The position numbers and the translations under genes were made by a program. A stretch of 64,000 nt of DNA, from positions 4,650,001-4,714,000 of the forward strand of contig NZ_CP025003.1 of assembly GCF_002812485.1 (NCBI RefSeq), written 5' to 3'. Of the stretch, positions 1 to 64,000 are shown piece by piece (positions within the stretch are counted from its first letter, which is position 1; every line of letters starts with the position of its first letter). The notes under the pieces were generated by a model. That model saw only the letters and a list, made by a program, of their open reading frames with translations. It was not told the origin of the DNA and did no database searches. This DNA is from Dickeya fangzhongdai. Its GTDB lineage: Bacteria > Pseudomonadota > Gammaproteobacteria > Enterobacterales > Enterobacteriaceae.

Positions 1-1055
1 ATGGCGCATTCGCTGAGCGCGCCGCCCGCTTCCTGCCACACCTTGATGCGGCTGACCACAAACCGCGCTTCGTCCAGTTCGTTAAAGGCGCAATACAGCG
101 AAATCGGTTCGCCCTCGATGCCATCGGTCCACAGGTTCTTGCCCAGCCGGTCGCCGTTGTGGGCAATCAGCGCGTTGGCGGCATTGAGGATGTTGGCGGT
201 GGAACGGTAATTCTGCTCCAGACGGATGGTGGCTACGTCGCTGAAATCGCGCAGGAAGTGCTGGATGTTCTCCACCTGCGCCCCGCGCCAGCCGTAGATC
301 GACTGGTCATCGTCGCCGACGATCATCACTTTGGCGCTGTCGCCGGCCAGCAGGCGAATCCAGGCGTACTGGATACGGTTGGTATCCTGAAACTCGTCCA
401 CCAGAATGTTGTTAAAACGGTCGCGGTAATGCTGCAGGATATGCGGTTTGTTGAGCCACAATTCGTGGGCGCGCAGCAGCAATTCGGCGAAATCCACCAG
501 CCCGGCGCGATCGCACGCTTCCTGATAAGCCTGATAGATGCGCAGCCAGGTCTGCTCCACCGGATTGCCGTAGCTGTCGATGTGCTGCGGCCGCAGCCCT
601 TCGTCTTTCTTGCCGTTGATGTACCACATCGCCTGACGGGGCGGCCACTGCTTCTCATCCAGATTCAGCGCCTTGATCAGACGTTTGAGCAGCCGCAACT
701 GATCTTCGCTGTCCAGAATCTGGAAATCCTGCGGCAAGCCGGCATCCAGATGGTGCGCGCGCAGCAGTCGATGCGCCAGTCCGTGGAACGTGCCGATCCA
801 CATCCCGCCCTGACTGGTGCCGAGCAGTTGATCGATACGGTGGCGCATTTCCGCCGCCGCCTTGTTGGTGAAGGTCACCGCCATGATCGAATAAGGCGAA
901 CAGTTTTCCACCGTCAGCAACCAGGCGATGCGATGAACCAGCACGCGGGTTTTGCCACTGCCTGCGCCAGCCAGTACCAGCATGTTGCTGCGCGCCGCCG
1001 CCACGGCGTCACGCTGTTTATCATTCAGACTGTCGAGCAGGTCAGATACGTCCAT
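1..1055 (-). CDS. uvrD: DNA helicase II UvrD, N-terminal half (cut by window edge)
   Basis: This is the 3'-5' superfamily 1 DNA helicase of nucleotide excision repair and methyl-directed mismatch repair. The frame opens at an ATG at 1055 (MDVSDLLDSLNDKQ) and runs without a stop off the left edge, giving about 351 of the usual 720 residues. The Walker A motif [10 protein letters not shown] is near residue 30, [14 protein letters not shown] follows, and the DEFQDTN and [13 protein letters not shown] helicase motifs are present before the edge. The sequence is near-identical to E. coli UvrD over this part. A LexA box lies 57 bp upstream, so SOS induction is expected. It follows yigB and xerC on the same strand, as in E. 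coli. Confidence 0.96.
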   Translation of the reverse strand, partial: MDVSDLLDSLNDKQRDAVAAARSNMLVLAGAGSGKTRVLVHRIAWLLTVENCSPYSIMAVTFTNKAAAEMRHRIDQLLGTSQGGMWIGTFHGLAHRLLRAHHLDAGLPQDFQILDSEDQLRLLKRLIKALNLDEKQWPPRQAMWYINGKKDEGLRPQHIDSYGNPVEQTWLRIYQAYQEACDRAGLVDFAELLLRAHELWLNKPHILQHYRDRFNNILVDEFQDTNRIQYAWIRLLAGDSAKVMIVGDDDQSIYGWRGAQVENIQHFLRDFSDVATIRLEQNYRSTANILNAANALIAHNGDRLGKNLWTDGIEGEPISLYCAFNELDEARFVVSRIKVWQEAGGALSECA

Positions 1056-1111
1056 AGGCGTCGGTTATCCGTCAAAGAGGAACCCGGCCTCCGGATCGGA
1101 GACAAATTCCA

Positions 1112-1127
1112 CTGGTTATCTATACAG
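1112..1127 (-). promoter_or_regulatory. LexA (SOS) box of uvrD
   Basis: The 16-bp sequence has the form CTG-N10-CAG (CTGGTTATCTATACAG on the plus strand), the LexA operator pattern, with the usual A/T-rich centre. It lies upstream of the uvrD start, the position of the LexA site in E. coli uvrD. It supports an SOS-regulated promoter inside the yigB-uvrD gap. Confidence 0.85.
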
Positions 1128-1141
1128 TAAAAATAGCAGAA

Positions 1142-1858
1142 TTATAGCAACGTGGTGAGCGATGCCAAGCTGAAAATTTCCACATGCGGCAGCAGCCGGG
1201 AATCGTGAATCTGCATCAGGTTGCCGTCACGCAGATTAATCCAGCAGGATTGTACGCCGCTGCGAATGGCGCCGGCCACGTCGGTGGTCAGATCATCCCC
1301 CACATGCAGCAGGTTATGCAACGGTAAATTCAGCCGTTCGGCGGCCCGTTGATACATATCATGCCAGGGCTTTGAGCGGCCATCCGGACCGGCGCGCAAA
1401 ATAAACCGGAAATAATCGCCAAGACCGCAGGCGTGCGGATCGGCATTGCCGTTGGTGATCGCCACCAGCGGCCAGCGTTGCCCCAGCGCGCGCAATGTAT
1501 CGTGGGTTTCCTGCGGCACGGCGATACGGCTGCGCCAGCGGGCGAATTCCGCCATCACTGCGTCCGCGCCGGCGGCCGCCTCGTCCGGCGACATCCCCAC
1601 CCGGGTCATCGCCAGATGTACGGAACGCCAACGCCAGTGCGTGACGTCGTGATAAACCTCCGGCTCCTGCGCCAGCAGTTCCTGCCGTAGCTGACGCAAT
1701 CCTTCGCTGGTAAACGCCCGCAACCCAGGGTGATAGTTCTGCAAAAACCGCAACGACTCCAGCTCCGTTCGCCGGATAACCTCATAGTTGTCGTACAGGG
1801 TATCGTCCAAATCGAACGTGATGGCCTCAATCCGACCAAGCGGGCGATAAAAATACAT
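1142..1858 (-). CDS. yigB: HAD-superfamily phosphatase YigB
   Basis: Haloacid-dehalogenase-type phosphatase. The E. coli homologue removes phosphate from 5-amino-6-(5-phospho-D-ribitylamino)uracil in riboflavin synthesis and also acts on FMN and sugar phosphates. The 238 residues carry HAD motif I as DLDDTLYDN (about 16-24), ITNGNA as motif II, a conserved Lys in the KPWHDMY stretch, and [13 protein letters not shown] as the acidic motif. The start overlaps the xerC stop by one base (TGATG), so translation is probably coupled. Substrate assignment rests on family knowledge. Confidence 0.93.
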
Positions 1859-2766
1859 CAGGATTTACCTCGTCTGGCGCGTGGGTGCGCGGCATCGTAC
1901 ACCGATGCCAGATGTTGAAAGTCCAGGTGGGTATAGATCTGGGTGGTGGAGAGGTTAGCATGGCCCAGCAGTTCCTGCACCGCGCGCAGGTCGCCGCTGG
2001 ACTCCAGCATGTGGGTGGCAAACGAATGCCGCAACTTGTGCGGGTGAACATGGCTGTTCACGCCCTGTTTGACGCCCCATTCGGCAAAGCGCTTCTGTAC
2101 GTTGCGCATTGAAATGCGCTTACCGAGGCTGGAGATGAATATCGCGTCGTCTTCCGGCGCGTAAATATCCCGCACCGCCAGCCAATTCCGTAGCCAGGTA
2201 ACGGCGGTCGCACCGATCGGCAGCTTGCGTTCTTTACTGCCTTTCCCCATCACCCATACTTCGCCGCTGTCCAGATCGACGTGACCGCAGTCCAGCCCGA
2301 CCAGTTCCGCCAGACGCAGCCCGGCGCCGTACATCACTTCCAGCATGGCGCGATCGCGCACCGCCAGCGGATCGCTGAGGTCGATATCCAGCAGGCGGCT
2401 CATTTCATCCACATCCATGTTTTTGGGCAGATGCCGACCCGCTTTCGGCGCCGGTACGCCGCGGGCAGGATTGGCCTTGAGCTCGCCGCGGCCAACCAGC
2501 CAGTCAAGAAAGCTGCGTAACGCCGACAGACGCTGCGCCAGACTGGCGGCGCTCAGCCCGTCGCGCTTGCTGCGCGCCACCACCGCTCGCACGCCGGCAG
2601 CATCCAGCGCCTGCCAATCGGCAACGCCGGACGCCGACAACATGTCGATAATCACCTGTAACTGATGGGCATAGCTGCTTTGCGTCAGCGGACTCAGTTG
2701 CCGCTCAACCCGCAGGTAACGCAGAAAGGCTTCGGCCGGCGCCGACAGGGGGGAATCGGGGTTCAT
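1858..2766 (-). CDS. xerC: Site-specific tyrosine recombinase XerC
   Basis: Partner of XerD in resolving chromosome dimers at dif. The 302 residues comprise an N-terminal SAM-like DNA-binding domain (about 8-95) and a C-terminal catalytic domain. The expected active residues are visible: Arg151 (in GAGLRLAEL), Lys175, His243 and Arg246 ([14 protein letters not shown]), His269 ([11 protein letters not shown]) and the nucleophile Tyr278. It overlaps the upstream DUF484 gene by 4 bases and yigB by one, forming a tight dapF-DUF484-xerC-yigB transcription unit as in E. coli. Confidence 0.97.
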
Positions 2767-3464
2767 AGGCGTTCAATCCATCGCTCCAGCAATACCGGGA
2801 TAATCGTCGCCAGATGTTGCAACAGATCGGTGCCCATGCCGTCCTGATAGTGGTGGCTGTCGCGGCTGCTGAAAATCAGCAATCCCAGATCGCCGTTTTT
2901 TCCCATCAGCGACAGCGCCACCGAGCCGACATGGCGCGCCTGCGGCAACAACAGCAACAGTTCGGGGCCGTTCAGCGTCCCAAGATAATGATGCCGTTCG
3001 CCCAGCCGCTGGATACGCAGCGGCTCAAACACCGTACGGTTAAGCGCCAGATGGGTAAAATCGGAAGGCGCGCCGATACGCCAGCGATCGGTAAACAAAC
3101 GGATAGCCGCACCCGACAGCCCCAGTTTGCGCGCCCAGCGGTGCAGCCTGTCGAGCAATTCCTGCAACGACGCGGCGGTAGAGAGCGCCATCTGCAATTG
3201 CAATAGCTGGCTGAACAGTTCCTCGTTGCGGGTAGCCTGTTCCGTCAGCAAGGCGATCTCTTCTTCCAGATACTGAATGCGCTTGCGCTGGCGGGCGACT
3301 TTCCACTCCACCAGCGACACGCTGCCGCGCACCGGATGCGGAATACGCATGGTTTCAGTCTGGTGGGAATGGCGAATGAAAAAGTCAGGGTGCTGGCGCA
3401 GGTACTGCAACACCAGATCGTCAGTCAGCGCCTGACGTTCAGCCTGCTCTTCCACGTTCTTCAT
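2763..3464 (-). CDS. yigA: DUF484 family protein (YigA)
   Basis: A 233-residue GAF-like protein of the DUF484 family, always found between dapF and xerC in these bacteria; its biochemical role is not known to me. Visible features are an N-terminal segment with [12 protein letters not shown], a coiled region (about 75-115) rich in Glu, Leu and Gln, then a GAF-like C-terminal domain. Overlaps of 4 bases with both dapF and xerC indicate coupled translation. The name is by position and family. Confidence 0.88.
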
Positions 3465-4285
3465 AGATGCATAAACCCATCATAAACATGCGTAGCCGGG
3501 CCGGTCATAAACAGCGGGTGGCCGGGACCGTCCCAGTGAATCTCAAGTTCGCCGCCCGGCAGTTGCACTTTGACATCCGCCGCCAGCAGCCCCTGCTGAA
3601 TCCCCACCGCCACCGCGCCGCAGGCGCCGCTGCCGCAGGCCTGGGTTTCACCCGCGCCGCGCTCGAACACCCGCAACCGGATCAGGCCGGAGTTAACCAC
3701 CTGCATAAAACCGACGTTGGCGCGTTCCGGAAAACGTTCGTGGCTTTCCAGCAGCGGCCCGAGCGTCTCTACCGGTGCAGTATCCACATTGTCCACCTGA
3801 ATCACGCAATGCGGGTTGCCCATCGACACCACGCCGCACAGCACCGTGTGCTCGTCGGCACGAAGAATATAGGTTTTTTCCGGCTTAGCGGCGCGGAACG
3901 GCACCTGCTGCGGTTCGAAGTTAGGTTCGCCCATATTCACCTGCACCAGCTCGTCTTCCGTCACCGACAACACCATACGACCGTTATGGGTGCTGACGTT
4001 GATCTCACGCTTGTTGGTCAACCCTTTCAGGCGTACGAAACGGGCAAAGCAGCGAGCGCCATTACCACACTGCGCCACTTCGCTGCCGTCCGCATTGAAA
4101 ATTCGGTAATGAAAATCCAGTTCGGGATCGTAGGGCGGTTCAACGATCAATAACTGATCGAATCCCACCCCGCAATGCCGGTCCGACAGGCGACGGATCA
4201 GCTCCGGTGAAAAGTAGACATTTTGCGTCACGGCATCGACAACCATGAAATCATTGCCCAGACCGTGCATTTTGGAGAACTGCAT
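3461..4285 (-). CDS. dapF: Diaminopimelate epimerase DapF
   Basis: Interconverts LL- and meso-diaminopimelate, the step before lysine and peptidoglycan cross-linking. The 274 residues match the family length. The two catalytic cysteines are present: Cys73 in AQCGNGARC and Cys217 in [12 protein letters not shown]. The N-terminus [13 protein letters not shown] is the standard family start. The end overlaps the DUF484 gene by 4 bases; lptM lies directly upstream. Confidence 0.97.
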
Positions 4286-4373
4286 TTCCTGACCCCGCTG
4301 CGTTAAACGGGTGCGGCAGAGACCCTGTCGCGACCCGCGAGATTACCCTCAATCACCCTGCGTACCGCGGCGG

Positions 4374-4538
4374 CTACTGCCGGGCGGACGATGCTTGCGG
4401 AGCCTGGGTGTTTTGCTGCTGCGTTTTTTTAACCGGAGCCGGTTGCTCTGGCGGAAAATAAAGCGGGCCTTTCAAACCACAACCAGCCAGTGACATCACC
4501 AGCAATGCCAGCGCGCCCTGACGAAAAAGTGTTTTCAT
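4374..4538 (-). CDS. lptM: LPS-assembly lipoprotein LptM (YifL)
   Basis: Small outer-membrane lipoprotein that in E. coli assists oxidative maturation of the LPS translocon LptD. I chose the start at 4538 (MKTLFRQGALALLV) because a normal lipoprotein signal peptide then follows, ending in the lipobox LAGC. The mature part begins CGLKGPLYFPPEQPAP, the family signature, and ends in a Gln-rich low-complexity tail. The length is 54 residues. An in-frame ATG six codons earlier is possible but spoils the short n-region. Confidence 0.9.
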   Translation of the reverse strand: MKTLFRQGALALLVMSLAGCGLKGPLYFPPEQPAPVKKTQQQNTQAPQASSARQ

Positions 4539-4615
4539 TTCGTTAAAACCTGTCATTCAGATACCTATGCTCTCTATAATCGCAGGTGGATCATGAAAAT
4601 CAATAGGAATCGAAT

Positions 4616-4936
4616 ATGAACGATAGCGAGTTTCATCAATTGGCCGACGCGCTGATGCTGAAGGTGGAAGAAACGCTGGATCGATTTGATGGCGATGCGG
4701 ATATCGATTACGAAACTAATGGCGGCGTGATGACGCTGAGTTTTGAGAACGGCAGCAAGATCGTGATTAACCGGCAGGAGCCGATGCATCAGGTGTGGCT
4801 GGCGACCAAAGGCGGCGGCTATCACTTCGACTATCAGAATGGCCGTTGGATTTGCGACCGCAGCGGCAGCGATTTCATGGCGCTGCTGGCGCAGGCCTGC
4901 TCGGAGCAGAGCGGCGAAGACGTTTATTTCGATTAA
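4616..4936 (+). CDS. cyaY: Frataxin-like iron donor CyaY
   Basis: Bacterial frataxin, an acidic iron-binding regulator of the IscS/IscU iron-sulfur assembly machinery. The 106 residues begin [32 protein letters not shown], with the acidic helix-1 ridge that binds iron, and end in the family VYFD. An AGGA ribosome site precedes the ATG. It is divergent from lptM and convergent with cyaA, as in E. coli. Confidence 0.96.
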
Positions 4937-4964
4937 AAAAGACTGCCATTTCGACTAAAGCAGA

Positions 4965-4983
4965 TTGGGGCGGTTAGCCCCAA
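4965..4983. terminator. Hairpin between convergent cyaY and cyaA
   Basis: A perfect 7-bp stem (TTGGGGC / GCCCCAA) with a 5-base loop lies between the stops of cyaY and cyaA. The T tract after it is weak in either direction, so this is a probable but not strong bidirectional terminator. Confidence 0.45.
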
Positions 4984-5015
4984 CTGTCATTCATCCTGGA
5001 TTTCCCGCTCTGGAA

Positions 5016-7574
5016 TCAGAGCATCTGCAAGCGCTGGCTCAGCACCAGATTCTTCTTGTCTTCAGACGATGGCGTGACGCACAGATGAGACAGCGCGCTG
5101 CTGCGGAACGGGATTACCTGCGTGCGGCCGTCCAACTGAACAATCTGATAGAACTGCGGCAGATTGAAATTGATGAAGCTGGAGCCGTAGGTAAAGCGGT
5201 CGTGCGACGAGGAATAGAAGCGGCTGACGTCGCGCACCAGTTCTTCCTTGCTGCCTTCGCAATGGTGATAGACTTCCACCCGGTTCGACTCGTCCAGAAT
5301 ATAGATATTGAATCCCTGATTATCCTGTTGATCCTCAAAGAAGAACTGGATAATTCCCTCGCTGGCGACGCCGTCCACCACCGGAGGCAGATGGATATGG
5401 TTGGTTTCCACCTGAACCGGCAGCCCCTGCAGCTTGTTGTTGGAAATCGCGCCGTAGAACTCCACCGCGTTTTCCAGTTTCTGGGCCGATACGCTCAGGC
5501 GTTCGAAGAATAATCCCCAGGTCTCGCCCGCGACTTTCACCGCTTTGAAACGGCCTGGCTCCTGACGGGTGCTGGACAGACGCAGTTCAATACATTCGGA
5601 CACCAGTTGCTGCACCCGGGTCCGGATCAACCCGCGCAGATGCTGGCTGTAGCAGAACACTTCCAGCGACTCCGGCAGCGCCGCGTCCTGATGCATTTTG
5701 CCAAGAATGGTTTTCAGCGCTTCCAGCATCGCCTGTTCGCCGCTGAAATGCAGAGTACGCACTTCATTCCAGGAATTGCGGTACAACAAATCGATACTGC
5801 CGACCAGACACTGCTGCTGCTGGCCGAAGCTAAAGACGTCCAACTGACGGAAATCGAAGTGCACCACCTGATTGCGGAACGTCGCCGTCGGGTCATGCTC
5901 CAGATTGACGATAATCGCCAAATGACGAATCTCGCACGGGCTATACAGCGCTTTCGGCGTGGGAGCCGCCACCCGCAGCGGGAAGTGGCTGGACACATCC
6001 GACACCAGTTCCTGCAGCCGGGCGATATCGCACAGCTCATGCCCTTTGATGTGCAGGCGGGTGGACGATGTCAGCAGGCCGTTGAAATAGGCCCAGGCCA
6101 CCAGCTTGTTGAGATAGCGGTTATATTCCAGCGGCTGATGGCTGATGATGGCGTCCATTGACGGCGCCTGATTGTACAGATACCAGCCGGATCGATTAGC
6201 GCGTCCCGCCGGAACATAAATAAAGGTCAGATTAGTTTCTGACAGGTCGGGCGAAATCTGCGGGTTAACCAACGTAACCTTGCCCGGCAACGCCTCGAAA
6301 GCGGCATACAATTTGCGGGTCAGCACCCCGATATCCTGCGGGCTGGCGCTGACGCTCAGATTATTGCGGCGGGCGAAACGGATCAGGTTGCGATAGCTCT
6401 GCATCATCGCATCCAGCAGCTCGTTATGCGCTTCGCGCACCTGCCCAATTTTCCAGTTGGCGCGATTGTCCAGCATCACCAGCCGTTCGTCGCTCCATCC
6501 CCATGCCTGCACCAGTTGCGTCAGGATTTGGCGGCGCCAGGCGGTACAGGCGCGCTCGCGGGAGAGTTTTTCACACACTTTGAGGTAGAAGCAGCGACGC
6601 ACCAGATCCAGCCGGGTCTGGTCATTGATTGCGTTCAAATACTGGGTGACGCGCTCCAGCATCATGCAATAAGGGTCCAACCCGAAAGACACGATCTCGC
6701 CTTTATGCAGACGCGCTTTGATCTCGCTCGACAGCAGACGGGTATTGGGATATTCCCAGGAGTAGGCTTCCAGCAACAGGGTTTTCAGCACCGCCTTGTA
6801 GGGCGAGTCGATGCTTTTATACAGCTGCCACAGGCTGGCGCCAAAGTACTCTTCCGCCGACAGCGCGCTCAGCCCGCCCAAATCCAGCCATTCGTTCGGC
6901 GCCAGCGCGCCGCGGGCATACAGGGAAAGCACGAATTCATCATAATTGGCTTCCTCTTCCACCGGCACCATGTTCCACAGAATGCGCTTGCCCGCCATGC
7001 GCACCGCGGTGCGGTAAAATTCGTCCAGCAACAGGATATGCTGAGTGGAGCCGCAATCCTCGCCGCCGAGGCTGCCGCTCTCGTTATGGCGGAAGCGGTT
7101 TTCATCCATCAGGAAGAAACTGACGTCGACACCTTGCCCGGCCGCCCATTTTTCCAACAGCGAGCATTTCTGCTGCAGCCGCTGGCGCTCTTCGCTGTCC
7201 AGCCAGGATTGATGGCAGACCCAGATATCGAGATCAGAAGTACAGCTCTGCCCGATGGACGAGGTGCTGCCCATGGAATAGACACCGGTGATCGGCAGTT
7301 CGCCCTTGCGATCCGGCACAGACAGCTCGCCCCAGCGCAATTCCACGCCGTCGAGGTAGTGCTGTTGTTTTTCATCGGGGGAGAAAAGACAAATGCCGTG
7401 CGGAACCTTGCCTTCCAGATAGCCAGGCATCAACGGGTGATGATGATGTAATAAAACTGGCAAAAGACTGTAAACCTGCTGAAAAGCGGGTTTCATTGCT
7501 TCCAGAGCACGATCCACACGCAGTTGGTTGATCGCATCCAGTCTTTGCTTCAGTGTCTCGATGTAGAAGTACAA
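5016..7574 (-). CDS. cyaA: Class I adenylate cyclase CyaA
   Basis: Makes cAMP, the effector of CRP; in soft-rot bacteria cAMP-CRP drives plant cell-wall enzyme genes. The 852 residues compare with 848 in E. coli. The catalytic N-terminal half shows [19 protein letters not shown] (nucleotidyl-transferase-type metal site); the C-terminal half is the regulatory domain linked to EIIA-Glc control. The start is the rare TTG at 7574 giving [20 protein letters not shown]. coli cyaA also uses TTG, which limits translation. The C-terminal tail is divergent, as usual. A CRP-like site in the promoter suggests feedback repression. Confidence 0.97.
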
Positions 7575-7676
7575 GACGTTTCGCCTGCTTATCCCAGTGC
7601 CTATAAAGAAGCCGTTGTTTCCCCAACCTGTCCAGAATAGATATTAGAAGAATGGCGGGCAGATTATTGCTGGAAA

Positions 7677-7692
7677 CGTGATCAATTTAACA
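7677..7692 (-). promoter_or_regulatory. CRP-like site in the cyaA promoter
   Basis: CGTGA-TCAATT-TAACA on the plus strand reads TGTTA-N6-TCACG on the minus strand, close to the CRP consensus TGTGA-N6-TCACA. It sits in the same context as the CRP site that represses the main E. coli cyaA promoter. The remaining divergent cyaA/hemC region (7575-7900) holds no gene that I can support. Confidence 0.7.
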
Positions 7693-7900
7693 CCTTGCTG
7701 AAAGGGCGTAAAGAAACTAAAGAAAGTCAGATTTGTTTATTGATGCTTCAGCGTTGAACATATTATCGCCGTTTTTGCCGCGCCCGGCTATCCCCCGACG
7801 GGGTTTTGTCGTTCCCTTCCCTCATCACGACGGCCGGGCAACTGACACCGGCTCGCCTTCAATGGTACGATGGAAAGAAAGGATCAGAACGGTATCAAGC

Positions 7901-8842
7901 ATGGTAGACACTATTCTAAGAATCGCCACCCGACAGAGCCCGCTGGCGCTGTGGCAGGCCCATTTTGTTCAGCAACGACTCGAAGCCTGCCACCCCGGCT
8001 TGCGGGTAGAACTGGTACCGATGGTCACCCGCGGCGATGTGCTGCTGGATACGCCGCTGGCCAAAGTGGGCGGCAAGGGATTGTTTGTCAAAGAACTGGA
8101 ACTGGCGCTGCTGGAAAACCGTGCCGATATCGCGGTGCACTCAATGAAGGATGTGCCGGTCGAATTCCCCGAGGGTCTGGGGCTGGTCACCATCTGCGAG
8201 CGCGACGACCCGCGCGATGCCTTTGTCTCCAACCATTACGCCACGCTGGATTATCTGCCTGTCGGCGCCTGCGTCGGCACCTCCAGCCTGCGCCGCCAGT
8301 GCCAGTTGCGCGCCCATCGCCCGGATCTGGTGGTCCGCGATCTGCGCGGCAACGTCGGCACCCGCCTGTCCAAACTGGATAACGGCGACTACGACGCCAT
8401 CATTCTGGCGGTCGCGGGGCTAAAACGCCTTGGTCTGGAAGATCGTATCCGTACCGCGCTTAGTCCGGAGCAATCGCTGCCGGCGGTCGGTCAGGGCGCG
8501 GTCGGCGTGGAGTGCCGGCTGGACGATGCCCGAACCCGCGCGCTGCTGGCGCCGCTGAACCACGACGATACCGCAACGCGCGTACTGGCCGAGCGCGCCA
8601 TGAATACCCGGCTGGAAGGCGGTTGTCAGGTTCCGATCGGCAGCTACGCCGAACTGCAGGACGGCGACACGCTGTGGCTACGTGCGCTGGTGGGCGCGCC
8701 GGACGGCAGTCGCATTATTTACGCGGAACGTCGTGGGCTGCGTCAGGATGCCGAACAGCTTGGCATCGCCCTGGCGGACGAACTGCTTGAACGCGGCGCA
8801 CGCGACATCCTGCAATCCGTTTATGGAGCAGCCTCGTCATGA
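7901..8842 (+). CDS. hemC: Porphobilinogen deaminase HemC
   Basis: Condenses four porphobilinogens into hydroxymethylbilane in haem, sirohaem and cobalamin synthesis. I chose the ATG at 7901 ([19 protein letters not shown]), giving 313 residues, exactly the E. coli length; the open frame upstream to 7733 is not conserved protein. The dipyrromethane cofactor cysteine is in [13 protein letters not shown] near residue 242, and substrate-binding VGTSSLRRQ is present. The gene overlaps hemD by 4 bases and heads the hemCDXY operon, divergent from cyaA. Confidence 0.97.
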
Positions 8843-9579
8843 CGATTCTGGTTACCCGTCCCTCTCCTGCGGGTGAGCAGTTGGTAGCCCGTCTCAGAAT
8901 GGCAGGCCTGCAGGCCTACCACAGTCCATTAATCGAATTTTCTCCGGGCAGCGAATTGCCGCAACTGCCCACCATGCTGCAAGCGCTACGCCCCGGCGAT
9001 CTGGTCTTCGCCCTGTCGCAGCAGGTTGTGGAATACGCTGACCCGGCGCTATCACGCGCCGGAACCGGCTGGCCCAAAACGCTCACCTATTTTGCGGTGG
9101 GGCGCGCCACCGGGCTGGCGCTGCATACCGTCAGCGGTTTGCCAGTGCTCTACCCGCCGGAGCGCGCGACCAGCGAAACATTATTGCAGTCGCCGGCGCT
9201 ACAGCAGGTAGCGGGCAAACAGGCGTTGCTGCTGCGCGGCAACGGCGGCCGGGAACTGCTGGGCGATACCTTGCAGCAGCGCGGCGCGCAGGTGCGTTAC
9301 TGCGAGTGCTATCAACGCAATCCGGTGGTTTACGACGGCGCGGAACAATGCCAGCGCTGGCAACATCTCGGTATCGATACGCTGGTGATCACCAGCGGAG
9401 AAATGCTGCAACAGTTCTATACTTTAGTGCCTGATTATTATCGAACTACCTGGCTACCGGGTTGCCGGGTCGTCGTCGTCAGCGAGCGTCTGGCCGAAAT
9501 GGCCCGCGAGCTGGGCTGGCGTGACATTCGGATCGCCGATAACGCGGATAACGATGCGCTGATGCGGGCGCTTCAATAA
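8839..9579 (+). CDS. hemD: Uroporphyrinogen-III synthase HemD
   Basis: Cyclises hydroxymethylbilane with inversion of ring D. The 246 residues match the E. coli length; the family is poorly conserved, but [20 protein letters not shown], the two-domain layout and [14 protein letters not shown] support the call. ATGA overlap with hemC couples their translation. Confidence 0.95.
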
Positions 9580-9617
9580 CGCAGCGGATGTCGTTATGCA
9601 ACTGATACCGTTACACA

Positions 9618-9649
9618 ACTAACCAGATAGTAAACTAACCAGATAGTAA
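9618..9649. repeat. 16-bp perfect tandem duplication in the hemD-hemX gap
   Basis: ACTAACCAGATAGTAA occurs twice without a spacer in the 111-bp gap between hemD and hemX, upstream of the hemX ribosome site. It resembles in size the three tandem duplications in the ECA operon of this window. Confidence 0.9.
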
Positions 9650-9690
9650 CCCGGACAATTACCATTACCCTGATCATAGGATGTACTCAT

Positions 9691-10818
9691 ATGACGGAAC
9701 ACATTACCTCCTCAACGCCCTCCGAAGAGGTGGTCGAACGGGCTGAACCCACATCTCCGCAAAAATCGCCGCCCTCCTCCGGTGCGTCGCGCCACGGTCT
9801 TGTGCTGGGCGCCATCGCCATCGTGGTTTCGCTGGCGCTGAGCGGCGGCGTCTATTATTACGCCCACCAGCAGATGACGCGTCAGAGTTCCGCCCTGACC
9901 CAATTGCAGGAGCAACTCGCTGCGCTGCAAAAACAGCAATCACAGGCGCAGCAGCAGTGGCAACAGACGCTGGACCAACAGGCCAAAGCCCTGAGCGCCG
10001 ATGAGCAACGGCTGGCGACCCTGACCCGGCAGGCTGGCGAAATGCAGGAAAAACTGGCTACGCTCGCCAACAGCGACTCCAAAACCTGGCTGCTGGCGCA
10101 GGCTGATTTTCTGGTAAAACAGGCCGGGCGCAAGCTGTGGAGCGATAAAGACGTCACCACCGCCGGCGCCTTGCTCAAAAGCGCCGACGCCAGTCTGGCG
10201 GACATGAACGACCCCAGCCTGATCGACGTGCGCCGGGCCATCACTCACGATATCGGCATGCTGGCCGGCGTCAGTCAGATCGATTTCGACGGCATCATCC
10301 TTAAAGTGAACCAGTTGGCGGATCAGGTGGACAACCTGCGGCTGGCCGATACCGACACCGACGAAGCGCCGATGGAAGAAAGCGACTCGACGTTGTCGGC
10401 CTCACTGAGCGAATGGCGGCAGAACCTGAGCAAGAGCTGGCACAACTTCCTGTCGGACTTCATCACCATTCGTCGCCGCGACGACAGCGCCGAGCCGCTG
10501 TTGGCGCCGAATCAGGATGTGTATCTGCGCGAAAACATCCGCTCGCGCCTGCTGGTCGCCGCACAGGCGGTGCCGCGTCACCAGAACGAAACCTACCGGC
10601 AGTCGCTGGAAACGGCGGCGACCTGGATACGCGCCTACTTTGACGAAAGCGATCCGACCACCAAAGCGTTTCTGGACCAGTTGGACGCACTGAGTCAGCA
10701 GTCGGTAGCAATGGATGTGCCGAATGAACTGCAAAGCCAGCCGCTGCTGGACAAACTGATGCAAACCCGAGTCCGTAACCTGCTGGCGCAGCCATCCGCC
10801 AAACCACAGGAGGGCTGA
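9691..10818 (+). CDS. hemX: HemX, membrane protein of the haem operon
   Basis: 375-residue single-span inner-membrane protein encoded downstream of hemD. It was once annotated as a uroporphyrinogen methyltransferase but lacks a methyltransferase fold. A polar cytoplasmic N-terminus (1-32) is followed by one membrane span (about 36-55), a long Gln/Ala-rich coiled coil (about 58-125) and a periplasmic domain ending [15 protein letters not shown]. Its role in haem metabolism is unproven. It lies 2 bases before hemY. Confidence 0.93.
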
Positions 10819-10820
10819 AC

Positions 10821-12017
10821 ATGCTGAAGGTATTTCTGCTGTTTGTGGTGCTGATCGCCGGCATTGTGGTGGGGCCGATGCTGGCCGGCCATCAGGGTTA
10901 CGTGCTGATTCAGACCGACAATTACAACATTGAAACCAGCGTCACCGGGCTGGTGATCATGCTGGTGTTGTTTCTGCTGGCGTTTCTGGCGGTGGAATGG
11001 CTGCTGCGGCGAGTATTCCGCACCGGCGCCCGTACCCGCGGCTGGTTCATCGGCCGTAAACGCACCCGGGCGCGTCAGCAGACCAAAGCCGCGCTGTTGA
11101 AACTGACCGAAGGCGATTATCTGCAGGTGGAAAAACTGCTGACCCGCAATGCCGACCACGCGGAACAGCCGGTGGTGAACTACCTGCTGGCGGCGGAAGC
11201 AGCCCAGCAGCGCGGCGACGAGTTCCGTACCCGGCAATATCTGGAGCGGGCGGCTGAAATCGCCGACAGCGACCAGTTGCCGGTGGATATCACCCGCGTG
11301 CGCATTCAACTGGCCCGTAACGAAGACCACGCCGCCCGCCACGGCGTAGACCGTTTGCTGGAAGTGGCACCGCGCCACCCGGAAGTCCTGCGCCTGGCGG
11401 AACAGGCATTCCTGCGTACCCACGCCTACAATGCGTTGCTGGATATCCTGCCCGCCATGCGTAAAACCCGCCTGCATGACGAATCCCATCTGGATGAATT
11501 GCAACAGCGCGCCACCATCGGCCTGATGGATCAGGCCATGGCGGAAGGCGGCAGCGAAGGGTTGAAACAGTGGTGGAAAAATCAGCCGCGTAAAGTGCGT
11601 CAGGCGCTGCCGATGCAGGTGGCAATGGCCGAGCGGCTGATTGTGTGCGATGACCACGTCACCGCACAGGACATCATTGTCGACGGGCTGAAGCAGCAGT
11701 TTGACTACCGGCTGGTACAGCTGATCCCCAGGCTCAATGCCGGTCAGCCGGAACCGCTGGAAAAACTGTTGCGTCAGCGTCTGAAACAGCACAGCGATGA
11801 TGCGCTGTTGCACAGTACGCTGGGGCAGTTGCTGGCGAAGCATGGTGAATGGCAACAGGCCAGTGATGCCTTCTCCGCCGCACTGGCGCTGCGACCGGAC
11901 GCCTATGACTACGCCTGGTGCGCCGACGCGTTTGATCGGCTGAAGCGCCCTGAAGACGCGGCCCGCATGCGGCGTGACGGTTTGTTATTGACGCTACAAT
12001 CGCCCCACGACGCCTGA
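10821..12017 (+). CDS. hemY: HemY, TPR-type inner-membrane protein
   Basis: 398 residues with two N-terminal membrane spans (about 3-23 and 40-62), then tetratricopeptide-like helices through to the C-terminus; HSDDALLHSTLGQLLAKHGEWQQASDAFSAALALRPDAYDYAW is partly a recognisable TPR unit. Like HemX it belongs to the haem operon but is not the protoporphyrinogen oxidase also called HemY in Gram-positives. The function is unassigned. Confidence 0.94.
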   Translation: MLKVFLLFVVLIAGIVVGPMLAGHQGYVLIQTDNYNIETSVTGLVIMLVLFLLAFLAVEWLLRRVFRTGARTRGWFIGRKRTRARQQTKAALLKLTEGDYLQVEKLLTRNADHAEQPVVNYLLAAEAAQQRGDEFRTRQYLERAAEIADSDQLPVDITRVRIQLARNEDHAARHGVDRLLEVAPRHPEVLRLAEQAFLRTHAYNALLDILPAMRKTRLHDESHLDELQQRATIGLMDQAMAEGGSEGLKQWWKNQPRKVRQALPMQVAMAERLIVCDDHVTAQDIIVDGLKQQFDYRLVQLIPRLNAGQPEPLEKLLRQRLKQHSDDALLHSTLGQLLAKHGEWQQASDAFSAALALRPDAYDYAWCADAFDRLKRPEDAARMRRDGLLLTLQSPHDA

Positions 12018-12026
12018 CCGGCCCGA

Positions 12027-12055
12027 ACCGGCGCGCTCCAGCGCCGGTCTTCTCT
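12027..12055 (+). terminator. GC-rich hairpin after hemY
   Basis: A perfect 8-bp stem ACCGGCGC / GCGCCGGT with a 6-base loop lies 10 bp after the hemY stop, followed by a pyrimidine-rich CTTCTCTC. Probably the end of the hemCDXY transcript. Confidence 0.6.
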
Positions 12056-12103
12056 CCCTGATAACACGATCTGATAACGCTATGATTTAGCAGAATAATG
12101 GCG

Positions 12104-12309
12104 AAAAAAAAACGCTTGCCGACCAGCGACAAGCGTGCAATAAAAATCAGGTCTGAAAGACAACTTTAAGGTGCCCCACTCAACGTTACGTCCAACAGCG
12201 ATGAAGCAGCACTTCATCAATAATCGGACGTTAGGCACCGTAAATGGCTCTGCGTCATTCCCAGGTTTATGAAGCCGAAGCAAGCATAGAAGGTGGAATG
12301 AGCATCTAC
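12104..12309 (-). ncRNA. glmZ: Small regulatory RNA GlmZ
   Basis: Hfq-binding sRNA that, with RapZ and GlmY, activates glmS translation to set glucosamine-6-phosphate levels. Read on the minus strand it starts GTAGATGCTCATTCC, contains GGAATGACGCAGAGCC, has a nested hairpin closed by GGTGCC / GGCACC with inner ACGTCC / GGACGT and GATGAAG / CTTCATC, carries ACGTTGAGTG, and ends in a 9-bp terminator stem plus nine Ts. The 206 nt length matches E. coli GlmZ (207). Its place after hemY is also the E. coli one. The 67-codon frame at 12080-12283 lies inside it and is rejected. Confidence 0.95.
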
Positions 12310-12320
12310 ACTTCTAATAA

Positions 12321-12336
12321 AGCATGAATGATGCCA
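12321..12336 (-). promoter_or_regulatory. Sigma-54-type promoter of glmZ
   Basis: Minus-strand TTGGCATCATTCATGCT holds the invariant GG and GC dinucleotides with exactly 10 bases between them (GG at 12335-12334, GC at 12323-12322), close to the RpoN consensus TGGCAC-N5-TTGCA. The GC lies 13 bases before the predicted 5' end at 12309. No convincing sigma-70 -35 box is seen at proper spacing. Confidence 0.8.
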
Positions 12337-12456
12337 ACTTCATAGAAAACCAGAAAACAAAATACTACTCATTGATAAATAAGTAATTAAATACAAATCA
12401 CTGTTTAATTCCCGCATAACTAACCTGCTGAAAAATCAGACATTCTTCACCAATAC

Positions 12457-12570
12457 TGTCGCTAATCAGAGACGCTACCAACACCGTCGTTTATATTCTT
12501 TAGAATTCAACCAGTTATATGTCTCTCTTTGACGACACGAATACACCCGAACTGTCGCCGAAAAGCCACA
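12457..12570 (-). promoter_or_regulatory. GlrR-type activator sites upstream of glmZ
   Basis: GlrR, the activator of the QseE/GlrK two-component system, binds TGTC-N10-GACA. One perfect copy is at 12520-12537, and two one-mismatch copies are at 12457-12474 (TGTC-N10-GACG) and 12553-12570 (TGTC-N10-CACA). They lie about 150 to 260 bp upstream of the glmZ start, a normal enhancer distance for a sigma-54 promoter. Between them and the promoter, 12365-12377 matches an IHF site with one mismatch. The AT-rich stretch 12310-12590 holds no gene. Confidence 0.75.
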
Positions 12571-12589
12571 AGTCGCCTTTCGCTGACGA

Positions 12590-12624
12590 CTCAAACCAAA
12601 CGGCCACGGATAACCGTGGCCGTT
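12590..12624 (-). terminator. Terminator of the thiol-adduct salvage operon
   Basis: A perfect 11-bp stem (AACGGCCACGG / CCGTGGCCGTT, loop ATAA) lies 27 bp beyond the last gene of the minus-strand cluster and is followed on that strand by TTGGTTTGAG. It separates this operon from glmZ. Confidence 0.7.
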
Positions 12625-12650
12625 GTCATGGATAGGATGCTGACGGGTAA

Positions 12651-13811
12651 TCAGGCGGTCTGCGACAACTGTTCCAGGCTCTGCTTCGCCAGCTGATACA
12701 GATAGTGCGCGGTGGGGAACAGCGCACTATCATCCACCCGGAATTTGGGGTGATGCAGCGCGTAAGGGCCGCCGGAGCCTACCATCATAAAGGTGCCCGG
12801 CAGCTTCTGCTGGTAGAACGCAAAATCTTCGCCGATGGGGCTGGCTTCGACGCGACGCGCCTCAAACCCTTCGTCATCAGCGACCTGCAGCGCAAAATCC
12901 ACCCAGCGCGGCGTGTTCACCACCGATGGCGGCCCGGCGTGCCAGATAAACTCGATTTCCGCGCCAAAGGTGCTGGCGATACCGGCCACAATCTGGCGGA
13001 AACGCTGTTCAATCAGGTCGCGTACCGCCTGACTGAAGGTACGCACCGTTCCTTCTACGTAGGCGGTATCCGGAATGACGTTCCAGGTGCTGCCGCTATG
13101 TACCTGAGTGATCGACACCACCGCATTATTATCGGACGGCACGGTGCGGCTAATAATGGTCTGCACCGCGGAAATCAGCTGCCCCAGAATAATGATCGGA
13201 TCATTACCTTCGTGCGGTTTGGCGGCGTGACAGCCTTTAGCGGCAATCTTGATTTCAAAACGGTCCACCCCGGCGGTCAGCGCGCCGTCTTTACCGCCAA
13301 TTACGCCGACCGGCAGCGTTGGGTCGTTATGAATGCCAAAAATAGCGGTCGCGCCGTCCAGCGCGCCGACTGCGATCACTTCCGGCGCACCCAGCCCGGT
13401 TTCTTCGGCCGCCTGAAACAGAATACGCACGGTACCTTTCAGCTGCGGCTCGATACGTTTGAGCAGAATCGCCGCACCCAGCGCCGCCGAAGAATGGAAA
13501 TCATGCCCGCAGGCGTGCATCACACCGGTATTTTTCGAACTGAATTCGACGCCGGACTCTTCTTCAATCGGCAGGGCGTCGATGTCGGATCGCACCACCA
13601 CCAGCGGGCCGTCCTGTAGACCGCCTACTTCCGCCACCAGGCCGGTTTTCAACGGCAGGTCAAGGATGCGAATCCCCTCTTTTTCCAGCACGGCGCGAAT
13701 TTTCCGCGTGGTTTCAAACTCCTGATTAGACAGCTCCGGATGCTGATGCAGATCGTGCCGGAACGCCTGAATAAACTGTGCCAACGGCTCATGCTGGGCA
13801 TGCACTTTCAT
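12651..13811 (-). CDS. M20-family N-acyl amino-acid amidohydrolase (deacetylase)
   Basis: Zinc-dependent amidohydrolase of the M20 / hippurate-hydrolase family, 386 residues. Metal and catalytic motifs are visible: RHDLHQHPELSNQE near 18-31, VVRSDIDALPI (72-82), MHACGHDFHSS (98-108, bridging Cys101-His103) and FQAAEETGLG (132-141, general-base Glu). It has no signal peptide, so it acts in the cytosol. It is the last gene of the six-gene cluster; in the related Bacillus subtilis yxe operon the equivalent YxeP removes an N-acetyl group from the sulfur product. The precise substrate here is inferred. Confidence 0.85.
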   Translation of the reverse strand: MKVHAQHEPLAQFIQAFRHDLHQHPELSNQEFETTRKIRAVLEKEGIRILDLPLKTGLVAEVGGLQDGPLVVVRSDIDALPIEEESGVEFSSKNTGVMHACGHDFHSSAALGAAILLKRIEPQLKGTVRILFQAAEETGLGAPEVIAVGALDGATAIFGIHNDPTLPVGVIGGKDGALTAGVDRFEIKIAAKGCHAAKPHEGNDPIIILGQLISAVQTIISRTVPSDNNAVVSITQVHSGSTWNVIPDTAYVEGTVRTFSQAVRDLIEQRFRQIVAGIASTFGAEIEFIWHAGPPSVVNTPRWVDFALQVADDEGFEARRVEASPIGEDFAFYQQKLPGTFMMVGSGGPYALHHPKFRVDDSALFPTAHYLYQLAKQSLEQLSQTA

Positions 13812-13891
13812 GTAAGGTCACTCCTCTTTTTTTCAGCCCTGTCTGACAGGGCGGCCCGACGAGTCGAGCCTGCAGGTGAATACGTTATCGA

Positions 13892-14653
13892 TCAGATATC
13901 GAACTCTGATGGTTCCTGAATGTTAGTCAGCTGTCGCAGGAAGCGGCGGGTCTGCGGGTTGTCGGAGAAACTGATCACTTTCTCCGCCGGCCCTTGTTCC
14001 ACGATGTGCCCGTCGGCCATGAAGATCACCCGGTCCGCCACTTCTTTGGCGAACTGCATCTCATGGGTCACGATCACCATGGTGGTGTTCTGCCCCGCCA
14101 GTTTCTGGATAACCTGCAGCACTTCATGCACGCGTTCCGGATCAAGCGCCGAGGTCGGCTCATCAAACAGGATCGCCTTCGGATCCACCGCCAGCGCACG
14201 AGCGATGCTGACACGCTGCTGTTGGCCGCCGGACAGCGTCACCGGGTACTGATGCGCCTGCGGCAACAGCCCCACCAGCTCCAGCAGCGACAGCCCAATC
14301 TCGTCCGCCTGCTTTTTCGGCATCTTCTTCACCACAATCAGGGCTTCGGTGATGTTTTCCAGCGCGGTCTTGTTCTTGAACAGGTTGTAATTCTGGAACA
14401 CCATCGCCGTCTGACGTCTGAGCGCATACTCTTCCTTGCCGGTATAACGGCTGGTATCCAGCGACTGATCGCCGATGGTAATGGTGCCGGACTCTGGCCT
14501 TTCCAGCAGATTCAGGCAACGCAACAGGGTGGACTTGCCTGAGCCGGACGGCCCGATGATCGCCACCACCTCGCCCTGGGCGATATCCAGACTGATATTG
14601 TTCAGCACCACCTGGTCGCCAAAACGTTTAGTCAGATTTTTTACGCTAATCAT
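13892..14653 (-). CDS. Amino-acid ABC transporter, ATP-binding subunit
   Basis: 253-residue ATPase of the polar amino-acid uptake family (YxeO / TcyC / GlnQ-like). Walker A GPSGSGKST is at 34-42, the Q-loop in VFQNYNLF near 86-92, signature LSGGQQQR at 140-147, Walker B ILFDEP at 161-166, and the switch His in VIVTHEM. It lies 9 bases after the permease gene. Cluster context points to uptake of a sulfur-containing amino-acid derivative. Confidence 0.93.
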   Translation of the reverse strand: MISVKNLTKRFGDQVVLNNISLDIAQGEVVAIIGPSGSGKSTLLRCLNLLERPESGTITIGDQSLDTSRYTGKEEYALRRQTAMVFQNYNLFKNKTALENITEALIVVKKMPKKQADEIGLSLLELVGLLPQAHQYPVTLSGGQQQRVSIARALAVDPKAILFDEPTSALDPERVHEVLQVIQKLAGQNTTMVIVTHEMQFAKEVADRVIFMADGHIVEQGPAEKVISFSDNPQTRRFLRQLTNIQEPSEFDI

Positions 14654-14662
14654 GTCGGCTCC

Positions 14663-15334
14663 TTAACGCTGCCGTGAATGGCTCAGTTTCTTCTCCAGTT
14701 GCGACTGCAACCAGGAGTAAACCATGATGAGCAGCCAGTAAATCAGCCCCACCACCAGGAAGGTTTCGAAGAAGCGCAGCGATTCGGCGGCGATCATCTT
14801 GCCTTCGGCAAACAGTTCCGAGACACCGAGCGCAAAGGCCACCGAGGTGTCTTTGATCAGCGAAATAAAGGTGTTGCCGGTAGCAGGCAGCGCATTGAGC
14901 ATCGCCTGCGGCAACACGATGCGGCGGTAAATCTGTGCCTTGTTCATCCCTACCGACAGGCCGGCTTCCGTTTGCCCGAAATCCACGGACGCCAGCGCCG
15001 CCCGGAAGATCTCCGCCATATACGCCGAGTTTTTCAGGCTAAAGCCGATAATCGCCGCCGTCATGGCGGATAGGCCGTTAAGCGACGGAAACAGCTGCGG
15101 CAACCCGAAATAGATGATGAACAACTGAACCAGCGATGGAATACCGCGAAACAGCGAGATATAGAGTTCCACCAGTTTCGTCACCACAACGAACCGGCTC
15201 TCGCGAACCAGCGCCAGCACCAGTCCCAGCACGATGGCAAACAGCATCGACACCACCGCCAGCAACAGCGTGGTGGGCAAGTACATCAACACCTGGGGAA
15301 AAACTTTCAGCAGGTAGGAAAGATCGATATTCAT
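14663..15334 (-). CDS. Amino-acid ABC transporter, permease subunit
   Basis: HisM/TcyB-type inner-membrane permease, 223 residues from the ATG at 15334 (MNIDLSYLLKVFPQ). A TTG 11 codons earlier is less likely. There are about five membrane spans, and the EAA-type loop VDFGQTEAGLSVGMNKAQIYRRIVLPQA contacts the ATPase. A single permease gene implies a homodimer, as in cystine and YxeN-type systems. Confidence 0.92.
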   Translation of the reverse strand: MNIDLSYLLKVFPQVLMYLPTTLLLAVVSMLFAIVLGLVLALVRESRFVVVTKLVELYISLFRGIPSLVQLFIIYFGLPQLFPSLNGLSAMTAAIIGFSLKNSAYMAEIFRAALASVDFGQTEAGLSVGMNKAQIYRRIVLPQAMLNALPATGNTFISLIKDTSVAFALGVSELFAEGKMIAAESLRFFETFLVVGLIYWLLIMVYSWLQSQLEKKLSHSRQR

Positions 15335-15406
15335 GGGCCATACCATTAACACTGACGCCAGCCGCAAATCAGGCTGGCGTCACAGGAGTTGAGCGAGCAG
15401 GCAGGG

Positions 15407-16180
15407 TTATTTACCCGCCGTAATGTCCTCGCCGAAATATTTGACGGACAGGGCTTTCAGTCGGCCATCACTGCGCATTTTGTTCAGTTCGTCATCAAAC
15501 TTCTTACGCAGTTCGTCGCCTTTCTGATCTTTATGGAACGGGAACCCAACCTGCTCCACCACCAGCGGCTCACCCACCAGCTTGAACGGCAGGTTGCGCT
15601 TGTTGATTTCCGCCAGCAGGATCGGGCGGGAGTTGATGTAGCCTTCAACGCGTTTGGCCAGCGCATCGCTCATGGCGCCATCGCGGGTTTCATAGGTACG
15701 AATGTTGACGCTGCCGTCGGCAAAGGCTTTTTTCAGGTTGTTGACGTGGTTGGAACCCAACACGCCCGCCACGGTTTTGCCTTTCAGGTCATCCAGCGTA
15801 TTGATGTTGGCGTTGTCTTTATGCGTGACGATCTGGCTGCCGTAGTAGCTGTATGGCTGGGAGAAGCTGTACTTCTCCTGGCGCGCCGGGGTAATCGCCA
15901 CCACGTTGGCGATGGTGTCCAGCTTGCTGGCTTCCAGTTGCCCCATCAGGCCGCTGAAATCCGCCGTCACCCATTCAACCTTATAATTCAGATCCTTGGC
16001 GATGGTTTCCGCTACTTCCACATCAAACCCGACCAGCTTGTTGTCCTGTTTGAACGAACTCGGGTAGCTCTGCCCGGTGGCGCCGATGCGCAGCACCTTC
16101 TCACCGCTGTTCTGAGAATCGCAACCTGCCGCCAGAATGACCGCAGACAAAGCTAATACAGGGAGGATAATTTTTTTCAT
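15407..16180 (-). CDS. Amino-acid ABC transporter, substrate-binding lipoprotein
   Basis: Type II periplasmic binding protein of family 3, 257 residues from MKKIILPVLALSAVILAAGC; the lipobox cysteine is residue 20, so it is lipid-anchored. The mature part has LRIGATGQSYPSSF and LVGFDVEVAETIAKDL, the conserved family 3 signature region. It resembles YxeM/TcyJ-type binders. Ligand identity cannot be read from sequence; the neighbouring lyase suggests S-(2-succino)cysteine or a similar adduct. Confidence 0.9.
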   Translation of the reverse strand: MKKIILPVLALSAVILAAGCDSQNSGEKVLRIGATGQSYPSSFKQDNKLVGFDVEVAETIAKDLNYKVEWVTADFSGLMGQLEASKLDTIANVVAITPARQEKYSFSQPYSYYGSQIVTHKDNANINTLDDLKGKTVAGVLGSNHVNNLKKAFADGSVNIRTYETRDGAMSDALAKRVEGYINSRPILLAEINKRNLPFKLVGEPLVVEQVGFPFHKDQKGDELRKKFDDELNKMRSDGRLKALSVKYFGEDITAGK

Positions 16181-16199
16181 AGTCATCGAATAACGCCTC

Positions 16200-16724
16200 T
16201 TAGGGGTGTTTCTTTTCCCAGTGATGATAAAGGTCCTGATCCAGGACTTTTCGCATGTAAATCGTGAGGTGTCCTTTCCCTAAATCCGCCTGGCCGACTT
16301 CCTGAAAGCCATATTTTCGGTACATATCCAGCAACCAGGGATGCTGTTTGGCGGTGCCCAGCGTCACGGCGGGCGCTTTTAACTGCTCTTGCAGCACCGC
16401 CTGCTCCAGCCAGTCCAGCATCTGTTTGCCCAGTCCCTGTTGTTTGAAGTCCGGATGAGTGGCGAACCAACCGATGTGCGGCAACCCGTACGGACCGGGA
16501 TTCGGCCCCCACGGATAACGAATGGTGACCGACGCGGCCAGACGCCCGTCTTTCTCCATCACATACACGCCGTTGCTGCGCAGATGACGGCGCACCATGT
16601 CGATATCGGCGTAGGCGGCGTCAAACTTGATGCCCAGCTCACGCACCGGCGCATAAGCGGCCAGCGCCAGCGCCAGAAACGCTTCATCGTCCGCAGACGT
16701 AGCCTGACGAAATACGGTACTCAT
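16200..16724 (-). CDS. GNAT-family N-acetyltransferase of the salvage cluster
   Basis: 174 residues from the ATG at 16724, which has a GGGAG ribosome site; a GTG at 16739 overlapping the lyase stop is the alternative. The acetyl-CoA-binding motif appears as HPDFKQQGLGKQMLDWLEQAV (Q/R-x-x-G-x-G/A type) and the C-terminal part as YRKYGFQEVG. In the Bacillus yxe and ytm sulfur operons a GNAT enzyme (SnaA/SnaB) N-acetylates the imported thiol adduct; by position this is the counterpart. Substrate is inferred. Confidence 0.83.
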   Translation of the reverse strand: MSTVFRQATSADDEAFLALALAAYAPVRELGIKFDAAYADIDMVRRHLRSNGVYVMEKDGRLAASVTIRYPWGPNPGPYGLPHIGWFATHPDFKQQGLGKQMLDWLEQAVLQEQLKAPAVTLGTAKQHPWLLDMYRKYGFQEVGQADLGKGHLTIYMRKVLDQDLYHHWEKKHP

Positions 16725-16735
16725 GGCGTCTCCCG

Positions 16736-18100
16736 TCACTCGGCCAGCAGGCCGGTGCCATCCGCGTACCGGATAACCTCATCGACTTTCTGCGGCGCGC
16801 TGCCGACATAGTTCGCCGGATCCAGCCAGGCATCCAGCGCATCCGCCGTCAGGTGCTGCGACAGAACCGGATGCTCCAGCAGCAGCGCTTTGAACTCGCG
16901 GTTCTGCTCAAATGCCGCCATTGAGCACTCGTACACCAGGTGATGGGCCGTCTGCTTGCCGAGCAGCTTGCCGATTTCAAACATCACCTTTTCCGACAGC
17001 AACAGGCCGTTTTGCAAATCAAGATTGGCGCGCATCTGCTTTTCGTTCACCGACATACCGCGCAGGATGCCAAGCGCGTTCTGCAACTGCGCCGACAGAT
17101 AGATGTTGATTTCCGGCAACGCGATCCACTCCGCACGCCAGCTCATGGCGTCACGCTCGTGTTCGACTTTCATCGATTCATGGATCAGAGCGGCGCTCTT
17201 GAACAGCGGCGCCGTCAGGCTGGCCAGCCCTTCCAGCGCGGCCGGATTGCGCTTGTGCGGCATGGTGGTGGAACCGATCTTCCCTTCGGAGAACGGTTCT
17301 TCGATTTCGTTGATTTCGGTACGCATCAGGTTGTACAGCTCGTTGCCGATCTTACCGAGCGTACCGCTGATCAGCACCGCCACCGACGCGTATTCCGAGA
17401 AACGGTCACGGGCGGACTGCCAGCCGATATTCGGGGTATTCAGACCCAGACGGGTCAGGGTGTGGCGTTCGATTTCCGGCCCCAGCTCGCCAAAAGAGGC
17501 GTAGGTACCGATGGCGCCGTTGATGTTGCCTACCAACACCCGATCGCGGATTTCATTCAGGCGTTGCAGGTGGCGCACAAACTCGTCCAGCCATACCGCC
17601 AGCTTGAAACCAAAGGTGGTCGGCAACGCCTGCATGCCGTGGGTACGACCGGTCATCAGCGTATGCTGGTGTTTCTTCGCCAGTCGTTTCAGTTCGATAG
17701 CCACCAGACGGGTGTCGCGCACCACAATGTCGAATGCCTGACGCAGCTGCAATACCGTAGCGGTATCCACCACATCCTGCGTGGTTACGCCGTAATGGAT
17801 GTATTCGCCGGCTTCGCCGCACTGTTTCTGGATGGCGGCGATGGTCGGCATCAGGGAATGCTTCATGCGCACCGCATCCTGGGCGATCTCTTCAATATTC
17901 AGTGCGCTGGCGTTGGCGTGGGAAGCAATGGTGCTGGCCGCGTCCTGCGGGATGACACCCAGATCGCCTTCTGCCAGCGCCAACGCGATTTCCACGTCAA
18001 CCTGGCGGGTCAGGCGATTCTGCTCTGACCATACGGCGCGCATTTCTGGTGTGCCAAAGTTATTTCCAATAAGAAGAAAATCAATCAGATGTGATGCCAT
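16736..18100 (-). CDS. Fumarase/adenylosuccinate-lyase superfamily lyase, probable S-(2-succino) lyase
   Basis: 454-residue member of the aspartase/fumarase/adenylosuccinate lyase superfamily, whose enzymes release fumarate by beta-elimination. Superfamily regions are IHYGVTTQDVVDTA (101-114), TGRTHGMQALPTTFGFKLA (150-168) and the signature GSTTMPHKRNP (276-286) on the catalytic flexible loop. It is not housekeeping PurB, which begins differently (MELSSLTAVSPVDGRY). First gene of a cluster with N-acetyltransferase, amino-acid ABC importer and deacetylase, where the Bacillus operon has the flavin monooxygenase YxeK. I infer cleavage of a succinated thiol to fumarate plus (N-acetyl)cysteine. 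Confidence 0.8.
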   Translation of the reverse strand: MASHLIDFLLIGNNFGTPEMRAVWSEQNRLTRQVDVEIALALAEGDLGVIPQDAASTIASHANASALNIEEIAQDAVRMKHSLMPTIAAIQKQCGEAGEYIHYGVTTQDVVDTATVLQLRQAFDIVVRDTRLVAIELKRLAKKHQHTLMTGRTHGMQALPTTFGFKLAVWLDEFVRHLQRLNEIRDRVLVGNINGAIGTYASFGELGPEIERHTLTRLGLNTPNIGWQSARDRFSEYASVAVLISGTLGKIGNELYNLMRTEINEIEEPFSEGKIGSTTMPHKRNPAALEGLASLTAPLFKSAALIHESMKVEHERDAMSWRAEWIALPEINIYLSAQLQNALGILRGMSVNEKQMRANLDLQNGLLLSEKVMFEIGKLLGKQTAHHLVYECSMAAFEQNREFKALLLEHPVLSQHLTADALDAWLDPANYVGSAPQKVDEVIRYADGTGLLAE

Positions 18101-18392
18101 AACTCACTCGTTTACATTGTAATAATGGGGGAAAGAGAGGCGGGTCAAGACGACGCTGTTGTTTGTTGGCGACTATATCACTGGCGATATTCCCGCCTAT
18201 ATACCCGATCGATCTAAGATATTCTTTATTGTTTTATGATTTCGCTCACAATTACTTCATCCGAAACGATGCAATCCTTCTAATTTCTGTCGGGTTACTA
18301 TTTAGGCTGTCTTGTACCCAATGCAGATGTACAAACTGCGTCACTCGCATACGGCACGGTATAGGGCCGTGGTTCCGGCGGATGGCTACGGT
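18101..18392. other. Upstream region of the salvage cluster, no gene seen
   Basis: AT-rich stretch between the lyase start and the terminator of the SnoaL-like gene. A weak GAGTGAG ribosome site precedes the lyase ATG. The promoter and operators of the six-gene operon should lie here, but I cannot name a regulator site with confidence. Small frames on the plus strand lack ribosome sites. Confidence 0.5.
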
Positions 18393-18415
18393 AAAAAAGA
18401 CCGCCTCAGCGGTCT
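18393..18415 (-). terminator. Terminator after the SnoaL-like gene
   Basis: A perfect 7-bp stem AGACCGC / GCGGTCT with a CTCA loop (18398-18415), followed on the minus strand by TTTTTTACC. It lies about 40 bp past the stop of the gene that starts at 18793. Confidence 0.85.
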
Positions 18416-18457
18416 GTTCTTTGTTTATACGCGGCAACCATCGCCGTATTCGCATAA

Positions 18458-18793
18458 TTACGCAAAATAGAACCATGCCGTCGTAATCAATCCGTCTTTG
18501 ACTTCAAACACCGCAATACTTTCGATCGGTTCGGGTTCAATGCCGTAAATCTTTTCATGATCAAAAACATGGTTGCCCAACACCGTGCGGGATAGCAGTT
18601 CGGCACGCAACGCCGGGTTATTGAACCGATGGTCGCGATAGAAGGTTTCCAGCGCGGCTTTGCCCAGCATGGACGGTGTTTCGGATGGCATGCGGTAAGC
18701 CCGGAAATCCTCATGGAAACAGGCGGCAAAGGCGTCCAGATCGTGGGCGTTGTAGGCGGCAAACTGTTTTTCAACCGGATCGATGACCGACAT
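18458..18793 (-). CDS. SnoaL-like / NTF2-fold protein of unknown function
   Basis: 111 residues from MSVIDPVEKQFAAYNAHDLDAFAACFHEDFRAY, preceded by a GGAG ribosome site; the open frame to 18979 covers the tRNA-Pro terminator and is not coding. The pattern of an Asp/His-rich helix, FYRDHRF and the closing VKDGLITTAWFYFA is typical of the nuclear-transport-factor-2-like fold (steroid isomerase or SnoaL-like). Such small proteins bind hydrophobic ligands, but a specific activity cannot be assigned. It is monocistronic, with its own terminator. Confidence 0.75.
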   Translation of the reverse strand: MSVIDPVEKQFAAYNAHDLDAFAACFHEDFRAYRMPSETPSMLGKAALETFYRDHRFNNPALRAELLSRTVLGNHVFDHEKIYGIEPEPIESIAVFEVKDGLITTAWFYFA

Positions 18794-18890
18794 ATTAAAT
18801 CTCCATTTAAATGCAAATAAAACGAATAAAAATTCAATTAAGGAGATACACCAGTCGGGTGTAGAAAGCAAATCAGGCGGGAAAAGCCAT

Positions 18891-18919
18891 AAAAAAACGG
18901 CAGTCCATTTGGACTGCCG
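18891..18919 (-). terminator. Terminator of the tRNA operon
   Basis: A perfect 9-bp stem CGGCAGTCC / GGACTGCCG with a 4-base loop, followed on the minus strand by TTTTTTT. It lies 16 bp past the CCA end of tRNA-Pro. Confidence 0.92.
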
Positions 18920-18935
18920 CTTCTTAAGAATAGGA

Positions 18936-19012
18936 TGGTCGGCGAGAGAGGATTCGAACCTCCGACCCACTGGTCCCAAACCAGTTGCGCTACCAAGCTG
19001 CGCTACTCGCCG
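18936..19012 (-). tRNA. proM: tRNA-Pro (UGG)
   Basis: 77 nt including encoded CCA. The acceptor stem CGGCGAG pairs with CTCGCCG; the T arm reads GGTTCGAATCC and the anticodon loop TTTGGGA gives TGG. Last gene of the argX-hisR-leuT-proM operon; same order as E. coli. Confidence 0.97.
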
Positions 19013-19052
19013 ATCCCGATTTAGAACACGTACACAACTATCATTGTTTGTG

Positions 19053-19138
19053 TGGTGCGAAGAGAGGGACTTGAACCCTCACGTCCGAAGGACACTAACA
19101 CCTGAAGCTAGCGCGTCTACCAATTCCGCCACCTTCGC
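19053..19138 (-). tRNA. leuT: tRNA-Leu (CAG)
   Basis: 86 nt including CCA, with the long variable arm of leucine tRNAs. The 5' end is GCGAAGGTGGCGG, the anticodon loop TTCAGGT gives CAG, and the T arm GGTTCAAGTCC is regular. Confidence 0.97.
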
Positions 19139-19158
19139 ATATCACAAACTTTAAAATT

Positions 19159-19235
19159 TGGGGTGGCTAATGGGACTCGAACCCACGACAACTGGAATCA
19201 CAATCCAGGGCTCTACCAACTGAGCTATAGCCACC
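19159..19235 (-). tRNA. hisR: tRNA-His (GUG)
   Basis: 77 nt including the extra G at position -1 that pairs with C73 and marks histidine tRNAs, and the encoded CCA. The anticodon loop is TTGTGAT (GTG). It appears identical to E. coli hisR. Confidence 0.97.
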
Positions 19236-19316
19236 ATATACCACTGCTTTACTACGTATTCCGGTACTCAATTTACGGGGTAATAAGTACCTCCGCAGCT
19301 CCCGCGCCCAATTTAA

Positions 19317-19393
<77 letters not shown>

Positions 19394-19414
19394 GTAGCGC
19401 CGTTGCGGGTGGGG

Positions 19415-19443
19415 ATAGTACGGATTTAATATAGGCCTGTCCA
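19415..19443 (-). promoter_or_regulatory. Sigma-70 promoter of the tRNA operon
   Basis: On the minus strand TGGACA (19443-19438) is followed after exactly 17 bp by TACTAT (19420-19415) and then by a GC-rich discriminator (CCCCACCC), the arrangement typical of stringently controlled stable-RNA promoters. Confidence 0.82.
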
Positions 19444-19539
19444 GTGCTTTTTCACAGAAATGATGCGTTTGCTTATGCTTTGCTCATTTGCGGTCAAAAC
19501 CCGGTTCAATCCGCCGTCACCACCCGCAGCTAGCCGCGA

Positions 19540-20934
19540 TTACTCGGTTTCCGTTTGCATTTCCGGCTGTTTTTTACCTAGCCCCAGCGCAACGTAAAAC
19601 AGGCTGACCGCAGCCAGGAAAATACCGCCGACCACCAGCGACATGCGCGTGTCTTCGTTGATGTACATCCCGACCAGCACGCAGACCAGAAACGCCATCG
19701 TCAGGTAGTTCACCCACGGGAACAGGATCGACTTAAACGGATGGCTGGCGAGCGCCGCCTGATGCTGCTGACGGAAACGCAGCTGGCTTATCAGCACCAC
19801 AAACCAGGGAATCATACCCGGCAGCACGCTGGCGCTGTACACGTACACGAACACTTTCTCCGGATTGGGGATAATGTAATTCAGCGCCGAGCCGGCCACC
19901 AGACACAGGATGGACACCGTCACCCCAACAGCCGGCACGCCGCCCGCCGTCACCCGTCCCAGCGCCGCTGGCAACTGGCGGTTGTTGGCCAGCGAATAGA
20001 GCATACGCCCGCAGCTGTACATGCCGCTGTTGCAACCCGACAGCGCCGCCGTCAGCACCACGAAGTTGATGATGCCCGCCGCGGCGGTAATGCCGATTTT
20101 GGCGAAAGTCAGCACGAACGGGCTACCGGACGTACCGATCTCATTCCACGGGAAAATGGTCACAATGACGAAAATGGCGCCGACATAGAAAATCAGGATA
20201 CGCCACAGGATATTGTTGATTGCCCGTTTCAGCGTCACCTGCGGATTACGGGCTTCACCGGCGGTAATGCCGACCAGCTCCACCCCCTGATAGGAGGCCA
20301 CGACCAGACAGAGCGCAAACAGCAGTCCTTTCCAGCCGCCGGCCAGGAAACCGCCGTGCTCGGTCAGGTTAACAAAACCGGTGGACTGACCGTGGTTGCC
20401 GATGCCGAAGAAAATGATGCCGACGCCCACCACAATCATCACCACAATGGTGGTGATCTTGATCATCGAGAACCAGAACTCGATTTCACCATACAGCCGT
20501 ACCGCCGCCAGATTGGCCGCCGCCACCAGCGCAACCGCGCCGATCGCCGGAATCCACTGCGGCAAGGTCGGGAACCAGTACTGCACATACACGCCGATGG
20601 CGGTAATTTCCGAAATGCCGACCGCCATCCACATGAACCAGTAACCCCACGCCGTGAGATAGCCGAAGAACGGACTCAGGTAATTGTGGGCGTAAACCGC
20701 GAACGAACCGGTCACCGGCTCCAAAAACAGCATTTCCCCCATCGACCGCATGATGAAGAACACAAAAATGCCAGCCACGATATAAGCCAGCAGCACGGAC
20801 GGCCCAGCCCACTTCAGGGCGCTGGCCGCCCCCATGAACAAGCCCACGCCGATGGTGCCGCCCAGCGCGATAAGCTCGATATGTCGCGCTTCCAGCCCAC
20901 GGTGGAGCTTGTCCTGTTTTTCTGTATTTGCCAT
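19540..20934 (-). CDS. yifK: Amino-acid permease YifK (ThrP, threonine/serine type)
   Basis: 464-residue amino acid-polyamine-organocation permease with about 12 membrane spans. The N-terminal [26 protein letters not shown] and the stretches [22 protein letters not shown] and [16 protein letters not shown] are the family substrate-pocket regions and follow E. coli YifK almost residue for residue. YifK imports threonine and serine in related bacteria. It lies between wecG and the tRNA operon as in E. coli. In relatives yifK is controlled by Lrp and the sRNA GcvB; I did not locate those sites here. Confidence 0.95.
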
Positions 20935-21242
20935 ATAACCTCTGTCTTCAATAGATCCTTTTTACGCCGGTATCAAAGCGTTATTGTTTTATACCCGCCA
21001 TGCTTCACATAGGTATACCGGCTCTCTCCCGGCAAAGCATTACCGCTCCCCGACCGGAAAAACGGCCGAGAAGATACCGCAATGCAAACCGGATTCCTAC
21101 CCTTCCTGTACCTGGACATGATGAAATAAACAGCGCAGACAGACCTTGATCACAACGATAAAGCCGTAAAAAAAGTGGTCTGACGAGCAGCAAGCGCGGG
21201 CCGGGCCGCCGCCATGCGGGGTGATGCCGCATTGAAACGCGC
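20935..21242. other. yifK-wecG gap, no gene seen
   Basis: 308 bp between the yifK start and the wecG stop. It should hold the yifK promoter and the end of the ECA transcript. A small hairpin ATGCGG / CCGCAT lies just after wecG, but no T-rich terminator follows it. The 75-codon minus-strand frame from 21232 has no ribosome site and no recognisable protein. Confidence 0.5.
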
Positions 21243-21995
21243 CTAGAGTCTGCCGCCGAAATGCCAGGCCAGGTAGCGCAACAGTTTGAACTGGCGGCGA
21301 AAACGGCTGGGCTGCGTCAGCAAGCGGTACAACCACTCCACCCCGTAGCGCCGCCACGCCGGCGGAGCGCGTTTGACCTGTCCGGTAAACACATCGTACG
21401 TGCCGCCCACGCCCATGTAGAACGCGGCGGGATACAGCCGACGGCAATCGCGCATCAATAATTCCTGCCGCGGCGACCCCAACGCCGCCGTCACCAGTTG
21501 CGCGCCGCTGTCGCGCACGCGCTCTAATACCGCCTGACGCTGTTCCGGCGTAAAGTAACCGTCCTGCGTGCCCACAATATTGACCTGCCACTGTTCACGC
21601 AGCTTGCGTTCGGTCTCCGCCAGCACCGACGGCTTGCCGCCAAGCAGAAACACCGGCGTTCCCAACTGCCCGGCGCGCTGCATCAGCGCCTCCCACAGAT
21701 CGGCGCCGGCGATACGCTCCACCTGGGCGCCCGGATATTTGCGGCGAATGGAACACACCACGCTGATGCCATCGGCATAGTTGCAGTTACCCTCCTGCAA
21801 CATCAGTTCACGCAGCGTTGCATCGCGATCGGCGGCCATCACCTTTTCGGCATTGATGGCAATCAACGTTCCCGGATGCGGCGAGCCGCCTGCAAACAGC
21901 GCCGACACACACTGCTCCATATCCCGAAAACCCTGCACCGGGATGCCGCGAATACGGTACTGCGGAATAGGGTACTGCGGCCGTGCATCATTCAT
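21243..21995 (-). CDS. wecG: UDP-ManNAcA transferase WecG
   Basis: Second glycosyltransferase of ECA synthesis: adds N-acetyl-mannosaminuronate to GlcNAc-PP-undecaprenol to make lipid II. The 250 residues belong to the WecG/TagA/CpsF family, with [22 protein letters not shown] (Asp of the active site), [11 protein letters not shown] and [14 protein letters not shown]. The start overlaps the wzyE stop by 4 bases. Last gene of the ECA operon. Confidence 0.96.
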
Positions 21996-23332
21996 TCCGT
22001 TTCTCCTTGTGATGGCGCGCGAACGGCAACCGCGCCGGCGCGCAACAGCAGCCAGTACAACAATTTGGCCGCCAGCAGGCAGGCAGCGAAAACCAGACAG
22101 AAAAACACCACCCGCGAGACAAACGCATCCAGCCCTTCACGCACCAGCACGATCAGGTTAAAAACCGTGCCAAAGCAGAACGCCTGCAACACGGCGGACA
22201 GATAGCGGTTTTCCGCCTGCCGCCCGTAGCGGTAAAGGCCGTCAAACCCCTTGATGAGCAACCCGACCGCAATCGCGCCAGCCGGAATCAACAGCGGCCC
22301 GCCCATAATCAATAGCGAACCGAGCAAGGTCGGCGATATCGCCAGCCCGGCATGATAATTCAATACTTCCCAGGTGAAATAGTTGGCGCTGTTCAGTACC
22401 AGCGCTGGTCGCTCCGGCCACAGCCAGGCGGGAATAAAGACATAAAAATCCCGCACGATGGGCGCCAGTCCCTGTAGCGTGATCTGGTCGAGATGTTGCC
22501 ATAGCATGGCCAGATTTTCCCACGGCGAAAAGGTATCCCGCGTCAGGTACAAAAAGGTGTAGAACGCCTCTTCGCCCTTGACGTCCAGACCGTAGCGCTT
22601 GAGCGCCAGCCAGAACATCGCCACGATACCGCCACCGCCTGCCGCCGCCAGCATCCACCAGGCGATCCAACCGCGTTGTAGGCCAATAAACAGAAACAGA
22701 GCGAAAGCGATGATGATATTGGCGCGGGTGCCGCCCACCAGCAGGTAGGCCAGCCCGCCAAACGCGACGGTCGTCAGCAAGAAAATCAGCCAGGCGCGCC
22801 GGGTCTGGTGCAGGAAATACCACATCAGCATGGCGGGAATAAAGAAATAGAAGAAGCGCTTCAGGGCGACGCCGGCGACGTCGCGAGAGAAAATCTGGCT
22901 ATAGGAACTGAGTTTGAACAGCAGCAGGCCGTTGTTGGCGAAGAATACCGCAGCGGTCACCAGCGCCACCAGCGCCAGCAACCCACAGGTGAGAAGCGCT
23001 TCCAGCCGCGTCATGGTCAACGGCAACGAGCGCGGTGCAGCCGGTGCAGACCGCAGCCGGGTTTTATAACTGACATAATAAATGACGTAAAACGCCGTGG
23101 CGGACAGCAGCGCCAGCAGCAGATTCAGCGGCGAGGCCGTCTCCACCCCGAAGCGAAATGTCAGTAAGGCGGTCAACGGAAAGCCGAAATAGAACGTCAG
23201 CAGATACAGCAAGGAAAACAGCACATTGAAGTTGAAACGCCACCGGCGGAACTCACGCCCGCTCAGCCACAGCACCACGCCGCCGCCGCCCAGCCAGACC
23301 AGCCACAAACCGAAAAACGCCCACTCAGTCAT
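21992..23332 (-). CDS. wzyE: ECA polymerase WzyE
   Basis: Inner-membrane polymerase that links ECA trisaccharide repeats. I start it at [13 protein letters not shown] (23332), giving 446 residues; the open frame upstream lies inside wecF and has a very basic, unlike sequence. About 11 hydrophobic spans; [31 protein letters not shown] matches the conserved family N-terminus in part. It overlaps wecF by 8 bases and wecG by 4. Confidence 0.93.
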
Positions 23333-24410
23333 CGCCGTCTCCCGCCGCCAGTGACAACGCCTGCCGCCACCCTTGTTCATAACCGGGGCTGAAGAACGCT
23401 ACCTGCCGGGTATCTATTCGCGCCAGTTGCTCGCATGCGTCGCGCACCATCGCCTCGTTCAGCGCCTCCTCGCTAAGCAACACCGGCAGGCGCTGTTCCG
23501 CCAAATCCTGTCGGAACGGGTTATGGCGACTGATAACGAACGGCACGCCCAGTTGAATCAACAAACACAGCGTGCCAATCCCCTGCTGGCGGTGAAACAG
23601 GAAGTAGCCGAGATCGCAGGCGCGTAACAACGCCAGATAATCGTCGAACGCCAGTGACTCGCGCAAGACCCGGCAGCGCTCAGCTCCGAACAACGCCAGC
23701 CCGTGCCGCGCCACCTGCTCAATGTAATCATGGTTGCCAGCCGGATAGCCCATCGGCACGATCACCCGCACCTGCGCGCCAAACTGACGATGAATGGCGT
23801 CAAGCGCCGCCAGATGGCGGTTGCTGCGATCGCCGGAGTTGCCGACCAGAATGGTCAGCGACGCGTCCGGCGCTTTTTCATGCGGGCTCGCCGCGTACGG
23901 GCTCATACGGGTGGGGAAATAAAGCAGCGACGTCGCCGCGGCCGGGTAACGCCGCCGGAAATAGTCGATATCGCCGCGGGTGGCGAATACCTGGGCAACC
24001 CGCCGCTGCGCCAGTCGCCGCAGCCGGTAAAACCAGCGCCAGCGCCAGCCGCGGGCTTCTTCATACAAATCGGCCCCCCAGATGTGCCAGTAAGCCTGAG
24101 CCGTGCGGATACCGCCGCACAGCAACGCCAGCCACAGCCAGGGGTTAAACTGGCCGTGAAAAAAGAAACGAGCCGACCGATCCTCACGCGCCAGCGCCAC
24201 CACGGCGCGCGCCAGCGCTTTCTGGTCAGCAAAACGCGCTATCTGCAACGCCGGATAGGTTTGCTCAAAGAGATCGGCCGCCGCAACAACCATGAACCGC
24301 CGTACCTGATGCGGCGGCAGCGCCGGCGCCAGCGTATCGTTAAAGAAACGCAGCACCGTCTGGTTATGGTGGGGAATATCCGCCCCCAGGACATGAATCA
24401 GTGTGGTCAT
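23325..24410 (-). CDS. wecF: TDP-Fuc4NAc transferase WecF
   Basis: Adds the third ECA sugar, 4-acetamido-4,6-dideoxygalactose, to lipid II. The start is ATG 24410 ([16 protein letters not shown]), 361 residues versus 359 in E. coli; the longer frame to 24521 reads into wzxE. Family stretches include [31 protein letters not shown] and [14 protein letters not shown]. It is coupled to wzxE by a 4-base overlap. Confidence 0.94.
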
Positions 24411-25657
24411 GCTCGCCTGCAGTACAGAATGAAAACGCCGCAACACAACAGAAAATAGACCGCATAGGTTGCCAGATACGCCTGCGACGCGCCCAGCGCG
24501 CCATGCAATGGAATCAGCCAACGGGCAAACCCGGTCAGCAGCAGGAACTGGCCGAGTTCAGCCAGCAAATAGAACCGCAGCGAGGCTCTGGCGACCACCA
24601 GATAACCAAAAACGTAAGCGCCCACTTTCAATACATCACCTGCCAGCTGCCATGCAAACAGGTCACGCATGGCCGAAAACGCGCTGGAAAACAGTAAGTG
24701 AATCGCCACATCGCGCAACAGCCAGATAGCCACGCCCGCCGCGGCAGCCACCGGCAACACAAACCGCAACGCGCTGAGAATCTCATGCCGGATCGCACGT
24801 TTATCCTGCAAACGCGCCAGCGCAGGCAGTAAATAAACCGTGAATGACGCGGTAATGAACTGCAGCCAGGCATCGGAAATGGTGGTAACCCCCTGCCACA
24901 CGCCCACCTCCTGCCAGGTGTAATGGGTCGCCAGTTGGTTTCGCATCATCACGTAGCCCACCGGCAGCGTTACGGCGGTGATCAACGTCATCAGACTGAA
25001 GCGGGTTAACTGACCGGCCAGCGGCCATGACCAGTCAGGTGTGAGCGCTCGCAAACCTAATGGCGTTCGCCGGAACAACAGCACCAGCGCGGGCACGCAC
25101 GCCAGCGCCGGCATCAGCGCCAATCCCACCAGCGCGCCGGTATACGCCCCAAACCAAACGCTGACGCCATACGCCACGGCCCCCAGCAGACTGCCTGCCA
25201 TGACGGCCAGCGCGTTGCCCCGCGCATCCTGATAACCTTTCAGGATCGCCAGCAGCAGGCTGGCGCCCGCGAGGCCCAGTTGCAGCCAGGCCAGCGCACG
25301 AATTGCAGGCTGGTAGGCGTCATCGCCAAACAGCAGGCGCGACAGCGGCGCAGCCAGCAGCCACAACGCCAGCGTCAGCAACAGCGAGCAACCCATCGAC
25401 AGCGATACCGCCGTCCCCAGCAACGGACTGGGACGGTCGGCATCCGGCGGCGCGGCGGCCACCGCCCGGGTAACGCCGTTGGCGATGCCCGCGCCGGCCA
25501 TCACGCCCAGCACGGTGATCAACTGGCGGTAGTTACCGGCCAGCCCGACGCCTTCCGGGCCGAACGTCACCGCCAGCAGTTTGATGACCGCCAGCCCCGC
25601 GCCGATTTTGACCAGCGTGGACGCAGCCGTCCATAACGATGCACGCGCCAACGACAT
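24407..25657 (-). CDS. wzxE: ECA lipid III flippase WzxE
   Basis: MOP-superfamily flippase that moves undecaprenyl-linked ECA trisaccharide to the periplasmic face. 416 residues with about 12 spans; the N-terminus [19 protein letters not shown] and [15 protein letters not shown] are typical. The start overlaps the wecE stop. Confidence 0.95.
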
Positions 25658-26787
25658 CAGGAAAAGAAACTCAGCGCCGAATTGATTACGGTACGCTGGT
25701 TAAGGTCAGACAGGTTGTAGAACAGCGGCAGGCGTACCAACCGCTCGCTTTCCCGCGTGGTGTGACGGTCTTCGCCGACAAAACGGCCACATTGCCGGCC
25801 GGCCGGGCTGGAATGCAAAGGAATATAGTGGAACACCGTCAGGATCTCCGCTTCTTTCATATGGCTGATAAACGCTGAACGCTCCGCCTCATCCCGCAGG
25901 CGCAGGAAAAACAGGTGGCCGTTATGGCGGCAGTCCGCCGGAATCACCGGCAACGTCACCCGGCCTGCCGCCGCCAGCGGCGCGAACGCGCGCGCATAGT
26001 GTTGCCATAATTTCAGGCGCCGGTCATGAATGCGCTGCGCCGCTTCCAGTTGTCCCCACAGGTAAGCCGCCTGAATATCCGCCATCAGATAACTGGAGCC
26101 GATGTCGCGCCAGGTGTACTTATCCGCCTGACCGCGAAAGAACTGGCTGCGGTTGGTGCCTTTCTCGCGGATAATCTCGGCCCTCTCCGCCAGTTCAGGG
26201 GCGTTGATCAGCGTAGCGCCGCCTTCGCCGCCCGCGGTGTAATTCTTGGTTTCGTGGAAACTGAAACAACCGATATGGCCGATTGCGCCCAGCGGCCGGT
26301 CCTGATAGCGCGACATCATCCCCTGCGCCGCATCTTCCACCACAAACAGCCCGTATTGCTGCGCCAGCGCCATGACGGCGTTCATATCGCAGCCCACCCC
26401 GGCGTAATGCACCACCACAATGGCGCGAGTCTTCTTGGTAATCGCGGCTTCGATAAGGTTTTCGTCAAGATTGAGGGTATCCGGTCGGATGTCGACAAAC
26501 ACGATGGTGGCGCCGCGCAGTACGAAGGCGTTGGCGGTGGAGACAAAGGTGTAACTCGGCATGATGACTTCGTCGCCGGGCTGGATGTTCAGCAACAGCG
26601 CCGCCATTTCCAGCGACGCGGTGCAGGAAGGCGTCAGCAATACCTTGCAACTGCCCGAATAATGTTCCAGCCACTGCTGACAGCGACGGGTAAACGCGCC
26701 GTCGCCGCTGAGCTTGCCGCTGCGCATCGCGGCCTGCATATACTCCAGTTCTGATCCCACCACCGGCGGCGAGTTAAAAGGAATCAT
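25657..26787 (-). CDS. wecE: dTDP-4-amino-4,6-dideoxygalactose transaminase WecE (RffA)
   Basis: PLP-dependent aminotransferase of the DegT/DnrJ/EryC1 family making TDP-Fuc4N, 376 residues. The N-terminus is MIPFNSPPVVGSELEYMQ. The PLP lysine lies in FHETKNYTAGGEGG (about Lys181), and VVEDAAQGMM carries the cofactor-binding Asp. An AGG ribosome site lies 7 bases before the ATG, immediately followed upstream by the tandem repeat at 26805-26849. Confidence 0.96.
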   Translation of the reverse strand: MIPFNSPPVVGSELEYMQAAMRSGKLSGDGAFTRRCQQWLEHYSGSCKVLLTPSCTASLEMAALLLNIQPGDEVIMPSYTFVSTANAFVLRGATIVFVDIRPDTLNLDENLIEAAITKKTRAIVVVHYAGVGCDMNAVMALAQQYGLFVVEDAAQGMMSRYQDRPLGAIGHIGCFSFHETKNYTAGGEGGATLINAPELAERAEIIREKGTNRSQFFRGQADKYTWRDIGSSYLMADIQAAYLWGQLEAAQRIHDRRLKLWQHYARAFAPLAAAGRVTLPVIPADCRHNGHLFFLRLRDEAERSAFISHMKEAEILTVFHYIPLHSSPAGRQCGRFVGEDRHTTRESERLVRLPLFYNLSDLNQRTVINSALSFFS

Positions 26788-26804
26788 GTCGTCACCTGCA
26801 GAAA

Positions 26805-26849
26805 CATTATCGGTAGAACCATCATCGATAGAACCATTATCGATAAAAC
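26805..26849 (-). repeat. Three 15-bp tandem units at the wecD-wecE junction
   Basis: On the minus strand the last codons of wecD, TGG-TTT-TAT-CGA-stop, are repeated twice more as TGG-TTC-TAT-CGA-TGA and TGG-TTC-TAC-CGA-TAA. Each 15-bp unit carries its own in-frame stop, so wecD ends at the first and the copies form the spacer before the wecE ribosome site. Confidence 0.92.
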
Positions 26850-27541
26850 CAGTAGGCGGTGCTCTCCACCCGTGCGCCGCTGCGCAGGTAGAGCCGTAAT
26901 GCCGCCAGATTGCTGGTCTGGGTCGCCACCGTCAGCCGGCGAATGCCGCGCTGCTGACACCAGACCCGCGCCACCTGCATCAGCCGCTGACCAATCCCTT
27001 GCCCGGTCATGCCCGGCCAGGCGGACAACACGCCGATACGCGCGGTGCTGGGCGAAGTCTGGCGTAACGTCACGAACCCCTGCAACGGCGCGCCCTGACC
27101 GCCCATCACCAGACAGGCGTCGTCAAAGGTGCCATACACCGCTTTTTCCACCCACCGCGCATAGAAACGGCCGCAATCGTCCGGGCCATACCACGGCGCC
27201 CGAAACCGGCTCAGTACAAAACTTTTTGTCGCCGCCGCGCGCAGCGCCGCAATATCCCCCGTCTCCGCCTCACGCACGCCAACGGCGAACATGGCCCGGG
27301 CGGCAGGTACGACCGGCATACTGAAATCCACCTCGCCTTCCGCCAGCCGAAACCCCAGCGCCGACAACGCATCCGCCGTCGCCAGATCGCTGGCCGCCAG
27401 CTTGGCCTGGCATAACTCATAGCGATCCAGATCGGCAATGGTTAACGGCGGTGCGGTATCCTGGAAACTCAACCGTCCGCTAATACGCTGAAAAAAATCG
27501 CTTTCCCAGACCAGAGGTTCAATCTCAGCACAAACAGGCAT
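26837..27541 (-). CDS. wecD: dTDP-fucosamine acetyltransferase WecD (RffC)
   Basis: GNAT enzyme that acetylates TDP-Fuc4N to TDP-Fuc4NAc for ECA. 234 residues; the start MPVCAEIEPLVWESDFFQRISGRL and the acetyl-CoA loop MTGQGIGQRLMQVA are clear, and the end STAYWFYR is conserved. In E. coli rffG and rffH precede this gene; here wecC is directly upstream, 47 bp away. Its 3' end is tandemly duplicated. Confidence 0.95.
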   Translation of the reverse strand: MPVCAEIEPLVWESDFFQRISGRLSFQDTAPPLTIADLDRYELCQAKLAASDLATADALSALGFRLAEGEVDFSMPVVPAARAMFAVGVREAETGDIAALRAAATKSFVLSRFRAPWYGPDDCGRFYARWVEKAVYGTFDDACLVMGGQGAPLQGFVTLRQTSPSTARIGVLSAWPGMTGQGIGQRLMQVARVWCQQRGIRRLTVATQTSNLAALRLYLRSGARVESTAYWFYR

Positions 27542-27588
27542 AGGTCACTCCGGTTAACGCAGAATCCACAGCCGTCGCCACGCCGCCT

Positions 27589-28854
27589 TCACCGCCAGAC
27601 GCCTTTGGTGTCCACCACCCAGCGTTGCGTCACCTGTTCAGGGGCAATCGCCCTGAACTGCTGGTGGTCTACCAGCAACACCAGGACATCCGCGTCGCTC
27701 AACGCCCGCGTAATCTCCACCTGCTCGGCCTTTCCCTGCAAACCGGGCGGTAACTGACGAATATGAGGCTCGACCACCCAGGTCGTCCCGGCATGCCATT
27801 CAGCCACCTGCCCGGCGATCGCCAGCGCCGGACTCTCGCGAAGGTCTTCCACATCGGGCTTGAACGCCAGCCCCAGACAGGCGATGCGCAAATCGCAGGC
27901 CCGTTTATTGCCCTGCGCCAGCGCATCCGCCACCATAATTTTCACCTGCTCCACCACCCAGCGGGGCTTGGCGTCATTCACCTCGCGGGCGGTACGAATC
28001 AGACGCGCCTGCTGCGGGTGCTGCGATACGATAAACCAGGGGTCGACCGCGATGCAGTGACCGCCCACGCCCGGCCCCGGTTGCAAAATATTGACGCGTG
28101 GATGGCGATTAGCCAGACGAATCAGCGCCCACACATCGATTTGCTGCTCGGCGCAAATCAGCGACAATTCATTGGCGAACGCGATATTCACGTCCCTAAA
28201 GCTGTTTTCCGTCAATTTGCACATTTCAGCGGTTCGCGAGTCCGTCATCGTACACTCGCCGTCCAGCAGGAAGAGGCGATACAGCTCGCTTGCCCGCGCC
28301 GCGCAACGCGGCGTCATCCCGCCGATCACCCGATCCTGGCTGAGCAGTTCTTCCATGATGCGGCCGGGCAATACCCGCTCCGGACAATAGGCAATGCGGA
28401 TATCCGACGCCTCGCCGGCCTGCTGGGGGAAGCTCAGATCCGGCCGCGCCTGCGCCAGCCAGTCCGCCATCTGCTCCGTGGCGCCGACCGGCGACGTCGA
28501 CTCCAGAATGACCAGATCCCCCGGTTTCAGCACCGGCGCCAGCGACAGGGCGGCGGCTTCCACCAACGAGACGTCAGGCTGATGGTCCGCCTTTAACGGG
28601 GTCGGCACCGCGATAAGGAAGGCCTCCGCCGACACCGGATGGCTGCCGGCCTGCAAATACCCTTGCGCCACCGCCGCCTGCACCGCCTGCGCCAATCCCG
28701 GCTCCGCAATATGAGTATGGCCCCGGTTGATGCTCTCCACCACGTGCGGGTTCACATCCACACCAAAAACAGACTGTTGCCGCGAGGCCAAAAGCGTAGC
28801 GGTCGGCAGGCCGATATACCCCAGACCCAGCACACAGATGCGATTAAAACTCAT
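27589..28854 (-). CDS. wecC: UDP-N-acetyl-D-mannosamine dehydrogenase WecC
   Basis: NAD-dependent oxidation of UDP-ManNAc to UDP-ManNAcA. 421 residues: Rossmann motif [10 protein letters not shown] (10-19), ESTSPVG, the catalytic-cysteine loop [15 protein letters not shown] (about 258-272) and a C-terminal UDP-binding domain. It overlaps wecB by 4 bases. Confidence 0.97.
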
Positions 28855-29981
28855 GCGGTCACCCGGTGTTGTTTCAAAACGGAGAGAATTCGCTGGCTGG
28901 CTAACCCATCGCCATAAGGGTTATGCGCATAGCTCATGGCCTGATAAACGGAAGCATCCGCCAGCAGTTGCGAGACTTCGCGGATAATCGTTGCGGTATC
29001 GGTTCCCACCAGCCGCACGGTACCGGCGGCCAGCGCTTCCGGCCTTTCGGTCGTCTCCCGCATCACCAGCACCGGTTTTCCAAGCGAAGGCGCTTCTTCC
29101 TGAATCCCCCCCGAGTCCGTCAGGATCAGCCAGGCGCGGTTCATCAGATAGACGAAGGGCAGATAGTCCTGCGGCGTTATCAGAAACACGTTATCAATGC
29201 CGCTGAGAATACGCTGAACCGGCTCCAGTACGTTGGGATTGCGGTGTACCGGATAAACAATCTGAATATCCGGATGATGGCGGGCAAGCGCCGCCAACGC
29301 GTTACAAATTCGCTCCATCCCGTCGCCAAAGCTTTCCCGCCGATGACTGGTGACCAGAATCATTTTTCGCTCCTGATCCAGAAAGGCGTATTTTTCCTGC
29401 AACTGCCCATGCAATACCGCATCGCGGGCGATCAGATCACGAACCCAGAATAATGCGTCAATCACCGAATTGCCCGTCACCCAGATACGGGACGGCGGGA
29501 CCTGCTCCCGCCGCAGATTCTGCCGCGCATTGATCGTCGGCGCAAAATGGTAGGTCGCCAGACGGCCGGTCAGCAGGCGATTCGCTTCCTCCGGCCAGGG
29601 CGCCGTCAGATTACCGGTACGCAGACCGGCTTCGACATGCGCTACCGGAATACGATGATAGAACGCCGCCAGACTGGTCATCAGGGTCGTGGTGGTATCG
29701 CCGTGCACCAGCATCAGGTCCGGCCGAAACTGGGTCAGCACCGGCCCCAATCCAGAGAGGATACGGGCGGAAATCTCCACCAGCCCCTGATCCGGCTGCA
29801 TAACATTGAGATCGTAGTCCGGCACAATCTCAAACAGACGTAGCACCTGATCAAGCATGTCACGGTGCTGCGCCGTCACACAGACTTTGGATTCAAAGAA
29901 AGCATCCTGAGCCATCGCCCGTATCACCGGCGCCATTTTTATCGCTTCAGGGCGAGTGCCAAAAACCGTCAAGACTTTCAC
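28851..29981 (-). CDS. wecB: UDP-GlcNAc 2-epimerase WecB
   Basis: Epimerises UDP-GlcNAc to UDP-ManNAc. 376 residues beginning [20 protein letters not shown] (initiator GTG at 29981). [18 protein letters not shown] and [22 protein letters not shown] are partly the UDP-binding motifs. The start codon and ribosome site lie inside a 17-bp tandem duplication, and a 5-codon frame upstream ends in TAGTG overlapping the GTG. Confidence 0.96.
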
Positions 29982-30009
29982 TAATGACTCTCTTTCACTG
30001 ATGACTCTC
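29976..30009 (-). repeat. 17-bp tandem duplication covering the wecB start, with a mini upstream frame
   Basis: Plus-strand units TTTCACTAATGACTCTC and TTTCACTGATGACTCTC are adjacent and differ at one base. On the minus strand each carries the purine-rich ribosome site and a GTG. The upstream GTG (29998) opens GTG-AAA-GAG-AGT-CAT-TAG, whose stop overlaps the real wecB GTG by one base (TAGTG). Confidence 0.88.
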
Positions 30010-30078
30010 TTTATTCCGGTTTACCGCCACGGTAAAAAACTTATTCATATCAATACAATATTCACCGTCATCGACCAC

Positions 30079-31113
30079 TTAGCGGGAACGCCGCGCCAGC
30101 GCCGCCCCGGCGCCGGCCAACAGACCGATGCTGCCCCACATCAGCAGCAGAAAACCGCGGCGCGGGCTGTCGCGCTGAACCGGCTCTTCCGGCGTATGCA
30201 AATAGCGGTAAGTCTGAAACCGGTCCGCCAGCGCAGGCCCGTTCTCAAGCATCGACAGCGCCGCGCGCCGCGGCTCATAATCGACGTCGAACGTCGGCCC
30301 GCTGGCCTTCAGCATGTCCAAACGCGCCTGCAACTGCGCGCTGCCCTGTAAAAACCATTCCGAATCAGGCAGCGACAGCGACGCCTCGCTTTTCGGCTGT
30401 ACGATCCCTTGCTGGCGCGCAATAACGAGCGCCTGCGTCAAACGCTGTACTGTCCGGTCATAGGCGGCTCGCGCCACCGTATCCTCGCGTTGCAGCCAGG
30501 CCCGTTCAAACCGGATGCGCGCCGCCCAGCTTCCGGCCAGACTCTGATTCAGATGATTAACGGCCCGCTGGTTGGCGAACTGCACGTATTGCCGCAGCAG
30601 ATTGCTGGCGTCTCGCGCATTATCCGCGCCCAATTTGAGGGTATCGTTGGTTTTTTTGGCGTCATCGCGCGGCATAAACTGAATATCGTTGATCAACGCG
30701 TCCAGCAGCACGGCATCCGCCTTTTCATCGCCTTTCTGACGCTCGCGGTAATAAGGGGACTGCAACCAGAATTCACGCCGGGTATCGTAGGCGGCGGCCT
30801 GCATCGTGAATTCGCCATAGGCATCGGCCATGATGGCGTTGCCGTCCGGTACCGTCGTCGTCGGCGCATCCAGCGAGCGCAACCACTGTTGCTGGTCGAA
30901 GAACGTCGACAGCATAGCGGCCGTTGGTTTATCGGTCACCGCGGTGGTGCGCCATACCGGCTGCACCAGCCAGGAATAAATCAGCGCCAGCAGAGCAAAC
31001 AGCGCCGCCGAACCGACAATCCAGATCTTGCCTTGCCACAGCGCCAGGCAGAGCTGGCGAATATCCAGTTCATTATCCGGCGACGACGACTGAGGGGAGG
31101 TTTCCCGTTTCAT
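30079..31113 (-). CDS. wzzE: ECA chain-length regulator WzzE
   Basis: Polysaccharide co-polymerase that sets ECA chain length. 344 residues with two membrane spans, about 32-52 and near the C-terminus (about 318-338, RRGFLLLMWGSIGLLAGAGAAL), and a large periplasmic helical domain between. An AGGGAG ribosome site precedes the ATG. Confidence 0.95.
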   Translation of the reverse strand: MKRETSPQSSSPDNELDIRQLCLALWQGKIWIVGSAALFALLALIYSWLVQPVWRTTAVTDKPTAAMLSTFFDQQQWLRSLDAPTTTVPDGNAIMADAYGEFTMQAAAYDTRREFWLQSPYYRERQKGDEKADAVLLDALINDIQFMPRDDAKKTNDTLKLGADNARDASNLLRQYVQFANQRAVNHLNQSLAGSWAARIRFERAWLQREDTVARAAYDRTVQRLTQALVIARQQGIVQPKSEASLSLPDSEWFLQGSAQLQARLDMLKASGPTFDVDYEPRRAALSMLENGPALADRFQTYRYLHTPEEPVQRDSPRRGFLLLMWGSIGLLAGAGAALARRSR

Positions 31114-31124
31114 TGCGCTCCCTG

Positions 31125-31172
31125 ATTCGGTTTATTCACAATTCGATTTACCCACAACTTGGTTTACCCACA
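31125..31172 (-). repeat. Three 16-bp tandem units at the wecA-wzzE junction
   Basis: Plus-strand units ATTCGGTTTATTCACA, ATTCGATTTACCCACA and ACTTGGTTTACCCACA lie head to tail. The one nearest wecA contains its final codons and stop (TGT-GGG-TAA); the others fill the 50-bp spacer to wzzE. Confidence 0.9.
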
Positions 31173-32240
31173 ATAACGATGGCTGCGCCAATAACGCCGA
31201 ATGCGCCGGACAACACGCGCCACCCGCCACGCTCGTTTGATGCAATAGCCGTAACCGCTGAACACCAGCAAGAACAGCGCCAGCATTACGTACTCGGGCA
31301 CCGCCAGAAATTCGCCGGCTATCCCTATCGCCGCCAGCAGCGCGGCGACCAGTGTAATCAGCAGACAAGCCTGGCGGGAAGTCAACCCTGCCCGCATGAG
31401 CAGATGATGGATATGCTGGCGATCCGGCGAGAACAGGCCAGTGCCTTTATGCAGCCGACGATAGACGATCGCCACCATATCCATCAGCGGAATAGCGATA
31501 ACCCACAGCGCCGCCACCGGCCTGATGGCGCTATCCATGCCCTGGGAGCTTTGCAACAGTAACCAAATCGCCGTAAAGCCGATCATAGTGCTGCCCGCAT
31601 CCCCCATGAAGACTTTATAACGCCGCCCCATAAGCTCAAGATTCAACAGGATGTACGGCAAGACGGCGGCGATCATGGCGAAACTCCACAATGCCAGCGC
31701 CAGACTACCGTGGTGATACAGCAGGATGCCTAATCCGGCGAACAGCACGCAGGACAGCCCGCCCAGCAAACCATCAATGCCGTCCACCATGTTAAAAGCA
31801 TTGATGGCCGTCCACACCACAAACAGCGTCATGAGATAACGCATCGGTCCCAGCCCGATATCCCAGAGCGGCCCGAAGATAAACCCCAGACGCTGTAGCA
31901 TGAGGCCGGCCAGCGCCATCATCAGGATAGCCACGACCGCCTGTACCGACGCCCGCACGCCAATGCTGATATCAAAGCGATCATCCAGCGCGCCAATCAG
32001 CACCAGCATACCCGAACACATCAGGTAGATCGGGAAATGGGGAATCGATTCGGAAATGAGAACAGGCAACAGGCAGATGCCAATGTAAACAGAAATACCG
32101 CCAACCAGCGGCACCGCGCCATGATGATGTTTGCGATAGTTTGGCCGGTCAACCAGACCGGTTTTTCTCGCCACGTTGCGCGCCAGCAACAGAGAGAAGA
32201 ACGAGCACAAAAATACGGCGACTAATTGAGCACTCATCAT
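31164..32240 (-). CDS. wecA: UDP-GlcNAc:undecaprenyl-phosphate GlcNAc-1-phosphate transferase WecA
   Basis: Starts ECA (and often O-antigen) synthesis by making GlcNAc-PP-undecaprenol; target of tunicamycin. 358 residues with about 11 spans. Cytoplasmic motifs include GALDDRFD, NAFNMVDGIDGLLGG, VFMGDAGSTMIGF and the RQHIHHLLMRAG loop. First gene of the ECA operon, 221 bp downstream of rho. The gap contains the rho terminator and presumably the wec promoter. Confidence 0.96.
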   Translation of the reverse strand: MMSAQLVAVFLCSFFSLLLARNVARKTGLVDRPNYRKHHHGAVPLVGGISVYIGICLLPVLISESIPHFPIYLMCSGMLVLIGALDDRFDISIGVRASVQAVVAILMMALAGLMLQRLGFIFGPLWDIGLGPMRYLMTLFVVWTAINAFNMVDGIDGLLGGLSCVLFAGLGILLYHHGSLALALWSFAMIAAVLPYILLNLELMGRRYKVFMGDAGSTMIGFTAIWLLLQSSQGMDSAIRPVAALWVIAIPLMDMVAIVYRRLHKGTGLFSPDRQHIHHLLMRAGLTSRQACLLITLVAALLAAIGIAGEFLAVPEYVMLALFLLVFSGYGYCIKRAWRVARVVRRIRRYWRSHRYCG

Positions 32241-32417
32241 GATTTATTCACGCTTAACAGTGCCTGAGAATACTACCGGGAATCACACCAGCCGGTGTTA
32301 ATTTACCAAATTTTTCAGAAAGTTCCTGCGCGTTCGGGTAACAAAACATGATGTTGTCCGGCTCCCGGCGCCGCCGAAGGTCAAAAGCGCAGGGTACAAC
32401 GCACCAAACAGAAACAA

Positions 32418-32441
32418 AAAACGCCACGATGTCGTGGCGTT
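32418..32441. terminator. Terminator after rho
   Basis: An 8-bp stem ACGCCACG / CGTGGCGT with a 4-base loop lies 20 bp beyond the rho stop; T tracts follow on both strands (TTTTTTG on the minus strand). Likely rho-independent end of the trxA-rho transcript. Confidence 0.88.
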
Positions 32442-32461
32442 TTCTTTAGAGACTCAACCGG

Positions 32462-33721
32462 TTACGACCGTTTCATCATATCGAAGAATTCGTCGTTGGT
32501 TTTGGTCATCGCCAGCTTGTTGATCAGGAACTCCATCGCATCGATCTCGCCCATCGGGTGGATGATCTTACGCAGGATCCACATTTTCTGCAGTTCCTCG
32601 GAGGTGGTCAACAGCTCTTCCTTACGGGTACCGGAGCGGTTGTAGTCGATGGCCGGGAACACGCGCTTCTCGGCAATCTTACGAGACAGGTGCAGTTCCA
32701 TGTTGCCGGTGCCCTTGAACTCTTCGTAAATCACTTCGTCCATCTTCGAACCGGTATCGATCAAGGCCGTGGCGATGATCGTCAGGCTACCGCCTTCCTC
32801 AACGTTACGGGCCGCGCCGAAGAAGCGTTTCGGACGGTGCAGGGCGTTGGCGTCGACACCACCGGTCAGCACCTTGCCGGAAGCCGGCACCACAGTGTTG
32901 TAAGCACGCGCCAGACGGGTGATGGAATCCAGCAGGATAATCACGTCTTTCTTGTGCTCGACCAGGCGCTTGGCTTTCTCGATCACCATTTCGGCGACCT
33001 GAACGTGACGGGAGGCCGGTTCGTCGAAAGTCGACGCCACCACTTCCCCTTTCACCAGACGCTGCATTTCCGTCACTTCTTCCGGACGTTCGTCAATCAG
33101 CAGCACCATCAGCACGCAGTCAGGGTGGTTGTAAGCGATGCTCTGGGCGATGTTCTGCAGCAGCATGGTCTTACCGGCTTTCGGCGGCGCCACGATCAAA
33201 CCACGCTGACCACGACCGATCGGCGAGGCCAGATCCAGTACGCGAGCCGTCAGGTCTTCGGTGGAACCGTTGCCGCGCTCCATACGCAGACGCGAATTAG
33301 CGTGCAGCGGCGTCAGGTTTTCAAACAGGATTTTGCTGCGGGCGTTTTCCGGCTTGTCGTAGTTGACTTCGTTGACCTTCAGCAGCGCGAAATAGCGTTC
33401 ACCTTCTTTCGGAGGACGAATCTTACCGGAAATGGTGTCGCCAGTGCGGAGGTTGAAGCGTCGGATTTGGCTGGGAGAAACGTAGATGTCATCAGGGCCG
33501 GCAAGGTAGGAGCTGTCTGCGGAGCGGAGGAAACCAAAACCATCCTGCAATATTTCCAGCACGCCATCGCCAAAGATGTCTTCACCACTTTTCGCGTGCT
33601 GCTTGAGGATAGCGAAAATAATATCCTGTTTACGCATGCGAGCCAGATTCTCTAGCCCCATATTTTCGCCAAGAGTAATTAACTCAGACACTGGCGTATT
33701 TTTTAATTCGGTAAGATTCAT
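32462..33721 (-). CDS. rho: Transcription termination factor Rho
   Basis: Hexameric RNA-dependent ATPase that ends transcription. 419 residues, the E. coli length. N-terminal helical and cold-shock-like RNA-binding domain (primary site with [17 protein letters not shown]), then ATPase domain with Walker [10 protein letters not shown] (about 178-186), Walker [11 protein letters not shown] (about 260), Q-loop and R-loop ([16 protein letters not shown]). Essentially identical to other enterobacterial Rho. Confidence 0.98.
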
Positions 33722-34141
33722 AATGGTGGGTTCTTAAACTCGGGGTAAATCTCGAACTATTAACGTGAATGGTATGGCAGGAACATCCATGCCGCTTAAC
33801 AGCCTTCAATCACCAGACATCCGTGTTGCTCAGGCTGAATCGCGCTGACTCTACGCATACACACGGCAAGAGATCGAAGACACCTTAAAACTAATTAATG
33901 TAAAACTATCAGATTGCCGGCCCGGAGACATACTAACGCGCTGTAACGTAATGATTTCCGACCCTGACACGGGATAAAGCTTTAGATTCTAACTTCAGGC
34001 TCAAGCCTAAGGGCTCAAACTATAAGGTAAGTACGATATGCAGTATTGACGAATCTAGCACGCTTCCCGGTGGGCGTCCAGCGGTCAGAATGAGAAAATC
34101 TCATCACCCGCCGTCGCCCGGGAACTAGAGTGTGTGACAGA
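33722..34141 (-). promoter_or_regulatory. rho leader region with two candidate short leader frames
   Basis: 420 bp between the trxA stop and rho. In E. coli this region holds the leader peptide gene rhoL and an autoregulatory attenuator. Two short frames are seen on the minus strand: 33931-33851 (26 codons, MSPGRQSDSF...) and 33858-33796 (20 codons, MRRVSAIQPEQ...), the second starting within the end of the first. Neither matches E. coli RhoL convincingly and ribosome sites are weak. Small inverted repeats (e.g. GAGCC / GGCTT near 34010) are present. Confidence 0.5.
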
Positions 34142-34468
34142 TTACAGATTGGCGTTCAGGAACTCTTTCAACTGGCCTTTTGACAGCGCGCCCACTTTGG
34201 TGGCGGCGACTTCGCCATTCTTGAACAGCAGCAGAGTCGGGATACCGCGGATGCCGTATTTCGGCGCAGTCGCCGGGTTTTCATCAATGTTGAGCTTGGC
34301 GACCGTCAGCTTACCGTCGAACTCGTCGGCGATCTCATCCAGAATCGGAGCAATCATTTTACAGGGACCACACCAGTCAGCCCAGAAATCAACCAGTGTC
34401 ACATGTTCAGACTGCAATACGTCCGTCTCGAAGCTGTCGTCTGTCAGATGAATAATTTTATCGCTCAT
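34142..34468 (-). CDS. trxA: Thioredoxin 1 TrxA
   Basis: Cytosolic disulfide reductase. 108 residues with the active site WCGPC (Cys33 and Cys36), cis-Pro in [11 protein letters not shown], and start [19 protein letters not shown] 7-bp inverted repeat (AGTTGGT / ACCAACT) lies in its promoter at 34498-34519. Divergent from rhlB. Confidence 0.98.
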
Positions 34469-34587
34469 GTTTTACTCCGCAGGATTATCTCTACCCAGTT
34501 GGTGTAGCATTAACCAACTATTAGGTTGACTTTATTTCACTGGATACGCTTTCGTAAAGCAATAGTTAACTGATATTCTACCACGCT

Positions 34588-35874
34588 ATGAGCAAAACAC
34601 ACTTAACCGAACAGAAGTTTTCCGACTTCGCACTGCATCCGCAGGTTATTGAAGCTCTTGAAAATAAAGGCTTTCATAACTGTACGCCCATTCAGGCGCT
34701 GGCGTTGCCGCTGACGCTGTCAGGGCGTGACGTGGCGGGCCAGGCGCAAACAGGAACAGGCAAGACGCTGGCGTTTCTGGCGTCTACATTTCATTATTTG
34801 CTGACCCACCCCGCTCCTGCCGAACGTCAGACCAATCAACCTCGCGCCCTGATCATGGCGCCGACCCGTGAGCTGGCGGTGCAGATCCATACCGATGCCG
34901 AAGCGCTGGCGAAGGCGACCGGTCTGCGGCTGGGGCTGGCGTACGGTGGCGACGGCTACGATAAACAGCTGAAAGTGCTGGAAGACGGCGTCGATATTCT
35001 GATCGGCACCACCGGTCGTTTAATCGATTACACCAAGCAGAACCACGTTAATATGGGCGCCATTCAGGTGGTGGTGCTGGACGAAGCCGATCGCATGTAC
35101 GATCTCGGCTTTATCAAAGACATCCGCTGGCTGTTCCGTCGTATGCCGCCGGCCAATCAGCGCCTGAACATGCTGTTCTCCGCCACCTTATCTTACCGCG
35201 TGCGTGAACTGGCGTTCGAACAGATGAACAACGCCGAATACGTCGAAGTGGAACCGGAGCAGAAAACCGGTCATCGCATCAAGGAAGAACTGTTCTACCC
35301 TTCCAATGAAGAGAAGATGCGTCTGCTGCAAACGCTTATCGAGGAAGAGTGGCCGGATCGCTGCATCATCTTCGCCAACACCAAGCACCGCTGTGAAGAT
35401 ATCTGGGGCCATCTGGCCGCAGACGGTCATCGCGTCGGCCTGCTGACCGGCGATGTGGCGCAGAAAAAACGGCTGCGCATTCTGGAAGATTTCACCCAGG
35501 GCACCCTGGACATTCTGGTGGCGACCGATGTGGCGGCGCGGGGTCTGCATATTCCGTCCGTAACCCACGTATTCAACTACGACCTGCCCGACGATTGCGA
35601 AGATTACGTACACCGTATCGGCCGTACCGGTCGCGCCGGCGCCAGCGGTTGCTCCATCAGCCTGGCTTGTGAAGAGTACGCACTGAATTTGCCGGCCATT
35701 GAAGACTATATCGGTCACCGTATCCCGGTGAGCAAATACCGCAGTGAGGCCCTGTTGACCGAACTGCCGGAGCCGAAGCGACTGAGTCGCCCGCGTTCCG
35801 CCGGCGGCCCGCGTCGCCCTGGCGCGCCTCGCCGTAGCGGCGCGCCCCGTAACAACCGTAAACGACCGGGTTAA
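34588..35874 (+). CDS. rhlB: DEAD-box RNA helicase RhlB
   Basis: RNA helicase of the RNA degradosome. 428 residues: Q motif [13 protein letters not shown], motif I AQTGTGKT, motif [10 protein letters not shown], motif III SATLS, and motif [12 protein letters not shown]. The C-terminal tail is basic and rich in Arg, Pro and Gly ([18 protein letters not shown]), typical for RhlB binding to RNA and RNase E. Followed closely by gppA. Confidence 0.97.
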
Positions 35875-35881
35875 GTTGCTG

Positions 35882-37378
35882 ATGCCGAGCTCTTCTTCTC
35901 TTTATGCCGCGATCGATTTAGGGTCTAACAGCTTTCACATGCTGGTCGTGCGTGAAGTAGCCGGCAGCGTACAGACGCTGGCGCGCATCAAGCGTAAAGT
36001 CCGGCTGGCGGCCGGGCTGGATGCCAGCAACCGCCTTTCGCCGGAAGCGATGCAGCGCGGCTGGCAATGTCTGGCGCTGTTCTCCGAACGATTGCAGGAC
36101 ATTCCGCCGCAGCAGGTACGCGTCGTCGCAACGGCCACGCTAAGGCTGGCGACCAACGCTGACGAATTCCTTGAACGGGCCCGACACATTCTGGGCTTGC
36201 CGATCCAGGTCATCAGCGGCGAAGAAGAAGCACGGCTCATCTATCAGGGCGTCGCCCATACCACCGGCGGGCCGGAGCAACGGCTGGTGGTGGATATCGG
36301 CGGCGGCAGCACCGAGCTGGCGACCGGCACCGGCGCCCACCATACCCAATTGTTCAGCCTGCCGATGGGTTGCGTCACCTGGCTGGAACGCTATTTTACC
36401 GACCGCGATCTGACTCAGGCGCATTTTGATCGGGCCGAACAGGCCGCCCGCGAAATGCTGCGCCCGGTGAAGGATATCTTGCGCCAGCAAGGCTGGCAGA
36501 TTTGCGTCGGCGCATCCGGCACGGTGCAGGCGCTGCAGGAAATCATGGTGGCGCAGGGGATGGATGAATACATCACTCTCGGTAAACTGCGCCAACTGCA
36601 ACAACGCGCGATTCAGTGCAGCAAGCTGGAAGAGCTGGAAATCGAAGGGCTGACGCTGGAGCGGGCGCTGGTGTTTCCCAGCGGCCTGTCGATTCTGCTG
36701 GCTGTCTTTCAGGAACTGGAGATCGACTCCATGACGCTGGCGGGCGGCGCGCTGCGGGAAGGGCTGGTCTACGGCATGCTGCATCTGCCGATTGAGCAGG
36801 ACATTCGTCACCGCACGCTGCACAACCTGCAACGCCGCTATCTGCTGGATAGCGAGCAGGCCCAGCGGGTCAGGCTGCTGGCGGACAACTTTCTGCAACA
36901 GGTGGCGCGCGACTGGCAGTTGGATGGCCGATGTCGGGAGTTACTGGGCAGCGCCTGTCTGATCCATGAAATCGGCCTGAGCGTCGATTTTCGTCAGGCG
37001 CCGCTGCATGCGGCCTATCTGGTCCGCAACAGCGATCTTCCCGGCTTCACGCCCGCCCAGAAAAAGTTACTGGCGACACTCCTGCAAAACCAAAGCAACA
37101 CTATCGACCCCATCCCGCTGACCCAACAAAACGCCCTGCCGGTCAATCTGGCGCAACGGCTTTGCCGCCTGCTGCGTCTGGCGATTATCTTCGCCAGCCG
37201 CCGCCGCGACGACACGCTGCCGGCAGTCAGGCTGCGGGTGGAAGGGGAAAGTCTGCGCGTCATTCTGCCCGCCGGCTGGCTCGACCAACATCCTCTGAGA
37301 ACCGAAACCCTGTCGCAGGAAAGCCTGTGGCAGAGCTATGTTCACTGGCCGCTCATCATCGAAGAACACGCCATCTGA
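35882..37378 (+). CDS. gppA: Guanosine pentaphosphate phosphohydrolase GppA
   Basis: Converts pppGpp to ppGpp in the stringent response; also an exopolyphosphatase-family enzyme. I use ATG 35882 ([21 protein letters not shown]), 498 residues, over the TTG two codons earlier. ASKHA ATPase motifs [24 protein letters not shown] and [11 protein letters not shown] are present, then an HD-like C-terminal domain ([22 protein letters not shown]). Seven bases after rhlB, same operon. Confidence 0.96.
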
Positions 37379-37384
37379 CGGCAA

Positions 37385-37417
37385 AAAGGGGTAACAATTG
37401 GTTACCCCTTTCCTTCT
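37385..37417 (+). terminator. Terminator after gppA
   Basis: A perfect 11-bp stem AAAGGGGTAAC / GTTACCCCTTT with a 5-base loop starts 7 bp after the gppA stop and is followed by CCTTCTTGT. It isolates pehX from the rhlB-gppA transcript. Confidence 0.9.
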
Positions 37418-37475
37418 TGTCTCCTGATTAATCTGTGATCGCTTCCGGGGAAAAAAGAAATACGACATGTATTTT

Positions 37476-37495
37476 TATAAAACGCCGTTTCGAAA
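37476..37495 (+). promoter_or_regulatory. KdgR-like operator upstream of pehX
   Basis: TATAAAACGCCGTTTCGAAA fits the Dickeya KdgR box pattern AATRAAAYRNYRTTTYRTTT at 16 of 20 positions, with the whole core matching. It lies about 65 bp before the pehX start. KdgR represses pectinase genes until pectin breakdown products appear. Confidence 0.7.
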
Positions 37496-37558
37496 AGAAA
37501 CCGTATCTCGTCCGGATAAAACACATTTATCAATTTAAAAGAGAACTAAGGAACAAGG

Positions 37559-39367
37559 ATGGAAGCCATCACATTTTCACGTCGCTCTGTTCTGGCATCA
37601 ATGGTAGCGGCATGTCTAATGAGTACATCTGCGCTGGCGGCAACGGCGCAGGCGCCGCAAAAACTCCAGATCCCCACGCTGTCTTATGACGACCATAGCG
37701 TAGCGCTGGTCTGGGACGCGCCGGAAGACACGTCCGCCATCACCGATTACCAGATTTATCAGAACGGTCAACTTGTCGGGCTCGCCAGCCAGAATAATGA
37801 CAAGAACTCACCGGCCAAACCATACATCAGCGCGTTTTACAAAAATGACACCAGCAATTTTCACCACCGAATTGTCGTGCAAAACGCCAAAATCGACGGT
37901 CTGAAAGCCAAGACCGACTACCAGTTTACTGTTCGGGCGGTCTATGCCGATGGCACGACGTCAGCCGACAGCAACGCTGTTACCGTCACCACGACGGCTG
38001 CACCGCAGGTGATCAACATCACCCAGTATGGCGCCAAAGGCGACGGCTCCACGCTCAATACCAACGCCATCCAGAAAGCCATTGACGCCTGCCAGGTCGG
38101 CTGCCGCATTGACGTCCCGGCGGGGGTATTCAAGACTGGCGCACTGTGGCTGAAAAGCGACATGACGCTGAATCTGTTACAGGGTGCGACATTGCTCGGC
38201 TCCGACAATGCGGCGGATTACCCTGACGCCTACAAGATTTACAGCTATTCGTCTCAGATGCGCCCGGCCTCGTTGATCAACGCCATTGATAAAACCAGCT
38301 CCGCCATCGGGACGTTTAAAAACATCCGTATCGTCGGCAAAGGCATCATCGACGGTAACGGCTGGAAACGTAGCGCTGACGCCAAAGATGAACTGGGTAA
38401 CAGCCTGCCGCAGTACGTGAAGAGTGATAATAGCAAAGTCAGTAAAGACGGCATTCTGGCGAAAAACCAGGTGGCGGCCGCCGTCGCCAATGGCATGGAC
38501 ACCAAAACCGCCTACAGCCAGCGCCGCTCCAGCCTAATCACCCTGCGCGGCGTGCAGAATGTCTATGTCGCCGACGTTACCATCCGCAATCCGGCCAACC
38601 ACGGCATCATGTTCCTGGAAAACCAGAATGTGGTTGAAAACGGCGTGATTCATCAAACCTTTGACGCCAACAACGGCGACGGCGTCGAATTCGGCAACAG
38701 CCAGAACATCATGGTGTTCAACAGCGTGTTCGATACCGGGGACGACAGCATCAATTTTGCCGCCGGCATGGGGCAATCGGCCCAAAATCAGGAACCGGTC
38801 CAGAATGCCTGGCTGTTCAATAACTACTTCCGCCACGGTCACGGCGCGGTGGTATTAGGCAGCCATACCGGCGCGGGTATCGTCGACGTGCTGGCGGAAA
38901 ACAACGTGATAAGCCAGAACGACGTCGGCCTGCGCGCCAAAAGCGCCCCTGCCATCGGCGGCGGCGCGCATGGCATCGTATTCCGCAACAGCGCGATAAA
39001 AAATCTGGCTAAACAGGCAGTGATCGTGACCTTAAGCTACACGGACAGCAACGGCACCATCGACTATACACCGGCTAAAGTGCCTGCCCGTTTCTATGAC
39101 TTCACCGTCAAAAACGTCACCGTGCAGGACAGCACCGGCAAGAGCCCGGCTATCGAAATCACCGGTGACAGCAGCAAAGGCATCTGGCACAGCCAGTTTG
39201 CGTTCAGCAATATAAAACTCAGCGGCGTGATGCCCACCGCGATAAGCGATCTGAGCGACAGCCAGTTCAACAACCTGACGTTCAGTAATCTGCGCAGCGG
39301 CTCTTCACCGTGGAAATTCGGCACGGTGAAGAATGTCACCGTGGATGGCAAAATCGTTACGCCCTAA
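37559..39367 (+). CDS. pehX: Exo-poly-alpha-D-galacturonosidase PehX (GH28)
   Basis: Secreted pectinase that releases digalacturonate from polygalacturonate ends during plant tissue maceration. 602 residues, the length of Dickeya chrysanthemi PehX, which it follows closely. Signal peptide (about 1-28) with a twin-Arg SRRSVLA and an ALA cleavage site; fibronectin type III-like domain (about 38-148); GH28 beta-helix with NNGDGVEFG (about 371), DTGDDSINF (about 392), HGHGAVVLGSHTGAG (about 426) and RAKSAP (about 459). It has its own KdgR-like box and terminators, between gppA and rep where E. coli has nothing: an accessory virulence-associated gene in a backbone site. Confidence 0.95.
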   Translation: MEAITFSRRSVLASMVAACLMSTSALAATAQAPQKLQIPTLSYDDHSVALVWDAPEDTSAITDYQIYQNGQLVGLASQNNDKNSPAKPYISAFYKNDTSNFHHRIVVQNAKIDGLKAKTDYQFTVRAVYADGTTSADSNAVTVTTTAAPQVINITQYGAKGDGSTLNTNAIQKAIDACQVGCRIDVPAGVFKTGALWLKSDMTLNLLQGATLLGSDNAADYPDAYKIYSYSSQMRPASLINAIDKTSSAIGTFKNIRIVGKGIIDGNGWKRSADAKDELGNSLPQYVKSDNSKVSKDGILAKNQVAAAVANGMDTKTAYSQRRSSLITLRGVQNVYVADVTIRNPANHGIMFLENQNVVENGVIHQTFDANNGDGVEFGNSQNIMVFNSVFDTGDDSINFAAGMGQSAQNQEPVQNAWLFNNYFRHGHGAVVLGSHTGAGIVDVLAENNVISQNDVGLRAKSAPAIGGGAHGIVFRNSAIKNLAKQAVIVTLSYTDSNGTIDYTPAKVPARFYDFTVKNVTVQDSTGKSPAIEITGDSSKGIWHSQFAFSNIKLSGVMPTAISDLSDSQFNNLTFSNLRSGSSPWKFGTVKNVTVDGKIVTP

Positions 39368-39382
39368 CCGGTAGCGATCCTT

Positions 39383-39412
39383 ACGCCGGGCCGCCAGGCC
39401 CGGCGTATTTTC
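39383..39412. terminator. Terminator between convergent pehX and rep
   Basis: A perfect 10-bp stem ACGCCGGGCC / GGCCCGGCGT with GCCA loop, followed by ATTTTCC on the plus strand, 16 bp after the pehX stop. Confidence 0.85.
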
Positions 39413-39417
39413 CTTCT

Positions 39418-41442
39418 TCACTCTTTGTCTCTGGCTTTCGCCAACTGGGCGCGTAGGTTAGCCAGATGGGTCTGCCCTTTCTGCATCCGCTCCTGCGGGC
39501 TGGCGACCTTACGTTCGGTTTCCCACATCACATCGTCCTGCGGCAACTCCAGCAGAAAACGGCTCGGCTCCGGGCGAATCAACTCACCGTACTGCCGCCG
39601 CTCGCGGCACAGGGTGAAAGTCAGTTCTTTCTGCGCGCGGGTAATGCCCACGTAAGCCAGACGCCGTTCCTCGTCGACATTGTCCTCGTCGATGCTGGTC
39701 TGATGCGGCAGCAGCCCTTCTTCCATCCCCACCAGATACACATACGGAAACTCCAGCCCCTTGGAGGCGTGCAGCGTCATCAATTGCACCTGATCCAGCT
39801 CTTCCTCGGCTTCGTTGCGTTCCATCATGTCGCGCAGGGTAAACCGGGTCACCACCTGAGTCAGCGTCATCGGTTCGTCAAGGTCGCTGCCTTCCAGCAT
39901 TTCCGTCATCCAGGTAAACAGCGTATTGACGTTTTTCATGCGCATTTCCGCCGCTTTCGGGCTCGGCGAGGTTTCGTATAACCAGCTTTCGTAATCCAGA
40001 CCGTGGATCAGATCGCGCACCGCCTTCACCGGCTCCTGTTCCGCCAGCCGGGCTATCTCGCCTATCCACTGAGTGAAACGCTGCAATGACTCCAGCCCGC
40101 GCCCGCTCAGGGTCTGGCTCAACCCCATGTCGAAGCTGGCGTTAAACAGGCTGCGATTACGCTGATTGGCCCATTCGCCCAACTTCTGTAGCGTCGCCGG
40201 GCCGATTTCGCGCTTCGGCGTATTCACGATGCGCAGAAACGCGCTGTCGTCTTCCGGGTTGGTCAGCACGCGTAAATAAGCCAGCAAATCCTTGATTTCC
40301 GGCCGGGAGAAAAACGACGTACCGCCGGAAATGCGATAAGGAATGCGGTTTTGCATCAGCACTTTTTCGAACAATCGTGACTGATGGTTGCCGCGATAGA
40401 GAATAGCGTAGTCGCCGTACTGGGTTTTCCGGATGAAGTGATGGGCAATCAGTTCCCCCACCACCCGCTCGGCTTCATGGTCTTCGTTATTGGCGGTGAT
40501 GATTTTCAGCTCTTCGCCATAACCCAGTTCGGAGTAAAGCCGCTTTTCGAATACGTGCGGGTTGTTGGCGATCAGAATATTGGCGGCCTTGAGAATACGG
40601 CCGGACGAACGGTAATTCTGCTCCAGCTTGATGACCTGCAACTGTGGGAAATCCTGCTGCAACAGCGACAGGTTCTGCGGGCGGGCGCCGCGCCAGGAGT
40701 AAATAGACTGATCGTCATCGCCCACCACGGTAAAACGCGCCCGACTGCCCACCAGCAGCTTCACCAGTTCGTACTGACTGGTGTTGGTGTCCTGATATTC
40801 GTCCACCAGCAGATAGCGCAGGCGGTTCTGCCAGCGTTCACGCACCTCTTCATTACGTTTGAGCAGCAACGTCGGCAACAGGATCAGGTCATCAAAGTCC
40901 AGCACGTTGCAGGCGCGCAGATGCTCGTCATACAGGCGGTAGCAATGCGCGAACAACCGGTCCCGTTCCGAGCGCGCCAGTGCCGCCGCCTGTGCCGGGT
41001 CAATCAGGTCGTTTTTCCAGTTGGACAGGGCGGACACCAGCTGTTGCAGCAAATCTTTGTCATTCTGCAACCATAGCTCGGTCAGTTCTTTCAGCAGCGC
41101 CATCTGATCCTGATCGTCAAACAGCGAAAAGTTGGACTTCATGCCCAGCGCAGCGTATTCGCGCTTGATGATCTCCAACCCCAGCGTATGAAAGGTGGCG
41201 ATCAGCAGACCACGGGTTTCCTGACGCCCCAACGTCTGCGCCACACGCTCCTTCATCTCCCGCGCGGCCTTGTTGGTAAAGGTCACCGCGGCGATATGGC
41301 GCGCCTGATAACCGCAGCCGCGGATCAGGTGCGCGATTTTCTGGGTAATCACCCGGGTCTTGCCGGATCCCGCCCCGGCCAGTACCAGACAGGGACCGGT
41401 CACAAATTCAACGGCGTGTTGTTGGCTGGGATTCATGCGCAT
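39418..41442 (-). CDS. rep: ATP-dependent DNA helicase Rep
   Basis: Superfamily 1 3'-5' helicase that clears proteins ahead of the replication fork. Start at ATG 41442 ([17 protein letters not shown]), 674 residues versus 673 in E. coli; the frame to 41502 is not conserved. Walker [11 protein letters not shown] (21-30), [32 protein letters not shown] and [15 protein letters not shown] are helicase motifs. Paralogue of uvrD at the other end of the window. Confidence 0.97.
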
Positions 41443-41626
41443 GGTGTTTGGTGCTCGACGTTCAAACGGAAAGGGGATGATAACAGAAGAGGATTGTAGC
41501 AAAAGTCAGGGCCGGGGCGAGATCCGTTAACCCGCTTCTGAACGCGCCCCGCATTTCCTTTCCTGATGAGGGGGTGCTAGGCTGTGCTTTGCAACATCAG
41601 CTTTCCCTTTGCTCAAGGAGCGTACT

Positions 41627-41908
41627 ATGGCAAATACCGCGGCAGCATTGCACATTCTGGTGGATACTGAACAACAGGCCACCGATATTCTGGCTCAACT
41701 GGAGAAGGGAGCGGATTTTCAGCAGTTGGCAAAAAAACATTCAACCTGCCCGTCAAAACGTAACGGCGGCGATTTGGGAGAATTCCGCAAAGGCGATATG
41801 GTGCCGGATTTTGATAAAGCGGTGTTTTCCTGCGAACTGCTCAAACCCTTCGGCCCGGTCAAAACCCAGTTCGGCTACCACATTATCAAGGTGCTGTACC
41901 GTAATTGA
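41627..41908 (+). CDS. ppiC: Peptidyl-prolyl isomerase C (parvulin)
   Basis: Small cytosolic parvulin, 93 residues from ATG 41627 ([13 protein letters not shown]), which has an AAGGAG ribosome site. The whole protein is one parvulin domain: [27 protein letters not shown] and [14 protein letters not shown]. Same position near rep and ilvC as in E. coli. Confidence 0.96.
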
Positions 41909-41980
41909 GGAAAAGGCGGCAAATGCCGCCTCAAACTGTTAACAACTCCTTAATTACAGGTGAATGCTTTTCCGGCGTCA

Positions 41981-42188
41981 AAACTGTGCTGAGGCAAGCG
42001 ACTTCGCCGGGTGAGCGGCATGGATGCCGCGAAAGCCCGTGCCGCGTCTAACAAAAACGCCGGAAGCGTTTTTGAACAGCGTTTACGCTGGCCCGCAGGG
42101 CGAGCCACAGTATGTGGCGAGTAAACGCGTCACGGGTGGCCCGAACAGCGAAGGCGAATACCGAAGGAATCGCGTAGCGGCACAGTTT
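41981..42188. repeat. MITE-like segment with 9-bp inverted ends
   Basis: The ppiC-putA gap (41909-42352) has no gene. A 208-bp segment in it is bounded by AAACTGTGC and GCACAGTTT in inverted orientation and is full of small hairpins (GCGGCAT / ATGCCGC at 42016-42031; the three-hairpin unit at 42051-42125). No clear target-site duplication is seen, so an immobile palindromic repeat is equally possible. A further hairpin GAGAGGC / GCCTCTC lies at 42210-42232. Confidence 0.55.
42051..42125. repeat. Three-hairpin repeat unit, copy A
   Basis: Series of three adjacent hairpins: AAAAACGC / GCGTTTTT, then AGCG / CGCT followed by GGCCC..AGGGC, then GCCAC / GTGGC, closed by GAGTAA. Shared fixed words with the copies at 46372 and 46497 are ACAAA, TTTGAAC or TTTTGAAC, GGCCC, AGGGC and (in copy C) GAGTAA, while the stem sequences differ and remain paired. 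Confidence 0.75.
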
Positions 42189-42352
42189 AGCCACTAGCCA
42201 GTGGTCAAGGAGAGGCAGCGTCTGAGCCTCTCATTGTCGTGCGTGCGATGAAGTTGCAAGGAATACCTAACGTTATTACGCACGTAATGTTTCACTGTTC
42301 TGACATAAATTTGCCGCTAACAAAACGATGAGGCTGTTTCCAGCCTAAAGCA

Positions 42353-45300
42353 TTATCCAATAGTCATCAGGCTGGCGTTGCCGCCGGCCGCTGCGGTGTT
42401 GATGCTGAGCGATCGCTCGATCAGCAGCCGTTCCAGCGTAATACCGGTTTCCCCTCGCGCCAGTCCCTGAATACCGACAATCGCACCATCGCGCTGCGCC
42501 AGTTGTTCGCTCAGATGACGCAACTGATCGGCGTCGCCGTGGAAAATCGCGGCGTCAAACCGGCTGTCGTCCGTCACCCCATCACGACAGAACACCACTC
42601 GCGCCTGAACCTCGTCAGGCAATTGACGATGCAGCGACCGCCGTTCGGGCGTATCGATCCACAGCGCCCGGCTGCCAGCCGCCAGCACCGCCGCCAGTTG
42701 CACCAGCGCGTCATCGTCGTTATCCGCCATGCACAGTACCTGCTCGCGCGGCAGCAGCGTATAGGTATCACGTTCGCCGGTAGGGCCTGGCAACACCCGA
42801 ACGGTACCACTCTGCGTCAGCTCGGCATAACGCCGGCAGCATGAAACCAGCCCGTCACGCCGAGCTTGCCGCGCCCAGGCTTCCAGCGTCTGCAATCCCT
42901 TCAGCAGCGGCTGACGCGCGGCGACATCAGCCGGGCGCTCGCTGTCCTGACGGGCCAGCGCCCGTATCACCACGTCATCCGGACGGTGCGACAGCAGCCG
43001 ACAGAGATAGAGCGGCCCGCCCGCTTTCGGCCCGGTGCCGGACAGCCCTTCGCCGCCGAACGGCTGCACGCCGACCACCGCCCCGACCATGTTACGGTTC
43101 ACGTACAGATTGCCGACCTTCGCCTGGCCGGTTACCCGGTTAATTGTCTCGTCAATACGGGTATGCAGGCCGAGCGTGAGCCCATAACCGGCGGCGTTGA
43201 TTTGCCCGATAAGCGCATCCAGCTGATTACGGGAGTAACGCACCACGTGCAGTACCGGGCCGAACACTTCCTGCCGCAGCTCTTCCACGCTCTCCAGTTC
43301 GATCAACGTCGGCGGGATGAAATGCCCGCGCGTCCACTCCTGCTCATCCTGGCTGTTCGGCCACGCCGCCTGAAACACCGGCCGCCCCTTCGCGCGCAGA
43401 GTCCGAATGTGGCGTTCAATCCGCTGTTTCGCCTCGGCGTCAATCAGTGGCCCGATGTCGGTGGCAAGCCGCTCTGGGTTACCCATGCGGCACTCCGCCA
43501 TCGCACCGCGCAACATCGCCAGCGTTTTCTCCGCCACTTCTTCCTGCACGCACAGCAGCCGCAGGGCGGAGCAGCGCTGACCGGCGCTGTCGAACGCCGA
43601 GGTCACCACATCCGTCACCACCTGCTCGGTGAGCGCTGAAGAATCGACAATCATCGCGTTCATGCCGCCGGTTTCGGCGATAAGCGGCGTGGTGCGCCCC
43701 TGTGGGTCGAGCCGACCGGCCAGCGCACGCTGCAACTGCGCGGCAACGGCGGTAGACCCGGTAAACATCACGCCCCGCACCCGTTCGTCGCCGACCAGCG
43801 CCGCGCCCACGGTTTCGCCGGTACCCGGCAGTAATTGCAGCGCGCCGACCGGCACCCCCGCATCGTGCAGAATCTGCACCGCCTGCGCGGCAATCAACGG
43901 GGTTTGCTCCGCCGGTTTGGCCAGCACGCTGTTGCCGGCCGCCAGCGCCGCCGCTATCTGACCGGTAAAAATCGCCAGAGGGAAGTTCCACGGGCTGATG
44001 CATACCACCGGACCCAGCGGGCGATAGTCATGATTGTTGAACGTCTCGCTGACCTGAGCCGCGTAGTAACGCAGGAAATCCACCGCTTCGCGCACCTCCG
44101 CCACCGCGTTCGCCAGCGTCTTGCCCGCCTCGCGCACCAGCAACCCCAGCAGGTGCTGTTGCTGGCTTTCCAGCAGATCGGCGGCGCGCGACAAAATCGC
44201 CGCTCGCTCGGCAGCCGGCGTGGCGAACCAGATATCGCCGGCGCTGACCGCCTGCGCTAACGCCTGCGCAATCGCCTGTGGTTGCGCCTCGCGCACATAT
44301 CCCACCACGTCGCGCGGTTCAGCCGGATTGACCACCGGTCTGCTATCGCCGCCGGCATCATCGTCTACGGCCAGCATCGGTTGCGCCAGCCACGACCGGG
44401 CGGCGCTGGTCAGTAATGCGCTGGACAGCGACGCCAGCCGGTGTTCGCTGGACAAATCCAGCCCGCTGGCATTACGCCGCCCGCTACCATACAACGCGCG
44501 CGGCAGCGGAATGCGCGGATGCGGCTGCCCGACCCGCTCTTCACGCGCCGCCAGCGCTTCCGTCTCGCTTACCGGGTCGGCCACCAGCGTTTCCAGCGCC
44601 ACCGACGGATCGGCAATCCGGTTGACAAACGAGGTATTGGCGCCGTTTTCCAGCAAACGGCGCACCAGATAGGCCAGCAGCGTTTCATGGGTGCCGACCG
44701 GCGCATAAATCCGGCACGGGCGGTTCAGTTTGCCGTCCGACACCTTACCCACCACCTGCTCATACAGGGGCTCGCCCATGCCGTGCAGGCACTGGAATTC
44801 ATACTGACCCGGATAGTAGTTGTTGCCCGCCAGATGGTAGATAGCGCTGAGGGTATGGGCGTTGTGGGTGGCGAACTGCGGGTAGATCAGGTTCGGCGCC
44901 GCCAGCAGGCGGCGAGCGCAGGCCAGATAGGAAACATCGGTGTACAGCTTGCGGGTGTACACCGGATAGCCTTCCAGCCCGTCCATCTGCGCGCGCTTGA
45001 TTTCGCTGTCCCAGTAAGCGCCTTTAACCAGCCGAATCATCAACCGGCGCTGGCTGCGGCGCGCCAGATCGATCAGCGCGTCAATCACGAACGGGCAGCG
45101 TTTCTGATAAGCCTGAATCACAAAGCCGATGCCGTTCCATCCCGCCAGCCGGGGTTCGAAACACAGGCGCTCCAGTAAATCGAGGGACAGTTCCAGCCGG
45201 TCGGCCTCTTCGGCATCGATGTTGATGCCGATATCGTATTGCCGCGCCAGCAGCGTCAGCGACAGCAGGCGCGGATAAAGCTCGTCCATCACCCGTTCGT

Positions 45301-46330
45301 ACTGCGCCCGACTGTAACGTGGATGCAGCGCCGACAGTTTGATGGAGATACCCGGCCCTTCATAAATCCCGCGTCCGCTGGCGGCTTTGCCGATGGCGTG
45401 AATCGCCTGCTGGTAGGACATTAAATACGCCTCGGCGTTATCGGCGGTCAGCGCCGCCTCGCCCAGCATATCGTAGGAATAACGGAAACCACGCTCTTCC
45501 AGCTTGCGGGCATTCGCCAGCGCCTCGGCGATAGTTTCCCCGGTCACGAACTGCTCGCCCATCAGCCGCATCGCCATGTCCACGCCCTTGCGCACCAGCG
45601 GTTCGCCGCTTTTACTGATGATACGGTTAAGCGCGCCGGACAGATGGGATTCGTTGTGAGTGGCAACCAGCTTACCGGTGACCAGCAACCCCCAGGCGGC
45701 GGCGTTGACGAACAACGAGGCGCTGCGCCCGACGTGCGACTGCCAGTTGCCGTTACTGATTTTGTCGCGGATCAACGCATCGCGCGTGGGTTTGTCCGGG
45801 ATGCGCAGCAGCGCTTCCGCCAGACACATCAACGCCACCCCCTCCTGCGACGACAGCGAAAATTCCTGCAGCAGGCTTTGCACCATGCCAGCGCGCCCGC
45901 CGCTGTTTTTCTGTCCGCGCAGTTTCTCCGCCAGCCCGGCCGCCAGCGTGCTGGCAGCGTGCGACATGGTTTCCGGCATCCGCGCCTGTTCCAGCAGCAT
46001 CGGCACCATTTCCGTCTCCGGCCGTCGGTACGCGGCGGTGATCGCGGAGCGCAGCACCGACTGCGGCAACACCTGCTCAGCGAAGTCCAGAAACGGTTGA
46101 TGGGTTTCTTCTTGCGGCGATTGCGGCATAATCTCTGCCGCCTCAATCGGGTCCAGCCCGATCGGGGAAGGAATTTCAGGGGTGTCCGCACCACTTTCAA
46201 GGCGCTCAAGATAGCTGAAAATGGCCTGTTTAATCAGCCAGTGCGGCGTGCGATCAATACGCTGCGCCGCGGCTTTGAGACGCTCGCGCGTGGCCTCATC
46301 GAGCTTGACGCCCATGGTGGTGGTGCCCAT
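42353..46330 (-). CDS. putA: Bifunctional proline dehydrogenase / P5C dehydrogenase PutA
   Basis: Oxidises proline to glutamate at the membrane and represses the put genes when proline is absent. 1325 residues from ATG 46330 (MGTTTMGVKLDEATRERL), 15 codons inside the longest frame, with CAGGAGCGG as ribosome site. Ribbon-helix-helix DNA-binding domain 1-47; FAD proline dehydrogenase about 230-560 (GAYWDSEIKRAQ); aldehyde dehydrogenase about 640-1110 with ETGGMNAMIVDSS and catalytic Cys near 919 in SAGQRCSALR; C-terminal domain to the end. Trifunctional type. An expanded ERIC element begins 15 bp upstream. Confidence 0.97.
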   Translation of the reverse strand: MGTTTMGVKLDEATRERLKAAAQRIDRTPHWLIKQAIFSYLERLESGADTPEIPSPIGLDPIEAAEIMPQSPQEETHQPFLDFAEQVLPQSVLRSAITAAYRRPETEMVPMLLEQARMPETMSHAASTLAAGLAEKLRGQKNSGGRAGMVQSLLQEFSLSSQEGVALMCLAEALLRIPDKPTRDALIRDKISNGNWQSHVGRSASLFVNAAAWGLLVTGKLVATHNESHLSGALNRIISKSGEPLVRKGVDMAMRLMGEQFVTGETIAEALANARKLEERGFRYSYDMLGEAALTADNAEAYLMSYQQAIHAIGKAASGRGIYEGPGISIKLSALHPRYSRAQYERVMDELYPRLLSLTLLARQYDIGINIDAEEADRLELSLDLLERLCFEPRLAGWNGIGFVIQAYQKRCPFVIDALIDLARRSQRRLMIRLVKGAYWDSEIKRAQMDGLEGYPVYTRKLYTDVSYLACARRLLAAPNLIYPQFATHNAHTLSAIYHLAGNNYYPGQYEFQCLHGMGEPLYEQVVGKVSDGKLNRPCRIYAPVGTHETLLAYLVRRLLENGANTSFVNRIADPSVALETLVADPVSETEALAAREERVGQPHPRIPLPRALYGSGRRNASGLDLSSEHRLASLSSALLTSAARSWLAQPMLAVDDDAGGDSRPVVNPAEPRDVVGYVREAQPQAIAQALAQAVSAGDIWFATPAAERAAILSRAADLLESQQQHLLGLLVREAGKTLANAVAEVREAVDFLRYYAAQVSETFNNHDYRPLGPVVCISPWNFPLAIFTGQIAAALAAGNSVLAKPAEQTPLIAAQAVQILHDAGVPVGALQLLPGTGETVGAALVGDERVRGVMFTGSTAVAAQLQRALAGRLDPQGRTTPLIAETGGMNAMIVDSSALTEQVVTDVVTSAFDSAGQRCSALRLLCVQEEVAEKTLAMLRGAMAECRMGNPERLATDIGPLIDAEAKQRIERHIRTLRAKGRPVFQAAWPNSQDEQEWTRGHFIPPTLIELESVEELRQEVFGPVLHVVRYSRNQLDALIGQINAAGYGLTLGLHTRIDETINRVTGQAKVGNLYVNRNMVGAVVGVQPFGGEGLSGTGPKAGGPLYLCRLLSHRPDDVVIRALARQDSERPADVAARQPLLKGLQTLEAWARQARRDGLVSCCRRYAELTQSGTVRVLPGPTGERDTYTLLPREQVLCMADNDDDALVQLAAVLAAGSRALWIDTPERRSLHRQLPDEVQARVVFCRDGVTDDSRFDAAIFHGDADQLRHLSEQLAQRDGAIVGIQGLARGETGITLERLLIERSLSINTAAAGGNASLMTIG

Positions 46331-46371
46331 ATCCGCTCCTGTTATGTACCCTAAATAATTCGAGTTGCGGG

Positions 46372-46444
46372 ACAAAACGCTCGCGTTTTGAACAACGCAG
46401 TACGTTGGCCCTTCAGGGCAAGGCTCATTGAGCCTTGTAACGCG
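46372..46444. repeat. Three-hairpin repeat unit, copy B
   Basis: Left insert of the ERIC: AAAACGC / GCGTTTT, AACG / CGTT with GGCCC..AGGGC, then AAGGCTCA / (T)GAGCCTT, ending GTAACGCG. Same architecture as copies A and C with different stem bases. Confidence 0.75.
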
Positions 46445-46496
46445 GCGACGCAGCGAATCCCCAGGAGCTTACCCAAGTAAGTGACTGGGGTGAGCG

Positions 46497-46571
46497 ACAA
46501 ATCGGCACTCGCCGATTTGAACGCTGCTTGCAGCGGCCCGTAGGGCGAGGCCCATTTATGGGCCGAGTAAG
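46497..46571. repeat. Three-hairpin repeat unit, copy C
   Basis: Right insert of the ERIC: AAATCGGC / GCCGATTT, CGCTG / CAGCG with GGCCC..AGGGC, GGCCCA / TGGGCC, then GAGTAAG. Direct orientation relative to copies A and B. Confidence 0.75.
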
Positions 46572-46610
46572 AAAGCCAACGCACCTGCAACTTGAAGTAT
46601 GACGGGTATA

Positions 46611-46872
46611 AGAAAGTTATGTTGGAAAGCAGGACCACTATCAGGCAGGTTGCAACTTTGTGCAACCTTGTTAACAAATTACGCTTTTCACGATATTGCC
46701 GCCCGTTTCTCTGATCGGATAGCCGGTTGGCCGGCGACGTCCGCAAGGTTTTCCTTTGCGCTTGCCGGCCGTCAGATGAAAGGTGCAACCTGTAGCAACG
46801 ACATCGAATCCGCGACCGCCCTGAATTTGTCGGGGCGCAGGACTGACGGATCTCATCACAATGGAGAACACA
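46611..46872. promoter_or_regulatory. putA/putP control region with PutA-type operator words
   Basis: PutA represses by binding GTTGCA. Here GTTGCA at 46649-46654 faces TGCAAC at 46661-46666, and another TGCAAC is at 46784-46789. The right end of the ERIC adds one more TGCAAC at 46586-46591. The putP ribosome site GGAG lies just before 46873. Confidence 0.65.
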
Positions 46873-48372
46873 ATGACGACGATGAGCACACCCTTGCTGG
46901 TCACCTTTCTGGTGTACATCTTCGGGATGGTGTTGATCGGCCTGATGGCCTATCGCGCCACCAACAACTTTGGCGACTATATTCTGGGTGGCCGCCGCAT
47001 GGGGAGCGTGGTCACCGCGTTGTCCGCCGGCGCGTCCGACATGAGCGGCTGGCTGCTGATGGGGCTGCCGGGCGCGGTGTTTCTGTCCGGCATTTCTGAA
47101 AGCTGGATTGCTATCGGCCTGACCATCGGCGCTTATCTGAACTGGACCTGGGTGGCCGGGCGCCTGCGGGTGCACACCGAAGTGAACCATAACGCCCTGA
47201 CGCTGCCGGACTATTTCAGCCATCGTTTTGAAGATAAAAGCAAATTGCTGCGGGTGATCTCGGCGCTGGTGATTCTGGTGTTCTTCACCATTTATTGCGC
47301 TTCCGGCATCGTGGCGGGCGCCCGCTTGTTCGAAAGCACCTTCAATATGGATTACACCACCGCAATGTGGGCCGGCGCCGCGGCCACCATCGCCTACACC
47401 TTTATCGGCGGCTATCTGGCGGTCAGTTGGACCGACACCGTACAGGCCAGCCTGATGATTTTCGCGCTGATCCTGACGCCGGTAATCGTTATTCTGTCGG
47501 TGGGCGGCATCACGCCGTCGCTGACGGTGATTGAAGGCAAAAGCCCGGCCAATCTGGATATGTTCAAAGGGCTGGACACCGTCGCTATTCTGTCGCTGCT
47601 GGGCTGGGGGCTGGGCTACTTCGGGCAGCCGCATATTCTGGCGCGTTTCATGGCGGCGGACTCACACCACACTATCCGCAATGCCCGTCGTATCAGCATG
47701 ATCTGGATGGTGCTCTGTCTGGCCGGCGCCGTCACCGTCGGTTTCTTCGGCATCGCCTACTTCACCGGTAATCCCGATCAGGCGGGCAACGTCGCCCAGA
47801 ACGGCGAGCGGGTGTTCATCGAACTGGCACGTCTGCTGTTCAACCCGTGGATCGCCGGCGTGCTGCTGTCGGCCATTCTGGCGGCGGTAATGAGCACGCT
47901 GAGCTGCCAGTTACTGGTCTGCTCCAGCGCCATCACCGAAGATCTGTACAAACCGTTCCTGCGCAAAAACGCCAGCCAGAAAGAACTGGTATGGGTCGGC
48001 CGCGCGATGGTGCTGCTGGTGTCGGTGATCGCCATTGCGCTGGCGGTGAACCCAGAAAATCGGGTACTGGGGCTGGTCAGCTACGCCTGGGCAGGATTTG
48101 GCGCCGCGTTCGGTCCGGTGATTCTGATTTCCCTGCTGTGGCCGCGTATGACCCGCAATGGCGCGCTGGTCGGTATGCTGGTCGGCGCCGCCACGGTCAT
48201 CATCTGGAAACAGTACGGCTGGCTGAATCTGTATGAAATCATCCCCGGCTTCCTGCTGTCCTGCGCCGCGATTGTGGTCGTCAGTCTGCTGGGCCGCGCG
48301 CCGTCCGCCGCTGTGACCGAGCGTTTCCATCAGGCCGAGCGGGAGTTTAAATCTGCGCCGGCGGATGCCTGA
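46873..48372 (+). CDS. putP: Sodium/proline symporter PutP
   Basis: Sodium-solute symporter family proline importer. I start at ATG 46873 (MTTMSTPLLVTFLVYIFGM), 499 residues, because GGAG lies 6 bases before it; the ATG at 46861 has no ribosome site. Thirteen spans expected; sodium and proline residues lie in GASDMSGWLLMGLPGA and the conserved SAILAAVMSTLSCQLLV. Divergent from putA. Confidence 0.96.
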   Translation: MTTMSTPLLVTFLVYIFGMVLIGLMAYRATNNFGDYILGGRRMGSVVTALSAGASDMSGWLLMGLPGAVFLSGISESWIAIGLTIGAYLNWTWVAGRLRVHTEVNHNALTLPDYFSHRFEDKSKLLRVISALVILVFFTIYCASGIVAGARLFESTFNMDYTTAMWAGAAATIAYTFIGGYLAVSWTDTVQASLMIFALILTPVIVILSVGGITPSLTVIEGKSPANLDMFKGLDTVAILSLLGWGLGYFGQPHILARFMAADSHHTIRNARRISMIWMVLCLAGAVTVGFFGIAYFTGNPDQAGNVAQNGERVFIELARLLFNPWIAGVLLSAILAAVMSTLSCQLLVCSSAITEDLYKPFLRKNASQKELVWVGRAMVLLVSVIAIALAVNPENRVLGLVSYAWAGFGAAFGPVILISLLWPRMTRNGALVGMLVGAATVIIWKQYGWLNLYEIIPGFLLSCAAIVVVSLLGRAPSAAVTERFHQAEREFKSAPADA

Positions 48373-48386
48373 CCCCAGACAACAAT

Positions 48387-48408
48387 ACGGCCCGAATCAG
48401 CGGGCCGT
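48387..48408. terminator. Hairpin between putP and the convergent small gene
   Basis: A perfect 8-bp stem ACGGCCCG / CGGGCCGT with a 6-base loop, followed by ATTGTTGT on the minus strand. It probably serves both convergent genes. Confidence 0.6.
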
Positions 48409-48409
48409 G

Positions 48410-48811
48410 TTATGGGTGAGTCACGGTAATGCGGGTTTTCAATGTTTCGTAACCGCCGTGAAGCCGAATACGGTTATCCAGCCGGTACACATCGCCGGTC
48501 ACGTTAATCACCAGCACGCCATCCTGCATACGAATATCCGCGTCGCGGCTGTTAGTCTTGAGCACGTCTCTCGCTTCCCCGCCGTTCACGCTGACGGTAT
48601 ACCGATAGATAAACCCTACGGTCGCCCCGCCGCTATCGAGCTGGAGAATATTTACCGTGACGTTATCTTCAAGCTGATATTGTCGTACCAGATTGTAATC
48701 ATCGTCCGACCAATAGAGAAAAGCCAAAAACACCACGATCAAAGCGGCGGCAGCGACCGTCAGCCGCGGCGACGAGAAAGAAAACGCCTTACTCACCTTT
48801 GTGGTTTGCAT
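48410..48811 (-). CDS. Small membrane-anchored protein of unknown function
   Basis: 133 residues from MQTTKVSKAFSFSSPRLTV; longer frames run back across the ilvC terminator and are not credible. One membrane span (about 17-36, LTVAAAALIVVFLAFLYW) and a periplasmic beta-rich domain of about 95 residues containing DGVLVINVTGDVYRLDNRIRLHGG. I do not recognise a family. It lies between putP and ilvC and is absent from that place in E. coli. Confidence 0.65.
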   Translation of the reverse strand: MQTTKVSKAFSFSSPRLTVAAAALIVVFLAFLYWSDDDYNLVRQYQLEDNVTVNILQLDSGGATVGFIYRYTVSVNGGEARDVLKTNSRDADIRMQDGVLVINVTGDVYRLDNRIRLHGGYETLKTRITVTHP

Positions 48812-48858
48812 AACTCGCCTTTGACGTATGTGGCTGATAAACCGACGCTCGGATGCAT

Positions 48859-48887
48859 AAAAAAACGGGGCGCCATCTGCGCCCCGT
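48859..48887 (-). terminator. Terminator of ilvC
   Basis: A perfect 9-bp stem ACGGGGCGC / GCGCCCCGT with a 5-base loop, followed on the minus strand by TTTTTT, 28 bp after the ilvC stop. Confidence 0.92.
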
Positions 48888-48914
48888 TCTGCTATGCGAT
48901 AGGTTCTAATGGCC

Positions 48915-50393
48915 TTAGCCAGCCACCGCAATGCGTTTCATGTCGGTCATGTAGCCACGCAGTTTCTTGCCGATGACTTCGATCGGGTGGTTACGGATAG
49001 CGTCGTTCACGTCACGCAGCTGTGCGTTATCCACGCTGGTCGCGGCTACCGGTTTGCCCAGGTCGCCCGGCTGCAGGCTGTCCATGAACGCGCCTTTCAG
49101 CAACGGAACAGCAGCGTTGGCGAACAGGTAGTTACCGTACTCAGCGGTATCGGAGATCACCACGTTCATTTCATACAGACGCTTACGAGCGATGGTGTTG
49201 GCGATCAGCGGCAGTTCGTGCAGCGACTCATAGTAAGCCGACTCTTCGATAATGCCGGAGCTGACCATGGTTTCGAACGCCAGTTCCACGCCGGCTTTGA
49301 CCATCGCGATCATCAGCACGCCGTTGTCGAAGTATTCCTGCTCGCCGATTTTACCGTCAAACTGCGGCGCGTTTTCAAACGCGGTTTTGCCGGTTTCTTC
49401 ACGCCAGGTCAGCAGTTTCACGTCGTCGTTGGCCCAGTCGGCCATCATGCCGCTGGAGAACGCGCCGGAGATGATGTCGTCCATGTGTTTCTGGAACAGC
49501 GGCGCCATGATGCCTTTCAGTTGTTCAGACAGGGCGAAAGCGCGCAGTTTAGCCGGGTTGGACAGACGGTCCATCATCAGGGTGATGCCGCCCTGCTTCA
49601 GCGCTTCGGTGATGGTTTCCCAGCCGAACTGAATCAGTTTTTCCGCGTAAGCCGGGTCAACGCCTTCCGCAACCAGCTTGTCGAAGCTCAGCAGCGAACC
49701 GGCCTGCAGCATGCCGCACAGAATGGTCTGCTCGCCCATCAGGTCGGATTTCACTTCCGCCACGAAAGATGACTCCAGCACGCCCGCACGGTGACCACCG
49801 GTCGCAGCAGCCCAGGCTTTGGCGATCGCCATGCCTTCGCCTTTCGGGTCGTTTTCCGGGTGAACGGCGACAAGCGTCGGCACGCCGAAACCACGTTTGT
49901 ATTCTTCACGTACTTCGGTGCCCGGGCACTTCGGCGCCACCATCACTACGGTGATGTCTTTACGAACCTGCTCGCCCACTTCAACGATGTTGAAACCGTG
50001 GGAGTAACCCAGCGCCGCACCCTGTTTCATCAGCGGCTGCACAGCCTGTACCACGGCGGAGTGCTGTTTGTCCGGAGTCAGGTTAACCACCAGGTCCGCC
50101 TGCGGAATCAGTTCTTCATAGGTGCCGACTTTAAAGCCGTTTTCGGTAGCCTTGCGCCATGACGCGCGTTTTTCGGCGATGGCTTCGGCACGCAGGGCGT
50201 AAGCGATATCCAGACCGGAATCGCGCATGTTCAGACCCTGGTTCAGACCCTGAGCGCCACACCCCACGATGACCACTTTTTTGCCTTTCAGATAGCTGGC
50301 TTCATCGGCGAATTCATCGCGGCCCATGAAACGGCACTTGCCCAGTTGCGCCAGCTGTTGACGCAGGTTCAGTGTATTGAAGTAATTGGCCAT
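48915..50393 (-). CDS. ilvC: Ketol-acid reductoisomerase IlvC (class II)
   Basis: NADPH-dependent isomerisation and reduction of acetolactate and acetohydroxybutyrate. 492 residues, the long class II form with duplicated knotted domain. Rossmann motif [15 protein letters not shown] (about 38-52), metal-binding [13 protein letters not shown] and later E residues. Divergent from its activator ilvY. Confidence 0.97.
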
Positions 50394-50562
50394 GAGGCGT
50401 GCTCCATCTGATATTGTGTTTGTGTTTGCTTTATGTTCGGGACGGCGGTAACCACCGCCATCAGAATGTCATTATGATATGACAGGAAATACATTGCTTA
50501 AATTGATATATTAACAACGTCATATTGCAAGAATTGCAACATTAAAACGAGACACGGCGCGC
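50394..50562. promoter_or_regulatory. ilvC/ilvY divergent control region
   Basis: A LysR-type T-N11-A palindrome, TTGCAAGAATTGCAA, lies at 50525-50539, and a related half-site (TTGCTTAAATTG) begins at 50494; both are in the position of IlvY operators. A 6-bp hairpin GGCGGT / ACCGCC at 50444-50459 lies in the ilvC leader. Confidence 0.65.
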
Positions 50563-51450
50563 ATGGACTTACGGGATCTGAAACTTTTTTTGCATCTGGT
50601 GGAGAGCCGCCACTTCGGCCGTACCGCCAAGGCGATGCATATCAGTCCCTCCACGCTGTCGCGCCAGATCCAACGGCTGGAAGAGGACATCGGACAGGCG
50701 CTGTTTTTGCGCGACAACCGCACCGTACGCCTGACCGATGCCGGCGAGCACCTCAAAACCTTCGCCCAGCAGACCCTGCTGCAATACCAGCAGTTACGCC
50801 TGATTCTGCAACAACGCGGCCAGTCGCTCTGCGGCGAGCTGCGGCTGTTCTGCTCGGTGACCGCCGCTTACAGCCACCTGCCGCCGATTCTGGATCGCTT
50901 CCGTGCGCGGTATCCGCTGGTGGAAATCAAGCTCACGACCGGCGACGCGGCTGACGCGGTGGACAAGGTGCAGTCCAATGACGCCGATCTCGGCATCGCC
51001 GGACATCCGGAAACGCTGCCGGCCAGCGTGGACTTTATGCCGATCGGCAAGGTGCCGCTGGTGCTGATCATTCCGGCGCTGCCCTGCCCGGTGCAGGCGC
51101 AGGCATTGCTGCCGCATCCGGACTGGTCGCAGATTCCGTTCATCCTGCCGGAACACGGGCCGGTGCGGAAAAGAATTGACGTCTGGTTCCGCCGTCAGCA
51201 CATTACCAATCCTCCCATCTATGCCACGGTGTCCGGCCATGAAGCGATGGTCTCGATGGTGGCGTTGGGCTGCGGTATCGCCCTGATTCCTGACGTGGTA
51301 CTTGAAAACAGTCCGGAACCGGTGCGTAATCGTGTGTCGATATTGGAAGCGCAAGCCATGGAACCGTTCGAATTGGGCGTCTGCGTGCAGAAAAAGCGCC
51401 TGAACGACCCGCTGATAGCAGCATTTTGGGAAACCCTACAGGAAAAATGA
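50563..51450 (+). CDS. ilvY: LysR-type activator IlvY
   Basis: Activates ilvC in response to acetolactate or acetohydroxybutyrate. 295 residues with N-terminal winged helix (MDLRDLKLFLHLVESRHFGRTAKAMHISPSTLSRQI in outline) and an effector-binding domain. The stop overlaps the ATG of the following LprI-like gene (ATGATGA). Confidence 0.96.
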   Translation: MDLRDLKLFLHLVESRHFGRTAKAMHISPSTLSRQIQRLEEDIGQALFLRDNRTVRLTDAGEHLKTFAQQTLLQYQQLRLILQQRGQSLCGELRLFCSVTAAYSHLPPILDRFRARYPLVEIKLTTGDAADAVDKVQSNDADLGIAGHPETLPASVDFMPIGKVPLVLIIPALPCPVQAQALLPHPDWSQIPFILPEHGPVRKRIDVWFRRQHITNPPIYATVSGHEAMVSMVALGCGIALIPDVVLENSPEPVRNRVSILEAQAMEPFELGVCVQKKRLNDPLIAAFWETLQEK

Positions 51451-52214
51451 TGAAACGATCGCTTGCTACGTTACTGCTGCCACTGGCTGTGGGTTGCAGT
51501 GCGCTCCCGGCGCTGGCCGCCAGTTTTCCCTGCCAGCAGGCCGCCTCGGCGCAGGAAAAACTGATTTGCCAGACGCCGGCGCTCAGCCAACTGGATGACG
51601 AGCTGGCAAAAGAGTGGCAGAAATCGCGGGCGTTTCTCACCGGCAACCCCGAACGCGTCGCGCAGGACAAAAATCTGACCCAGTTCCAGCGCAACTGGCT
51701 GTCCAGCCGCAATACCTGCCGGGATGAAGAGTGCCTGCGCCAGAGCTACCAGCAACAGCTTAACCGCCTGCGCTACCTGAACGATGTCACCCAGCACACG
51801 ATGCCGGACCCGATCGCCCGGCCACGCCGCAGCAGTTGCTTTGACGGCGACTACAGCTACGAGTATTACCTGCAGTTGTCCGATCAGGAGTACGCCGAAC
51901 TGAGCGATTACTTCAAGGAAATGTACGACCAGAAAGCGCCGTACCACCTGGTCAACCTGACGCTGAATACCGAAGACGGCGACATCACCGGCACCGGTTC
52001 AGTGGCGTTTCGCTATGCCAACAAGCTGGATGACATCACGCTCAGCGCCCGCCAGATGACCGACACTCAGGCCATCGGCCAGACGGAAAGCAGCTTCGGC
52101 GGGCAGAAAAAGCTGCTGTTGACCTGCGTTGATAACCGGCAGGTACAAATCACGGTGTTTGACGCCGCCGGTGAAAGCTATCTGTTTGATTATTTGATGG
52201 TGAAGGGCAAATAA
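51447..52214 (+). CDS. LprI-like (DUF1311) secreted protein
   Basis: 255 residues with a signal peptide (MMKRSLATLLLPLAVGCSALPALA; cleavage near 24-25) and an N-terminal lysozyme-inhibitor LprI-type domain: ASFPCQQAASAQEKLICQTPALSQLDDELA, RNWLSSRNTC and DEECLRQSYQQQLNRL, with the paired cysteines of that family. The C-terminal half (about 120-255) is a beta-rich region I cannot place. Overlaps ilvY by 4 bases, so it is probably co-translated with it. A lysozyme-inhibitor role is a family suggestion only. Confidence 0.8.
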   Translation: MMKRSLATLLLPLAVGCSALPALAASFPCQQAASAQEKLICQTPALSQLDDELAKEWQKSRAFLTGNPERVAQDKNLTQFQRNWLSSRNTCRDEECLRQSYQQQLNRLRYLNDVTQHTMPDPIARPRRSSCFDGDYSYEYYLQLSDQEYAELSDYFKEMYDQKAPYHLVNLTLNTEDGDITGTGSVAFRYANKLDDITLSARQMTDTQAIGQTESSFGGQKKLLLTCVDNRQVQITVFDAAGESYLFDYLMVKGK

Positions 52215-52217
52215 CCC

Positions 52218-52958
52218 TCAACGACTAAACCATTTCTCATCCAGAAAGGCGGGGCTGACTTTTTCCGGTTCCGCCGCTTTCTTCATCGCTTCAATCTTCA
52301 TCAGATAGTGGTACAACGGCTCCAGCCGGGTAAAGCCTTTCGCCAACACCGACGCCAGTTCACCGCTAAACAGCGGGTCCTGATCCTGACGGGTGGTCAT
52401 GACCGCAAACGATTTACGGTTGTACCAGTGCGCCAGTTCTGCCTCCTGATCCTTAATCAGCGGCCGTTTGTAACTCTCGCCCACCAGCGCAAACTCACGG
52501 CCCAGACAAGACGCGATGTCCAGAAAACCCTGTGGATTGTCGCGCAGCGTCTGCCGGAACAGCTCCATCGTGGTGCGGCTGGCGCTGTAATACCCCAACC
52601 CGTAGCTCCAGTCATACGGCGTCAGTTCGAAAAAGTAGACCGGCGCATCGGTCCAGTCCTTGTGGGTACGCTTGAAGGTGAACCACATTTTGTCGCGATA
52701 GCGGGATTTGTCATGAGAAAAGCGGGTGTCGCGGTGAATGCGGGATAACGTTTTGCCCACCGCCGGCTTGGTTTCGAAATGGTCGTCAATCTGCAGCATA
52801 GCGATAGACAGCGACTCCACCAGCGCCCGAAAAGGCGTCAGCAGCCGGTCGTCATACTCTTGCCGGTGCTCTTCAAACCATTCTTTGCTGTCCTGCTGGC
52901 GTACCTGCTGCAAAAAGGTCAGCGTCTGCGGCGAAAACCCGTTGAATCCCGTTGCCAT
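52218..52958 (-). CDS. DUF2461 family protein
   Basis: 246 residues from MATGFNGFSPQTLTFLQQVRQQDSKEWFEEHR, the usual TIGR02453/DUF2461 N-terminus; the longer frame to 53012 runs into the ilvA terminator. SRIHRDTRFSHDKSRYRDKMWFTF is the conserved core. Biochemical role unknown. Convergent with the LprI-like gene with only a 3-bp gap. Confidence 0.85.
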   Translation of the reverse strand: MATGFNGFSPQTLTFLQQVRQQDSKEWFEEHRQEYDDRLLTPFRALVESLSIAMLQIDDHFETKPAVGKTLSRIHRDTRFSHDKSRYRDKMWFTFKRTHKDWTDAPVYFFELTPYDWSYGLGYYSASRTTMELFRQTLRDNPQGFLDIASCLGREFALVGESYKRPLIKDQEAELAHWYNRKSFAVMTTRQDQDPLFSGELASVLAKGFTRLEPLYHYLMKIEAMKKAAEPEKVSPAFLDEKWFSR

Positions 52959-53009
52959 GATGTGGTGTCCCTGACTGACTGGTGAGACGTCAAGCCTACC
53001 GCAGCACGC

Positions 53010-53053
53010 CATAAAATAAAATGCGCCCGGCGGCGTAAAACCGTCGGGCGCAT
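53010..53053 (-). terminator. Terminator of the ilvLGMEDA operon
   Basis: A 9-bp stem ATGCGCCCG / CGGGCGCAT with an inner paired segment, followed on the minus strand by TTTTATTTTATGG, 19 bp after the ilvA stop. Confidence 0.92.
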
Positions 53054-53071
53054 TCGGAGAAGCGAACGGAC

Positions 53072-54616
53072 CTAACCTTGCAGGAAGAAACGGAACGCGG
53101 GGTTCTGCGTCTCATCGTGGCACTCATACCCCAGCGCCTGCAGATGCTGCTCGAACGCCGGGTCGTGTTCCGTACGCTCGAAGGCCGCCAGCACACGACC
53201 AAAGTCGGTGCCGTGGCTGCGGTAATGGAACAGCGAAATATTCCAGTACGTTCCCAGCGTATTGAGGAACTTCAGCAACGCGCCCGGCGATTCCGGGAAT
53301 TCAAAGCTGTACAACCGTTCCTTCAGCGGCTTGGACGGCCGCCCGCCGACCATGTAACGCACATGCAGTTTCGCCATCTCGTCGTCGGACAGGTCTACCA
53401 CCTGATAACCGCCCGCCTGCAATTCCGCCAGAATCTCGTGGCGCTCGGCGTTGCCGCGCGTCAGTCGCACGCCGACAAAAATACAGGCGTTGTCGGCATC
53501 GGCGTAACGGTAGTTGAACTCGGTGACGGAGCGCCCGCCCAACAGTTGGCAGAACTTGAGGAAACTGCCCTTCTGTTCGGGAATGGTCACCGCCATCAGC
53601 GCTTCGCGCTGTTCGCCCAGTTCGCAACGCTCGGACACGTAACGCAGCCCGTGGAAGTTGACGTTGGCGCCGGACAGAATATGCGCCAGCCGTTCGCCCT
53701 GAATGTTGTGCTGCTGGATGTATTTTTTCATCCCGGCCAGCGCCAGCGCCCCGGACGGCTCGGCAATCGCGCGCACATCCTCGAACAGATCTTTGACCGC
53801 CGCGCAGATAGCGTCGCTGTCGACGGTGATGACATCGTCCAGATACTCCCGACACAGGCGGAAGGTTTCGTTACCGATGCGTTTCACCGCCACCCCTTCG
53901 GCGAACAGCCCGACGCGCGGCAAATCCACCGGCTGGCCGGCGTCCAGCGCCGCCCGCAGGCAGGCGGAGTCTTCCGCTTCCACGCCGATCACCTGAATCT
54001 GCGGCATCAGTTGCTTGATCAGCACCGCGACGCCCGACGCCAGACCGCCGCCGCCGACCGGCACGAACACGCGGTCCAGATGAGCGTCCTGCTGCAGCAG
54101 TTCCATCGCCAGCGTTCCCTGCCCGGCGATCACCGCCGGGTGGTCGAACGGCGGCACAAAGGTCATGTGCTGCTGTTGCGACAGTTCGATCGCCTTGGCT
54201 TTGGCTTCATCAAAGTTGGCGCCGTGCAGCAGCACTTCGCCGCCAAAATCGCGTACCGCATCCACCTTGATATCCGCCGTGGCGACCGGCATCACGATCA
54301 ACGCGCGAATGCCGAGACGGCTGGCGGACAGCGCCACGCCTTGCGCATGGTTGCCGGCCGAAGCCGTCACCACGCCGTGCGATTTCTGCTCGTCGCTGAG
54401 GCTCGCCATCATGGCGTAAGCACCGCGCAGCTTGAAGCTATGCACCGGCTGCCGATCCTCGCGCTTCACCAGAATGACATTGCCAAGCCGTGAGGAAAGT
54501 TTATCCATCCGTTCCAGCGGCGTGACCTGCACCACTTCGTACACCGGCGCGCGCAACACCGCGCGCAGGTACTCCGCCCCGCCGGGTTCGGCGGGAAGAG
54601 GTAGAGAAACAGCCAT
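53072..54616 (-). CDS. ilvA: Threonine deaminase IlvA
   Basis: PLP enzyme converting threonine to 2-oxobutyrate for isoleucine synthesis; feedback-inhibited by isoleucine. 514 residues: PLP lysine in PVHSFKLRGAYAMM (about Lys62), SAGNHAQGVALSA and GGGGLASG, then two C-terminal ACT-like regulatory domains from about 330. Five bases after ilvD. Confidence 0.97.
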   Translation of the reverse strand: MAVSLPLPAEPGGAEYLRAVLRAPVYEVVQVTPLERMDKLSSRLGNVILVKREDRQPVHSFKLRGAYAMMASLSDEQKSHGVVTASAGNHAQGVALSASRLGIRALIVMPVATADIKVDAVRDFGGEVLLHGANFDEAKAKAIELSQQQHMTFVPPFDHPAVIAGQGTLAMELLQQDAHLDRVFVPVGGGGLASGVAVLIKQLMPQIQVIGVEAEDSACLRAALDAGQPVDLPRVGLFAEGVAVKRIGNETFRLCREYLDDVITVDSDAICAAVKDLFEDVRAIAEPSGALALAGMKKYIQQHNIQGERLAHILSGANVNFHGLRYVSERCELGEQREALMAVTIPEQKGSFLKFCQLLGGRSVTEFNYRYADADNACIFVGVRLTRGNAERHEILAELQAGGYQVVDLSDDEMAKLHVRYMVGGRPSKPLKERLYSFEFPESPGALLKFLNTLGTYWNISLFHYRSHGTDFGRVLAAFERTEHDPAFEQHLQALGYECHDETQNPAFRFFLQG

Positions 54617-54621
54617 GGCGT

Positions 54622-56472
54622 TTAGCCTCCCAGCTTGCTCTTGTCTCGAACCGCGCCTTTGTCGGCGCTGGTAGCCAGGCTGGCGTAAGCGCGCAGCGCA
54701 AAAGAAACCTGACGATTACGGTTTTTCGGCGTCCAGGCGGCATCGCCGCGCGCCAGTTCCTGCTCGCGGCGGCGGGCCAGATCGTCGTCGCTCACTTCCA
54801 GCGCGATACCGCGCTTGGGAATGTCGATGGCAATCATGTCGCCGTCCTGCACCAGGCCGATGGTGCCGCCGTTGGCCGCTTCCGGCGATGCGTGACCGAT
54901 AGACAAGCCGGAGGTGCCGCCGGAGAAGCGACCGTCGGTGATCAGCGCGCAGGCTTTGCCCAATCCCATCGATTTCAGGAAACTGGTCGGATAGAGCATC
55001 TCTTGCATGCCCGGCCCGCCTTTCGGCCCTTCGTAGCGAATCACCACCACGTCGCCCGCCACCACTTTACCGCCCAGGATCGCTTCTACCGCGTCATCCT
55101 GCGATTCGTACACTTTCGCCGGACCGCGGAACACCAGGCTACCTTCATCCACGCCGGCGGTTTTCACGATACAGCCATTCTCTGCGATGTTGCCGTACAG
55201 CACGGCCAACCCACCATCCTGACTGTAAGCGTGTTCGCGGGAACGGATGCAGCCTTCTTTACGGTCGGTATCCAGCGTCTCCCAGCGACAGTCCTGCGAG
55301 AATGCCTGCGTGGTACGGATGCCCGCCGGACCGGCGGAGTACATTTTCTTGACCGCTTCGTCCTCGGTCTGCATCACGTCGTAGGCTTGCAACGTTTGCA
55401 CCAGATCCTTGCCCAGTACGTTGCGAACATCGCGGTTCAGCAGCCCGGCGCGATCCAGCTCGCCCAGAATGCCGATAACGCCGCCGGCGCGATGCACATC
55501 TTCCATGTGGTATTTCTGGGTGCTCGGCGCCACCTTGCACAGCTGCGGCACCTTACGCGACAGGCGATCGATGTCGTCCATGGTGAAGTCCACTTCCGCT
55601 TCCTGCGCCGACGCCAGCAGATGCAGCACGGTGTTGGTGGATCCGCCCATAGCGATGTCCAGCGTCATGGCGTTTTCAAACGCCGCCTTGGTGGCGATAT
55701 TGCGCGGCAACGCGCTGGCGTCATCCTGTTCGTAATAACGCTTGGTCAGTTCAACGATGCGTTTGCCGGCGTTGAGGAACAGCTGTTTGCGGTCGGCATG
55801 GGTCGCCAGCAGCGAGCCGTTGCCCGGCTGAGACAGCCCCAACGCTTCGGTCAGGCAGTTCATCGAGTTGGCGGTGAACATGCCGGAACAGGAACCGCAG
55901 GTCGGACAGGCGGAGCGCTCAATCTGATCGCTGTCGGCGTCGCTGACGTTGGGGTTGGCGCCCTGAATCATGGCGTCCACCAGATCCAGCTTGATCAACT
56001 GGTTGGAGAGTTTGGTTTTCCCGGCTTCCATCGGGCCGCCGGAGACGAAGATCACCGGAATGTTCAGGCGCAGCGAGGCCATCAGCATCCCCGGCGTGAT
56101 CTTGTCGCAGTTGGAGATGCACACCATGGCGTCCGCGCAGTGGGCGTTGACCATGTACTCCACTGAGTCGGCGATCAGCTCGCGGGAAGGCAGGGAGTAA
56201 AGCATACCGCCGTGCCCCATCGCGATACCGTCATCCACCGCGATGGTATTGAATTCTTTGGCGACGCCGCCGGCGGCTTCAATCTGCTCGGCGACCAGTT
56301 TGCCCAGATCGCGCAGATGAACGTGTCCGGGAACGAATTGCGTGAACGAGTTCACCACAGCGATGATGGGCTTGCCGAAATCGGCATCGGTCATGCCGGT
56401 GGCGCGCCACAGGGCTCGCGCTCCAGCCATATTACGACCATGCGTGGTGGTGGCTGAACGGTACTTAGGCAT
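54622..56472 (-). CDS. ilvD: Dihydroxy-acid dehydratase IlvD
   Basis: Iron-sulfur dehydratase producing the 2-oxo acids of valine and isoleucine. 616 residues. Cluster cysteines appear in [13 protein letters not shown] and in [18 protein letters not shown]; the C-terminal [22 protein letters not shown] is the family signature. Fe-S lability makes it sensitive to oxidants. Confidence 0.97.
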
Positions 56473-56539
56473 ACTCTGATTACTCCAGTTTAAACGGGTA
56501 GCCGGCGGCGATACGCCACCGGGAAAAGTCTTTTTTCAA

Positions 56540-57466
56540 TTAACGGTTTATCGGATCCAGCCAGCCCCATTTGTCTTCCGTCTCGCCAGTGAACAGGCCG
56601 AAAAACGCCTGTTGCAGCTGCTTGGTGACCGGGCCGCACTTGCCGATGCCGACCTGAATGCCGTCCACGCTGCGAACCGGGGTGATTTCCGCCGCCGTGC
56701 CGGACATGAACACTTCATCCGCCAAATATAGCGATTCGCGCGACAACACCTGCTCGCGCACTTCAAAACCTTTGTCTTTCGCCAGCTTGATGATGGCGTC
56801 GCGGGTGATGCCCGGCAGCGCGGCGGAAGTGAACGGCGGGGTGAAAATCACGCCGTCTTTTACTTCAAACAGGTTTTCGCCTGCGCCTTCGGACACATAG
56901 CCGTTTACATCCAGCGCGATCCCTTCCTGATAGCCGTGACGACGCGCTTCACTGCCCACCAACAGGGAGGACAGATAGTTACCGCCCGCTTTGGCCGCGG
57001 TCGGGATCGTGTTGGCGGCAACGCGGTTCCAGGACGACACCATGGCGTCGATCCCCTGATCCAGCGCTTCTTCGCCCAGATACGCGCCCCACGGGAACGC
57101 CGCGATAATCACATCGGTATTGTAGCCAGCCGGCGGGTTCACCCCCATGCCGACATCGCCAACGAATACCAGCGGGCGGATATACGCGCTGGTCAGTTTG
57201 TTCCGACGCAGTGTTTCGCGGCAGGCTTCCATCAGTTCGTCAACGCTGTAGGAAATCGGCATACGGTAAATTTTGGCTGAATCATGCAGGCGCTGCATGT
57301 GTTCACGATGACGGAACACCACCGGCCCTTTGTGAGAATTATAGCATCGCACACCCTCAAACACCGACGTGCCGTAATGCAGCGCGTGGGACATCACGTG
57401 AACTTTAGCGTCCGCCCAGGGAACCATTTCGCCGTTGAACCAGATATAGTCTGCTTTTTTAGTCAT
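56540..57466 (-). CDS. ilvE: Branched-chain amino-acid aminotransferase IlvE
   Basis: Class IV PLP transaminase for leucine, isoleucine and valine. 308 residues. The PLP lysine is in TAAKAGGNYLSSLL (about Lys159); MVPWADAKVHVMSHALHYGTSVFEG is the N-terminal signature region. Lies between ilvM and ilvD. Confidence 0.97.
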   Translation of the reverse strand: MTKKADYIWFNGEMVPWADAKVHVMSHALHYGTSVFEGVRCYNSHKGPVVFRHREHMQRLHDSAKIYRMPISYSVDELMEACRETLRRNKLTSAYIRPLVFVGDVGMGVNPPAGYNTDVIIAAFPWGAYLGEEALDQGIDAMVSSWNRVAANTIPTAAKAGGNYLSSLLVGSEARRHGYQEGIALDVNGYVSEGAGENLFEVKDGVIFTPPFTSAALPGITRDAIIKLAKDKGFEVREQVLSRESLYLADEVFMSGTAAEITPVRSVDGIQVGIGKCGPVTKQLQQAFFGLFTGETEDKWGWLDPINR

Positions 57467-57490
57467 TGTTGATTTTCCTTACCGATGCCG

Positions 57491-57748
57491 TCAGGCACGT
57501 ATTTGTTGTGATGTGAGCGGCTGGATCTCCACACAGGCGATGTCCAGCAGTTTGCTTAATTGGGTTGACAATAAATCCACCGGTCTGTGGCTGGCAACGG
57601 TCATTTCAATCTGTACCTGATCGTCGTTATTCGCCTGCGTCATGTTCATGGCGCAGACCTGAAAGCCGCGGTGACGGGTCACGCGCAACACGCGCTCCAG
57701 GACTTCCGGGCGATAACGGGCCTGAATGGAAAGCTGATGATGTGTCAT
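57491..57748 (-). CDS. ilvM: Acetolactate synthase II small subunit IlvM
   Basis: Regulatory subunit of valine-insensitive acetohydroxyacid synthase II. 85 residues from MTHHQLSIQARYRPEVLERVLRVTRHRGF, one ACT domain. I chose ATG 57748, which has AGGAGA at good spacing, over the ATG at 57766. Confidence 0.95.
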   Translation of the reverse strand: MTHHQLSIQARYRPEVLERVLRVTRHRGFQVCAMNMTQANNDDQVQIEMTVASHRPVDLLSTQLSKLLDIACVEIQPLTSQQIRA

Positions 57749-57765
57749 GGGAAAATCTCCTGCCA

Positions 57766-59412
57766 TTATTCTGTTTTATCCAGCATCGTTTCATTACCGG
57801 CACCCGGCGGCACCAGCGGCCAGACATTCTCATTCTCGTCGATGGAAACATGCAGCAGGTAAGGACCTTCGCTGTTCAGCAGCGCATCCAGGGCGGAATC
57901 AATCTGGTCTTTATGGGTAATTCGCTGGCCGGGAATGCCGAAGGCGCTGGCCAGCATCAGGAAATCGGGGTTATCGGAGAGGTTGGTTTCACTGTAGCGT
58001 TCGTCGAAAAACAGTTGCTGCCATTGTCGCACCATGCCCAGTCGCTGATTGTCCATCAACACGATTTTCAGCGGCAGACGTTTTCGCTTGATGGTGCCGA
58101 GCTCCTGCACATTCATCATGAAAGAGCCGTCACCGGAAATACAGATTACGGTATCGTCGGGACGCGCCACCTGAGCGCCGACCGCCGCCGGCACGCCGAA
58201 TCCCATGGTGCCAAGACCGCTTGAGGTGATGAAATTTTCCGGGCGGGTGAAGTGCATATGCTGGGCGGCCCACATCTGATGCTGCCCGACATCGGTAGTG
58301 ATCACCGTTTCGGCCGGCATACGGTCCGCCAGGGTGCGGAGCAGCGCCGGAGCATAAATGGCTTCACCCGGATGGTCATAACGCCAGTCGTATTCAGCTT
58401 TCATCATCGCCGCCTGCTGACGCCAGTCAGCGATATCCAACGGCTGTTGCAACGCCGGCAGCAGCTGATTCAGATCACCACGCAGCGCCACGTGCGCCTG
58501 CCGCAGTTTATTCAGCTCCGCCGGATCGATATCCATGTGGATCACGTTGGCATGCGGCGCAAACGCGCTCAGTTTACCGGTCACGCGGTCATCAAAGCGC
58601 GCGCCGACGGCAACCAGCAAGTCGCACTCTTGTACCAGCAGGTTGGCGGCGCGGGTGCCGTGCATGCCGATCATACCGAGATAATACGGGTAGTCTTTCT
58701 CCACCGCGCCCAACCCTTTCAGGGTCGCCACGGCGGGAATCCGGGACGTTTCGATAAATGAGCGCAGCGCTGGAACCGCCTGCGCCATTCCTACGCCGCC
58801 CCCCACATACAGCACCGGTTTTTTCGCTCGCGCCAGCATCGCCCGCGCTTCCGCGACCTGCTGGGTCGAAAAGGGCATAACGTCATCCACCGGCATGAAA
58901 CACGGAGAGAAATCCCCTTCCGCCAATTGAATATCCTTAGGAATATCAATCAGCACCGGGCCGGGGCGCCCGCTGCGGGCCACGGCGAAAGCTTCAGCCA
59001 TGATCTCCGGCAACGACGCGATGGAGTCAACCAGGAAACTGTGTTTGGTGCAGGCCAGCGAGAGGCCGAGTACATCGATCTCCTGAAAGGCATCGGTCCC
59101 GATCAGGGCCGAGCCAACCTGACCGGTAATCGCCACAATGGGTACTGAATCCAGCAACGCATCCGCCAGGCCGGTAATCAGATTAGTCGCGCCGGGGCCG
59201 GACGTCGCAATGCAAACTCCAACGTTGCCGGTGGAGCGGGCATAACCGATGGCGGCCATGGCTGCCCCCTGCTCATGGCGACAGAGCAGGTGTTCCACGC
59301 CGCCGTCGTACAACGCATCATAGACCGGCATAATCGCGCCACCTGGATAACCGAATACGGTCTCCACTCCCTGCGCCCGCAACGCTTGTACCACCCACTG
59401 CGCACCATTCAT
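57766..59412 (-). CDS. ilvG: Acetolactate synthase II large subunit IlvG
   Basis: Thiamine-diphosphate enzyme, first common step of branched-chain synthesis. 548 residues in one uninterrupted frame, unlike the frameshifted E. coli K-12 allele. Catalytic Glu in [16 protein letters not shown] (about Glu47), ThDP motif [31 protein letters not shown] in outline. Preceded by the ilvL attenuator. Confidence 0.97.
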
Positions 59413-59495
59413 AGTTATTTCCCCGACTCTATCTGGGGAAAACAGGATTTTATGCTACTCGACATTATCTGCTCCCTTGTTGCGATTGCCGGCCC

Positions 59496-59533
59496 ATAAA
59501 AAAACCCCCGACCTTTCGGTGCGGGGGTTTTCT
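59496..59533 (-). terminator. Attenuator terminator of the ilv operon
   Basis: On the minus strand ACCCCCG / CGGGGGT-type stem followed by TTTTTTT, between the ilvL stop and ilvG. This is the terminator arm of the classic ribosome-mediated attenuator. Confidence 0.9.
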
Positions 59534-59551
59534 TGAATTCGGCCTTGATTT

Positions 59552-59650
59552 CTAAGCCATTCTTCGTCCAAGTGCAGCCCCGCACGGTGGGATAATAATC
59601 ACCACCACGCTAATCACGACTAGGCTAATCACCAGGTTGAAGGCTTTCAT
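59552..59650 (-). CDS. ilvL: ilv operon leader peptide IlvL
   Basis: 32-codon leader beginning MKAFNLVISLVVISVVV and continuing with three Ile codons and PPCGAALGR. The block of Ile, Val and Leu codons senses charged branched-chain tRNAs: stalling prevents formation of the terminator at 59496-59533. Closely matches the E. coli leader in length and in the VISLVVISVVVIIIPPCGAALGR core. Confidence 0.95.
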   Translation of the reverse strand: MKAFNLVISLVVISVVVIIIPPCGAALGRRMA

Positions 59651-59693
59651 TTCAGGTTGTTCATTAATCTACTGTCGAACGAATACCTACAGA

Positions 59694-59721
59694 GTTATCA
59701 CAGCAAGCCCCGCCATGACAA
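59694..59721 (-). promoter_or_regulatory. Probable ilvL promoter
   Basis: On the minus strand TTGTCA (59721-59716) and GATAAC (59699-59694) are separated by 16 bp, about 45 bp before the ilvL ATG. Confidence 0.5.
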
Positions 59722-59789
59722 CTCTTTTTTTCCGCAACTATTGAGCCAGCCAACCGATAAGCATCACAAAACGGCTTATTATTCATGCA

Positions 59790-61004
59790 TTAACCCGCCA
59801 CATGCGACATCGTGCTTTTTGCCGTCCACTTTCGTTCGGAAAACGCCGCCAGCACGGCAATCATGATCGCCACCACTCCGGCGACCATCGCCATAGCGAG
59901 CGCATAGTTATGGTTGTGGGCTTCGGCAATGCTCGCCTGCAGCGTGGCATTAACCGATGCAATCAGGTTGCCGAGCTGGTAGACAAAACCGGGGAGCACC
60001 GCCCGCGTGTTGCTCGGCACCAGCTCATTCAGGAAGGTCGGGATCACGCCCCAGGCGCCCTGCACCATGAACTGCATCAAAAACGCGCCCAACCCCAGCG
60101 CCCAGGGCCCGTGCGAGAACGCCCACAGCGGGATCACCGGCAATGCCAGCAACGCCGCCGCCATAATCGCTTTCTTCCGACCAATGCGCTCCGACAGCGT
60201 ACCGAAAAAGATGCCGCCGATGATCGAGGCAATATTGTAGCCGATGGCGATCATACTGACGGTTTTCGCGTCAAAACCATGCTGGATTTTCAAAAATGCC
60301 GGATACAGGTCCTGCGTGCCGTGGCTAAAGAAATTGAACGACGCCATCAGCACCACCAGATAAAGACAAAGTTTCCAGTGCGTCTTTAACACCGGCAATA
60401 ACGCCGTGCTTTCCTTACGTACCCGGGCAGCCCGCCATACCGGCGACTCTTCCACACAGAAATAAATAAACGGCAGCAGCAAAATAGGAACCGCGCCGAT
60501 GATAAACATGCCGCGCCAGCCGACCTGATCAAACAACAATCCGTAAACCACCGCCGCCAGCAAGTAACCAAACGGATAACCGGCCTGAAAAATGCCTGAC
60601 ATCAACCCACGGGAGCGGTCAGGAATGGTTTCCATCGCCAGTGAGGACGCCACGCCCCAAATTCCTCCCATCGCCACGCCATACAGCACTCTCAACAGCA
60701 GAAATACCGTAATACTCGGCGCTGCGGCGGATAACAGCTCAAACACCGAGAACAGCACGATGTTCAGCATCAAAATCGGCTTGCGACCAAACTTCTCCGC
60801 CAACCGTCCCAACAGCAACGCGCCGATAGGACGAACGGCCAGCGTCAGCAGAATGGCCAGCGTCACCTGTTCCATGCTGACGGAAAAGGCATGGGCGAGT
60901 TCGCTAAGCAGAAAAACCAGAATGAAGAAATCAAATGCATCCAGCGCCCAGCTTAAAAAGCTGGCAATCGCTGCATTACGTTGCAGGGCAGTCCAACCAA
61001 ACAT
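59790..61004 (-). CDS. MFS transporter (sialate/carboxylate-type)
   Basis: 404-residue major facilitator with 12 predicted spans. The MFS loop motif appears as GRLAEKFGRKPILM and again as GTLSERIGRKKAIM. ALDAFDFFILVFLL in span 1 is typical of the sialate:H+ / metabolite:H+ symporter groups (NanT, YjhB-like). The substrate cannot be assigned; an organic acid is most likely. AGGA ribosome site. It is inserted between ilvL and yifB, which are adjacent in E. coli. Confidence 0.8.
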   Translation of the reverse strand: MFGWTALQRNAAIASFLSWALDAFDFFILVFLLSELAHAFSVSMEQVTLAILLTLAVRPIGALLLGRLAEKFGRKPILMLNIVLFSVFELLSAAAPSITVFLLLRVLYGVAMGGIWGVASSLAMETIPDRSRGLMSGIFQAGYPFGYLLAAVVYGLLFDQVGWRGMFIIGAVPILLLPFIYFCVEESPVWRAARVRKESTALLPVLKTHWKLCLYLVVLMASFNFFSHGTQDLYPAFLKIQHGFDAKTVSMIAIGYNIASIIGGIFFGTLSERIGRKKAIMAAALLALPVIPLWAFSHGPWALGLGAFLMQFMVQGAWGVIPTFLNELVPSNTRAVLPGFVYQLGNLIASVNATLQASIAEAHNHNYALAMAMVAGVVAIMIAVLAAFSERKWTAKSTMSHVAG

Positions 61005-61348
61005 AATTTTTATCCTGATAGTGAGACAGCTTCACGTCATTAACAGGCTGAACGGCAAGCGATGCCGCAGTCGATGAGGCGATGTGAAAATCGCAGATGA
61101 TATTTTAAATATTTGTTAAATACGCCTCTCATGGCAATCGGGCAATGCTGTGTTCGGTATGAATCTGTTGCGAATACGGCCACCTTGTAACTTTTTATTA
61201 ACGACAGCAGGAAGCACGCACACAATTTTATGAATCTCGCCTGAAATAGCAGATTGTTTTATGGCAACGCCTCGCAAAGTGGTCATCACTACGATGTCAC
61301 AAAGCGGCCGGACCGGCATGATGCCCACCTCACAGGGAGGAATGAGCA
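61005..61348. other. Divergent MFS-yifB gap, no gene seen
   Basis: AT-rich 344 bp with promoters for both flanking genes expected. GGAGG lies 9 bases before the yifB ATG. Two short minus-strand frames (starting 61225 and 61355) have no ribosome site or recognisable protein. Confidence 0.5.
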
Positions 61349-62875
61349 ATGACACTGGCTGTGACCTACACGCGAGCCACCATCGGTATGCAGGCGCCGG
61401 AAGTTTCGATTGAAGTGCATATCAGTAATGGCCTGCCCGCACTGACACTGGTCGGCTTACCGGAAACCACGGTCAAGGAGGCACGAGATCGGGTGCGTAG
61501 CGCTCTGATCAACTGTGGCTTCACCTTTCCCGCCAAGCGGATTACCGTCAACCTGGCGCCTGCGGACCTACCGAAAGAAGGGGGACGATATGACCTCCCC
61601 ATCGCCCTGGCCATTCTGGCAGCCTCAGAACAGATTGCCGGCGAGAAACTTGCTCAGTATGAGTTCCTTGGCGAACTCGGGCTGTCGGGCAGCCTGAGAG
61701 GCGTTCATGGCGCTATTCCGGCGGCGATGGAAGCACAAAAAGCAGGCCGGGGGCTGATTCTGCCGGAAGACAACAAAATGGAAATCACTCTGGTTCCACA
61801 TGGCGATACGTTGCTGGCTAATCACCTGCTGCAGGTCTGCGCCTTTTTGCAAGGCGAAACGCCGCTGCTGTGTGGCAGCGATATTACGTCTGAAACGCCG
61901 GCCCATACGCCGATAGCGGACCTGAAGGACATCATCGGTCAGGAACAAGCCAAACGCGCGCTGGAAATTGCGGCGGCGGGCGGACATAACCTGCTGTTGC
62001 TCGGCCCGCCGGGCACCGGCAAAACCATGCTGGCCAGCCGTCTACCCGGTTTGTTGCCGCCGCTTGATGATGAGGAAGCGCTGGAAAGCGCCGCCATCAA
62101 CAGCCTGATTGATATTCAGCCCAGCCTGTCGCAATGGCGTAACCGGCCGTTTCGTTCTCCTCACCATACCGCATCCATTACTGCGCTGGTCGGCGGCGGC
62201 GTACTGCCCAAACCTGGCGAGATCTCGCTGGCGCATAATGGCGTGTTATTTCTGGATGAGTTGCCGGAATTTGAACGACGGGTACTGGACTCGCTGCGGG
62301 AACCGTTGGAATCAGGCGAAATCGTGATTTCCCGTACTCGCGCCAAAGTCTGCTATCCTGCCCGTTTTCAGTTGGTGGCCGCAATGAATCCCAGTCCATC
62401 AGGTCACTATCAGGGCATCCACAATCGCATGCCGGCACAGCAAATTCTGCGTTACCTCAACCGGCTATCCGGTCCATTTCTGGATCGCTTTGATTTATCC
62501 ATTGAGGTGCCATTACTGCCCCCCGGTATTCTTCGCCAGCAAACACGCATTGGCGAGGACAGCGCAACCGTGCGGGAACGGGTATTTGAAGCCAGAAGGC
62601 GGCAGTTAGCCCGTATCGGCAGAATCAACGCACACATGAAATCGGATGACATCGCCTGTCACTGTCGGTTGAAAAGCGAGGATGCGGCGTACCTGGAAGA
62701 AGTGATGAGCAAATTAGGGCTGTCGGTCAGAGCCTGGCACCGGATACTGAAAGTCTCGCGCACGATTGCCGACCTGGGAGGAGAAGATCAGATTCATCGT
62801 ACTCATTTGTCGGAAGCGCTCAGCTATCGTTGTATGGATCGTCTGCTAATTCAGTTGCACAAGAGCCTGGCATGA
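61349..62875 (+). CDS. yifB: Mg-chelatase-like AAA ATPase YifB (ComM family)
   Basis: 508 residues: N-terminal Lon-protease-like S5 fold (VEVHISNGLPALTLVGLPETTVKEARDRV in outline), AAA core with Walker A GPPGTGKT (about 219), Walker B FLDELPEF (near 302), and C-terminal helical domain. ComM in Vibrio promotes branch migration of incoming DNA in natural transformation; YifB is the enterobacterial form. In E. coli it is divergent from ilvL; here an MFS gene lies between. Confidence 0.95.
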   Translation: MTLAVTYTRATIGMQAPEVSIEVHISNGLPALTLVGLPETTVKEARDRVRSALINCGFTFPAKRITVNLAPADLPKEGGRYDLPIALAILAASEQIAGEKLAQYEFLGELGLSGSLRGVHGAIPAAMEAQKAGRGLILPEDNKMEITLVPHGDTLLANHLLQVCAFLQGETPLLCGSDITSETPAHTPIADLKDIIGQEQAKRALEIAAAGGHNLLLLGPPGTGKTMLASRLPGLLPPLDDEEALESAAINSLIDIQPSLSQWRNRPFRSPHHTASITALVGGGVLPKPGEISLAHNGVLFLDELPEFERRVLDSLREPLESGEIVISRTRAKVCYPARFQLVAAMNPSPSGHYQGIHNRMPAQQILRYLNRLSGPFLDRFDLSIEVPLLPPGILRQQTRIGEDSATVRERVFEARRRQLARIGRINAHMKSDDIACHCRLKSEDAAYLEEVMSKLGLSVRAWHRILKVSRTIADLGGEDQIHRTHLSEALSYRCMDRLLIQLHKSLA

Positions 62876-62908
62876 ACCCGAGCCAGCGTCAGTTAATCTG
62901 CGGCAGAA

Positions 62909-62933
62909 ATAAAAATGGGGCCGGAGCCCCATT
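62909..62933. terminator. Bidirectional terminator between yifB and maoP
   Basis: A perfect 8-bp stem AATGGGGC / GCCCCATT with a CGGA loop, followed on the minus strand by TTTATTTC. Lies just after the maoP stop and 33 bp after the yifB stop. Confidence 0.88.
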
Positions 62934-62937
62934 CAGA

Positions 62938-63276
62938 TTAGTCATCGCTTTCTGTGTACTCTTCCACGGTGTCCATTTGCGGCTTGCCGCCAGACAGCGT
63001 ATGGAAACGTTTAGGACGACGAATACGGCTGACGTACTTCGCCCAGATTTTTTCCAATTCGGTCTGTGCTGCGCGCTCACCGCGGCATACAGCAACAAAC
63101 TGAATCTCTTCCTCTGTCACCGGATGACGTTTGCCCGAATCAAGTTCGTTAAATGCCTGTCCATGACGCTCCAGCAGTTGAGCTTCTTTAATCGTAAAGT
63201 CACCATGCCGGGAAAAACCACGTGGATAGAATTTGTTATCAAAAAAACGACTGGTTGTTGAGAAGCTTTCCGCCAT
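62938..63276 (-). CDS. maoP: Macrodomain Ori organisation protein MaoP (YifE, DUF413)
   Basis: 112 residues, closely matching E. coli YifE/Mao[36 protein letters not shown] in outline, [16 protein letters not shown] and [13 protein letters not shown]. In E. coli it acts with the maoS site to constrain Ori macrodomain DNA. I could not identify maoS. Divergent from hdfR as in E. coli. Confidence 0.95.
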
Positions 63277-63395
63277 CTTACACGCTCCTAATTCTCATAT
63301 GGTCGTGCCGTTTATGGCGCGGAGTATTAGATAGGCTTGACTTCCTGTAAAACAAAACATTTAAATCATGACGACAAAAAATTTTGGAGGAAAGC

Positions 63396-64000
63396 ATGGA
63401 TACCGACTTACTGAAAACCTTTCTGGAAGTCAGCCGGACAAGACACTTCGGCCGAGCGGCCGAATCATTGTATCTGACGCAGTCAGCGGTGAGCTTTCGT
63501 ATCAGGCAACTTGAAAATCAACTGGGCGCCAATTTGTTCACCCGGCACCGTAACAATATTCGCCTGACGCCCGCCGGCGAACGTCTGCTGCCTTATGCGG
63601 AAAACCTGATCGGCACCTGGCAAATAGCCAAGAAAGAGGTCGCTCGTTCCCAACAGCACAGCCAGCTTTCCATAGGCGCTACGGCTTCGCTCTGGGAGGC
63701 GTTCCTGACGCCCTGGCTAAATGAACTCTATCAGCAACGCCCGCTGCTGCAGCTAGAGGCAAGAATCGCACAGCGACAAACGCTGATTAAGCAACTCCAT
63801 GAACGTCAGTTGGATTTACTGATTACTACCGAATCGCCGAAGATGGACGAACTTTCTTGTCAGTTATTGGGCAATTTTTCTTTGTCTCTGTTTACTACCG
63901 ATAATGTATCAGCAGAGGAACGACCTTATATCAGGCTGGAATGGGGGGCAGATTTCCATCAGTATGAGAATCACTGGCTGCCCGGAGATCAGGTACCGTC
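63396..64000 (+). CDS. hdfR: LysR-type regulator HdfR (C-terminus cut by window edge)
   Basis: The first about 201 residues are present, from ATG 63396 with a TTGGAGGA ribosome site. N-terminal winged helix [35 protein letters not shown] in outline is almost identical to E. coli HdfR (about 280 residues), a repressor of the flagellar master operon flhDC. The effector domain [21 protein letters not shown] follows. Confidence 0.95.

Follow-up and report, generated by a model that had tools for sequence, protein, structure and literature searches.

A lyase-type yxe locus for the salvage of S-(2-succino)cysteine (2SC), the fumarate adduct of cysteine, has been described, and its S-(2-succino) lyase (2SL) was characterised, with kinetics, from Dickeya dadantii (strain DSM 18020) and Enterococcus italicus (strain DSM 15952) (PMC9706529). 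2SL complemented a B. subtilis yxeK mutant, and the cleavage of N-acetyl-2SC to fumarate and N-acetylcysteine was shown for the D. dadantii enzyme, its kcat/Km values (per mM per s) being 0.29 with 2SNAC and 0.0049 with 2SC (PMC9706529). The authors suggested that the preference for the acetylated substrate stops the reversible 2SL from depleting free cysteine and fumarate (PMC9706529). The operon type reported here is thus already in print and is not new; new here is the prediction, from sequence comparison, of an epimerase function for the yxeQ-type gene (Q), which often accompanies such operons in other genomes.

The window, the whole stretch of DNA analysed, covers 64,000 nucleotides of Dickeya fangzhongdai (contig NZ_CP025003.1, positions 4,650,001 to 4,714,000). 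The ORF coordinates and Pfam matches confirmed the six minus-strand genes in the order and at the positions proposed by the initial annotation (Table 1), with intergenic gaps, from the lyase to the M20 gene, of 11, 13, 72, 9 and 80 bases. For the GNAT gene an alternative GTG start at 16739 gives a longer ORF overlapping the lyase. A search of the genome at E <=0.001 returned the GNAT protein alone, and it had no match at E 0.001 in the solved-structure set (in the locus survey, the genome search and the solved-structure search its query carried one extra N-terminal residue). The closest NCBIfam model of the solute-binding protein is a cystine-binding protein, with the score under the cut-off, and the top solved-structure match of the M20 protein is B. 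subtilis YxeP (1ysj, E 4.9e-119). At the shared 3' terminator of the initial annotation a terminator-like stem is present; its T tail is poor and a scan over 8 kb detected 15 terminator-like sites vs a shuffle mean of 9.1, so that the stem alone says little. The block 5' of the lyase, conserved in the alignment of 17 upstream regions (including two pairs of identical copies) and followed further upstream by poor alignment, is possibly a promoter with an operator.

Table 1. Features of the six-gene operon, positions counted from the first base of the window
Feature	Position	Strand	Basis
S-(2-succino) lyase (2SL), 454 aa, fumarase/PurB superfamily	16736..18100	-	Pfam Lyase_1 and ADSL_C (PF00206, PF10397); GSTTMPHKRNP
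GNAT acetyltransferase, 174 aa from ATG, putative YxeL role (2SC to N-acetyl-2SC)	16200..16724	-	Pfam Acetyltransf_1; function by analogy with the yxe operon
Amino-acid type solute-binding lipoprotein (SBP), YxeM role	15407..16186	-	Pfam SBP_bac_3; lipoprotein-like start
ABC transporter permease, YxeN role	14663..15334	-	Pfam BPD_transp_1
ABC transporter ATPase, YxeO role	13892..14653	-	Pfam ABC_tran
M20 family deacetylase, YxeP role (N-acetylcysteine to cysteine)	12651..13811	-	Pfam Peptidase_M20 and M20_dimer
Terminator-like stem-loop, weak T tail	12600..12617	-	33 bases 3' of the last stop codon
Conserved block 5' of the lyase	~18150..18250 (approximate)	-	alignment of 17 upstream regions

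The gene order is conserved in loci from Enterobacterales to Enterococcus. Counted by hand from the survey output, a GNAT match directly follows the lyase in 56 of the 57 related loci, all six matches occur in the window order in 31 (including L020 and L021, where one gene matches in pieces), and four more have the same six-gene order with one extra gene before M20. A chance cluster was rejected on the basis of the GNAT position (56/57) and the six-gene order (31/57).

The window lyase shares 93-99% of its residues with the lyases of eight other genomes of the genus and 62% with the lyase of E. italicus DSM 15952, the assayed strain; from the genus range we infer that it is close to D. dadantii E0SKP1. 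In the lyase tree, calculated without L054 and L077 (<380 aa) and without L052, L058, L060 and L061 (no usable lyase ORF), it falls into a group of 56 rows (support 89, not starred) that also contains the lyase of E. italicus DSM 15952; PurB and ArgH of this genome are outside this 2SL group. Public records label this lyase adenylosuccinate lyase, and its score on the TIGR00928 purB model (366.1 bits) exceeds the cut-off of 326.2, but the E. italicus lyase also passes (367.7 bits), and the two proteins have near-equal scores across the NCBI family models. A separate PurB gene is located at C1:2700210, 23-25% identical to the window lyase, and reaches 796.5 bits on NF006764 vs 99.8 for the window lyase. 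The locus contains at least three yxe components and, judged by the NtaA/DmoA-type family, no yxeK. The one NtaA/DmoA-type monooxygenase of this genome over the cut-off is encoded at 4.376 Mb among transporter-like genes; no GNAT or M20 gene was found directly beside it, and two M20-family matches (27-29% identity) are 9-12 kb away. With PurB encoded elsewhere, the tree group, the family-model scores and the yxe gene context, an adenylosuccinate lyase or cycloisomerase, as in the records, in a cluster with another role was rejected as extremely improbable.

We therefore consider it very probable that the six genes are a 2SC salvage operon of the 2SL type. The printed work together with the lyase tree supports the earlier proposal of such an operon with a lyase in place of the monooxygenase; the lyase-based route mentioned there, including Dickeya, does exist (D. 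dadantii, E. italicus), and the question raised there, whether the N-acetylated adduct is the true substrate, is answered by the strong preference for 2SNAC over 2SC (PMC9706529). By homology to yxe, the ABC transporter would import 2SC, GNAT would acetylate it to N-acetyl-2SC and, after the lyase step, M20 would deacetylate N-acetylcysteine to cysteine; 2SL would split N-acetyl-2SC to fumarate and N-acetylcysteine without oxygen, as is in print for the congener's enzyme. The operon can serve as a verified case of this type, and it cautions that the 2SL-type lyase goes under the name adenylosuccinate lyase in records.

Q is absent from the window operon and was detected within the stretch taken around the lyase in 28 of the 57 related loci. 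Its loss from Dickeya was rejected, since an unlinked copy is encoded elsewhere in all nine genus genomes (9/9). We found Q in 24 of the 25 genomes with 2SL vs 16 of 366 others, shared descent being ignored in the Fisher test; within a clade the lyase and Q are mostly co-inherited, so that much of the set of 24 genomes lacks independence. The 2SL class was delimited by hand, with >=70% identity as the limit, and the 16 genomes with lyase matches of the 43-45% type, kept as a separate contrast, have no Q (0/16). Where Q occurs and 2SL has no match (16 genomes of the other set), Q adjoins a monooxygenase gene in 14. G111 has 2SL and no Q match in an assembly that is 91% complete; the Q match is incomplete in two further 2SL genomes, G362 and G418, and a solo Q with no 2SL match occurs in G030 and G266. 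G208, counted as Q without 2SL, is seemingly the genome of locus L061, which has a lyase fragment of 37% identity, and may hold a broken lyase.

The monooxygenases of the Q-bearing clusters in many genomes have MoxC/YtnJ as best solved matches, an iron-type alcohol dehydrogenase homologue is also encoded in such clusters of many genomes, and at L137, the one locus tested, a molybdopterin oxidoreductase gene is near the cluster. These enzymes would fit a wider S-alkylcysteine salvage and, together with the promiscuity of 2SL for small thiols (PMC9706529), could suggest that the natural substrate is another thiol/1,4-dicarboxylate adduct, such as itaconate- or maleate-derived cysteine, with 2SC one of several; we regard this as improbable, as both 2SL enzymes did best, among the substrates assayed, with N-acetylcysteine or 2SNAC (PMC9706529) and nothing here supports other adducts.

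In seven of the nine genus genomes Q adjoins acnB (aconitase domains were checked in one). An AraC gene is located beside the solo Q in the genome studied here and is divergent to a TonB receptor gene. This orientation, and the lack of an AraC-sized gene separating Q from acnB in the G001, G002 and G004-G008 ORF lists, make AraC doubtful as the regulator of the solo Q.

Non-enzymatic succination creates a new stereocentre, of which one form would be expected to be favoured by a lyase or a monooxygenase. For 2SC, possible isomers are mentioned in the consulted part of PMC11820211, and the parts of PMC8657666 and PMC7068737 available to us gave nothing usable on its stereochemistry. In the literature searched we found neither a function reported for the yxeQ type nor a report of epimerase activity of such a protein on a substituted succinate.

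Dickeya Q has distant similarity to the iminodisuccinate (IDS) epimerase (E 2.2e-42). The two are the same at all eight site columns checked, including the His99/Tyr145 pair and dicarboxylate-binding residues (the known site residue K266 was outside the set), and the Tyr of this two-base pair is also present in other MmgE/PrpD proteins; in the chain of the cis-aconitate decarboxylase, the Arg column is a gap and the Tyr column holds Met. The Q alignment leaves out three short MmgE/PrpD pieces, and the Q tree also three duplicate rows. The tree, from a quick search, placed the IDS epimerase on a long branch next to the Q group (support 93), and the single decarboxylase chain outside the group of Q and the IDS epimerase, also on a long branch and with a program warning. 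The solo Q is in a clade with 100% support, in which each of the 26 remaining rows is linked to a cluster or a monooxygenase, and stands beside three monooxygenase-linked rows (support 88). The top solved-structure match of both Dickeya Q and E. italicus Q is PDB 7bra. This structure of B. subtilis 'IRG1' is, we assume, probably that of YxeQ itself. The 7bra protein was named cis-aconitate decarboxylase (PMC7347537), and no evidence of this activity was found for B. subtilis 'IRG1', another reaction being expected (PMC12290011).

The location beside acnB and the solo Q kept in two genomes without a 2SL match could point to citrate or aconitate metabolism for the unlinked Q, with Dickeya using one 2SC diastereomer or the lyase taking both. 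We find this rather unlikely, given the placement of the solo Q in the cluster- and monooxygenase-linked clade and the site columns, which follow the IDS epimerase and not the decarboxylase. We lean slightly towards the yxeQ-type protein, unlinked in Dickeya, being an epimerase for the succinyl carbon of 2SC or N-acetyl-2SC, and this activity would make both diastereomers from spontaneous succination degradable. With a similarly narrow preference, we propose Q as the missing fourth enzyme of both routes, by lyase and by monooxygenase; in Dickeya and its kin the gene would have moved away from the operon, and in most genomes of the genus it stands beside acnB. If true, the epimerase would explain the clearance of both halves of the damage product and the association of one gene with two breakdown enzymes that are unrelated, and would give a function to a protein with a solved structure.

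Compared with the known systems, the window operon is closest to the 2SL-type yxe locus of D. dadantii, a member of the same genus, and E. italicus, with which it has the transporter, GNAT, 2SL and M20 genes in common (PMC9706529); the E. italicus locus has the yxeQ-type gene beside the lyase, whereas the window operon, otherwise of the same gene content, is without it. Acetylation, breakdown and deacetylation are shared with the B. subtilis yxe/scm operon (M20 was compared with YxeP, the other roles follow from family and print), which differs in the oxygen-dependent YxeK monooxygenase producing oxaloacetate, where the window has a lyase producing fumarate, and in the yxeQ gene, absent from the window operon. 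For Q, the closest solved structure is B. subtilis 'IRG1' (PDB 7bra), but this carries the name of cis-aconitate decarboxylase. The IDS epimerase (PDB 2hp0/2hp3) and Q are both MmgE/PrpD proteins, sharing the eight site columns and, as predicted for Q, a substituted-succinyl substrate, while they form separate branches and the predicted Q substrate is a thioether, not an amine.

Six genes, all on the minus strand, span 18100 to 12651 (ORF inspection of the window), with intergenic gaps, in operon order, of 11, 13, 72, 9 and 80 bases, and their spacing and domains bear out the compact cluster described in the initial annotation. The longest GNAT frame begins with a GTG at 16739, overlapping the lyase; the ATG start in the table is more likely. 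The shared 3' terminator claimed there was upheld in part: a stem is present, but the T tail is weak and the stem alone is not strong evidence. Upstream of the lyase, a block at 18150-18250 (minus strand) is conserved genus-wide, with poor alignment farther upstream; it carries the palindrome GATCTAAGATAGATC in three Pectobacterium regions and the related AGATCGATC in the window, and is a possible operator.

Features of the salvage cluster and the yxeQ-type gene (window positions unless C1 is given)
Feature	Position	Strand	Domains or remarks
Lyase	16736-18100	minus	Lyase_1 + ADSL_C
GNAT gene	ATG start 16724	minus	GNAT domain
Solute-binding protein gene		minus	SBP_bac_3
Permease gene		minus	BPD_transp_1
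ATPase gene		minus	ABC_tran
M20 gene		minus	Peptidase_M20 + dimerisation domain
Terminator-like stem	12617-12600	minus	weak T tail
Q of the window's genome	C1:4181061-4182434		485,678 bases from the lyase

The lyase groups with an S-(2-succino) lyase (2SL) and apart from PurB and ArgH, the phylogenetic check proposed initially. In the 68-row tree, a 56-row group (support 89) holds the window lyase and that of Enterococcus italicus DSM 15952 (L049; 62% identity, full length), while ArgH and PurB of the window's genome, 39-45% lyases from other genomes and locus L059 fall outside. The two grouped lyases score nearly equally across NCBI family models. Both pass the cut-off of the NCBI purB model TIGR00928, which fits the name 'adenylosuccinate lyase' that database records give them; a distinct PurB elsewhere in the window's genome scores far higher. 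The closest named lyase is from Dickeya undicola (99%, in a list that may omit records near the window's own genome), and the lyase is 93-99% identical in 8/8 other genus genomes compared. Because identity is high genus-wide, the lyase would be close to the D. dadantii enzyme E0SKP1, a proximity drawn from these genomes rather than from E0SKP1 itself. The best solved-structure match of the M20 protein is B. subtilis YxeP. Outside the window, a second lyase (L002, G000:C1:19360-20691) is 40% identical to the first, passes no NCBIfam model cut-off, and neighbours genes for a 475-aa membrane transporter-like protein and a GntR-like regulator (both named by eye); 2/9 genus genomes have a match to it with an E value of 1e-100 or lower.

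The lyase-based route, mentioned initially as reported from Dickeya among others, is indeed published. According to passages of PMC9706529, 2SL occurs in 27/102 yxe loci, in three together with the monooxygenase gene yxeK; the enzymes of D. dadantii DSM 18020 (UniProt E0SKP1) and E. italicus DSM 15952 (E6LDH5) were cloned, each complemented a B. subtilis yxeK mutant, and their kinetics were determined. The kcat/Km of the D. dadantii enzyme is 0.29 per mM per s for N-acetyl-S-(2-succino)cysteine (N-acetyl-2SC) and 0.0049 for 2SC; the acetylated adduct, raised initially as a possible true substrate, is therefore preferred. The equilibrium constant of N-acetyl-2SC cleavage is 0.0046, and the authors suggest that the preference for the acetylated adduct keeps the reverse reaction from drawing on free cysteine and fumarate (same passages). 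B. subtilis ScmP (former YxeP) deacetylates N-acetylcysteine, not N-acetyl-2SC (passages of PMC12757645). The operon is genuine and has been characterised before; what is worth adding is a testable role for yxeQ, a gene listed as of 'unknown function' in those passages of PMC9706529.

Among 57 related loci, a GNAT match follows the lyase in 56, and all six genes are matched in the window's order in 31 (hand count); in four Pasteurellaceae loci the set is the same except that one additional gene separates ATPase and M20 (hand count). Orbaceae loci, Gilliamella among them, retain lyase, GNAT and transporter matches, with no M20 match in the cluster (L023, L028, L030, L031, L033, L035, L038-L040, L042). 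L006 (7075-7809), L008, L017-L021 and L057 carry a further solute-binding protein gene upstream, in opposite orientation, which shares 59-61% identity with the one in the operon.

An MmgE/PrpD gene (Q), taken to be of the yxeQ type, lies inside the fetched stretch in 28/57 loci, mostly adjoining the cluster. The 29 others are 22 from Dickeya, Pectobacterium, Brenneria, Samsonia and Symbiopectobacterium, three from Pantoea, one metagenome bin, L058 (cut by a contig end), and L059 and L060 (poor matches). Q is found elsewhere in the genome in 9/9 genus genomes. It adjoins acnB in seven of the nine (recognised by domain in G001, by start and length in the others); in the window's genome and G003, AraC and TonB receptor genes stand in place of acnB, and in several genomes the opposite flank of Q carries lpdA (named by eye). 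In other Enterobacterales (loci L133-L147 except L138), Q accompanies an NtaA/DmoA-type monooxygenase gene, often also an iron-type alcohol dehydrogenase homologue, GNAT, M20 and another ABC transporter. Additional genes encode a malate/L-lactate dehydrogenase in L134 and a molybdopterin oxidoreductase in L137.

One set of 391 genomes of the family was searched for both lyase and Q. Q is present in 24/25 genomes with a 2SL match (at least 70% identity), the exception being G111, versus 16/366 others (by genus, 12/13 versus 9/141, hand-typed counts), and in 0/16 of those whose lyase match has 43-45% identity. Because genomes within a clade are not independent, the Fisher value (about 1e-26) exaggerates the strength of the association. 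Inspection of the surroundings of all 16 Q genomes lacking a 2SL match detected Q beside an NtaA/DmoA-type monooxygenase gene in 14, ten of them also with both GNAT and M20 matches; one of the 14, G208, may hold a broken lyase (L061). The other two, G030 and G266, have Q away from any cluster (solo Q). G362 and G418 combine a whole 2SL match with an incomplete match to Q.

In a quick-search Q tree, the 16 solo rows, from Dickeya and its relatives, group together (support 97) within a 100% supported clade, whose other 26 rows are all linked to a lyase cluster, to a monooxygenase or to both. The solo group is placed beside three monooxygenase-linked rows (support 88). Solo Q may have come out of such a cluster, in a tree that gives no direction of change. 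Iminodisuccinate (IDS) epimerase joins the Q group (support 93; support of the group itself, 89), with the cis-aconitate decarboxylase placed outside it; each of these two anchors is on a long branch.

Addition of a thiol to fumarate creates a new stereocentre. Of the metabolites common to the lyase and monooxygenase routes, only 2SC and N-acetyl-2SC hold a 1,4-dicarboxylate. This is the substructure common to substrates of known MmgE/PrpD enzymes (passages of PMC12290011), and an epimerase therefore fits the family chemistry. From gene content, residues, tree and co-occurrence, we infer that Q would epimerise the succinyl stereocentre carbon of 2SC or N-acetyl-2SC, which also agrees with its site residues and with its occurrence beside two unrelated breakdown enzymes. 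The monooxygenase beside Q presumably acts on the same adduct, and the Dickeya solo Q probably shares the function of the linked copies. No report of an epimerase function of YxeQ was found in the titles, abstract openings and passages of the open-access literature.

Among the eight columns compared, a set that leaves K266 aside, all Q rows keep the IDS epimerase residues H85, D88, the Arg of RGHP, H99, Y145, H150 and K198; the eighth, the His of KPxH, is retained by Dickeya and the majority of Q rows, five rows having another residue. At the Arg column the decarboxylase chain is gapped, and at the Tyr column it has Met. The Dickeya and E. italicus Q both have B. subtilis 'IRG1' (7bra) as their best solved-structure match; it falls among Firmicutes Q rows and is probably YxeQ. 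Its decarboxylase activity is described as without evidence and its function as probably another (passages of PMC12290011). Its active site, as passages of PMC7347537 describe it, shares most residues with mammalian IRG1, but not the Tyr of the two-base pair, while its conservation with IDS epimerase is complete.
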